Below, one piece after another: positions 1 to 35,464 of a DNA stretch of 35,464 nt. The stretch is from Thermoplasmata archaeon (lineage in GTDB: Archaea; Thermoplasmatota; Thermoplasmata; Lutacidiplasmatales; UBA184). Each line of letters starts with the position of its first letter. Within the stretch, counting starts at the first letter, position 1. Location of the stretch: the NCBI GenBank assembly GCA_022750155.1, contig JAKIWG010000024.1, positions 1 through 35,464 on the forward strand, given 5' to 3'. The position numbers and the translations under genes are program-made. Below the pieces are notes generated by a model. The model saw only the letters and a list, made by a program, of their open reading frames with translations, had not been told where the DNA came from and made no database searches.

Positions 1-21
1 AGGCGCCAGATTCGAGATCTG

Positions 22-327
22 GTGGTGCGTATGCATCGCGGGAGTTCAAAGGACGCTCGGCCACACGAGCCGGCGTCGGAGATTCTCCCCCTCAGCGCCT
101 CCCCTCCCGGGACGATCTCGGTCGTGTTCGACTTCGAGCGGGCCGGTTCGACGAACCGCCGGACCGTGGAGTTGGCGTGCGGCATCCCGTTGCGGGTGGC
201 GCTACGCCAGTTGGGCCAGGCCGCCGAGGGCTGCGCCGTGCTGGAGGGTGGGCGATCGTTGCCCCTCGACACCCCGCTCGAACGCTCGACCCGCCTCACC
301 GTCCTCCCGACGTTCTCCGGCGGCTGA
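22..327 (+). CDS. MoaD/ThiS/SAMP-like ubiquitin-fold protein (5' end uncertain)
   Basis: A small beta-grasp protein of the MoaD/ThiS/SAMP type. These act as sulfur carriers for molybdopterin, thiamine or tRNA thiolation, or as protein modifiers in archaea, after an E1-like enzyme activates their C-terminal glycine. The visible support is a predicted beta-strand start (ISVVFDFE), a hydrophobic pattern across about 70 residues, and a C-terminus ending in Ser-Gly-Gly immediately before the stop, as the family requires. The first 30 or so residues are low-complexity and not part of the fold. The reading frame has no stop between base 1 and base 22, so the gene could begin before the window; in-frame starts are GTG at 22 and 25 and ATG at 31. 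The E1 partner is not in the window. Whether it serves the molybdenum enzyme operon at 7.5-13.1 kb cannot be told. Confidence 0.6.
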   Translation: MVRMHRGSSKDARPHEPASEILPLSASPPGTISVVFDFERAGSTNRRTVELACGIPLRVALRQLGQAAEGCAVLEGGRSLPLDTPLERSTRLTVLPTFSGG

Positions 328-417
328 GCCGGATATACGCGGCCCGGCCAACTCGAAGGAGTTATGCCATAGTCAGGTCGTCTATGAGACGGGCGCGCGA
401 ATCTCGCGGGAGCTCAT

Positions 418-1713
418 TTGACTGCTGCTTGTCCCATCTGCGATGAGCCGATCCAGGAGCCGGCCTCCCACTGCGGTGCCTGCGGCTTCCCGACGGCCCT
501 GTCGTCGGACGCCCTCAAGGTCCGGGGGGAACCGGAGGCCCCCCCCAAGACCGAACGGGCCGACTCGACGGACCCCGCCCGTCCCCTCGCACGGGGGCCC
601 TCGAGCGCGCGGGACGCCCAGGCCGAGCTCAGTCACCGCGTCGCGATGGAATTGAAGGAGAACCTCGCCCTCCTTCGCCAGCTGGGCGGCGACCAGCGCG
701 ACATCACCAGCGAGATGAGCCAGGCGGCGCTGATCCAGGCGGACGGTCGGGTGGGAGAGGCCCTCGGGCTCCTAAGGGACGCCCAGTCCCGGGTCGTCCT
801 CCGCACGGCCGAACTGTTCGAACGGCGCCTGAAGGAGCTGGGGGCGCGTCAACAGACCCTCACGAAAGAGGGCGTGGGCGCCGATTTCTCGGCCGAGACC
901 AAGACCATCCACGAGGAGTTCGACGCCGGAAAACGGCGCGAATCGCTCGAGCGGATGATCCAGATCGACCAGCAGCTCTCGCGGGTCGAGGCCGATTGGC
1001 GGGGGCTGCGCAGCCTGCTCCAGCAGATCGAAGCCCTTCGAGAGGCCTCGGAAAGCGCGGGGAGCCCCAACTCGGAGGTCGAGTCCGACCTCGCCGAGGT
1101 GCGGCGTCTGCTCCAACAGCCGAACGTGAGCCCGGAGTCGCTCGATACCGCGGCCCAGGTGGCGGCCCGCGCCCTGATGTTGCTCCACGAAGCGCTTCCC
1201 GTGACCCTGGAAGAGGAGCTCGAGCGCCACCGGGCGACCCTCGCCAACTTCCCTCAGGAGACCGAGGCGTCGCGGCAGGGCCGCGCGCTCCATGCCGAGG
1301 CGTCGCGCCACCTGCGACGCGGGCGCCTGGCCGACGCGAGCCAGCGGCTTCGAGAACTTCGCCGCGTCATCCGATCGCTCGGCCCGGTTCCCCTCGCCTC
1401 GCCCCACCCCGCCGACGAGGCGCCTTCGGGACCGGAATCGGAGGCGACCTCGCCCCGTAACGCGCCGTCGCGGCCCGGCGGGACGGACGTTCCGGTGGCC
1501 GCGGAAGACCCGCTGGGCCGCCTGCTGCAGAAGGCCCGTGGACTCGCCGCCCGGGTGCGGACCCTTCCACCGGACTCGGAGGTGGCGTTCGAAGCCGCTT
1601 CGGAGATCCGAAGGGCCACAGAGCTTTTGCGCGCACGCAAACTGGAGGAAGCCGACCTGACCTTGACCCGGCTCATGCACACCCTCGATACCGAACACCC
1701 CGCGGAGGCCTGA
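418..1713 (+). CDS. Zinc-ribbon protein with long helical/coiled-coil body
   Basis: A 431-residue protein of unknown function. Residues 5-22 form a compact zinc ribbon (Cys5, Cys8, Cys19, Cys22). A charged, proline-containing linker follows to about residue 70. From about 75 to 310 the protein is rich in Glu, Arg, Leu and Ala with heptad-like spacing and no transmembrane segment, so it is predicted soluble and coiled-coil. After a second Pro/Ser/Glu linker (about 320-365) comes a last helical hairpin (about 368-425) that resembles a segment in the C-terminal half of the next gene. TTG at 418 is the only start-type codon after the upstream in-frame stop (385-387), and it directly precedes the ribbon. 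The next gene begins 4 bases after the stop, so the two are surely cotranscribed. The composition suggests a scaffold, but no catalytic motif is visible. Confidence 0.75.
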   Translation: MTAACPICDEPIQEPASHCGACGFPTALSSDALKVRGEPEAPPKTERADSTDPARPLARGPSSARDAQAELSHRVAMELKENLALLRQLGGDQRDITSEMSQAALIQADGRVGEALGLLRDAQSRVVLRTAELFERRLKELGARQQTLTKEGVGADFSAETKTIHEEFDAGKRRESLERMIQIDQQLSRVEADWRGLRSLLQQIEALREASESAGSPNSEVESDLAEVRRLLQQPNVSPESLDTAAQVAARALMLLHEALPVTLEEELERHRATLANFPQETEASRQGRALHAEASRHLRRGRLADASQRLRELRRVIRSLGPVPLASPHPADEAPSGPESEATSPRNAPSRPGGTDVPVAAEDPLGRLLQKARGLAARVRTLPPDSEVAFEAASEIRRATELLRARKLEEADLTLTRLMHTLDTEHPAEA

Positions 1714-1717
1714 AGCG

Positions 1718-2680
1718 TTGGCCGCTCCGGCGGGGCCCGCGGAGCTCGAGGCCCGGTTGAATACGCTGGTCTCCCGGGCCCAGGGTCTCGAGACGGAGGG
1801 GCTCAGCTTCCCGACCGCCCAGATCCAGGGGGCCTTCCGGGAAGCCCTCGTCCAACGGGACCTCGACCGGGCGACGACGGTGCTGAAGCGGGGAGAAGCG
1901 ATCCTCTCGAAGGCCACCCAGGACTGGACCTGGGTGAGCGAGCTCCTGCGTCGGGCGGACGAACTGAGGAGCCTCGCGACTTCGCTCGGAGTGGATGTCG
2001 CTCATCTGGACAGCCGGGTCGGGAACGCCCGAGAGCAGCTCCGCAGTGCCCCGCTCTCCGCCGGGTCGCTCGAGAAAGCCGCCGCGAGCGCCTCGCTCGC
2101 CCTCGCCGTCCTGAGCGACGCGATCCCGAAATTCTGCGTCCAAGAGGCGCAGCGCCTCGGGGGGACGATCCGTTCGGCCCGGGACCGAGGCGAGGACGTG
2201 ACGGAATCGACCCGGGCGCTCTCGAGCCTCATGCAGGCGATCCAGGAGGAGCACCTGCCCGTCACCGCGGCTCGGCTGATCCAGGCCCGCCAGGCGGTGG
2301 GCCGGATCCCGCGCGCGCCGGCCGTCGCGACGATCCCGGACGAGGAGGAGGAAGAGATCCTGATGGAGGCCCGGAACCTCGCCCGCCGCCTGCATCGGAT
2401 CAAGGGCAAGGCGCACGACGCCCAGAGCGCCGCCCGACTCATGACCCAGGTCCGTGCGGCGCTGAGCGAGGACCGGCGGTTCGGCACTCCCGAGGAAGAG
2501 ATCGAGGAACTGTGGACCGAGGTGGACCGGATCACCCGGGAACGCGCCGAGGCCGCCGTCAGCGCTCCGGTGGTGGAGGTTCCCGTGGCGGTCCCCGTCG
2601 AGGCCGAACCGGAAGCGCCTCCCCCTCCCGAACCGGCACGCTCCAGCCGGGCCCGTGCGGCGCGAACCGCCCGACCGTAA
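1718..2680 (+). CDS. Helical/coiled-coil partner protein, unknown function
   Basis: A 320-residue, almost wholly helical protein, cotranscribed with the preceding zinc-ribbon gene (4-base gap, TTG start). Residues 1-205 are Ala/Leu/Arg/Glu-rich with repeated patterns such as LxxLxxxAxxL. The segment around residues 213-255 (LMEARNLARRLHRIKG onwards) looks related to the C-terminal hairpin of the upstream protein (LLQKARGLAARVRTLP), which suggests the pair share a repeated structural unit or arose by duplication. The last 45 residues are Val/Pro/Glu-rich followed by a basic Arg/Ala tail, probably disordered and perhaps nucleic-acid or protein binding. No zinc ribbon, signal peptide or catalytic motif is seen. 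Function is unknown. Confidence 0.72.
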   Translation: MAAPAGPAELEARLNTLVSRAQGLETEGLSFPTAQIQGAFREALVQRDLDRATTVLKRGEAILSKATQDWTWVSELLRRADELRSLATSLGVDVAHLDSRVGNAREQLRSAPLSAGSLEKAAASASLALAVLSDAIPKFCVQEAQRLGGTIRSARDRGEDVTESTRALSSLMQAIQEEHLPVTAARLIQARQAVGRIPRAPAVATIPDEEEEEILMEARNLARRLHRIKGKAHDAQSAARLMTQVRAALSEDRRFGTPEEEIEELWTEVDRITRERAEAAVSAPVVEVPVAVPVEAEPEAPPPPEPARSSRARAARTARP

Positions 2681-2682
2681 TC

Positions 2683-2690
2683 TTTTAATA
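2683..2690 (+). promoter_or_regulatory. TATA-like box for the gar1-tfb operon
   Basis: An A/T-only octamer (TTTTAATA) in GC-rich DNA just after the preceding stop codon. Its first base is 32 bases before the TTG at 2715, the same spacing as at other leaderless genes in this window. A second box (TTTATA, 2705-2710) lies closer and would suit a start at the GTG codons 2754/2757, so two start sites are possible. Confidence 0.55.
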
Positions 2691-2714
2691 CCTATCGCAA
2701 ATCGTTTATACCAC

Positions 2715-3011
2715 TTGGCTCGGCCGGGAGTTCGCGCGGAACCGCGCGACCGAGTGGTGGGCGTGGTCACGGCGATTACGCCGGCGGGGCAATGGACCGT
2801 GCGCGCCCCGGGTCCGTCGTTCGCTCCGGAAGGAACCCCGGTCGCCGACGTCTCGGGACGGCTGGGCGGCCGGGTGGTGCGCGTCTTCGGACCGGTCTCC
2901 CGACCGTACCTTTCCGTCCGCCCTCGCCGGGCACCGAAGGCGAGCGAGGCGGCGGCGTTGATCGGGTCATCCGTGTACCGGGAGGCCAGGAGGACCGATG
3001 CAACAGGATGA
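2715..3011 (+). CDS. gar1: H/ACA RNA-protein complex component Gar1
   Basis: Gar1 is a small beta-barrel subunit of the archaeal H/ACA RNP, which with Cbf5, Nop10 and L7Ae pseudouridylates RNA. The core is the stretch beginning [13 protein letters not shown] and continuing through a [11 protein letters not shown] segment to PYLSVRPR, which follows the archaeal Gar1 pattern of G+V..I...G...V, then G.V...FGPV..PY..V+P. TTG at 2715 gives 98 residues and sits 32 bases after a TATA-like box; GTG at 2754 or 2757 would give a protein nearer the usual 75-85 residues. The 3' end overlaps the tfb start by 14 bases. A gar1-tfb pairing is common in archaea and supports the call. The C-terminal 25 residues after the barrel are variable. 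Confidence 0.8.
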
Positions 3012-3966
3012 GGCGGCCAGCAACGGCAAGGAGAACGCCCAACGGTCGACCGACGTCGCGGTCCCCACGCGTTGTTCGAACTGCGGGTCCACCCACCTGA
3101 CCCGGGATTACGAGAAGGGCGAACTCGTCTGTGACGAGTGCGGGCTCGTCCTCGAGGAGGGGATGATCGACCAGGGGCCGGAGTGGCGGGCCTTCGACGC
3201 CGAGCAGGGCGAGAAGCGCACCAGGACCGGGGCCCCCACGACGCTCACGATCCACGACAAGGGCCTGTCGACGGAGATCGGGTGGAAGAACCGGGACCCG
3301 TACGGTAAGTCGATCCCCACCCGCAACCGGGCCCAACTCTACCGACTCCGCAAATGGCAGCGCCGGATCCGCGTCTCTAACGCGACGGAACGCAACCTCG
3401 CCTTCGCCCTCGCCGAACTCGACCGCATCGCCTCGTCGATGGCGCTCCCCCGTAACGTACGCGAGACCGCGGCCATGATCTATCGAAAGGCGGTCAACCG
3501 CAACCTCATCCGGGGCCGCTCGATCGAGGGGGTCGTCGCCGCCTCGCTCTACGGAAGCTGCCGGCAGTGCAACGTACCCCGGACCCTCGACGAGATCGCG
3601 AGCAAGTCGCGCATCGGCCGCAAGGAGATCGGACGGACGTACCGGTTCATGACCCGCGAGCTCAAGCTCAAGCTGATGCCCACCAAGCCGCAGGATTACA
3701 TCCAGCGCTTCTGCTCGGAGCTCAAGCTCAAGGGCGAGATCCAGACCCGGGCGAACGAGATCCTCAAGGAGGCGACGGAGCGCGAGCTCACGAGCGGGCG
3801 AGGCCCCACCGGCGTCGCCGCCGCGGCGATCTACATCGCGTCCGTCCAGTGTGGCGAACGGCGGACCCAGCGGGAGGTCGCCGAGGTCGCGGGCGTCACC
3901 GAGGTCACCATCCGCAACCGGTACAAGGAGCTCACCGAGAAGCTCAACCTCCGCGTCATGCTCTGA
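2998..3966 (+). CDS. tfb: Transcription initiation factor B (TFB/TFIIB)
   Basis: TFB binds TBP-TATA complexes and recruits archaeal RNA polymerase. The 322-residue length is normal. Residues 26-48 form the N-terminal zinc ribbon (Cys26, Cys29, Cys45, Cys48). The B-reader/linker region (about 55-115) contains the conserved EWRAFD and the segment [19 protein letters not shown]. Two cyclin folds follow (about 120-215 and 220-315), each ending in a helix-turn-helix; the first contains [19 protein letters not shown] and the second contains [20 protein letters not shown], which recognises the BRE element. The ATG at 2998 overlaps the end of gar1, and tldD starts 9 bases after the stop. This appears to be a complete, canonical TFB; whether the genome has others is unknown. 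Confidence 0.97.
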
Positions 3967-3975
3967 GGGGATGCC

Positions 3976-5424
3976 GTGGAGCCGCTCCTCAACGCCGGGC
4001 TGCGCGCCGCGCTGACCGGGGACGTCGTCTACGCAGACGTCCGCGTCGTCTCCCCGCATCGCTACGAGCACCTCGCGGTGCGCAACGGAGAAGCGAGCGC
4101 GCTGACCTCCTCCAACCGGGCGGGGATCGGGGTCCGCGTCCGCACCAAGCTCGCTTGGGGGTTCGCCACCGCGAACGAGCTCGACGAGGCGACCGCGCGC
4201 GCCGTCGCCCGGAAGGCGGTACGGGCGGCCCAGGCGGCGGGGCGCACGAGCCGGACCCCCCTGGTCGTCACCGAGGAGCAAGGACCGGAGAACGGTCGGT
4301 ATGAGTCCCCCGTCGGCCTCGACCCGTTCGAGGTCGACCGGGCGGAAAAACTGCAACTGCTCACCGACACGGAGCGGGCGCTCCACGTTCACCCGTCGGT
4401 GAAGAGCGGCCACGCCCAGTTCCAGGCGTGGCGGGAGGTCAAGTGGTTCGCCTCCTCCGAAGGGGTGCGATATCGCTCCTCGATCACGCACGTCGGCGCC
4501 GGCATCGACGCCACCGCGGTCTCCGGGGGCGAGGTCCAGCGCCGAAGCGCTCCGACCTCCTTTGGCGGGGATTACCGCCAGGCCGGCTGGGAGTTCGTCC
4601 GGGACCTCGACCTTCCGTCCCTCGCGCCGACGGTAGGGAGGGAGGCCGTGGCCCTGCTCACCGCGCCCGTGTGCCCTACCTCGACGACGACCCTGGTCCT
4701 CGCCTCCGACCAGCTGGCCCTGCAGGTCCACGAGTCGGTCGGGCACGCCACCGAGCTCGACCGCATCCTCGGGATGGAGGCCGGCTACGCCGGCACGTCG
4801 TTCCTCTCGGTCACCGACCGCACGAAGCTCCGCTACGGGAGCGAGGCGATGAACATCGTCGCCGATGCCACCGAACCCGGTGGCTTGGGCACCTTCGCCT
4901 GGGACGACGAGGGCGTGCCCGCGCAGCGCACCACCCTCGTGGACCACGGACGGCTCGTCGGGTTCCTGACCTCCCGCGAGACGGCGGCCGCGATCGGCCA
5001 GCGGCATTCCGGTGCCACCGTCCGGGCCGACAGCTTCCACCGGGGACCCCTCATCCGGATGACGAACATCGACCTCCTCCCGGGGGACCATTCCTTCGCC
5101 GAGCTCCTGGAGGGCGTCAAGGACGGGGTCTACCTCGCCACGAACCGGTCGTGGTCGATCGACGACAAACGGCTCAACTTCCAATTCGGCACCGAGGCGG
5201 GCTGGCGGATCCATAACGGGGAGCTGGCCGGCCTGGTGCGCAACCCGATCTACGCGGGCATGACGCCGAAATTCTGGGCCTCGATGGACGAGGTCGGGGA
5301 TGCCTCGACCTGGCATCTGTGGGGGGTCCCGAACTGCGGCAAGGGGCAGCCGAGCCAGGTCGCCCGCGTGGGCCACGGCGCCCCCGCCGCCCGGTTCCGC
5401 GGCGTCAGCCTGAGGGGCCGCTAG
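3976..5424 (+). CDS. tldD: TldD-family metalloprotease subunit
   Basis: TldD is the catalytic half of the TldD/TldE (PmbA) heterodimeric zinc protease, which in bacteria processes microcin B17 and degrades CcdA; its archaeal substrates are not known. The 482-residue protein carries the HExxxH zinc motif HESVGH at residues 252-257 and the C-terminal signature with Asn-Cys-Gly-Lys-Gly followed by VxHGxPxxRFR, both hallmarks of TldD rather than TldE. Translation starts at GTG 3976, 9 bases after tfb, and the gene is followed after 2 bases by its partner tldE, so both subunits should be made together. The zinc-binding residues are intact and the length is typical. Confidence 0.93.
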   Translation: MEPLLNAGLRAALTGDVVYADVRVVSPHRYEHLAVRNGEASALTSSNRAGIGVRVRTKLAWGFATANELDEATARAVARKAVRAAQAAGRTSRTPLVVTEEQGPENGRYESPVGLDPFEVDRAEKLQLLTDTERALHVHPSVKSGHAQFQAWREVKWFASSEGVRYRSSITHVGAGIDATAVSGGEVQRRSAPTSFGGDYRQAGWEFVRDLDLPSLAPTVGREAVALLTAPVCPTSTTTLVLASDQLALQVHESVGHATELDRILGMEAGYAGTSFLSVTDRTKLRYGSEAMNIVADATEPGGLGTFAWDDEGVPAQRTTLVDHGRLVGFLTSRETAAAIGQRHSGATVRADSFHRGPLIRMTNIDLLPGDHSFAELLEGVKDGVYLATNRSWSIDDKRLNFQFGTEAGWRIHNGELAGLVRNPIYAGMTPKFWASMDEVGDASTWHLWGVPNCGKGQPSQVARVGHGAPAARFRGVSLRGR

Positions 5425-5426
5425 CG

Positions 5427-6800
5427 ATGTCGGGGGACGAGGCTCGCTCGCTCCGCCTGCTCGCCGATACATTGGCGGCGTTGCCTCCCGGCGCCGACGC
5501 CGACGCCCGACTCACGGGCGGCGAGTGGGGCACGATGCGGTTCGCGAACGGCCGCATCCACCAGCCGCACCTCGAGCATTCCCGACTGCTCTCGCTGCGC
5601 GTCGCCTCCGACCTGCGCCTAGGGACGGCGACCACCACCGACCTGACGCCGGAGGGCGTCAAGGAGGTCGTCCGCCAGGCCCTCGCGATCGCCGCGATCT
5701 CCCCGGTGGAGCGTAAGTTCCCCGGATTCCCGGCGGGCTCGAAGAACCCGAAGCCCGTCGCCTTCTCGGAGGCCACGGCCCGCCTCACGCCGGAGGCCCA
5801 GGGCCGGATCGCCGCGGCGGCGCTGAACGCGGCCCACGCGGCGATCCCGGATAGCCGCGTCTCCGGTGTCGTGAACGCGGGCCAGGAGTTCATCGCCGTC
5901 GCAAACACCTCAGGCCTGTCGAGATTCTCCCGCCGCAGCGTGATCCAGTCGAGTGTGCTCGTGGAGCGTCCCACCGCCGACCCTCCGGTATCCGGGTGGT
6001 CGGAGGGGGCTCATTGGGATGCACGGGAACTCGATGCCGCGGCATTGGGTCGGGAGGCCGCGTCGCGCGTCGCGACCACCGCCCCGGCCTCGGTCAAGCC
6101 GGGCAAGTACCGCGTCCTCCTCGGGGGCTCGGCGGCCTCCGAACTCATCGGATACCTCGGCTACCTCGGGTTCAACGGGCACGGGGAGGAAGAGGGATGG
6201 AGCTGCCTCGCCAAGAAGCGCGGGCGCCGGACGCTACCGGAATCCATGACCATCATCGACGAGGGACGCTCACCGTATTCGATCCCCCAGGCGATCGACT
6301 ACGAAGGGGTGGAGAAACGTCGGACGCCGCTCATCGAATCCGGCGTCGCCCGTGCCGCCGTCACGGACCTGGTCACCGCCGGACGCCTCGGGGTCTCCAC
6401 GAGCGGCCATGGGCTGCCGCCGGAGTCCCCGTTCGGGGAATGGGGGCCGATCCCGACGCAGGTGCGCCTCCTCGGCGGCGACGCCCGGGAGGAGGAGATG
6501 ATCCGCGAGACGCGCCGGGGCATCCTCGTCACACGGTTCCATTACGTGCGGGTCGTGCACCCGGGCCAGTCGATCCTCACGGGCATGACGCGGGACGGGA
6601 CCTACCAGATCGAGAAGGGGGAGGTGACGCGTCCCCTTCGGAACCTGCGGTTCACCGAAAGCATCCTCGCCTCGCTCGGCAAGGCCGAGATGTGGGGCCG
6701 CGCCGGCCGCCGATACAGCGACGAGCGTGGCGGAGCCACCGTCACCTCCCCGTCCCTGCTCACCGGTGCGTTCCGGTTCACCTCGTCCACCCTGTTCTGA
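5427..6800 (+). CDS. tldE: TldE/PmbA-family protease partner
   Basis: The non-catalytic-type partner of TldD (PmbA/TldE). The two homologues assemble into a barrel with the active site inside. The protein is 457 residues from ATG 5427, which is 2 bases after the tldD stop; an earlier in-frame start at 5319 would lie inside tldD and is not favoured. It shows the family layout: an N-terminal domain with conserved RFANGRIHQ-type strand and LRLGTATT segment, then a C-terminal domain with the ESMTIIDEG and YVRVVHPGQSILTGMTRDGTY segments. No HExxxH motif is present, which separates it from TldD. The purN start follows 9 bases later, preceded by a GGAG sequence. Confidence 0.9.
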   Translation: MSGDEARSLRLLADTLAALPPGADADARLTGGEWGTMRFANGRIHQPHLEHSRLLSLRVASDLRLGTATTTDLTPEGVKEVVRQALAIAAISPVERKFPGFPAGSKNPKPVAFSEATARLTPEAQGRIAAAALNAAHAAIPDSRVSGVVNAGQEFIAVANTSGLSRFSRRSVIQSSVLVERPTADPPVSGWSEGAHWDARELDAAALGREAASRVATTAPASVKPGKYRVLLGGSAASELIGYLGYLGFNGHGEEEGWSCLAKKRGRRTLPESMTIIDEGRSPYSIPQAIDYEGVEKRRTPLIESGVARAAVTDLVTAGRLGVSTSGHGLPPESPFGEWGPIPTQVRLLGGDAREEEMIRETRRGILVTRFHYVRVVHPGQSILTGMTRDGTYQIEKGEVTRPLRNLRFTESILASLGKAEMWGRAGRRYSDERGGATVTSPSLLTGAFRFTSSTLF

Positions 6801-6809
6801 CGGAGAGGG

Positions 6810-7463
6810 GTGACGGGTCCGGTCGCCCGCGACCTCGCCGTCGCGGTCATGGTCTCGGGAGAAGGAACGACCCTTGAGGCCGTCACGGAGGCGCTGGCCC
6901 GGGAGGGCGTCGCGGCCCGGGTCGTCGCCGTCGTCTCCAACCGCTCGAACGCCCTCGCCGTCGCGCGGGCGATGCGGCTCGGCCTCGCCGTCGAAACGTT
7001 CACGACCCGCGGCCGCGACCCGGGGGGGTGGGCCGACGACGTCACCGAATACCTGCGGTCGAAGGACGTCGACGTGGTCGTACTGGCCGGCTTCCTCGCG
7101 ATCCTGCCCGCCCGTTTCGTCCGCGAATGGCGGGGACGAGTGATCAACCTCCATCCATCGCTCCTGCCGCTCTATGGCGGCAAGGGAATGTTCGGCGTGC
7201 ACGTGCTCGAGGCCGTGCTCCGTGACGGCGCCCGGGAGACCGGGGCCACGGTGCATCTCGTCACGGAGCGGGTCGATGGGGGTCCGGTGCTCCTCCAGCG
7301 GCGGATCCCCGTCGAACCGGGAGACACGGCGGCTTCGCTGCGGCAACGCCTGCGGCCCGTCGAGGTGTCGGTCCTCGTCGAAGTGCTCGGTCACTTCGCG
7401 GACCGGAGCTGGCCGCTTCCCTACGACCCCGACCGTCCCGGGACCGGCGGATCCGGTTACTGA
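6810..7463 (+). CDS. purN: Phosphoribosylglycinamide formyltransferase (PurN)
   Basis: PurN transfers a formyl group from 10-formyltetrahydrofolate to GAR in step three of purine synthesis. The 217-residue protein has the Rossmann-like start with MVSGEGTTLEA, close to the usual SGxGSN(L) phosphate-binding loop, and the catalytic triad in its normal context: Asn113 and His115 in VINLHPSLLP and Asp156 in VTERVDGGPVLLQ. The formyl-folate binding region VVVLAGFLAILP is also present. GTG at 6810 is preceded by GGAG. It is the last gene of the gar1-tfb-tldD-tldE-purN run. Its stop overlaps, tail to tail, the last 7 bases of the minus-strand ParB/SerK-like gene. The C-terminal 15 residues are short and Pro/Gly-rich. 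Confidence 0.93.
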   Translation: MTGPVARDLAVAVMVSGEGTTLEAVTEALAREGVAARVVAVVSNRSNALAVARAMRLGLAVETFTTRGRDPGGWADDVTEYLRSKDVDVVVLAGFLAILPARFVREWRGRVINLHPSLLPLYGGKGMFGVHVLEAVLRDGARETGATVHLVTERVDGGPVLLQRRIPVEPGDTAASLRQRLRPVEVSVLVEVLGHFADRSWPLPYDPDRPGTGGSGY

Positions 7464-7891
7464 GCGCCCCGAGGGGCCCGGCGCCGGCCCTCGGGGAGGA
7501 GCTCGGAGAGCGGAGTGGGGTGGGGGGGAACTTCGGAGGGCAACGAATGCTTGGTCGTCTTCGGGGGGAACGGCCGTGCGGATCGGGCGCGTTCGATGAC
7601 CTCCGCCTTGGTCAGGACCGGGCCGGGAGACCATCGGTCGAGCTCGACGCGCGGGTCGTCGTAGGAGACGACCCACGCGGGCACCCGGACCGCCCCGATC
7701 TTTTTCAACGCCGTGAACCGGTGGTGACCGTTGAGGATGACGTGGCTGCCCTCGGCCACCCAGATCGGCTCCCGGACCACCCCCTGGCGCTCGATCTCCC
7801 TCGCCAACCGTTCGACCTGGACCGGGTCGATCTCCTCGTGGACCGAAAGCGAGGCGATCTCCAGGAGGCGGAATTCCGGGGGCTTGGTCAT
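7457..7891 (-). CDS. ParB/sulfiredoxin-superfamily protein, SerK-like
   Basis: A 144-residue protein with a ParB-like N-terminal fold. Residues 54-58 are NGHHR, the counterpart of the DGHHR motif that binds nucleotide in this superfamily, followed by LKKIGAVRVPAWVV. Residues 109-115 are PPKTTKH. From memory, the free-serine kinase SerK of Thermococcus has both a DGHHR motif and a C-terminal PKTT+H segment, so this looks like a shortened SerK relative lacking the middle domain; ParB partition proteins do not have that tail. A kinase activity is therefore possible but unproven. The gene overlaps the stop of the FAD subunit gene by 4 bases (ATGA), so it is translated as the last gene of the molybdenum hydroxylase operon, and it converges on purN. 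Confidence 0.75.
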   Translation of the reverse strand: MTKPPEFRLLEIASLSVHEEIDPVQVERLAREIERQGVVREPIWVAEGSHVILNGHHRFTALKKIGAVRVPAWVVSYDDPRVELDRWSPGPVLTKAEVIERARSARPFPPKTTKHSLPSEVPPHPTPLSELLPEGRRRAPRGAQ

Positions 7892-8871
7892 GCCGTCGCC
7901 CCCGGTCGTATGCCGGCCAGCGCGCGGCGCGTGAACACCCCGGCCATCTTCTTGCGGTAGTCGGGGGCAAGGAAGGTGTTGTGGACCGGACGGACGAGTC
8001 CGCGGAGCTTCGAGGCGACCTCCTCGATCTTCGTGTCGGTGAGCGGGGCGCCGAGCAGGGGGGACGTGAGCGCATCGAACCGGCGCGGGTAGGTCTCGAG
8101 GCCCCCGGCGGCCAGCGAGAGCTCCTCGAGGCGGTCCCCCTCCCACCGGCCCGCGGCGGCCACGCCGAGCTCGGGGAAATCGAACGAGGGCCGGACCCGA
8201 AGCTTCCGGTACGTGGACCGGCGTCGTCGCGCCGACGCCGGCAGGTGCACGGCGACCAACAGCTCACCGGGGGCGAGCCGGGTGCGCCGGATCCCATCGC
8301 CCGCCCCGTCGTAGAGCTCGCCGATGGGGACTCGCCGAGCTCCCCCGGGCCCACGGATCTCCGCCTCGGCATCGAGGACCATCAGCGCGGGGGCCAGGTC
8401 ACCGGAGAACGTCGCGTAGCACTTCTCCTTCTGGGGAACGACGTGGCACTGGTCGCCGTCGGCCTTCATGCAGAAGCCCAGGCTCTGTCGCCAGAAGTAC
8501 GACTGGTTGAAGAAGAAACATCGGGTCTCGAGGAAGAGGTTACCCCCGAGGGTCCCGCTGGCTCGGACCAGCGGGGTGGCGACCTCCCGGACCGCCTCGG
8601 CGATCGCCGGGTAGCTTCGCAGGAACTCCGGGTCGCGCTCGAGGTCGGCAAGCCGGGTCATCGCCCCGATCCGGTCGAGCGAGTGGCCCCGCAGCTCGCC
8701 CACATCCTCGAGGGCGATGAGGTGCGGACGCAGGTTGAGATGCATCTTGTAGTTGGGCAAGAGGTCGGTGCCTCCGGCTAGATAGTCGAAAGAACCGGCG
8801 TACCGGCGCGCGAGTTCCAAGGTCTCGTCCACCGACTCGGGTCGGTGCAGTTCGAACGGGTCGAGGTGCAT
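7888..8871 (-). CDS. hcrB: Xanthine oxidase-family FAD subunit, 4-hydroxybenzoyl-CoA reductase beta-like
   Basis: The FAD-binding medium subunit of a molybdenum hydroxylase, 327 residues. Family features are the FAD loop LAGGTDLLP (31-39) and the second FAD motif at about 105-111 (ASGTLGGNL). Between them and the rest of the domain sits an insertion with Cys118, Cys134, Cys142 and Cys151, giving spacing C-x15-C-x7-C-x8-C. As I recall it, that is exactly the spacing of the extra [4Fe-4S] cluster of 4-hydroxybenzoyl-CoA reductase (HcrB), where the cluster supports low-potential electron flow to the ring. Plain CO dehydrogenase or xanthine dehydrogenase FAD subunits lack it. The gene starts 2 bases after the large subunit gene and overlaps the next gene by ATGA. 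The actual substrate is inferred, not shown. Confidence 0.85.
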   Translation of the reverse strand: MHLDPFELHRPESVDETLELARRYAGSFDYLAGGTDLLPNYKMHLNLRPHLIALEDVGELRGHSLDRIGAMTRLADLERDPEFLRSYPAIAEAVREVATPLVRASGTLGGNLFLETRCFFFNQSYFWRQSLGFCMKADGDQCHVVPQKEKCYATFSGDLAPALMVLDAEAEIRGPGGARRVPIGELYDGAGDGIRRTRLAPGELLVAVHLPASARRRRSTYRKLRVRPSFDFPELGVAAAGRWEGDRLEELSLAAGGLETYPRRFDALTSPLLGAPLTDTKIEEVASKLRGLVRPVHNTFLAPDYRKKMAGVFTRRALAGIRPGATA

Positions 8872-8873
8872 GG

Positions 8874-11201
8874 TCAGGCCCCCTTCCAGGTCCGACCGGC
8901 GGCGGCCCGCTGCTCCATCCCGCGGACCACCCGGTCCGGGGTGATCGGCAGCTCGGTGAAGCGGACGCCGATGGCGTCGTAGAGGGCGTTCCCCACGGCC
9001 GGTAGGATCGCGATCAACGGTCCCTCGCCGGCCTCCTTCGCCCCGAACGGTCCCTCCGGGTCCGGGTCCCCGACGAGCAGGCACTCGACCTCGGGCATCT
9101 GCTGAGGCATGGGGATCTTGTACTCCAGCAGGGAGGGATTGAGCAGTCGGCTTCCCCGGTAGTTCATCGACTCCCCCATCACCTGGCCGAGGCCCATGTG
9201 GATCGACCCTTCGATCTGGCCCTCGACGGCGAGGCGGTTGAGCGCCCGGCCGCAGTCGAACGCCGCCCAGACCTTGGGCACCCGGTACTCCCCGGTCTCG
9301 ACGTCGACGATCACCTCGGCGACGTAGGCGCCGAAGGAGTACGCCGGAGCCGTGCCGGCCCTGGCTCCTTTGAACTCCCCGCCCATCGGGGGGGAGGTGT
9401 ACGAGCCGGTCGCGAGCAGTGCGCCCGAGCGTTCCATCGCCTTGTGGAGTGCCTCCAGGTACGACACGCCGACGTCCGGCCGGTGCCGCACGGAGATCCG
9501 CTCGTGGCCGACCTCGAGGCGCTCGGGGGGGTATCCGGTGAGGAGGGCGGCGGCGTGGACGAGCTGGTCGCGAAGGCTCTCGGCGGCCTTGCGGGTCGCG
9601 TTGCCCATCATGAACGTGACCCGGCTCGAGTAGCTTCCGAGGTCGATCGGGGAGATGTCGGAGTCGACGCGGACGACGTGCATGCGCTCCAGGTCGACCC
9701 CGAGGACTTCGGCGACGATCGCCGCCATCAGCGTGTTCGAGCCCTGGCCGATGTCCGCCTGCATGCAGTGGACGGCGATCCCCCCGTCCATGTCGACCTT
9801 CAGGTGGACGGTGCACTGCGGCATCTTCGGGGTAAAATGGATCGGACTGTTCGAGCCGGAGATGTAGAAGCTGCATCCGAGGCCGATCCCGTGGCCGTAG
9901 GGGAGCTTGCGGTGCTTGGCGTCCCATCCGCTGCGTTGGCGCGCGGCGTGTAGGCACTTGACGAAGGAGGTCGAGGTGATCCGGAATTGGTTGATGGTCG
10001 TGGAGTTCGGGGGCAGGGCGTTGAGCTCGCGGAGGGCGAACGGGTCGACGTTGAGCTGTTCCGAGAGCTCGTCGAGGGCCGTCTCGACCGAATAGCGGAT
10101 GTTCGTCCCCCCGTGGGCGCGCATCGCGCCGGAGGGGGGTTTGTTCGTGTAGACCCGGCGGCCCCGGTATCGGAAGTTCGGGACGCGGTACGGCCCCATC
10201 GAGAGGACCCCGTTGTAGTAGGTGGTGACGGTGCCGAAGGAGCTCCACGCGCCGCCGTCGATCAGGGCCTCGATGTCGTAGGCAAGGATCCGACCCTCGG
10301 CGTCGGTCGCGATCCGCACGTCGTTCTCCGTGGGATGACGGCCGTGGTTGGTCAGGAAGACGTCCTCCCGGTCGAACAGCATCTTGACCGGCCGACCCGT
10401 CTCGAGGGCGAGCGCGGCGCACGCGATCTCGTGGGGCAACGGGTCCGACTTGCCCCCGAAGCCGCCCCCGACCTCGGGCTTGATCACCCGGATCCGGTGC
10501 ATCGGGAGTCCGAGCACTTCGCTCAGGGAGCGGTGCAGGTAGTGCGGGACCTGCGTCGCGCTCCAGACGGTCAGGCGTCCGTCCGGGGTCGATTCCGCGA
10601 TGGTGACGAGCGGTTCGGTGAAGGCGTGCGTCACCCCGGAGAATCGGCCGCGGACCCGGACGAAGTGACTCGCCGTCCCCAGCGCTGCGTCGACATCGCC
10701 AAAATGCTGGACCACCTCCTTCTGAATGTTGGTGCCGTTGAGTCCCCGCGAGTGGATCGGGAACTCGACCTTCTGGACCCCCATCCGGGGGTCGTTGTAC
10801 TCCGGCAGCACCTCGTATTCGATGCGGATCGCCGCGAGGGCCCTCTCGGCGGTGAGCTCGTCGCGCGCGGCGACGGCGGCCACGATGTCGCCGATGTAGC
10901 GGACCCGGTCGACGGCGATCGCGGTCTCGTCGTGGGTGATCGGGAGTACCCCGAACTGCGTCGGATACTTTTCGCCCGTCAGGACGGCGAAGACTCCCGG
11001 CAGTCGGCGGGCCGCTTCGACGTCGACGGATCGGATCCGGGCGTGCGCGTGCGGACTTCTTAGCAGGCGTCCGACGAGCATTCCGGAACGCTTGATGTCG
11101 TCCGTGTACTCCGCCCGCCCGCTGACCTTGAGGGGGCCCTCAACGTAGGGGATCCGGCCCCCCAGCAACCGGAACTTCTGGTCGGGGGAGGCGGCGTCCA
11201 T
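8874..11201 (-). CDS. hcrA: Molybdopterin-binding large subunit, 4-hydroxybenzoyl-CoA reductase alpha-like
   Basis: The catalytic molybdenum subunit of a xanthine oxidase-family enzyme, 775 residues, full length. It begins with the family segment GGRIPYVEGPLKVSGRAEYTDD, has the Mo-cofactor loop VGGGFGGKSD, the stretch ending PSGAMRAHGGTNIRY and the SYSSRVTFMMGNA segment, and ends with GAKEAGEGP, whose glutamate is the catalytic base in the family. The YTNKPPSGAMR and SYSSR contexts and the adjoining [4Fe-4S]-type FAD subunit favour the 4-hydroxybenzoyl-CoA reductase branch over CO dehydrogenase (no Cys-Ser-Phe-Arg active-site loop is visible). The ATG at 11201 shares its A with the TGA of the small subunit. 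The likely reaction is reductive removal, or in reverse addition, of a ring hydroxyl on an aromatic CoA thioester, but other substrates remain possible. Confidence 0.88.
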   Translation of the reverse strand: MDAASPDQKFRLLGGRIPYVEGPLKVSGRAEYTDDIKRSGMLVGRLLRSPHAHARIRSVDVEAARRLPGVFAVLTGEKYPTQFGVLPITHDETAIAVDRVRYIGDIVAAVAARDELTAERALAAIRIEYEVLPEYNDPRMGVQKVEFPIHSRGLNGTNIQKEVVQHFGDVDAALGTASHFVRVRGRFSGVTHAFTEPLVTIAESTPDGRLTVWSATQVPHYLHRSLSEVLGLPMHRIRVIKPEVGGGFGGKSDPLPHEIACAALALETGRPVKMLFDREDVFLTNHGRHPTENDVRIATDAEGRILAYDIEALIDGGAWSSFGTVTTYYNGVLSMGPYRVPNFRYRGRRVYTNKPPSGAMRAHGGTNIRYSVETALDELSEQLNVDPFALRELNALPPNSTTINQFRITSTSFVKCLHAARQRSGWDAKHRKLPYGHGIGLGCSFYISGSNSPIHFTPKMPQCTVHLKVDMDGGIAVHCMQADIGQGSNTLMAAIVAEVLGVDLERMHVVRVDSDISPIDLGSYSSRVTFMMGNATRKAAESLRDQLVHAAALLTGYPPERLEVGHERISVRHRPDVGVSYLEALHKAMERSGALLATGSYTSPPMGGEFKGARAGTAPAYSFGAYVAEVIVDVETGEYRVPKVWAAFDCGRALNRLAVEGQIEGSIHMGLGQVMGESMNYRGSRLLNPSLLEYKIPMPQQMPEVECLLVGDPDPEGPFGAKEAGEGPLIAILPAVGNALYDAIGVRFTELPITPDRVVRGMEQRAAAGRTWKGA

Positions 11202-11671
11202 CACGCCACCCGGCTCGCCGCCTCGATGGCGTCGAGGATCTTCGAGTAGCCCGTGCATCGGCATAGGTTGCCCGCCACGGCCGAGGCGATCTCCCCGCGG
11301 GAGGGGTGCGGATTCTCCCGCAGCAGTGCGCCGGCGGTCATGATGAATCCGGGCGTGCAGAACCCGCACTGGGTCGCCCCGAGATCGACGAACGCCTTCT
11401 GCAGAGGACTCAGCCCGGAGGCGGGCGTGACTCCCTCGATCGTGGTCACTTCTCGTCCCCCGGCCAGAAGCGCGAGGGTCAGGCAGGAAAGGACGGGTCG
11501 CCGATCCACCAGGACCGTGCAGCACCCGCACGTGCCGAGGTCGCACCCTCGCTTGGTCCCCGTCAGGTTGAGGTCCTCGCGCAGGAGGTCGAGGAGGATC
11601 CGCTCGGGCGGACAGACGACGTCGAGCGGGTGGCCGTTGAGCGTCAGCCTAAGCCGTGTGGGGTCCGACAT
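11201..11671 (-). CDS. hcrC: [2Fe-2S] small subunit of molybdenum hydroxylase
   Basis: The electron-transfer subunit with two [2Fe-2S] clusters, 156 residues, normal for the family. The plant-ferredoxin-like N-terminal domain has C-x4-C-x2-C-x11-C (GCDLGTCGCC to LSC), and the helical domain has C-x2-C-x31-C-x-C (QCGFC to LCRC), both complete. Electrons pass between the molybdenum site of the large subunit and the FAD/[4Fe-4S] subunit through these clusters. The start ATG lies 23 bases inside the 3' end of xdhC and its stop overlaps the large subunit start (TGATG), so the subunits are translationally coupled. Subunit order small-large-medium differs from the common CO dehydrogenase order. Confidence 0.95.
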   Translation of the reverse strand: MSDPTRLRLTLNGHPLDVVCPPERILLDLLREDLNLTGTKRGCDLGTCGCCTVLVDRRPVLSCLTLALLAGGREVTTIEGVTPASGLSPLQKAFVDLGATQCGFCTPGFIMTAGALLRENPHPSRGEIASAVAGNLCRCTGYSKILDAIEAASRVA

Positions 11672-12494
11672 GCTCCTTCACGGTGGCTCGGTGGCGTTCC
11701 GGCGTTCGGCGGGCCGGGGGATGGGTGGATTGGATCACCTCGGCGACGATCGATACGGCGATCTCGGCCGGGGACTGCGCACCGATCGGCACCCCGACGG
11801 GTGCATGGATGCGAGCGATCGTGGATGCGTTGTACCCCCGCTCCCGAAGGGTCGCGAACATGTGGGCCCGTTTCGAAGCGCTCGAGATGAGCCCGATGTA
11901 GTTCGGGAACCGGTCGAGGGAGACGGAGAGCACCTCGAGGTCCTTCATCGCGTCGTACCCCAGCAGGTAGAGGTGGGTGAACGACGCGGGATCGAACCGG
12001 TCCCACAGCTCCCCGGGTGAAGCGACCTCTCGCCGATCGGCGTGGGGGAACCGGTCCCCTCCCACCCAGTCGGGTCGGTCGTCCGCGACCGAGTGGTCGA
12101 ACTCGAGACCCGGCAGGAGCTGCGAGAGCGCATGGGCGACGTGGCCGCCCCCCCAGAGCAGCAGATTCGGGCTCGCCGGGACGAACTCCACCGCGATGTC
12201 GACGCTCCCACCGCACAGGCTCGGTAACCCTCCCGTGCGCCATTTCGCGAGGTCGAAATGGTAGAGGTCACCCCGATGTTCGCGCATCGCCTGGGCCGCG
12301 AGCTCCTTAACCCTTTCTTCGAGGGCCGCGCCCCCCACGGTCCCGATCGCGCTCCCGTCCGCGCGCACGATCATCGACGCGCCGACCTTCCCGGGTACGG
12401 AACCTACGGCCCGGACGACCGTCGCCCGGGCGAACGGCTGCCGCATCTCCATCAGACGGACCGCCTCGCGCGCCAGCTTTCGATCCGTGTTCAT
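11649..12494 (-). CDS. xdhC: XdhC/CoxI-family molybdenum cofactor maturation factor
   Basis: XdhC-family proteins bind the molybdenum cofactor, help its sulfuration and insert it into xanthine oxidase-family enzymes. This 281-residue protein has the N-terminal XdhC domain (about 1-100, with the segment GSVPGKVGASMIVRADG and the IGTVGGAALEERV motif) and a C-terminal Rossmann domain starting LLLWGGGHVAHAL (about 112) and containing the conserved YIGLISSASKR and IHAPVGVPIGAQSPAEIAVSI segments. The ATG at 12494 overlaps the mocA stop (ATGA) and is preferred over ATG 12512 inside mocA. Its position between mocA and the structural subunits makes it the dedicated maturation factor for this enzyme. 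Confidence 0.92.
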   Translation of the reverse strand: MNTDRKLAREAVRLMEMRQPFARATVVRAVGSVPGKVGASMIVRADGSAIGTVGGAALEERVKELAAQAMREHRGDLYHFDLAKWRTGGLPSLCGGSVDIAVEFVPASPNLLLWGGGHVAHALSQLLPGLEFDHSVADDRPDWVGGDRFPHADRREVASPGELWDRFDPASFTHLYLLGYDAMKDLEVLSVSLDRFPNYIGLISSASKRAHMFATLRERGYNASTIARIHAPVGVPIGAQSPAEIAVSIVAEVIQSTHPPARRTPERHRATVKEHVGPHTA

Positions 12495-13114
12495 CCCTCC
12501 CTGGAACGCCACTCGGAGAGCCGGAGGGCAAAAGCCTGTTGCGTATCGACGTTTGCGACTACGCCCGGGTCCGGTACCGGGACCCTGAGCACCTGGGGTC
12601 CGAGCCGGGGTAGCAGCACCCGGAGAGGCTCATCCGGACCGAGGGAGGCGATCATTCGCAACGCACCGGGTCGGACGAGTACGGGGTGCCCGCCCCGTTC
12701 CTGAAACGTCGGCAGGACCCAGAGGGCCATGGCGTCCGACCGGGCCCTTTCGGTGAGCGTCTTCAGCGTGGACTCCCGGACGAACGGGTGGTCGACCGGC
12801 CAGATGAGGAGGTCCGCCCCTGTTCCCATTCGCCCCAGTCCGGCCTGAACGGAGCCGGTGCGACCATCGGCCCATCCGGGGTGGCTGACGACCTCGACGC
12901 CGTTCTCCTCGAGGAGGGGTCGGACCAGGAGCTCGTGCGCTCCCACGACCGCGGCGATGGGGGAGAATCCCGCCTCGTTCGAGACGCGTGCCATGCGAAC
13001 GATCGCGGGTTCGCCGTCGATACGGGCGAGGGCCTTGGGCGTTCGGCCAAAGCGCGCAGACTCGCCGGCGGCAAGCAGCAGCGCGCCCCTCCTCCCATCG
13101 CGTTCGCCATCCAC
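12491..13114 (-). CDS. mocA: MocA-type molybdenum cofactor cytidylyltransferase-like nucleotidyltransferase
   Basis: A 207-residue NTP transferase of the MobA/MocA family. It has the nucleotide-binding start GALLLAAGESARFGRTPK (residues 10-27), then the GWADGRTGSVQAGL segment and WPVDHPFV with the metal-binding Asp, and near the C-terminus NVDT, all in the family order. Because it heads an operon for a xanthine oxidase-family enzyme, which normally uses the cytosine dinucleotide form of the cofactor, MocA (CTP) is more likely than MobA (GTP); the sequence alone does not prove the base. GTG at 13114 was chosen because a TATA-like box begins 30 bases upstream and the Rossmann motif follows at once; longer versions would run through the rps19e promoter. 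Confidence 0.85.
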   Translation of the reverse strand: MDGERDGRRGALLLAAGESARFGRTPKALARIDGEPAIVRMARVSNEAGFSPIAAVVGAHELLVRPLLEENGVEVVSHPGWADGRTGSVQAGLGRMGTGADLLIWPVDHPFVRESTLKTLTERARSDAMALWVLPTFQERGGHPVLVRPGALRMIASLGPDEPLRVLLPRLGPQVLRVPVPDPGVVANVDTQQAFALRLSEWRSREG

Positions 13115-13138
13115 GGCCCGCCGTTCCTTCGTCGCCGG

Positions 13139-13144
13139 TTTATC
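13139..13144 (-). promoter_or_regulatory. TATA-like box for the molybdenum hydroxylase operon
   Basis: GATAAA on the minus strand, starting 30 bases before the GTG of mocA. It lies about 30 bases from the divergent TATA box of rps19e, so the two promoters share a short intergenic space. Confidence 0.5.
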
Positions 13145-13174
13145 GCCGGTTCTCGAGGGCACAGACCCCTCGCG

Positions 13175-13182
13175 TTTAAATA
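13175..13182 (+). promoter_or_regulatory. TATA box of rps19e
   Basis: TTTAAATA in a GC-rich intergenic region, with its first base 33 bases before the ATG of rps19e, as expected for a leaderless archaeal transcript. It should drive the whole rps19e-eif6 run. Confidence 0.75.
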
Positions 13183-13207
13183 GAGACGCCGGGTGGCCGC
13201 CGCACTT

Positions 13208-13663
13208 ATGACCCACCCGACGGACGTTCCACCCTCGGCGTTGCTTCCCCGGCTGGCCACCGAATTGAAGACCCGGCAGGCGGTCGCTCCCCCCCCGTGG
13301 GCGCTGTATGCGAAGACCGGCGTACACAAGCAGCAGGCCCCTACCCAGCCCGACTGGTGGTACATGCGTAGCGCCTCCGTCCTTCGGAAGATCTACCTGC
13401 TCGGAAACACCGGGGTCACGCGCCTCGCCCACGAGTACGGCGGCAAGCGCGACCGCGGCAGCGCGCCGTACCACGCCCGCAGCGGCTCTCGGGCCGTCCT
13501 GCGGGAGATCGTGCACCAGCTGGAAAAATCCGGCCTCGTGCAACCGTACAAGAATCGGGGGCGACGGGTCAGCCCGGAGGGGCAGCGTCTCCTCGACACC
13601 ATGGCCCGTGAGGTCCTCAAGGGGCTCGCCGAGACCCGACCGGAGCTCGCGAAGTACCTCTGA
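13208..13663 (+). CDS. rps19e: Ribosomal protein S19e
   Basis: Small-subunit protein eS19, 151 residues, typical length. The family signature is clear: PPPWALYAKTGVHKQQAPTQ, DWWYMRSASVLRKIYLLG, GVTRLAHEYGGKRDRG and the C-terminal winged-helix segment LREIVHQLEKSGLVQ with G+RVSPEGQ. ATG 13208 fits the TATA spacing; an upstream in-frame GTG at 13193 is not needed. The gene leads the conserved archaeal cluster S19e - PDCD5 - L39e - L31e - eIF6. Confidence 0.97.
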   Translation: MTHPTDVPPSALLPRLATELKTRQAVAPPPWALYAKTGVHKQQAPTQPDWWYMRSASVLRKIYLLGNTGVTRLAHEYGGKRDRGSAPYHARSGSRAVLREIVHQLEKSGLVQPYKNRGRRVSPEGQRLLDTMAREVLKGLAETRPELAKYL

Positions 13664-13679
13664 TCGCAGGGGGTCCCCG

Positions 13680-14039
13680 ATGGCGTACGACAGCGACAAT
13701 GAACTGGCGGAGCTCCGCAAACGTCGCATGCAGCAGATTCAGGAGATGCAGGCCGGCGGCGGCGGCGCCGATCCGTACGCCCAGGCCCAGCGGGCCGAGG
13801 CCGATCGACGCGAGGCCGAGCGGGCCGAGGTCCTACGACGGCTGCTCACCCCGGAAGCTCGCGAGCGGCTGGGGCGGATCCGCCTGACCAAACCCGAGGT
13901 CGCCTCCGCGGTCGAGCAGCAGGTGATCTCGCTGGCCGCCTCCGGGCGGCTCCAGCGGCAGGTCGATGACGTTACGTTGCGGGCCCTGCTGGAGCGGATC
14001 AACCCGGAGCGCCGGGAAATCCACATCACACGTCGCTAG
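13680..14039 (+). CDS. PDCD5-family DNA-binding protein
   Basis: The archaeal homologue of PDCD5/TFAR19, a small helical protein described as DNA-binding. At 119 residues it has the family's order: an acidic N-terminal helix ([19 protein letters not shown]), a Gly/Ala-rich break, then a three-helix core containing [27 protein letters not shown] and LIxLAxSGxL-type repeats, and a basic end. It sits 16 bases after rps19e and before rpl39e, its standard place in archaeal genomes. Its precise role in the cell is not established. Confidence 0.93.
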
Positions 14040-14062
14040 GTCAGGAACTCGGAGGAACGATC

Positions 14063-14221
14063 ATGGCAAACCGTCGAAAGAGTCTCGCTCGCAAGATCCG
14101 ACTGTTCAAGGCCGTCAAGCGCAATCGCCGAGTCCCCGCGTGGGTGATGCAGCGGACCAACCGGTCCGTCACCCGCCACCCCAAGCGACGCAGCTGGCGC
14201 CGAGGGCATCTCCATCTGTAG
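14063..14221 (+). CDS. rpl39e: Ribosomal protein L39e
   Basis: Large-subunit protein eL39, 52 residues and very basic, found by reading the gap between PDCD5 and L31e. The hallmark [16 protein letters not shown] and the end [10 protein letters not shown] match the family consensus (SRVPAWVM.KT...V and KRRxWRR). ATG 14063 follows a GGAGG sequence at 14051-14055. It lines the exit tunnel of the archaeal ribosome. Confidence 0.97.
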
Positions 14222-14235
14222 GGTGAGGCACACAC

Positions 14236-14529
14236 ATGGCGAAGGATGAGAAGCGGCGCATCGAGGAGCTCGAGCGCGAGTTCGTGATCCCGCTCCGCGC
14301 GAGCAAGCATCAGCCCTCGCGCCGGCGGCGCGCCGGGCACGCCCTCCTGACGGTACGACGGTTCGTCACGCGTCACATGAAGGGCCAACCCGAGGACGTG
14401 TGGATCGACCCCCACCTGAACGAGTACATCTGGGCGCGAGGCATTCAGTACCTGCCCCGCAATGTGCGCGTGAAGGCCATCCGCTTCGAGGACGGCCTCA
14501 TTGAGGTCGACCTGTTGGAGGGGCAGTAG
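14236..14529 (+). CDS. rpl31e: Ribosomal protein L31e
   Basis: Large-subunit protein eL31, 97 residues, located near the exit tunnel. The segments ERE+VIPLR, RRAGHALLTVRRFVTRHMK, VWIDPHLNEYIWARGIQ and PRNVRVKAI are the family pattern. It starts 14 bases after rpl39e with ATG and is followed by eif6 after a 23-base spacer. Confidence 0.97.
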   Translation: MAKDEKRRIEELEREFVIPLRASKHQPSRRRRAGHALLTVRRFVTRHMKGQPEDVWIDPHLNEYIWARGIQYLPRNVRVKAIRFEDGLIEVDLLEGQ

Positions 14530-14540
14530 GCCCCCGCTCC

Positions 14541-14545
14541 AGGAG
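14541..14545 (+). promoter_or_regulatory. Shine-Dalgarno sequence that supports a CTG start for eif6
   Basis: AGGAG, seven bases before CTG 14553. It is the only good ribosome-binding sequence between the end of rpl31e and the conserved start of eIF6, and it decides the start codon. Confidence 0.6.
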
Positions 14546-14552
14546 TGTCCCT

Positions 14553-15218
14553 CTGCCCGTCAGCCGGACACTCATCTCCGGGAGCCCGTACGTCGGGGTC
14601 TATCTCAGGGTCTCCGAGCGCGCGGCCGTCCTTCCCCCGTCCGCCCCGGTCGCCTTCGAACGGGAGTTCGCCAAGGCGTTCCGCGTCCGCGTCGTTCGCT
14701 CGACGGTCGGCGATAGCGAGATCGTCGGCGCGCTGACCGCGATCAACTCCCACGGGATCGTCGCGGGGGCCGAGCTGACCCCGGAGGAGCAGGAGGCGCT
14801 CGAGACGATCGCCCCTGTCGTCCGAATACGGTCTCGGCACAACGCCCTAGGCAACAACATTCTCGTGAACGACCTGGGGGCGTTGGTCCACCCGGAGTTC
14901 GGGGACGAGGCGGTCCAGCGGATCGGCCGGGCGTTCGGCGTCACCGCCCAGCGCGGGACCGTCGCGGGCCTCGGGACCGTCGGAATGGCCGCGATCGCGA
15001 CGAACCGGGGGGTCGTCGTCCACCCCAAGGCGACGGAGTCCGAAGCCGCCGCGGTCGGGGAGGCACTGAAGGTTCCGGTGGCGCGCTCGACGGCGAACTT
15101 CGGGATCCCCGTGGTCGGCGCGTGCCTCGTGGCCAATTCGAGGGCGCTCCTCGTGGGGCGCGCGACGACCCCGGTGGAGATCGTCCACCTCCAAGAGGGC
15201 CTCCAGATCTTCGATTGA
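14553..15218 (+). CDS. eif6: Translation initiation factor 6 (aIF6), probable CTG start
   Basis: aIF6 binds the 50S subunit and prevents subunit joining. The protein, 221 residues from CTG 14553, matches the family end to end: ISGSPYVGVYLRVSE near the N-terminus, STVGDSEIVGALTAINSHGIV, RHNALGNNILVNDLGALVHPE, GTVAGLGTVGMAAIATNRGVVVHP, NFGIPVVGACLVANSRALLVG and the end EIVHLQEGLQIF. The frame is open back to a stop at 14502-14504, but it contains no ATG, GTG or TTG before the conserved N-terminus; the first GTG is at 14865, more than 100 residues in. CTG 14553 is 7 bases after AGGAG and places the conserved ISG strand at residue 8. A sequencing error cannot be excluded but would have to alter the start codon alone. 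Confidence 0.9.
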   Translation: MPVSRTLISGSPYVGVYLRVSERAAVLPPSAPVAFEREFAKAFRVRVVRSTVGDSEIVGALTAINSHGIVAGAELTPEEQEALETIAPVVRIRSRHNALGNNILVNDLGALVHPEFGDEAVQRIGRAFGVTAQRGTVAGLGTVGMAAIATNRGVVVHPKATESEAAAVGEALKVPVARSTANFGIPVVGACLVANSRALLVGRATTPVEIVHLQEGLQIFD

Positions 15219-15292
15219 TCCGCGATCGCGGACCCTCGCCGTCCGGGCGTGGACCCCGTGATGGGGCTACGACCGGAGCGGAAGCCGTCGAT

Positions 15293-15517
15293 CTACGTCC
15301 CGCGCTTTCGCTTGACGTAGCGCGTCGCGTACCCGGCGATCCGATTGGCGAGCTTCTTGTACGTCACATGCTGCTGGCCGTCGACCACCACGGCGAGGTC
15401 GGTCAACTCCAGCACCTTCTTCTTGTTGTTCGCAAAATCCCCGTTGAAATCGTCCGGGTGATTGCGGATGAGTTCGATGGCGACGCGCTTGATGTATGTC
15501 TGGCGGATGTTGCCCAT
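15293..15517 (-). CDS. rps17e: Ribosomal protein S17e
   Basis: Small-subunit protein eS17, 74 residues. The start [21 protein letters not shown] and the following [12 protein letters not shown] match the archaeal family (MGNIR....KR.A.EL...+P..F..DF..NK..V), and the end [15 protein letters not shown] fits the conserved helix. The ATG at 15517 was chosen because it is the family's universal start and lies 33 bases from the first base of a TATA box; a longer frame to 15655 has no support. The gene stands alone on the minus strand, converging on eif6. Confidence 0.96.
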
Positions 15518-15542
15518 GCGGGCGGGCCCGACCCCGGTTCCG

Positions 15543-15550
15543 TTTATAAC
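15543..15550 (-). promoter_or_regulatory. TATA box of rps17e
   Basis: GTTATAAA on the minus strand, first base 33 bases before the rps17e ATG, implying a leaderless transcript. Confidence 0.75.
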
Positions 15551-15752
15551 CATTGGGAGGGCGGCCAGCGCGCGCCGGACGGCGCGGATTTTCGAGGGGG
15601 AGACGCCTCCTTCTCCACCGCGCAACCGTGCGAAGGCCCAAATACCCCCGCCCACCTGAATATCACGCGTGCGTGCAGCGGTGGAGTACCGGCCCCCCTC
15701 CCTTCTCGAGGGTTGTCCCGCGTAACCTCCCTCGTTGAGACCGGGCGTTGAA
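15551..15752. other. Divergent intergenic region between rps17e and the vWA gene
   Basis: About 200 bases without a gene. Beyond the rps17e promoter it has two weak A/T-rich spots on the plus strand (AAATAC near 15640 and GAATATC near 15658) that could be the promoter of the vWA-GTPase-coiled-coil operon, which would give a leader of roughly 65 bases. No tRNA-like fold or long inverted repeat was seen. Confidence 0.4.
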
Positions 15753-17261
15753 ATGACCGAGGTGGATTACGGGACCGCTCCGGCCGCCCCCCCGCAGCGG
15801 GAACGCCACGTCCTCATCCTCGACCTTTCCAAGAGCATGCTCGCGCCGCTTCCCGACCCGGGCGGTCCGGGTCCGGAGAAGCAGAAGATCGAGGTCGCCC
15901 GTACCGCGGTCTACCGGATCCTGGAGAACGCGGAGGCGACCGGCTCGATGTTCGGCCTGGTCACCTTCACGGAGCAGGTGCGCGTCGCCGTGCCCCTCAC
16001 CGAGATCCGGCGCGAGAACCTCCCGTATGTCGAGAGCCTGATCTCGATGCTCACTCCGAGCGGGCGCTCGGCGATCTGGGATGCGCTCGCCGTCGGCGCC
16101 GACCTGCTCCGCTCCACGCATGGCGCGGTACGGGGAAACCTGGTGCTGGTCACCGACGGGTGGGACAATGCCTCCTCCCGGTTCGAGGTGCGTGACCCGG
16201 CCGCACCGGCCCCCGCGGGAAAGAAGATGGACCTCGTCCCCTACATGCTTCCCTTGGAGTCCGCGCTCACGCTACGAGTGATCGGCATCGGCAGCGGTGC
16301 CGAGCGGGACAAGGGGGTCGACTCCGGGAGGATGAACCAGTTCCTCGGCGAGCTGACCCGGCGCTCGCAGGAGCTCGGGCTCGCTCCCGAGTTCGCATAC
16401 CAGGAAGTGGTGACGGGCTCCCAGCTGTTCGCCCAGATGGTCAACGCATTCCTCGACGTCGACTACGAGGGAGTCCGGGGCCTGGATCAACTCCATCCCG
16501 AGGAGCTGGCCCGCAACGCCGCGAGCGCGGCCAAAGCCCTCAAAGAGCCCCAACAGCACGCCACGGTCTCCCGCCTCACCGGTCAGCTCGCGAGCCCGGA
16601 GTCGAAGGCCGAGATGTACTCGGAGGCTCCCGCACTCGAGGTCGACGTCCTGACCTCCCAGAACGGGGTGATCCCCCCCTACCTGCGGGAACGGTACGGC
16701 CCCCTTGGGTCGGTCATCGAGAGCTACCTTTCCCAGGAGTACACCGAGGCGCTCGACCGGCTGCGCCGGGCCGGACCGTTCCTCCCCCCGGTCACCCGGT
16801 TGTACTGGGCCGCCCGGATCCATTTCGCACGGGCGGAGGTCGTCGAAGCCGCGCGCTCTCTCCTCGAGGCGTGGGGGGAGGCCGACCAGCTTCCCGTCTC
16901 CTCCCGGGGACGCATCGTCCGACGCCTTGCGCTGTTGCAGGCGCGGATGCAGAACGACAAGGAGACGGAGACGCTCGTCCAGTTCATCGACGAAACGGAG
17001 ACACGTCTCGAGAGGGCCGACCCCAAACTCAAGGCGCGGCTTCTGGACCTGTTCTCCAAGCTGATGGAGCTGCGCGGGACCTACCAGCTCACCCAGCTGC
17101 AGCCGGGCACGGAGACGACCGACGCGGCGCACCGGCACGAAGAGGCGGTCGAGCACATCTTCGGCCTGTTGCAGGACGCCCGGTTGGAGAACACCTCGGG
17201 CGACGCCACGATCGACGGCGCCCTCGACTTCATCGAAATCTGTCTCGCGGAGATGCGTTAG
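15753..17261 (+). CDS. von Willebrand factor A domain protein
   Basis: A 502-residue soluble protein. Residues about 17-240 form a vWA domain with a metal-ion site: DLSKS (Asp24, Ser26, Ser28) and VTDGWDN (Asp135), plus the [12 protein letters not shown] strand, so the MIDAS is largely intact and metal-dependent ligand binding is likely. After about residue 250 the protein is helical and repeats short motifs such as [15 protein letters not shown] and [21 protein letters not shown], which look like TPR or similar helical repeats up to about residue 430. There is no signal peptide or membrane helix. ATG 15753 is preferred over the upstream TTG 15735. The stop codon lies inside an AGGAGG sequence that serves the GTPase gene 13 bases downstream, so the two are coupled. 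It is probably the partner-binding or adaptor subunit of the three-gene system. Confidence 0.85.
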
Positions 17262-17274
17262 GAGGCTACAGTCG

Positions 17275-18447
17275 TTGGCGGAGACCAAGAGCGGCAAAGC
17301 TCGTCGAACCCGAACGGCGTCGAAGCGGGCCCCGAAGGTCGCCCCGATCGACGCGGCGAAGATCGCCGTCGTCGGCATCCCCGCATCAGGAAAAACGACG
17401 TACTTCCGGTTCCTGTCCGGGCACTTCGGGCTCAACCTGCCGATCCTGTTCGTCCCCGCCCGTACCGACTCCGGCCCCCTGCCACTCTACGGAGACCTCG
17501 AGAATGACGTGATCCTCGAGGAGACCACCTACGAGACCACCGACCCGACTGACCCGGAGGGGAGCCTCGAGACGACCACGCGGTTCTACGTGAACCGCCC
17601 GATGGAGGACCGAAAGCGACTGTGGGTCGAGCTGGCGGCCGGGCGAGAGGAGCAGGGGGTCCTGACGAAGTACCCGCTGCCGACCAAGTACAATCAGTTC
17701 GTGGAGATGCGCATGCACTTCCGCTACGGAAGTCGCGACGGGGGACCGGGCGCCTCGCGCCCCATGATCCTCCACACTATCGACGAGGCCGGGGGGATCA
17801 TCTCCGACTACTTCACCTACGACCGGCTCTGGGTCACCGCCGCCGACGCTGAGGTCGACGAGAAGAGCTGCCGCGTCATCCCGCACTTCGACACGTGGCG
17901 CCCCGACCGCCGGGACCTGTGGCGACGGGGGCTCACACTCCTCGGGCGGTTCGTCCACGAGGCCGAGGGCCTCATCCTACTTCTCTCACCGAACCTCCCG
18001 TCGTTGCGCGACCAGGCCCAGCAGGTGAACCTCGCCCGTGGGGTGTTCCGATACGTCAAGAAGCACAACATCCCCCTCGTCATTGCCGTCAGCAAGGCCG
18101 ACAAACTGAGGGACTTCTACGGGGAGGTCGAGCAGCTCGTGCGGGACCGCACGTTCCACTCCGCCTTTGACACGTCCGACTTCCTATTGCGACGCGACGG
18201 GGCGGGGATGGGAACGATCCTCGTCGCGCAGGACGGCCGGGGCCTCAGCGCCAAGGAGGACGTCTTCCTGATCTCCTCCGCCGTGTCCACGGGCGAGGGG
18301 CACCCCTTGTTGCTCTCGGAGACCGGTATGGAAGCCCCCGCCGGCGGCTCCGACACCCTGGGGATCCCGGTCATGGTCAACACCACGCTCCCGCTCGCCC
18401 GCATCTGCGAGCGCGTGCTCGAGCGTCGGGCCACGAAGGGGGCCTGA
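17275..18447 (+). CDS. P-loop GTPase of an uncharacterised family
   Basis: A 390-residue NTPase with a complete set of GTPase motifs: P-loop GIPASGKTT (Gly34 to Thr42, Lys40), G3-like DEAGG (Asp170 to Gly174), and G4 SKAD (Ser273 to Asp276), which specifies guanine. A long insertion (about 70-160) separates P-loop and G3. The N-terminal 30 residues are basic and probably disordered. The sequence is not close to Era, EngB, Obg, Arf or dynamin. It recalls the double-GTPase (DO-GTPase2) group of bacterial conflict systems in layout, but that is from memory. TTG 17275 follows AGGAGG (17260-17265) with a 9-base spacer. The stop overlaps the ATG of the next gene (TGATG), so GTPase and coiled-coil protein are probably made in fixed ratio. 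There are no membrane segments. Confidence 0.85.
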   Translation: MAETKSGKARRTRTASKRAPKVAPIDAAKIAVVGIPASGKTTYFRFLSGHFGLNLPILFVPARTDSGPLPLYGDLENDVILEETTYETTDPTDPEGSLETTTRFYVNRPMEDRKRLWVELAAGREEQGVLTKYPLPTKYNQFVEMRMHFRYGSRDGGPGASRPMILHTIDEAGGIISDYFTYDRLWVTAADAEVDEKSCRVIPHFDTWRPDRRDLWRRGLTLLGRFVHEAEGLILLLSPNLPSLRDQAQQVNLARGVFRYVKKHNIPLVIAVSKADKLRDFYGEVEQLVRDRTFHSAFDTSDFLLRRDGAGMGTILVAQDGRGLSAKEDVFLISSAVSTGEGHPLLLSETGMEAPAGGSDTLGIPVMVNTTLPLARICERVLERRATKGA

Positions 18448-21400
18448 TGAGCATGCCCGTCGAGCCGGTTCCCCCGACGGTGGTCGGGACCGGCTCGACG
18501 GTCCCGCGCGGGGGGGCGAACACATCCCCCGTCGCCGTCGTCTGGTGCCGGCAGGTCGACAACGAGGCGGAGAGCCCAGGGTACACCACCATCCCCGAGG
18601 AATTTCCCGGACACCGGGAGACCCTCGACATCATCCGGGTCGTCGGCAACCTCACCGTCAACGTGGCCGACACCCACGACTACTGGGACCCCGACCCCTC
18701 CCAGCCCCTCTCCTACTATCCGAACCTCTTCCTATACCCGGCCTACGGCGGACGCTACACCTGTGTCGGCCGGATGTTCCTCTCCACCGAGGACCGCCCC
18801 CGACTGGGGATGAAAACCCTGGTCCTCGATACCGCTCAGCTCCTCGCCTCCGGCGAGTTCGGCCCCACGATCCTCCGATGGCACTCCTCGATGGGGGGAC
18901 CCCGCCGCGATGGGACCCGGCCGCCCCCGATCCCCGACCCCGGGCTCTACGCCACGGTGGGCGAGGGGTTCCTGTTCCACCGGGGATCGACCGACCCGGT
19001 CGTGCTCGTCGCCAGCGAACAGTGGGAGCCGGCGATGCAGGCGGTCCTGGAGATGGTCCGCGTCCTGCCCGCGTCCCTCGTCGCCCTGGGTGCGATCCTC
19101 GCGTTCCCGTACTTCCTCCCGGCCGCCAAGACCAACATGGAGGAGTTCACCGAGCAGGTCCCGCTCGCGCTCGCGGTCATGCGGGTCCCCCGCGGGGAGG
19201 CCGCCGGGGAGCGGCACGTCAAGCGGCTGAGCGCGTGGTCGTCGGCGAAGGTGACGGTCCGCGACGTCACCGACGGGGTCCCCGCTCCCAGCGGGAAAGG
19301 CAAGGACGTCGTCCCTCTCGTCCTCCAGCTTCTCCGCGACCACAACGAATCGAAGCTAGGCCCGATCGCGCAGCGGGTCGACCTCGTCGAGCTCACCCGC
19401 ATCAAAGCGCATCTCGCCGACCCCGACAAGCAGGGCGGCAAGGACCGCCGCAAGGAAATGTGGCGGATCGGCACCGCGATGGAGAGCGCGGCACTCCTGC
19501 TCCAGCGAGCCCGGGGCCGCCACATCCCGGTCAACGTGGAGACCGCCAAGCGGGCGCAGGAGTACGTCCAGGCCCGCGTGCCGCGCCCCTCGGCCGAGGA
19601 GCCGGAGGAAGCGGTGGTCATCTCCTCCTCTACCGCGCCGATCCCTGACGCGGGCGCCGCGCACCACCCGCCGTGGCTGCAGCGCCCCGAGGAGTCCCCT
19701 TCGATGGCCCGACCCGACCGGGTCGAGGTCGTACCGGTGTCGGTGAGCGACGACCCCTCCCTCCTGAAATCCGCCGCCCCGGCTCCGTTGGACACCTCCA
19801 CCCCCCCCGCCGGACCTCCAGGGCCGGCGACCGTCGCCGCGCCCGCCCGCGGCGTCGAGTCCATGAGCCCGGGCAGCGCCACTCAGCTCCGCTCCGACAT
19901 TCAGCGTGACCTCCTGCGCTTCATCGACGAGAGGCTCTCCACCCTGGCCGAGACGGCCGCCCAGAAGATCTCGGCGAGCGTCGAGGCCCGGATCGGTTCG
20001 AACCTGGCCGCCCAGACCGACACCAAGCTCAGTGTGGCCCGCCAGCAGGCGGCGGCCGAGCTCGAGCGGACGATCAAGCAGATCCAGGGAGAGGTCGCAC
20101 GGACGGTCTCCCCCGACGCGCTCGCGACCATGGACACGAGGGTGGCCGAGCGAATCTCCCGGGCCCGGCAGGAGGTCGACCAGGAGATCCGCAACGCGGT
20201 CGCGGACCTCGAGGAGCGGTTGCGGCCGGAGATCGGCGACGTCGTGGGCAGTGGGGTCGACCAACGCCTCGCGATCCTCCAGAAGCAGCTCTCCACCGAT
20301 CTCGCCAAGGCCGTGCTCGAATCCGAGGGCCGGATCCAGCAGCGCATGGTCTATGCGACCGGCGCCCCGGTCGATGCGCGGACCGACCAGAAGGTCAACG
20401 CCGCCCGCCAGCTCCTCTCCCAGGACGTGACCAAGGCGCTCGCCGATCTCGAGACCCGCCTGATCGCCAAGATCGCCCAGGCCACCTCCCAGACCGACGC
20501 ACTGCAATCGGAGGGGGCCGAATCGCTCCGCACGGGACTCGAGCGCCGCCTGAGCGAGACGATCGAGGGCCAGAACCGTGCGATCACCGCCGTCAGCTCA
20601 CAACTTCAGCAGCGATTCCAGGAGAGCGAGGCGAAACAGGTTCAGTTCTCCCAGTCCCAGGGACCGGTGATCGACCAGAAGGTCCGCGACGCCCTTCAGA
20701 GCGCCCTCGGTCAGGAGGTTGAAAAGCGTCTGCAGGCAGCCCTCGACCCGAAGTTCAAGGAGGCGGCCGCCCGAGCGGACGTCGCGGCCCAGCAGGCCGT
20801 CGCCGGGATCGTCGCGAACGCACGCGGTGAGGTGACCAAAGCCCTCGATGGGCTCAAGGCCGACATGCTGAACACCGAGGAAGAGCTCCGCTCGGCGCTC
20901 TCCGCCCAGCTCGACCTCCATTTGCGCGAGGCGGCCGACCGGGAGATCGGCGTGCGCGAGACCCTCGAAGGTCGCCTGCAGGAATCGATGACCGGCAAGG
21001 TCCTCGAGCTCGAGACGCGACGCGCCAAGGAGGTCAAGGAGCTCGAAGTGCGGCTCTCCCAGCTCCTCGACGGCCGACAGCGGGAGGCCTCCGATCGCCT
21101 GATGGCCCTGGTCAAGGACCAGCAGACCCGTCTGGGGTCGGTGGTCGAGGAACGGGTCCAGGGCACCGAGAGCCGCCTGTCGAACCGCGCCGAGGCCCGC
21201 CTCAGCGAGATCCAGGAGGCCCAGGTACACTCCACGGCGGACCTGCAGGTCCGCATGCAATCCTACTTCGACACCCGCCTACGCGAGGCGCAGGAGCGCG
21301 AGCGCGAGAAGTACATCGAGCTCATGGCCCGCCTGAAGGGCGAGATCGACACCTCGGTCCCCCGCATGATCGAGTCCCCCCGGTTCGACGCGGCGTTGCG

Positions 21401-22109
21401 GGAGCGGTTGGGGCGCAGCCTCGAGGCCCTCCGCGGCGAAGCCCAGAAACTCGTCGAGCAGCGCGTCGTGCAGGTCGAGGAGCGCCTCCGGGCTGAACAG
21501 GGGGAGGCCGTGCACCGCCTCGAGTTGCTCGAACAGGAGCTCGGCGAGCGGGGCAAGGAGCTGTTGCGGCTCGAAGAATCGATCCGCTCGGACCTCGACG
21601 AGCTCGACCGACGCACCGCGATCCTCTCCGACCGGCTCGTGCCGGTCGTCAAGAAGACCTGGTTGAGGATTGCCGAGCTCGAGAAGACGAATCCGAACAC
21701 GTCCGACCACGAGCTCCGACTGACCCAGGTCAAGCGCGACCTGGCGCGCGAGGTCCGCCGCCTCGAGGGCGAGATCACCGAGCGCACCGCGGAGCTGAGG
21801 GAACGAACCGAGACCGCGATCGCCAACCAGGGCAAGGTGTGGCTCACGCTCATCCGGCAGCTTTCCCAGCTGACGGAGGACCGGAGGGCGCTCGAGCAGG
21901 CCCGCACCAGCCAGGACGCTCCCGACATCAACCCCATGGCCCCCGAGAGCTCGAGCGGGCTCTCCGGACTCGATGACCTTCCGGACCTTTTGCCGCGCGA
22001 ACGCTCTTCGGGCCGCCACGAGGAGCCGAGCAGTCGGACGAACCTGGACGAGGAGCTCGACGACACCCAGAGCGCCCGGCGCCGGCCCCGCCGTTCCACG
22101 AGCCGTTGA
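18447..22109 (+). CDS. Giant coiled-coil protein with globular N-terminal domain (GTPase partner)
   Basis: A 1220-residue protein, the largest in the window. Residues about 25-375 are globular, beginning PVAVVWCRQVDN and containing aromatic-rich SYYPNLFLYPAYGGRYTCVG; I recognise no family, though the context is like the N-terminal domain of GTPase-associated protein 1 (GAP1) in bacterial systems. A hydrophobic stretch at about 205-230 ends in prolines and is more likely buried than membrane-spanning. Residues about 380-480 are a Pro/Ala/Ser linker. Residues about 480-1155 are an almost unbroken coiled coil with loosely repeating units (for example DxRTDQKVNAARQLL and LExRL patterns), enough for a rod on the order of 100 nm if straight. 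The tail is acidic then strongly basic (RRRPRRSTSR). It overlaps the GTPase gene by 1 base and is the last gene of the operon. Confidence 0.85.
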   Translation: MSMPVEPVPPTVVGTGSTVPRGGANTSPVAVVWCRQVDNEAESPGYTTIPEEFPGHRETLDIIRVVGNLTVNVADTHDYWDPDPSQPLSYYPNLFLYPAYGGRYTCVGRMFLSTEDRPRLGMKTLVLDTAQLLASGEFGPTILRWHSSMGGPRRDGTRPPPIPDPGLYATVGEGFLFHRGSTDPVVLVASEQWEPAMQAVLEMVRVLPASLVALGAILAFPYFLPAAKTNMEEFTEQVPLALAVMRVPRGEAAGERHVKRLSAWSSAKVTVRDVTDGVPAPSGKGKDVVPLVLQLLRDHNESKLGPIAQRVDLVELTRIKAHLADPDKQGGKDRRKEMWRIGTAMESAALLLQRARGRHIPVNVETAKRAQEYVQARVPRPSAEEPEEAVVISSSTAPIPDAGAAHHPPWLQRPEESPSMARPDRVEVVPVSVSDDPSLLKSAAPAPLDTSTPPAGPPGPATVAAPARGVESMSPGSATQLRSDIQRDLLRFIDERLSTLAETAAQKISASVEARIGSNLAAQTDTKLSVARQQAAAELERTIKQIQGEVARTVSPDALATMDTRVAERISRARQEVDQEIRNAVADLEERLRPEIGDVVGSGVDQRLAILQKQLSTDLAKAVLESEGRIQQRMVYATGAPVDARTDQKVNAARQLLSQDVTKALADLETRLIAKIAQATSQTDALQSEGAESLRTGLERRLSETIEGQNRAITAVSSQLQQRFQESEAKQVQFSQSQGPVIDQKVRDALQSALGQEVEKRLQAALDPKFKEAAARADVAAQQAVAGIVANARGEVTKALDGLKADMLNTEEELRSALSAQLDLHLREAADREIGVRETLEGRLQESMTGKVLELETRRAKEVKELEVRLSQLLDGRQREASDRLMALVKDQQTRLGSVVEERVQGTESRLSNRAEARLSEIQEAQVHSTADLQVRMQSYFDTRLREAQEREREKYIELMARLKGEIDTSVPRMIESPRFDAALRERLGRSLEALRGEAQKLVEQRVVQVEERLRAEQGEAVHRLELLEQELGERGKELLRLEESIRSDLDELDRRTAILSDRLVPVVKKTWLRIAELEKTNPNTSDHELRLTQVKRDLAREVRRLEGEITERTAELRERTETAIANQGKVWLTLIRQLSQLTEDRRALEQARTSQDAPDINPMAPESSSGLSGLDDLPDLLPRERSSGRHEEPSSRTNLDEELDDTQSARRRPRRSTSR

Positions 22110-22301
22110 CCCGGCTCGCATACGCAGGAGTCCATCTTTTGGCCCCGCGGTCGTTCGTGGGAGCGAGATGAGCCCGCTACGAGAATCCCGGCGCGACGGC
22201 ATCCACCGATCGCGGCCATCCTGCCCGACCTCCGAGGCGACACCGAGCCCGGCCCAGTTCCCGAGGGCGGGTCGGCCTCCCTCGGGGGACGGCGGAGCTC
22301 C
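22110..22301. other. Intergenic region before the glycosyltransferase
   Basis: 192 bases with no convincing gene, terminator or promoter. A short T-run (CATCTTTTGG, near 22133) just after the coiled-coil gene could end transcription. Short open frames here have no family resemblance. Confidence 0.3.
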
Positions 22302-23510
22302 ATGACGTCGGGCCTATCGGCGGCACCTCCCCCGGTCACCATCGTGGTCCCCCTGCCCCCCAGCTACCGCGGGGGGACGGAGGAGTACGCCTACCGGCTG
22401 GCGGCGCGCTTCGCCCGCGCGGTACCGGTCCGGATCGTGACCACGACGGTGCGCGCTACGACCGGCACCCCCTCGGTCGAGATCGGGACGATTCCGGTCA
22501 CGGCCCTACCGGGGAGGGAGCTGTTCGAGCGCCCGGTCGTCTGGGGCCTTCACGCGCGCCGAACGCTCCGCCGGCTCGTCGAGACGTCCGCACTCGTCCA
22601 ACTTCACATGCCCTTCCCGTTCATCGAGCGTCGCGTGACCTCGTGGGCCCGCTCGGCAGGGATTCCCGTGGTCCTGACCTACCACATGGATGCGGATGCG
22701 GGCGGCGGAGGGCACCCCCGACTGGCCGAGTGGGTCACGCGTGCCTATCGTTCGTTCTCCGCCGAGCCCGCCCTCGCGGCATGCGGAGCGGTCGTCTCCA
22801 ACAGCGCGGGCTACGCCCGAGCATCGCCCGTACTCTCCCGCCACCTGTCGAAGGTGAAGGTGATCGCGAAAGGCGTGGCCCCAGAGCGGCTCGGCATCGC
22901 TCCGGAGGGGAGCCCAAGGCCCCCTCGGTTGGACCCGGGCACGGCTCTCCTACCGGGCTCCACGAATCAGGAACGGCGCATCGTGTTCGTGGGTCGCCTG
23001 GTCCCGTACAAGGGGCTCGATGTGCTGCTCGATGCAATGCCGGCGATCCGTTCCGGCGAGCCCGAAGTGGTCCTCTATGTCGCCGGCAAGGGCCCCATGA
23101 GGGAGGCCCTGGAGCGGAGAAGCTCCCAGCTCGGTCTGAGTTCGTCGGTCCGGTTTCTGGGGTTCGTTCCGGACGAACGGCTCGGCGACCTCTACCGATC
23201 GGCCGACGTGGTGGCGTGCCCTTCGCTCAATCTGATGGAGTCGACGGCGACGACGCTCGAAGAGGCGGCGGCGTGCGGGACTCCCGTGCTCGGGTCGGCC
23301 TTACCCGGAGCGGACGAATCGATCCCTCACGACGGGGTCCACGGCATCCTGGTCCCTCCGGGCGATGCCACAAAGCTCGCCGAGGCGGCCGGGGCGCTGT
23401 TGGGCGCTCCTCGCCCGACCGACCCGCTGAGATACCGAACTTGGGACGATACGGCGGCCGAGTACCTGACCCTGTTCCGGGGGCTGACCGGGGCCGTGGC
23501 CCCCCCCTGA
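22302..23510 (+). CDS. GT4-family glycosyltransferase (GT-B fold)
   Basis: A 402-residue retaining glycosyltransferase of family GT4. The N-terminal Rossmann domain begins with TIVVPLPPSYRGGTEEYAYRLA, with the glycine-rich donor/acceptor loop. The C-terminal domain begins IVFVGRLVPYKGLDVLLDA (near 227) and contains GFVPDERLGDLYRSADVVACPS and the EX7E motif ESTATTLEE (Glu313 and Glu321) with CGTPVLGS after it. It likely transfers a sugar from a nucleotide donor to a lipid- or protein-linked acceptor at the inner face of the membrane; the sugar cannot be told. ATG 22302 is the clear start. No neighbouring sugar genes were found except the phosphohexomutase 7 kb away, so the context adds little. 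Confidence 0.88.
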   Translation: MTSGLSAAPPPVTIVVPLPPSYRGGTEEYAYRLAARFARAVPVRIVTTTVRATTGTPSVEIGTIPVTALPGRELFERPVVWGLHARRTLRRLVETSALVQLHMPFPFIERRVTSWARSAGIPVVLTYHMDADAGGGGHPRLAEWVTRAYRSFSAEPALAACGAVVSNSAGYARASPVLSRHLSKVKVIAKGVAPERLGIAPEGSPRPPRLDPGTALLPGSTNQERRIVFVGRLVPYKGLDVLLDAMPAIRSGEPEVVLYVAGKGPMREALERRSSQLGLSSSVRFLGFVPDERLGDLYRSADVVACPSLNLMESTATTLEEAAACGTPVLGSALPGADESIPHDGVHGILVPPGDATKLAEAAGALLGAPRPTDPLRYRTWDDTAAEYLTLFRGLTGAVAPP

Positions 23511-23737
23511 GGGGACCCACCGGCTTTCGGGGAGCCCGAATCCGGACTGGCCTCGTCAGACCGTGTCGCGATGCTCCTTCCCGAGGTCCTCTATGGGCGG
23601 ACGGATCGCGGGTCGCGTCGCCCCCGGAGCGCCGATCCGCCTCAACCGGACCGGCTCGGTGAGGGAACCCCGGACGCCGAGGAAACGGGGTCGACCGGTG
23701 GACCGAACTGAGAGGGGTGGCTACCCCCATAAGTAAG
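23511..23737. other. Intergenic region upstream of the TrmB-like regulator
   Basis: About 230 bases after the glycosyltransferase with no supported gene on either strand. At 23714-23727 there is a short inverted repeat (GGGGT, four bases, ACCCC), directly before the TATA box. It includes GCTACC (23720-23725), a half-site also present in the palindrome 32 bases downstream. Confidence 0.4.
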
Positions 23738-23745
23738 TATAAATA
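23738..23745 (+). promoter_or_regulatory. Strong TATA box upstream of the TrmB-like regulator
   Basis: TATAAATA, the best TATA match in the window, within an A/T-rich island (23731-23751). Transcription should start near 23768-23771, at the downstream edge of the palindrome. Confidence 0.75.
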
Positions 23746-23751
23746 CGCATA

Positions 23752-23768
23752 GCTACCAAGTTGGTAGC
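23752..23768. promoter_or_regulatory. Perfect 17-bp palindrome, probable operator
   Basis: GCTACCAA-G-TTGGTAGC: two 8-base arms that are exact reverse complements around one central base. It lies between the TATA box and the expected transcription start, where a bound dimer would block RNA polymerase, so it is a likely repressor site. The TrmB-like regulator encoded just downstream is the obvious candidate to bind it. Confidence 0.65.
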
Positions 23769-23803
23769 ATCGGGACGGAACAGGCGAGGTACCTCGGATC
23801 ACC

Positions 23804-23992
23804 ATGCTGGATGAGATGCGAACGACCCCGATGTGCCGACCCTGCTACGCGACCGAGAAGACCGAGGTCGCCTCCGAAACACCCCGTTCGACAGTCGCCG
23901 TCCGGAGTTCTCCGACGCCAAGGCTCCCCGAGACGATTCCGTCTCGCCCGCGCGCTCTGAACGCCACGACCCTGCGGCCCTGGGAGGCCTGA
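23804..23992 (+). CDS. Possible 62-residue leader protein with a CxxC motif
   Basis: The first ATG after the strong TATA box opens a 62-residue frame ending 5 bases before the ATG of the TrmB-like gene. It contains MCRPC (Cys-x2-Cys) and otherwise a Thr/Pro/Arg-rich, probably disordered sequence. A GAGGT sequence lies 12 bases upstream of the ATG, a poor distance. I recognise no family. It could be a real small protein, an upstream ORF that controls translation, or chance; the overlapping frame that would extend the regulator upstream (GTG 23833) is an alternative reading of the same DNA. Confidence 0.35.
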   Translation: MLDEMRTTPMCRPCYATEKTEVASETPRSTVAVRSSPTPRLPETIPSRPRALNATTLRPWEA

Positions 23993-23997
23993 TCGGG

Positions 23998-25143
23998 ATG
24001 CTCGCCCGCCAACGCCACCACGGCGCCCACCAGGGTAACCACCCCGTCAACGAGCCCTCGAACGGGAGCAAGGCGTCGGTCCCGCCACCTAACGGCTCGG
24101 GTACCCCCCCTCCGCCGGCCGATGATTCGTTCCCCCATGACCCCCTGACCGCGAGCATGGTCCACCTCGGCCTCACGCCGCACGAGGCCCAGATGTACCA
24201 TACCCTGCTCCGCCACGGCCCCTCCACCGCCCGCTATGCGATCCTCCACTCCCGGCTCGACCGCGCCACGGGATACCGGATCCTCTCCCGGCTCCGGGCC
24301 CGCGGGCTGGTCACCGCGACCGGCTACCGGCCCCAGAGGTTCGTCGCCCTGGAGGCGGCGCGCCTGCTCGACCGGATCTCCTCCCTCCTCCGTGACGAGC
24401 TCGACCTCCAGCGCATCGTGCGCGAGATCTATGTGGCGGGCCTACCGCCTCCGGCACGCGACACGAGCATGCCGATCGGGCTCACGAGCCCTCCGCCACC
24501 GACTCCGGAGCCGACCAACGGCCCGGGGTTGTCCCTCGCGTCCCGGTACCGACTTTACCCCGGCCACGAAACCATCGGCCGGTATCTCATCTCGTGCATC
24601 GGCAACGCGAAGGAGGAGGTCTCGGGGCTTTCCCGCCCCGGTACCATCCCCGAGTCGATCCGTACGGACCTCGCCCAGGCGTTGCTGGATGCGCTCAAGC
24701 GGGGGGTACGCGTCCGCCTCGTGCTCGATTACCACCCGATCGACCTCGAGTTCCTGACGACGATCCTGCGAGCCCTGCCGGAGCCCACCCCCACCCTCGA
24801 GATCCGCTTCTTCGCCCCCCAGCTGGCCCGCCTGTTCCTCATCGACCGGAGGCTCGCCCTGCGGAGCCTGGGGACGCCGGCGTGCCCGTTCCACGGACCG
24901 GACCTGGGGATCGCGTCGGAGGACCTCGAGTTCGTGCGCGTCCAGACCGCCCGCTTCCAGACCACGTGGCGCGAGGGAGTACCGATGGAAACCGCCCTCC
25001 GCTCCCCCCAGGGCTCGGTCCTGGCGCCTCCCAGCTCCTCCCAGGAGCTGCGTCACTGGGTCGAGCGCACCGCGCGCTCGGAACCCCGCGGATATCCGAT
25101 GGACGCCCTCGGCTTCCAGCCCCACCGGACGTTCCGAAGCTAG
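23998..25143 (+). CDS. TrmB-like transcriptional regulator
   Basis: A 381-residue regulator. After a low-complexity Pro/Asn/Ser N-terminus (1-45), residues about 48-125 form a winged helix of the TrmB type: LGLTPHEAQMYHTLLRHGPSTA, then RATGYRILSRLRARGLV as recognition helix and wing, followed by a helix (LLDRISSLLRDELDLQRIV). Residues about 180-330 resemble the phospholipase D-like effector domain of TrmB proteins (YLISCIGNAKEEVSGLS, ALKRGVRVRLVLDYHP, and IRFFAPQLARLFLIDRRLALRSLG) where TrmB binds sugars; the catalytic HKD motif is absent. ATG 23998 follows a GGGAGG sequence; a longer form from GTG 23833 is possible. The gene probably regulates itself through the palindrome upstream, and perhaps the glycosyltransferase before it. 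Confidence 0.8.
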   Translation: MLARQRHHGAHQGNHPVNEPSNGSKASVPPPNGSGTPPPPADDSFPHDPLTASMVHLGLTPHEAQMYHTLLRHGPSTARYAILHSRLDRATGYRILSRLRARGLVTATGYRPQRFVALEAARLLDRISSLLRDELDLQRIVREIYVAGLPPPARDTSMPIGLTSPPPPTPEPTNGPGLSLASRYRLYPGHETIGRYLISCIGNAKEEVSGLSRPGTIPESIRTDLAQALLDALKRGVRVRLVLDYHPIDLEFLTTILRALPEPTPTLEIRFFAPQLARLFLIDRRLALRSLGTPACPFHGPDLGIASEDLEFVRVQTARFQTTWREGVPMETALRSPQGSVLAPPSSSQELRHWVERTARSEPRGYPMDALGFQPHRTFRS

Positions 25144-25295
25144 CGCCGACACGATGATCTCGCCCGGGGGCGAGTTACCGGGACCCCCGGGCGGAAAAAC
25201 GCCCTCGGCCGAGATCTCGAAGGGGGCGGTCGACCGCTTCTCCCTCCGACCCGCCCCGCACAACCCCTATCTTGCCTCGACGGCTGCCAACGGGC
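25144..25295. other. Intergenic region with a GC hairpin
   Basis: About 150 bases after the regulator. It contains a perfect 7-bp hairpin, CTCGCCC-GG-GGGCGAG (25159-25174), without a T-tract after it, and a weak A/T spot (CCCTATCTT near 25265) that could be the promoter of the small zinc-ribbon gene. Confidence 0.35.
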
Positions 25296-25490
25296 GTGCC
25301 CGAAGACTCCAACCACCGCCACTGCAAGGTCTGCGGGAAGGTCTGCTCCACGAACGCCGAGGTGTGCAGCCCGACGTGCCGGACCAAGCGGGAACAACTG
25401 CTGTCGGCCAAACGAACCTACACCTACCTGCTCTACGGGAGCGTCGGGTTCCTCATCCTGGTGCTCGCCCTGACCGTCGTCCGGGTCTAG
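25296..25490 (+). CDS. DUF2116-type zinc-ribbon membrane miniprotein
   Basis: A 64-residue protein typical of DUF2116: an N-terminal zinc ribbon (His9, Cys10, Cys13, Cys17, Cys24, Cys28, in HCKVCGKVC and CSPTC) followed by a basic stretch and one transmembrane helix (about 44-62, YTYLLYGSVGFLILVLALTVV). Such proteins are widespread in Euryarchaeota and of unknown function; a membrane anchor with a cytoplasmic zinc knuckle suggests a nucleic-acid or protein contact at the membrane. GTG 25296 matches the family start (PEDSNHRHC); TTG 25272 would add eight unusual residues. The coaD start lies 8 bases downstream. Confidence 0.85.
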   Translation: MPEDSNHRHCKVCGKVCSTNAEVCSPTCRTKREQLLSAKRTYTYLLYGSVGFLILVLALTVVRV

Positions 25491-25498
25491 GCGGTCCG

Positions 25499-26377
25499 GT
25501 GGCGCGAGCGGCCCGGGTGGCGGTCCTCGGCGGGACCTTCGACCACTTTCACGCCGGGCATAGGGACCTGCTCGACGCGGCGTTCCAAGCCGCCGACCGG
25601 GTCGGGATCGGGGTCACCACCGACGCCTATCTGCGGGCTCACCCCAAGCCCCTCACGGCCCGGCTGGAGTCGTATCGCCGCCGTCGCTCGGCCACCGTGA
25701 GCTTCCTCGAAGCGCACTATCCGAGACGCCGCTGGTGGGTCGTCGCCCTGAAGGATGGATGGGGTCGGTCGGTCGAGCCGGGGGTCGACGTCCTCGTCGT
25801 CTCCGCGGAGACGGCCGCCGCCGGGAGGGCGGTCAACGAGGAGCGGAGGAGGCGAGGCTCCCCGCCGCTGAAGATCATCACGGTCCCGCTTCAACTCGCC
25901 GAGGACCTCATCCCGTTGAGCTCGAGGGCGGTACGGGCCGGGCTCGTGGACCGGTCCGGAAAGCGTCTGACGGCGTTGCGCGTCGTCGTGCCCTCCGGGC
26001 CGCCCGGAGTTCCTTCGGCCATTCGCGACGCGTTCCGGGAGGAGTTCGCCCCGCTCCCCATCCGGGCGGTGAGCTCGAACTCCGCGACAGTCGTTCCGAG
26101 CCCACGACGATTGCCCGCTTGGGACTACAGCATCGAGTGGACCCGCTCCCCATCCCCGGCTCACCGCCTCCGGTTGACCGACCGGTCGGGGTGGGTATTC
26201 GAGTGGGACGTCGGCGATCGGGTCGGGACGGACGCCGCCCGGGGGGTTCACCGGGCCCTCTCCGCGCGTCGGAAGACTTTTTCCGTGCGACGCGGCTCGT
26301 CGGGACGATGGAGACGTACCTCCGCGTCACGTTCGACAGCGAGGGGGCGAGGCCATCGGAGGTCGCCGACCGCCTGA
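25499..26377 (+). CDS. coaD: Phosphopantetheine adenylyltransferase with degenerate DUF84-like C-terminal domain
   Basis: Archaeal PPAT makes dephospho-CoA from phosphopantetheine and ATP. Residues about 1-155 carry the whole nucleotidyltransferase fold: GGTFDHFHAGHRDLL with the HxGH ATP site, GVTTDAYL, and the C-terminal SSRAVRAGLVD motif. A second part (about 157-265, ALRVVVPSGPPGVPSAIRDAF onwards) resembles the DUF84 inosine/xanthosine triphosphatase fold, but the usual GSxNPxKxxA loop is replaced by a Pro/Gly-rich sequence, so it is probably inactive. GTG 25499 is chosen 8 bases after the preceding stop. The last 29 or so residues are Arg/Ser-rich, overlap the next gene by 70 bases and look non-native, so a frameshift or a poorly conserved end is possible. 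Confidence 0.85.
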   Translation: MARAARVAVLGGTFDHFHAGHRDLLDAAFQAADRVGIGVTTDAYLRAHPKPLTARLESYRRRRSATVSFLEAHYPRRRWWVVALKDGWGRSVEPGVDVLVVSAETAAAGRAVNEERRRRGSPPLKIITVPLQLAEDLIPLSSRAVRAGLVDRSGKRLTALRVVVPSGPPGVPSAIRDAFREEFAPLPIRAVSSNSATVVPSPRRLPAWDYSIEWTRSPSPAHRLRLTDRSGWVFEWDVGDRVGTDAARGVHRALSARRKTFSVRRGSSGRWRRTSASRSTARGRGHRRSPTA

Positions 26378-26529
26378 GGCTCTTCGGCTTCATCCCCACC
26401 CAAGGGAACTACGACTTCGTCTACGACTGGCGGGGCGACCCCGGGCGAGAGCAGATCCTCGACCTATGCGACGAGGTCGGGCGGCTCCTCAAGGGCTATC
26501 GGGTGCTTTTCGAGCTCGAGACGGTCTGA
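26308..26529 (+). CDS. Small conserved protein, unknown function
   Basis: A 73-residue soluble protein, alpha/beta in appearance (METYLRVTFDSEGARPSEVADRL would be strand-helix, YDFVYDW strand, and RVLFELETV final strand). I do not recognise the family by name, but the even distribution of charges and a clean start and stop make a real gene likely. It overlaps the 3' end of coaD by 70 bases, which is long for this compact genome. A T-run (ACTTTTTCC near 26277), about 32 bases before the ATG, could be its own TATA element. Confidence 0.6.
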   Translation: METYLRVTFDSEGARPSEVADRLRLFGFIPTQGNYDFVYDWRGDPGREQILDLCDEVGRLLKGYRVLFELETV

Positions 26530-26561
26530 ACCCCTCGGTCCCGTTCCGAAAAACGGTCAAG

Positions 26562-26569
26562 CTTTTATC
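26562..26569 (+). promoter_or_regulatory. TATA-like box for the DUF5611-M50 operon
   Basis: CTTTTATC, first base 32 bases before GTG 26594, the leaderless spacing seen elsewhere in the window. Confidence 0.6.
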
Positions 26570-26593
26570 TCGACCTTAGGTTGGACGCCGAAC

Positions 26594-26920
26594 GTGTCGA
26601 ACTATCCGGTTCGTCCGAGCCATCGGGCCAACCTCTCCATCGACCGGCTCGAGCCGATGTGCCGCGCGGCGTTCGATACCGTGGTCCGGTCCGAGGGCGG
26701 CCTCACGGCGTCGTACGGAGCCCTCGCCCGTCTCGAGGTCCGACCCGTGGGCCGGGAGCTCAGCGTGGAGCCGACGATGAACCCCAAGGTTCCGGAGGAC
26801 GTCGCCCGGGAGACGATCCGCCGGTACAACCAGTTCCTCGAGGAAGCCACCGGCTACACCTCCAAGGAACGGAGCAAGCGCCTTCAGAAGGCCGCGAAGG
26901 CCGAGGCCCGCGGAGCGTAG
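26594..26920 (+). CDS. DUF5611-type conserved archaeal protein
   Basis: A 108-residue protein that matches what I remember of the DUF5611 family: an opening YPVRPSHRANL, then GLTASYGALARLEV, EPTMNPKVPEDVARETIRRYNQFLEEATGYTSKERSKRLQK and a basic end. The family is widespread in Euryarchaeota and its function is unknown; the compact alpha/beta fold and conserved NPKV and RYNxFLEExTGYT segments suggest a binding surface. GTG 26594 is chosen from the TATA spacing. It is followed after 4 bases by the site-2 protease, so the two form an operon. Confidence 0.75.
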   Translation: MSNYPVRPSHRANLSIDRLEPMCRAAFDTVVRSEGGLTASYGALARLEVRPVGRELSVEPTMNPKVPEDVARETIRRYNQFLEEATGYTSKERSKRLQKAAKAEARGA

Positions 26921-26924
26921 CCCC

Positions 26925-28493
26925 GTGGGCGCCCCGATCCGCGGAACGACCCCCCCGAATCCGTCCTCGGAACTCGAGCGACTGCGCAACGCCGTCGGCG
27001 TGTACTTCCCCGTCTACGAGACCCGCCTGACCCCCCAGTCGCTGCTGCTCCTGGTCCATGCGGACCCTGCGACGCTGGAGGAACGGTTCGACCGTCTCCG
27101 CCAGGAGCTCTGGACCCAGTACTACATCCCGACGATCCGACGCGACCGGGGCGAGTTCATCGTCGAGGTGATCCGTCGGCCCCGCACCAAGACCTGGAGC
27201 AGCTGGACCAACCTGGTGCTCCTCGTGCTTACGGTGGCCACCACCGTCGCCGCGGGCGGCTTCCTGTGGCTCGCCTACGTCGGGGGAAACCACCTCGTGG
27301 CGTCGGATTTCTTCTGGGGGGGACTCACGTTCGCGCTGCCCCTGATGGGGATCCTCGGGATCCACGAGCTCGCCCACTACGTCGTGGCCCGCCACCACCA
27401 CGTCGAGGCGTCGGTCCCCTACTTCATCCCGCTCCCCCCGCCGTTCGTCCTGTTCGGGACGTTCGGGGCGTTCATCTCCCTGCGCGAGCCGATCCCTAGC
27501 AAGAAGGCGCTGCTCGACATCGGCGCCTCGGGCCCCTTGGCCGGATTCGCCGTCGCGATCCCGGTGACCGCCCTGGGGATGTTCCTGTCGGCGCATGCCC
27601 CGGTCCTGTCGGTCGCGAACTGCGGGCCCTCGGTACTGGGCGTCAGCTACGGGAACCTGACGTTCGGGACCTCGTTGTTCTGGTTCGCGCTCAGCAAGTT
27701 CGTCCCCGTGGCGTTCCTGAATCTCCACCCGGTCGCGCTGGCCGGCTGGGTCGGTCTCCTGGTCACGGCCATGAACCTACTTCCGACGAGCCAGCTCGAC
27801 GGAGGGCACGTGTTCCGAGCCCTCCTGGGCGACCGGTACCGATGGGTCAGTTGGGCGGGGATCATCGCGCTGTTCGGGATGGGTATCCTCTACTCGGGCT
27901 GGTTCATTTTCGCACTCCTGCTCCTCTTCATGGGGGCCCGGCATCCGCCGCCGCTGAACGACATCACGCCCCTCGACCGAAAACGGTGGGCGGTCGGCGG
28001 GGTCGCCGTGCTGATCCTCGTCAGCGCGTTCGTCATCATCCCGCTGTCGACCCCCACCGGCAATTACAACGTCACCACCTCGGCGGTCTCCGCCCAGGTG
28101 AATGCGACCCAGGGGATGCAGGGGAACGCCTCGCTCACCATCGTCAACTCCGACGAGATCTCCCACGGATACCTCTTCAGCGCGGAGATCAACGTGGTCG
28201 AGGGCAATGTCTCCGGCGCCATCCGACCATTGCCTCCGGCAGAGTTGGCGTCGTTCGAGCTCAATTCGACCTGGACGATCCTGTTCCCGAACGGGAACCA
28301 GACCACGATCCGGGGCACCGGCAACTTCACTCTACCCGAAGCCTCCTACGTGAAGATCGATGCCGGGCAACAGTCGACGGTCGTCGTGATCTACTCGAAC
28401 CCGAAACAGGCTAGTGTCTCGTTCACGGTGGGCGTCACCGAGCTCTGCGGGTTCGGCGGCTCGGCGCAGGCGTTCCACTTCGATGTGACCTAA
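26925..28493 (+). CDS. Site-2 protease-type membrane metalloprotease (M50)
   Basis: A 522-residue intramembrane zinc protease. The soluble N-terminal 90 residues (LERLRNAVGVYFPVYETRLTPQSL and following) precede the membrane core. The zinc ligands are HELAH (His147, Glu148, His151) in the first core helix and Asp292 in QLDGGH, the standard M50 set. Further helices follow to about residue 375. The remaining 145 residues are Ser/Thr/Asn/Val-rich, with many N-x-S/T sequons, and form a predicted beta-sandwich outside the membrane. Usual site-2 proteases cut membrane-bound regulators; the extra C-terminal domain could select substrates or bind outer partners. GTG 26925 is 4 bases after the DUF5611 stop. 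The stop overlaps by 3 bases with that of the minus-strand methyltransferase. Confidence 0.9.
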   Translation: MGAPIRGTTPPNPSSELERLRNAVGVYFPVYETRLTPQSLLLLVHADPATLEERFDRLRQELWTQYYIPTIRRDRGEFIVEVIRRPRTKTWSSWTNLVLLVLTVATTVAAGGFLWLAYVGGNHLVASDFFWGGLTFALPLMGILGIHELAHYVVARHHHVEASVPYFIPLPPPFVLFGTFGAFISLREPIPSKKALLDIGASGPLAGFAVAIPVTALGMFLSAHAPVLSVANCGPSVLGVSYGNLTFGTSLFWFALSKFVPVAFLNLHPVALAGWVGLLVTAMNLLPTSQLDGGHVFRALLGDRYRWVSWAGIIALFGMGILYSGWFIFALLLLFMGARHPPPLNDITPLDRKRWAVGGVAVLILVSAFVIIPLSTPTGNYNVTTSAVSAQVNATQGMQGNASLTIVNSDEISHGYLFSAEINVVEGNVSGAIRPLPPAELASFELNSTWTILFPNGNQTTIRGTGNFTLPEASYVKIDAGQQSTVVVIYSNPKQASVSFTVGVTELCGFGGSAQAFHFDVT

Positions 28494-29503
28494 CCGCCCC
28501 GTTCGTAGACCCGGAACTCCCTCGTCAGGCTGCGGTGCACCCGGTCGGGGATCGACCCGACGCGGATCCACGGCGGTGGAAGTGGGTCCGGACCGCCGGG
28601 CTGCACCACCACGATCCGGCCGCCCGGCCGGACCCGTTCCGCCCATGCGGGAAGGGTCCGGGCCACCAACCCATCGTGCGGCTCGCCGGCCGACCCCGAT
28701 GCCCGGCCGTACGGGGGGTCGGTCACGAGCGCATCCCAAGGCCCTCCGCCCAGGGGGTTCCATGCCTCGCCCGCATCCGCGGCCCGCAGCCGCTCGAACT
28801 CACATCCCATGGCGGTCAGGTTCTCGATCGCCCCTCGGACCATCGTGGGGTCCCGGTCGCCCCCAGAGACCCGCATTCCCATCAGGGCGGCCTCGAGCAT
28901 CAGGGCCCCCGTCCCCAGGAACGGGTCGACGATGCGGTCCCCCGGACGGACTCGGGCCAGATTGACCGCGACGCGACCCAGTTTCGGCGGGAGGCTCACC
29001 GGTCGTTGGAACGGCAGCCGAGGCATCCGTCGTTCCTGGACCGTCACCCCCGCTGGAGACCCGCTCTCCTCGGCGACCACCCACCGTTCTCCGGAGAGCT
29101 CGGCCAACCACACCCTGCGCGCGCCGCGCTCCAGATCGATGGAGCCGCCGCCCTCGACGTAGGCCCGGGCGACGGCCGCGATCGGGGCGGTCGCCCGCGA
29201 GCCCGTGGGACGGCCCAGCGGTCGGAAGCAGGCGGAGCGGCCCGCGACCCCCTCGGCGCGGATCCGCCGGAGGAGGGAGGGAAACGTCGCGGCAGGCCAC
29301 GGGACGAGGACCCGGCGGGCGAGGGCGAGGCGTGCGGCGAGTCTCCGCGGCCCCTCGGAGTCCTCCAATTCCGCCTCGATGAGCCGGTTCACCCCCACCG
29401 TCATCCACCCGTTCAGCCGCCCCTCCAGGGACTCGACGACCGCCTGCGCTTCGGCGAAGGCAAGGGCCAGGTTCTCCCCCGAGGGCTCAATCCAGGCCTT
29501 CAC
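28490..29503 (-). CDS. tRNA (guanine-10-N2) methyltransferase, Trm11/TrmG10-like
   Basis: A 337-residue THUMP-type RNA methyltransferase. The N-terminal half (about 1-150) is a THUMP-like tRNA-binding region. The C-terminal Rossmann domain has the SAM motif VDPFLGTGALMLEA (192-205), an acidic GGDRDPTM loop and the catalytic TDPPYGRAS motif (Asp262-Pro-Pro-Tyr265), which is specific for N2-guanine methylation at position 10 in archaeal Trm-G10/Trm11 enzymes. GTG 29503 overlaps the Mut7-C stop (GTGA), so it is the second gene of a two-gene minus-strand operon. Alternative upstream starts would lie inside the Mut7-C gene. Confidence 0.85.
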   Translation of the reverse strand: MKAWIEPSGENLALAFAEAQAVVESLEGRLNGWMTVGVNRLIEAELEDSEGPRRLAARLALARRVLVPWPAATFPSLLRRIRAEGVAGRSACFRPLGRPTGSRATAPIAAVARAYVEGGGSIDLERGARRVWLAELSGERWVVAEESGSPAGVTVQERRMPRLPFQRPVSLPPKLGRVAVNLARVRPGDRIVDPFLGTGALMLEAALMGMRVSGGDRDPTMVRGAIENLTAMGCEFERLRAADAGEAWNPLGGGPWDALVTDPPYGRASGSAGEPHDGLVARTLPAWAERVRPGGRIVVVQPGGPDPLPPPWIRVGSIPDRVHRSLTREFRVYERGG

Positions 29504-29979
29504 GTTCGAGACTCTCTTTCGGCGAGCTGACCGATCGTTCGCCGAACCGCGTCGGTGTGGCTTCCCTCCCAGTAGAGGTGGCCGCAGGTCTCGCAGGCGT
29601 AGACCGGCAATCCCGCGTCCACGCGTTCGCGGGGAACGTGTGGGGGCCACCTCCCCCCCGGTGGTTTCCAGCGCCCCAGCTTGCCGTTGCACTCCGTGCA
29701 TCGGTCGAACGTCACCTCCCACGGAATCGCGGGGAACTCGTCGCGCACTGCGGCGAGCTGGCGCGGGAGCTCGGTCTCGACGATCAGGAGCGACGGGCTG
29801 AAACGACGCGCCAGCTCGACGTCCCGGGTCAGGACGGTCCGCCCCTCCCGCTTCGCCCAGGCGGCGACCTCCTCGTCGGGTAGACCTCGCGCGTAGGCGG
29901 TGTCGAACCCCATGAACCTTAGGTACCGGGCGAGGCGCCCGAGCATCTCGTCCGCGAGCCAGCGCGGGGGGTCGGCCAC
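29500..29979 (-). CDS. Mut7-C PIN-like RNase domain protein with zinc ribbon
   Basis: A 159-residue protein of the Mut7-C family. Residues 1-80 are PIN-like, starting WLADEMLGRLARYLRFMGFDT (Asp10, acidic residue of the active site), with the TRDVELAR segment (Asp53). The C-terminal zinc ribbon uses Cys94, Cys97, Cys129 and Cys132. Family members are predicted RNases. The domain order and length are usual. GTG 29979 begins 30 bases after a TATA-like box on the minus strand. Pairing with a tRNA methyltransferase suggests an RNA-processing operon, which is inference. Confidence 0.88.
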   Translation of the reverse strand: MADPPRWLADEMLGRLARYLRFMGFDTAYARGLPDEEVAAWAKREGRTVLTRDVELARRFSPSLLIVETELPRQLAAVRDEFPAIPWEVTFDRCTECNGKLGRWKPPGGRWPPHVPRERVDAGLPVYACETCGHLYWEGSHTDAVRRTIGQLAERESRT

Positions 29980-30001
29980 CCTCGGAGGAGCAAGTCTCGA
30001 T

Positions 30002-30009
30002 GTTAAACA
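30002..30009 (-). promoter_or_regulatory. TATA-like box of the Mut7-C/tRNA methyltransferase operon
   Basis: GTTTAACA on the minus strand, first base 30 bases before the GTG of the Mut7-C gene. It is part of a compact divergent promoter region (29980-30063). Confidence 0.5.
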
Positions 30010-30031
30010 GGTTCGGACGGCAGCCGCAATC

Positions 30032-30039
30032 CTTTATGG
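30032..30039 (+). promoter_or_regulatory. TATA-like box of the phosphohexomutase gene
   Basis: CTTTATGG, first base 32 bases before GTG 30064. It faces away from the Mut7-C promoter 23 bases to the left. Confidence 0.6.
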
Positions 30040-30063
30040 GCGCGTTCGGTCCACCCGCCTCCC

Positions 30064-31437
30064 GTGCGGCTATTCGGCACCAACGGAATCCGAGAGGTGG
30101 TCGGGGGCCCCCTGACGGCCCGATTCGTCACCTCGGTGGCGGGAGCGATCGCGCACGCCCTTCCCGTGGGAGCGCCGATCGTCGTCGGTTGGGACGGCCG
30201 GACCGCCAGTCCTGCGATGGCGAAGCTCACGTCCGGCACCCTCGCCTTGGGGGGCCACCAGGTGATCGAGGTCGGGGTCCTTCCGACGCCCGCCATCCAG
30301 TACAATGTGGTGAAGCTCCAAGCGCAGTTCGGCGTGATCCTCACCGCCTCCCACAATCCACCGGAGTTCGATGGGATCAAATGCATCTCGGCCGACGGAC
30401 TCGAGGCGAATCGGTCGATGGAGGAGGAGATCGAGAAGGCGGTGGCTGCCGGGATCGCGGGTTCGGTCTCCTTCGACCGGGTCGGAGAGGTCCGGGTGGA
30501 CTCCGATGGGGCACGCCGGTACATCGAGGGGATCCTCCAACAGGTCGACGTCGCGGCGATCGTCCGCCGAAAGTTCACGGTCGTGCTCGATTGCGGAAAC
30601 GGAGCCAGCGTCCCGACGAGCCCGACGCTCTTCCGACGGCTCGGCTGCCGCGTCATCACACTGAACGGCCAGCTCGATGGTACGTTCCCGGGTCACCTGT
30701 CTGAGCCGACGGAGGCGAACCTTTCCGACCTCTGCGCGACCGTTCCCGCCGTGGGCGCTCACCTGGGGATCGCCCACGATGGGGACGCAGACCGGGCCGT
30801 CTTTGTCGACCACACCGGTCGATATCTACCCGGGGAGAGGATCCTCACGCTCCTGGCGCGAGACTTCGTCCAACGGTCGGGGGGCGGTATCGTCGTGACC
30901 CCCGTCTCCGCCTCCCAGAGCGTGGAGGACGCGGTGAAACCCCTCGGCGGAGAGGTCGTCTATACGCGCGTCGGGTCTCCGGTCGTCACCCGAGAGATGC
31001 TCGCGCGCCATGCGATCTTCGGGGGGGAGGAGAACGGCGGGCTGATCTTCCCCGGCTTCCAACTCGCCCGGGACGGCGCTATGACGGCCGCGGGGGTCCT
31101 CGACCTGCTCGCCCGTACCGGCCAATCGTTGGCCGATGCCGTGCGTGACCTCCCCTCGTACATCCTGATCAAGGAAAAGATTGGTTGCCCGGTCGACCGG
31201 CGGGAGGAGGTCCTTCAGCGGGTCATCGCGCGGATGACCCAGGCCGGCGATCGCGTGGTCACCCTCGATGGGGTGAAGGTGTTCCGTCCGCAGGGGTGGA
31301 TCCTGCTCCGGCCCTCCGGCACCGAGCCGCTGATCCGGGTGTTCGCCGAGGCGAAGGACGAGCTCTCCGCCCGCCAGCTGGCCCAGGAAGGGCTCGACCT
31401 GGTCCGGTCGATCGTCGATACGAGGGCCACCCCGTAA
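30064..31437 (+). CDS. glmM: Phosphohexomutase (phosphoglucosamine/phosphomannomutase family)
   Basis: A 457-residue alpha-D-phosphohexomutase that interconverts sugar 1- and 6-phosphates. All four family sites are present: the phosphoserine loop TASHNPPEFDG (Ser96), the metal loop DGDADR (Asp239, Asp241, Asp243), the sugar-binding GGEENGG and the phosphate-binding RPSGTEPLIRV (about 416-426). The start LFGTNGIRE is typical of archaeal GlmM/ManB proteins. Phosphoglucosamine mutase is the most likely activity in an archaeon making UDP-GlcNAc for glycosylation; phosphomannomutase or phosphoglucomutase cannot be excluded from sequence. GTG 30064 follows its own TATA-like box. The gene is transcribed alone, followed by a 123-base gap. 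Confidence 0.9.
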   Translation: MRLFGTNGIREVVGGPLTARFVTSVAGAIAHALPVGAPIVVGWDGRTASPAMAKLTSGTLALGGHQVIEVGVLPTPAIQYNVVKLQAQFGVILTASHNPPEFDGIKCISADGLEANRSMEEEIEKAVAAGIAGSVSFDRVGEVRVDSDGARRYIEGILQQVDVAAIVRRKFTVVLDCGNGASVPTSPTLFRRLGCRVITLNGQLDGTFPGHLSEPTEANLSDLCATVPAVGAHLGIAHDGDADRAVFVDHTGRYLPGERILTLLARDFVQRSGGGIVVTPVSASQSVEDAVKPLGGEVVYTRVGSPVVTREMLARHAIFGGEENGGLIFPGFQLARDGAMTAAGVLDLLARTGQSLADAVRDLPSYILIKEKIGCPVDRREEVLQRVIARMTQAGDRVVTLDGVKVFRPQGWILLRPSGTEPLIRVFAEAKDELSARQLAQEGLDLVRSIVDTRATP

Positions 31438-31560
31438 CCCCGCGCCGAATCGACCCGCGATCCGCGATGGCCGTCGGGGCCACCTCCCCCACCCTCCCGC
31501 TCATATTCCCGAGCGGCACGCGACCGCGCGAGGACGGGAGGGTAGCTCACAATTCAGGCC
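31438..31560. other. Intergenic region before the ABC transporter operon
   Basis: 123 bases. The only promoter-like spot is CTCATATTC (31499-31507), about 55-60 bases before the ATG of the ATPase gene. No clear ribosome-binding sequence or terminator is visible. Confidence 0.35.
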
Positions 31561-32241
31561 ATGTCGGAGGAGGTCGTCGTCCTCGGCGAGAACGTGTCGA
31601 AGATCTACGGGTCGGGCGAGACCCGGGTCACCGCGCTCGACGCCGTTTCCGTGAAGATCCAACGCGGAGAGATGGTCGCGGTGATGGGCCCCTCCGGGTC
31701 CGGGAAGACCACGTTTCTGAACTGCCTATCCGGGCTCGACTCGATCTCCAAGGGGCGCGTGGAACTGGAAGGGCGCAATATCCACGACCTCGACGACCGC
31801 GCCAAGAGCGAGTTCCGGGCGAAACGCACGGGGTTCGTGTTCCAATCCTACAACCTGCTCCCGGTGCTCTCCGCCGTCGAGAACGTGGAGATGCCTCTCC
31901 TGGTCTCCGGCGTGCCCCTGAAGGAATCGCGCGCTCGGGCCCTCGCCATGCTGGCCGACCTCGGCCTTTCCGACCGCGCCACCCACCGTCCCTCGGAGCT
32001 CTCCGGTGGCCAGCAGCAGCGGGTCTCGATCGCCCGGGCGCTCGTCGCCCGACCGGCGATCGTCTGGGCCGACGAGCCCACCGGAAACCTCGACGAGGAG
32101 AGCGCCGGGCAGGTCACGGGCCTCCTCCGACGGCTCAACCGCGACCAGCTCCAGACGATCGTCATCGTCACCCACAGCCCGGAGATGGCGAGCCTGTGCG
32201 ACCGGACCCTGCAGATGCAGGACGGTCGGATCGTGGAGTGA
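31561..32241 (+). CDS. ABC transporter ATP-binding protein, MacB/LolD type
   Basis: A 226-residue ATPase of the MacB/LolD/FtsE group, which powers mechanotransmission rather than classical substrate import. It has Walker A GPSGSGKT (43-50), the Q-loop VFQSYNLLP, the signature LSGGQ (147-151), Walker B ending in ADEPTGNLD (Asp171, Glu172) and the switch histidine in VTHSPEMA. The DEPTGNLD motif and short length are characteristic of this group. The permease starts 6 bases after its stop, so both form one transporter. The substrate is unknown; related archaeal systems may export lipoproteins or peptides or work on the cell surface. Confidence 0.95.
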   Translation: MSEEVVVLGENVSKIYGSGETRVTALDAVSVKIQRGEMVAVMGPSGSGKTTFLNCLSGLDSISKGRVELEGRNIHDLDDRAKSEFRAKRTGFVFQSYNLLPVLSAVENVEMPLLVSGVPLKESRARALAMLADLGLSDRATHRPSELSGGQQQRVSIARALVARPAIVWADEPTGNLDEESAGQVTGLLRRLNRDQLQTIVIVTHSPEMASLCDRTLQMQDGRIVE

Positions 32242-32247
32242 GGCCCC

Positions 32248-35214
32248 GTGTCGGCACTGATCGACCCGCTCACCGCGTTCCTGCTCGTCATCCTGTTCAT
32301 CGTCGCCGGCGTCTCGCTGGTGCTGGCCCTCCGGAACCGCCTCTCGTTCCGGATCGCGATGCGGAACGTCCGGCGCGGGAAGTGGAGGACCGTCCTTCTG
32401 GTCCTCGGCCTGCTCGTGGGGACCACCATCATCTCGAGCAGCCTCGTCGTAGGCGACACGATCGACCAGTTGATCGTGCATGCGGCGTACGAGACCCTCG
32501 GGTTCACCGATGAGGGGGTCTACAACCAGTCCCCGACCGGGGCGTACACATTCTTCCCGTACTCGACGTTCACCGCGCTCAACCAATCGGTGGCAGGGAA
32601 CCCGCAGATCGTCGGGGTCACCCCGGAGATCATCGGTTCGGCCCAAGCGCTCGACCGGAACAACGGCGTTCCCCAGACCGCCCTCAACCTGATCGGGGTC
32701 AACGGAAACCAGTCGGGGGCGCTCGGATCGTTCACGACCACCTCCGGGGCGAGCCTCGCCGGACCGGCCCCGGGAGAAGTCCTGCTCGACCAGGGGGCCG
32801 CGAACAACCTGGGAGCCGTCGCCGGTCACCGCCTGACCCTCTACGTGGGCCCCACCGCCTTCAACACCTCCGTCCAAGCGATCGTGCTCGACGACAACCG
32901 GGGGGGGTTCCTCGGCGGGGGGTTCGGCGGGTCGGGGAGCGTGTTCGTCGACCTCGGGACCGCCCAGCAGCTCGAATCGAAACCGGGTCAGGTCAACTTC
33001 ATCGCGGTCACCAACGCCGGGACGCTGACGGCGGGGGTGGGAATCTCCGATTCCGTGAGCGGGGCGCTCAACAAGTCGCTCGCTTCCATCCCGTCCGCGT
33101 CCGGCCTCGCGGTCCACGAGCTCCTTTCCGACACCGTGAGCTTCGCCGCGACGGCCGGTTCGTCGCTCGCGACGTTCTTCCTCGTATTCGGGCTCTTCTC
33201 GATCATCGCGGGCGCGATGCTGATCGTGGGGATCTTCGTGATGCTCGCCGAGGAGCGGAAAGGCGAGATGGGAATGGTACGGGCGATCGGGCTCCGACGG
33301 GGTCAGCTCGTCGCGTCGTACTACTTCGAGGGACTCGCGTACTCGGCGGGCAGCGCCCTGTTGGGTACCCTGCTGGGGATCGGGGTCGGCTTCGGCCTCA
33401 CCTACGCGTTCAGCCAGCTGTTCGGGTCCGGCGGACTCTCATCGGCGCAGATCCTCGCCTCCTTCACCGTCCGCCCCGAGAGCATGCTCACCGCCTACGT
33501 CCTGGGGTTCCTCCTGACGCTCGCCACGGTCGTGGCCACAAGTGCCCGCACGAGCCGACTCAACATCGTCCGGGCAATCCGGTCGATCCCCGAGCCCCCG
33601 CCGACGATGGGGGTCTACACCCGCCTCGCGTACGGCGGAGCCGGACTGGCCGTCGTCGGGGCCCTGCTGCTCCTCGCGACGTACCGGGGCAGCGCAGACA
33701 TCTCGCTCCCTGTGATCGGCGGAGCGTTGGTGATCATGGGCGTGGCGCTTCTTGCCTCCCGGTTCGTGCGGAATCGCCCGGTGTTCACGCTCGCCTCGAT
33801 CGCCCTATTGCTCTGGTCGGGATTCGCACCGATCAGCAGCGTGTTGGGAACCCAACACTCCGGGGGGTTCTTCATCCTCTTCACCGAGGGGATCCTCCTC
33901 GTGTTCGGCGCGATCATGCTGTACATCTTCAACTCCGACACGGTGGTCGCCCTGGTCTCGCGGATGGTGGGCTCCCGCCCCTCCTCGGTATCGATCGCGC
34001 GCATCGGCCTTTCCAATCCCAGTCGTCGCCCGGGCCGGACGGCGATCAGTCTCGCGATCTTCGCGCTCGTCGTCTTCACCCTGGTCACCATTGCGTCGTT
34101 CGGTTCGACCCTCGAGGCGAACGTCTCGAACCAGATCACCGTCCAGACCGGCGGATACACGTTCGCCGGGTTTTCCGCGACCCCGATCCGGGACCTCCCG
34201 GGGGCGATCGCCAACAACTCTACGCTCTCCGGGCTCTACAGTCACGTCGTGCCCTTCGTCTCCGGCGGCGTCCTCGAAACCGTCCCCGGTTTCGCCCAGA
34301 ACCCGTACGGGGACGCGGTCTACTCCGCCCCGGCGGGCCGTCCCCCCTCCCAGGACTTCTACACGTCGAACTCCTTCGCCTTTTCGACCACGTGGCACGG
34401 CATGACGACGGCGGCAGTGTGGAGCGCCCTCGGGTCGGGAGCGGCCTACGCGGTGGTCGATGCCAGCTACGGACCCTCGAGCGGAGGGGGCGGCTTCGGC
34501 AGCGGCTTCGCGCACCCTACGGTCTCCGCGGGCGAATCGATCGTGCTCACGAACCCGGTCAACGCCAACCGGTCGACCGTGCAGGTCCTCGGAGTGATGA
34601 GCGAGAGCCTCGTCGCCGGGATCTTCGTCAGCCCCTCCGTGGCCCGGAGCCTGGGATACACGAACGAGAGCGCATTCCTGCTGACCGTTGCGCCCGGGGT
34701 CGACCAGGACCACGCGGCCCAGGTCACGAAGGCGGCGATGCTGCCGTTCGGCCTCGTGCTCATCAACCTCGCGGCGGTGGTCAGCACGAACCTGGGGTTC
34801 ACCCAGGCGTTCGTTGGGCTCCTCCAGCTGTTCGTGGGCCTGGGTCTCGCCGTCGGCATCGCCTCGCTAGGGATCCTCGCGCTGCGCGCCGTCCAGGAGC
34901 GAAGGGCGGAGATCGGGATGCTGAGGGCCACGGGGTTCACCCAGTCGATGATCTTCCGTTCCTTCCTCCTCGAGTTCTCCTTCGTGACGATCCTCGGGAT
35001 CTCGATCGGCACGGTGCTCGGGATCCTCCTCATCTACAGCCTCGCGGCCGCCCCGGGCTCGGCCGCCGCCGGGATCACCACGGTCTCGATCCCCTGGGGA
35101 AGCGTCGCCCTGATCGCCGGCCTTGCCTATGGCCTCACGATCCTCGCGGTCCTCGGTCCGAGCCTGCGCGCCGCGCGCCTGCCCCCCGCCGAAGCGGTCC
35201 GGCCGACGGAGTGA
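32248..35214 (+). CDS. FtsX/MacB-type ABC permease with two FtsX domains
   Basis: A 988-residue membrane protein, the partner of the preceding ATPase. Two N-terminal helices (about 8-28 and 45-70) precede a large extracytoplasmic domain (about 75-300). FtsX-like domain 1 (three helices, about 305-445) contains the cytoplasmic loop EERKGEMGMVRAIGLRRGQL. Four or five more helices follow (about 460-620), then a second outer domain (about 630-845) and FtsX domain 2 (about 850-980) with QERRAEIGMLRATGF. Both domains show the coupling-helix pattern of the family. The outer domains have Gly-rich loops (GGGFGGSG and GGGGFGSGF). A single chain with both halves fits one permease with two ATPase copies. 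GTG 32248 is 6 bases after the ATPase stop. Confidence 0.92.
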   Translation: MSALIDPLTAFLLVILFIVAGVSLVLALRNRLSFRIAMRNVRRGKWRTVLLVLGLLVGTTIISSSLVVGDTIDQLIVHAAYETLGFTDEGVYNQSPTGAYTFFPYSTFTALNQSVAGNPQIVGVTPEIIGSAQALDRNNGVPQTALNLIGVNGNQSGALGSFTTTSGASLAGPAPGEVLLDQGAANNLGAVAGHRLTLYVGPTAFNTSVQAIVLDDNRGGFLGGGFGGSGSVFVDLGTAQQLESKPGQVNFIAVTNAGTLTAGVGISDSVSGALNKSLASIPSASGLAVHELLSDTVSFAATAGSSLATFFLVFGLFSIIAGAMLIVGIFVMLAEERKGEMGMVRAIGLRRGQLVASYYFEGLAYSAGSALLGTLLGIGVGFGLTYAFSQLFGSGGLSSAQILASFTVRPESMLTAYVLGFLLTLATVVATSARTSRLNIVRAIRSIPEPPPTMGVYTRLAYGGAGLAVVGALLLLATYRGSADISLPVIGGALVIMGVALLASRFVRNRPVFTLASIALLLWSGFAPISSVLGTQHSGGFFILFTEGILLVFGAIMLYIFNSDTVVALVSRMVGSRPSSVSIARIGLSNPSRRPGRTAISLAIFALVVFTLVTIASFGSTLEANVSNQITVQTGGYTFAGFSATPIRDLPGAIANNSTLSGLYSHVVPFVSGGVLETVPGFAQNPYGDAVYSAPAGRPPSQDFYTSNSFAFSTTWHGMTTAAVWSALGSGAAYAVVDASYGPSSGGGGFGSGFAHPTVSAGESIVLTNPVNANRSTVQVLGVMSESLVAGIFVSPSVARSLGYTNESAFLLTVAPGVDQDHAAQVTKAAMLPFGLVLINLAAVVSTNLGFTQAFVGLLQLFVGLGLAVGIASLGILALRAVQERRAEIGMLRATGFTQSMIFRSFLLEFSFVTILGISIGTVLGILLIYSLAAAPGSAAAGITTVSIPWGSVALIAGLAYGLTILAVLGPSLRAARLPPAEAVRPTE

Positions 35215-35385
35215 GCGGAACCCAAGGCCTTCCCGCACCCGTCTGAGGCGGTGAGCAAACCTCCCGTCGACCGCTAACGCGTGACCGGCGAGACCTGACC
35301 CCCCTTGGGACGAGGTCAAATGAGTGGGGGATATTCGATGGCTGGACGGGACCAAGGTGGTCGGGCGAGCCCCGGGGTGTGATCG
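35215..35385. other. Intergenic region at the right end
   Basis: About 170 bases with no supported gene. There is a short TGACC...GGTCA inverted repeat (near 35296-35318) and one A/T spot (GATATTC near 35330). A 14-codon open frame at 35338 is probably chance. Confidence 0.3.
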
Positions 35386-35464
35386 ATGGTTCGTTGCGGA
35401 TCCTTGAATCTCGCCGTCCGGTTAGGCGCTGGCCTCGTGGTTGGGATGCTGATTCTTGTCCCAG
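35386..35464 (+). CDS. Start of a membrane-anchored or secreted protein (cut by window end)
   Basis: ATG 35386 opens a frame that runs to the end of the window: 26 complete codons reading MVRCGSLNLAVRLGAGLVVG and on through MLILVP. A short basic start followed by a hydrophobic stretch of about 14 residues looks like a signal peptide or membrane anchor. No function can be given from this fragment. Confidence 0.4.
   Translation, partial: MVRCGSLNLAVRLGAGLVVGMLILVP

Follow-up and report, generated by a model that had tools for sequence, protein, structure and literature searches.

Three genes lying in a row on one strand of an archaeal contig, encoding a von Willebrand-type (vWA) protein, a P-loop GTPase and a 1220-residue protein with a head and a long rod, raise the question of whether they form a single system and, if so, what such a system might do. 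We examined them within a 35,464-nucleotide stretch of DNA from a Thermoplasmata archaeon (JAKIWG010000024.1), hereafter the window. The first-pass annotation had proposed that the GTPase switches the head of the third protein while the vWA protein binds a target, giving either a defence-type or a cytoskeletal or trafficking-type machine; as a whole, this interpretation is partly supported by the results below. All three open reading frames (ORFs) and both joins between them were recovered as it had described them, namely a 13-base gap between the vWA and GTPase genes, with AGGAGG inside this junction region, and a TGATG overlap at 18445-18449 between the GTPase and head-plus-rod genes, both read from the sequence.

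15753-17261, + strand: vWA gene, ORF of 502 aa
17260-17265, + strand: AGGAGG, ribosome-binding-like site read from the sequence, overlapping the vWA stop and preceding the TTG start
17275-18447, + strand: GTPase gene, ORF of 390 aa with a TTG start
18447-22109, + strand: head-plus-rod gene, ORF of 1220 aa, its ATG sharing one base with the GTPase stop

In a Pfam scan of the three window proteins, the vWA domain alone was recognised.

Distribution and inheritance of the gene set

The GTPase was found in 12 of 292 genomes drawn from the phylum, all 12 belonging to its own family (14 members drawn), and a profile of the head retrieved the same 12 genomes; within the phylum, the GTPase profile added only two weak matches (G029 and G165), covering 30 residues at the P-loop. 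Scanning 84,980 species genomes with two peptide patterns gave 75 loci, 74 of which correspond to this GTPase gene; the seventy-fifth (L137, from another phylum) was rejected as a P-loop-only match, YchF-like by eye. Nearly all scan loci were labelled Thermoplasmata archaeon, with one Candidatus Lutacidiplasma silvani AcS3-62, one bacterium and one Euryarchaeota, and these labels point to the order Lutacidiplasmatales as the probable host group. No full-length relative from outside the module's own Thermoplasmatota family was found in the phylum sample or the species-genome scan, for which patterns and profiles were derived from that family, placing very distant relatives beyond their reach. 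In the window's own genome, the GTPase is single-copy.

The vWA gene lies upstream of the GTPase gene on the same strand at 90/90 loci holding both, and the rod gene lies downstream, again on the same strand, at 86/86 (counted over loci L043-L136, 93 of which carry the GTPase, some genomes being represented twice; at the remaining loci the partner was not found in the sequence piece). Among the 73 named loci, the vWA gene was present in 70 and the head in 66, and with a simple codon-usage gene caller the vWA, GTPase and rod genes were adjacent in this order in all 20 fetched neighbourhoods. Across 103 family genomes, 75 possessed both GTPase and head, six the GTPase alone, none the head alone and 22 neither; for the 36 genomes with at least 90% completeness and at most 5% contamination, the head was detected in 29 and the GTPase in 30. 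All six lone GTPase matches end short of the C-terminus, and four of them start no more than six bases from the beginning of a contig. Also identified were empty sites in five of six module-lacking genomes, where the flanks (S17e and, opposite it, a zinc-ribbon or nucleotidyltransferase-like gene) adjoin and all three genes are absent; in the sixth (G154), the contig stops 384 bases past S17e. The module is either present or absent whole, and since this unit is kept or missing as such and its order is constant at all loci tested, the grouping of the genes is more than chance. A test of joint conservation set beforehand found the genes co-conserved and not all drawn from known housekeeping families, and the proposed three-gene archaeal system is borne out, in Thermoplasmata's phylum Thermoplasmatota and with order kept at every locus tested. 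Near the empty site of genome G248, a transposase-like gene (by eye; L224, 6691-7920) was observed between aIF6 and S17e.

In most genera the module occupies one chromosomal place. Of the 20 fetched neighbourhoods, 12 have an S17e gene close to the vWA gene, as does the window, where the aIF6 reading frame is also open along its full length (tblastn). The S17e-side flank is missing in groups g2 (three loci) and g4 (one locus), which retain the downstream genes, and group g138 (four loci) has neither flank nearby and a different chromosomal place. Across 13 loci (the window and the 12 fetched neighbourhoods that have the markers, the other 8 being excluded), distances for the module proteins followed the mean of S19e, PDCD5 and L31e, with Spearman correlations of 0.82 for the GTPase, 0.77 for the vWA protein and 0.78 for the head (first 360 residues), values reached by 0, 3 and 1 of 2000 permutations, respectively. 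Mean identity was 0.705 for the GTPase, 0.597 for the head and 0.572 for the vWA protein, and 0.662, 0.687 and 0.749 for S19e, PDCD5 and L31e; conservation of the GTPase is within the range of ribosomal proteins.

PADLOC searches of 72 neighbour proteins returned no family in more than three members (mad2), with 16 others in one each, several of these probably through generic ATPases or methyltransferases; the matches include mad2, mad3, mad8, AriA, JetC and Old. Pfam families of the neighbours were mostly housekeeping (among 25 of 58 families listed), and no recurrent effector family was seen among the 72 proteins. Because divergence of the module tracks that of same-locus markers and no defence family recurs beside it, a typical defence system is unlikely, and the fixed place in most genera further weakens the defence-type machine first envisaged. 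Between the rod gene and a small treble-clef gene, the window also holds glycosyltransferase-like and TrmB-like regulator genes (22302-25143); the treble-clef gene recurs in 12/20 fetched neighbourhoods, the regulator has one relative (in L043) and the glycosyltransferase-like gene has a relative in 0/20. Upstream, a molybdenum-hydroxylase-type cluster (7888-12512), whose genes we take to encode CO/xanthine dehydrogenase-like subunits and XdhC-like proteins, is syntenic in many related loci.

Predicted architecture of the three proteins

The following features were delineated within the three proteins.

Residues 20-136 of 502 aa, + strand: N-terminal vWA domain (Pfam VWA_2, 7e-10)
15822-15836, + strand: MIDAS DLSKS, residues 24-28 (D24, S26 and S28 invariant in 21/21)
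17275-18447, + strand: P-loop GTPase, with a basic low-complexity N-terminus and a Ras/MglA-like fold in the model
17374-17400, + strand: G1 / P-loop GIPASGKTT, residues 34-42 (alignments of 21 and 68 sequences)
17782-17796, + strand: G3 / Walker B DEAGG, residues 170-174 (invariant in 68/68)
18091-18102, + strand: G4 SKAD, residues 273-276 (S273, K274 and D276 invariant, A275 at least 90%, 68 sequences)
18534-18899, + strand: head domain 1, residues 30-151, predicted longin-like beta-beta-alpha-beta-beta-beta-alpha (AF2 model with DSSP, VIA longin rows)
18927-19280, + strand: head domain 2, residues 161-278, alpha/beta in the AF2 model, no Walker A by eye
19317-19571, + strand: head domain 3, residues 291-375, helical in the AF2 model
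19587-19883, + strand: Pro-rich linker, residues 381-479, from sequence (pLDDT <50 at 382-401, where the model ends)
19884-21650, + strand: rod, residues 480-1068, differing widely in length between orthologues, with a hydrophobic period near 3.73
21651-21926, + strand: conserved C-terminal piece, residues ~1069-1160, probably helical from its composition, with invariant Trp1072 and Trp1132

VWA_2 was matched by 21/21 vWA orthologues, and five residues which we take to form the MIDAS (D24, S26, S28, S106 and D135) are invariant in all 21, consistent with the intact MIDAS originally noted. The C-terminal half of this protein gave weak matches to TPR-type models in single members, the best being ANAPC3 (0.0013). 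Complete G1, G3 and G4 motifs, also claimed from the outset, are kept across both GTPase alignments: among 21 sequences, G1 is invariant apart from A37, which is Ser in four, and DEAGG and SKAD are invariant throughout, while the larger alignment of 68 displays the same conservation, A37 and A275 each reaching 90% or above. Gly174 of DEAGG occupies what is presumably the place of the Ras catalytic Gln, making a partner's help plausible. Matches to the window GTPase were all sub-threshold (best Pfam E 0.028; NCBIfam small_GTP, 0.0016; PADLOC PtuA, 0.041), and the nearest fold to its model, in which the fold is poorly predicted, was the Ras-like MglA. A kinesin likeness of the model (Foldseek rows mainly kinesin, TM <0.3) was discarded. 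The GTPases of two g138 loci (L054 and L056) possess long Pro/Ala-rich N-terminal extensions, which the window's protein does not carry.

The third protein begins with a globular head, as first read (AF2 pLDDT 83, pTM 0.83, residues 1-401), in which Arg109, Arg117 and Arg119 are invariant. For the head model, VIA ranks 1-6 and 8-12 were longin/DENN entries or complexes containing them; a DENND1B entry aligned across residues 26-279 and AAA+ chains across ~159-277, both taking in head domain 2, and the alignments extending past head domain 1 cover 191 residues of 3tw8, 236 of 8p0v, 225 of 6ekk and 205 of TagF 9t0n. We know of no rod in TagF and of no GTPase partner for it. With Foldseek, rank 1 was a chain of C9orf72:SMCR8:WDR41:ARF1 (E 2.2e-3, TM 0.20) and ranks 3-4 a Lokiarchaeal longin domain (E 0.19-0.24). 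In its predicted longin, alpha/beta and helical layout, the head looks like eukaryotic regulators of membrane-traffic switches. No DENN-family sequence match appeared among 25 of 27 families listed for 21 members or, for the window's protein, in the Pfam scan; the third protein gave no Pfam, NCBIfam or PADLOC match of note, and a viral-protein fold search yielded nothing useful.

Between head and rod, the expected linker was recognised from its Pro-rich composition and low pLDDT. Third-protein lengths range from 560 to 1270 residues (20 fetched orthologues and the window, simple gene calls); despite this variation, the head and the C-terminal piece with its two invariant Trp are retained. A coiled coil of about 675 residues had been proposed, of which the helical length stands (residues 480-1068 plus the piece to ~1160) and the heptad does not: a canonical period of 3.5 was sought in the 14 proteins with a sufficiently long rod (six short forms and L055 excluded), and the peak lay at 3.73 instead. 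Pooled rods peaked at 3.72-3.73 on three hydrophobicity scales, with power 4.1-6.2 times that at 3.50, and synthetic controls peaked as expected at 3.50 (heptad), 3.67 and 3.75. Rods exceeding all 100 shuffles numbered 8/14, 13/14 and 6/14 by scale, several being not individually distinct on two scales. Single-rod peaks fell at 3.60-3.78 on two scales, the third placing three at 3.86-3.92, and three g138 rods peaked at 3.60-3.62. The period suggests a right-handed superhelix or a surface-lying helix.

A putative GTP-switched tether or scaffold and its alternatives

Our preferred reading, to which we give nearly an even chance, is one GTP-switched tether or scaffold in which the DENN-like head acts with the adjoining Ras/MglA-like GTPase. 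The GTPase would be the switch, and the head would bind it and set or read its nucleotide state; this state would in turn recruit or release the long, length-variable rod, which might keep two cell places at a set distance or lie along a membrane. The metal site of the vWA-TPR protein may hold a target or assemble the complex. That the GTPase acts with the head, as the first-pass annotation had it, fits the predicted longin/DENN-like head beside a Ras/MglA-like GTPase; we infer the contact itself, as well as a head function as GAP, GEF or effector, the reach of the rod and the target of the vWA protein. The further claim of a prokaryotic DENN-type module, in which non-Asgard archaea would encode a longin, alpha/beta and helical regulator next to a Ras/MglA-like GTPase of its own, is possible and on the whole doubtful.

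Also to be weighed, and in our judgement unlikely, is an archaeal, stripped-down DO-GTPase/GAP1-N2 system of the kind described by Kaur et al. 2020 (PMC7159879), the main text of which lacks the words longin, Roadblock and DENN. On this view the GTPase would have diverged from DO-GTPase2 and the head from GAP1-N2 with GAP1-M, the vWA protein would be one of the vWA partners that such systems can have, and the rod would replace the effector part. The order of GTPase followed by partner is shared, and the same paper describes vWA genes in GAP1-N2 neighbourhoods and such systems in a few archaea. When profile A4 was run on 477 ORFs taken from eight loci, GAP1-adjacent GTPases came out at ranks 1, 2 and 4 (best E 0.0047), with few other GTPases present among the ORFs; PF19993 matched these three above cut-off in L173, weakly in L168 (0.0034) and not at all in L169. 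An hhalign comparison of our GTPase with DO-GTPases gave E 9.2e-5 and probability 59 over 80 columns including G4. However, PF19993 matched just 2/21 GTPases of the module (best E 0.043, below cut-off), none being listed for the window's protein, and the Walker B Glu is displaced, DEAGG here (E171 invariant in 68/68) versus DxxGE in four aligned bacterial proteins. As regards the head, its gene position, strand/helix order and loops are by eye like those of GAP1-N2/M (L168-L175), which we treat as a lead only; Pfam confirmed GAP1-N2 in three such bacterial proteins scanned and GAP1-M in one. Conversely, profile-profile comparison of head and GAP1 gave hhalign probabilities below 1 in all settings, including larger archaeal and bacterial sets, the head profile did not rank GAP1 genes top among the 477 ORFs, and PF20013 matched nothing at E up to 1, either in the window's genome or in five others. 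Nor was a mobile neighbourhood seen, given the same place in most genera (it differs in g138) and marker-like divergence at 13 loci. On sequence comparison, the link of the GTPase to DO-GTPases appears a little better than that of the head to GAP1; profile searches did not establish the GAP1 and DO-GTPase memberships raised by the first-pass annotation, and the module is not filed as a member.

Matches of PF19993 in G000, G253, G256 and G382 were set aside as other NTPases (NOG1-, HflX-, HflX- and FtsY-like by eye), and a search for GAP1 on plasmids gave no match. A second GTPase system was observed in G380, of the same genus, in which a gene that is GAP1-like by eye lies between two GTPase genes with PF19993 matches at E 5e-5 and 0.09 (L157, 8528-11393), and an FtsZ-like gene follows ~5 kb downstream. 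Relatives of the protein encoded between the two GTPases occur in 33/103 family genomes (E up to 0.01), two only at 0.003-0.009. The GAP1-N2 loci L168-L173 and L175 come from one bacterial phylum (PF20013 in 7/291 genomes), and by eye their surroundings include DO-GTPase, HEAT-repeat, vWA-like, FNIII and HSP70-like genes; the vWA-like protein of L171 had no Pfam match at E 0.1.

Quite improbable, in our view, is a rod that lies on the membrane as an amphipathic helix, the module then shaping or coating membranes instead of tethering. Amphipathic helices of 11 residues occur in lipid-droplet or ESCRT-III-type proteins, and the rod period of 3.73 lies between 11/3 and 15/4, not at 3.5; a few weak apolipoprotein-like model matches were also found, in one or two members. 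Yet a lipid face and a right-handed superhelix cannot be told apart by the period alone, and the 28-41% of charged residues in rod stretches (20 proteins) is compatible with both readings. A ribosome-linked or other housekeeping group, in which the GTPase would aid ribosome assembly and hence have S19e, L31e, aIF6 and S17e as neighbours, is very improbable, given that the module is without ribosomal neighbours in g2, g4 and g138, is absent from genomes with an intact ribosomal cluster and is found, as far as searched, in one family only, and that the long rod would be left unexplained.

Known systems and implications

The GTP-switched tether or scaffold that we favour bears comparison with several known systems. 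DENN-module proteins (DENND1A/1B, DENND10, C9orf72-SMCR8, FLCN, Lst4 and NPRL2) work with Rab/Arf/Rag GTPases; here, likewise, a longin, alpha/beta and helical head layout is predicted with an adjoining Ras-superfamily-like GTPase, whereas the module is prokaryotic, its head is fused to a long rod and gave no sequence match to them in the scans made, and the head gene stands in a row with its own GTPase and vWA genes. With DO-GTPase/GAP1-N2 systems, as described in PMC7159879, it shares a gene order in which a large partner follows the GTPase, the presence of vWA proteins, found in some GAP1-N2 neighbourhoods, and a weak GTPase profile similarity; it differs in that GAP1 is undetectable by sequence, the Walker B Glu lies elsewhere, the place is fixed in most genera, divergence is marker-like and no recurrent effector family was seen among the 72 neighbours. 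Unlike the MglA/MglB polarity switch, the GTPase has a long G1-G3 insert, and its partner would be longin-like, not Roadblock, and rod-bearing. TagF of type VI secretion is reported to repress secretion through Fha (PMC5995506).

As a kind of set, the combination of switch, partner and vWA protein is already known; new to us are its composition, the pairing of a predicted DENN-like head and a non-heptad rod, and its all-or-none distribution among archaea. No published description of an all-or-none GTPase-vWA-rod module was found in the literature searched, a search for 'DENN domain' together with 'Asgard' returned no paper, and GTPase, coiled, cytoskelet, von Willebrand and vesicle are not found as word-starts in the main text of the Lutacidiplasmatales paper PMC9287336. 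Zhang et al. 2012 (PMC3521125) place the assembly of the DENN module in the eukaryotic stem lineage. If the prediction is true, a DENN-like head with its own GTPase in non-Asgard archaea would move the invention of DENN back to prokaryotes, and would provide a small system for testing how DENN-type regulators work; should bacterial GAP1-N2/M also share the fold, these proteins would represent the pool that gave rise to eukaryotic DENN regulators. With its non-heptad rod and vWA protein, the module would then amount to an archaeal tether under GTP control. Should the DENN link fall away, there is still an all-or-none GTPase-vWA-rod module, with a GTPase conserved about as well as ribosomal proteins, in one archaeal family as far as searched.
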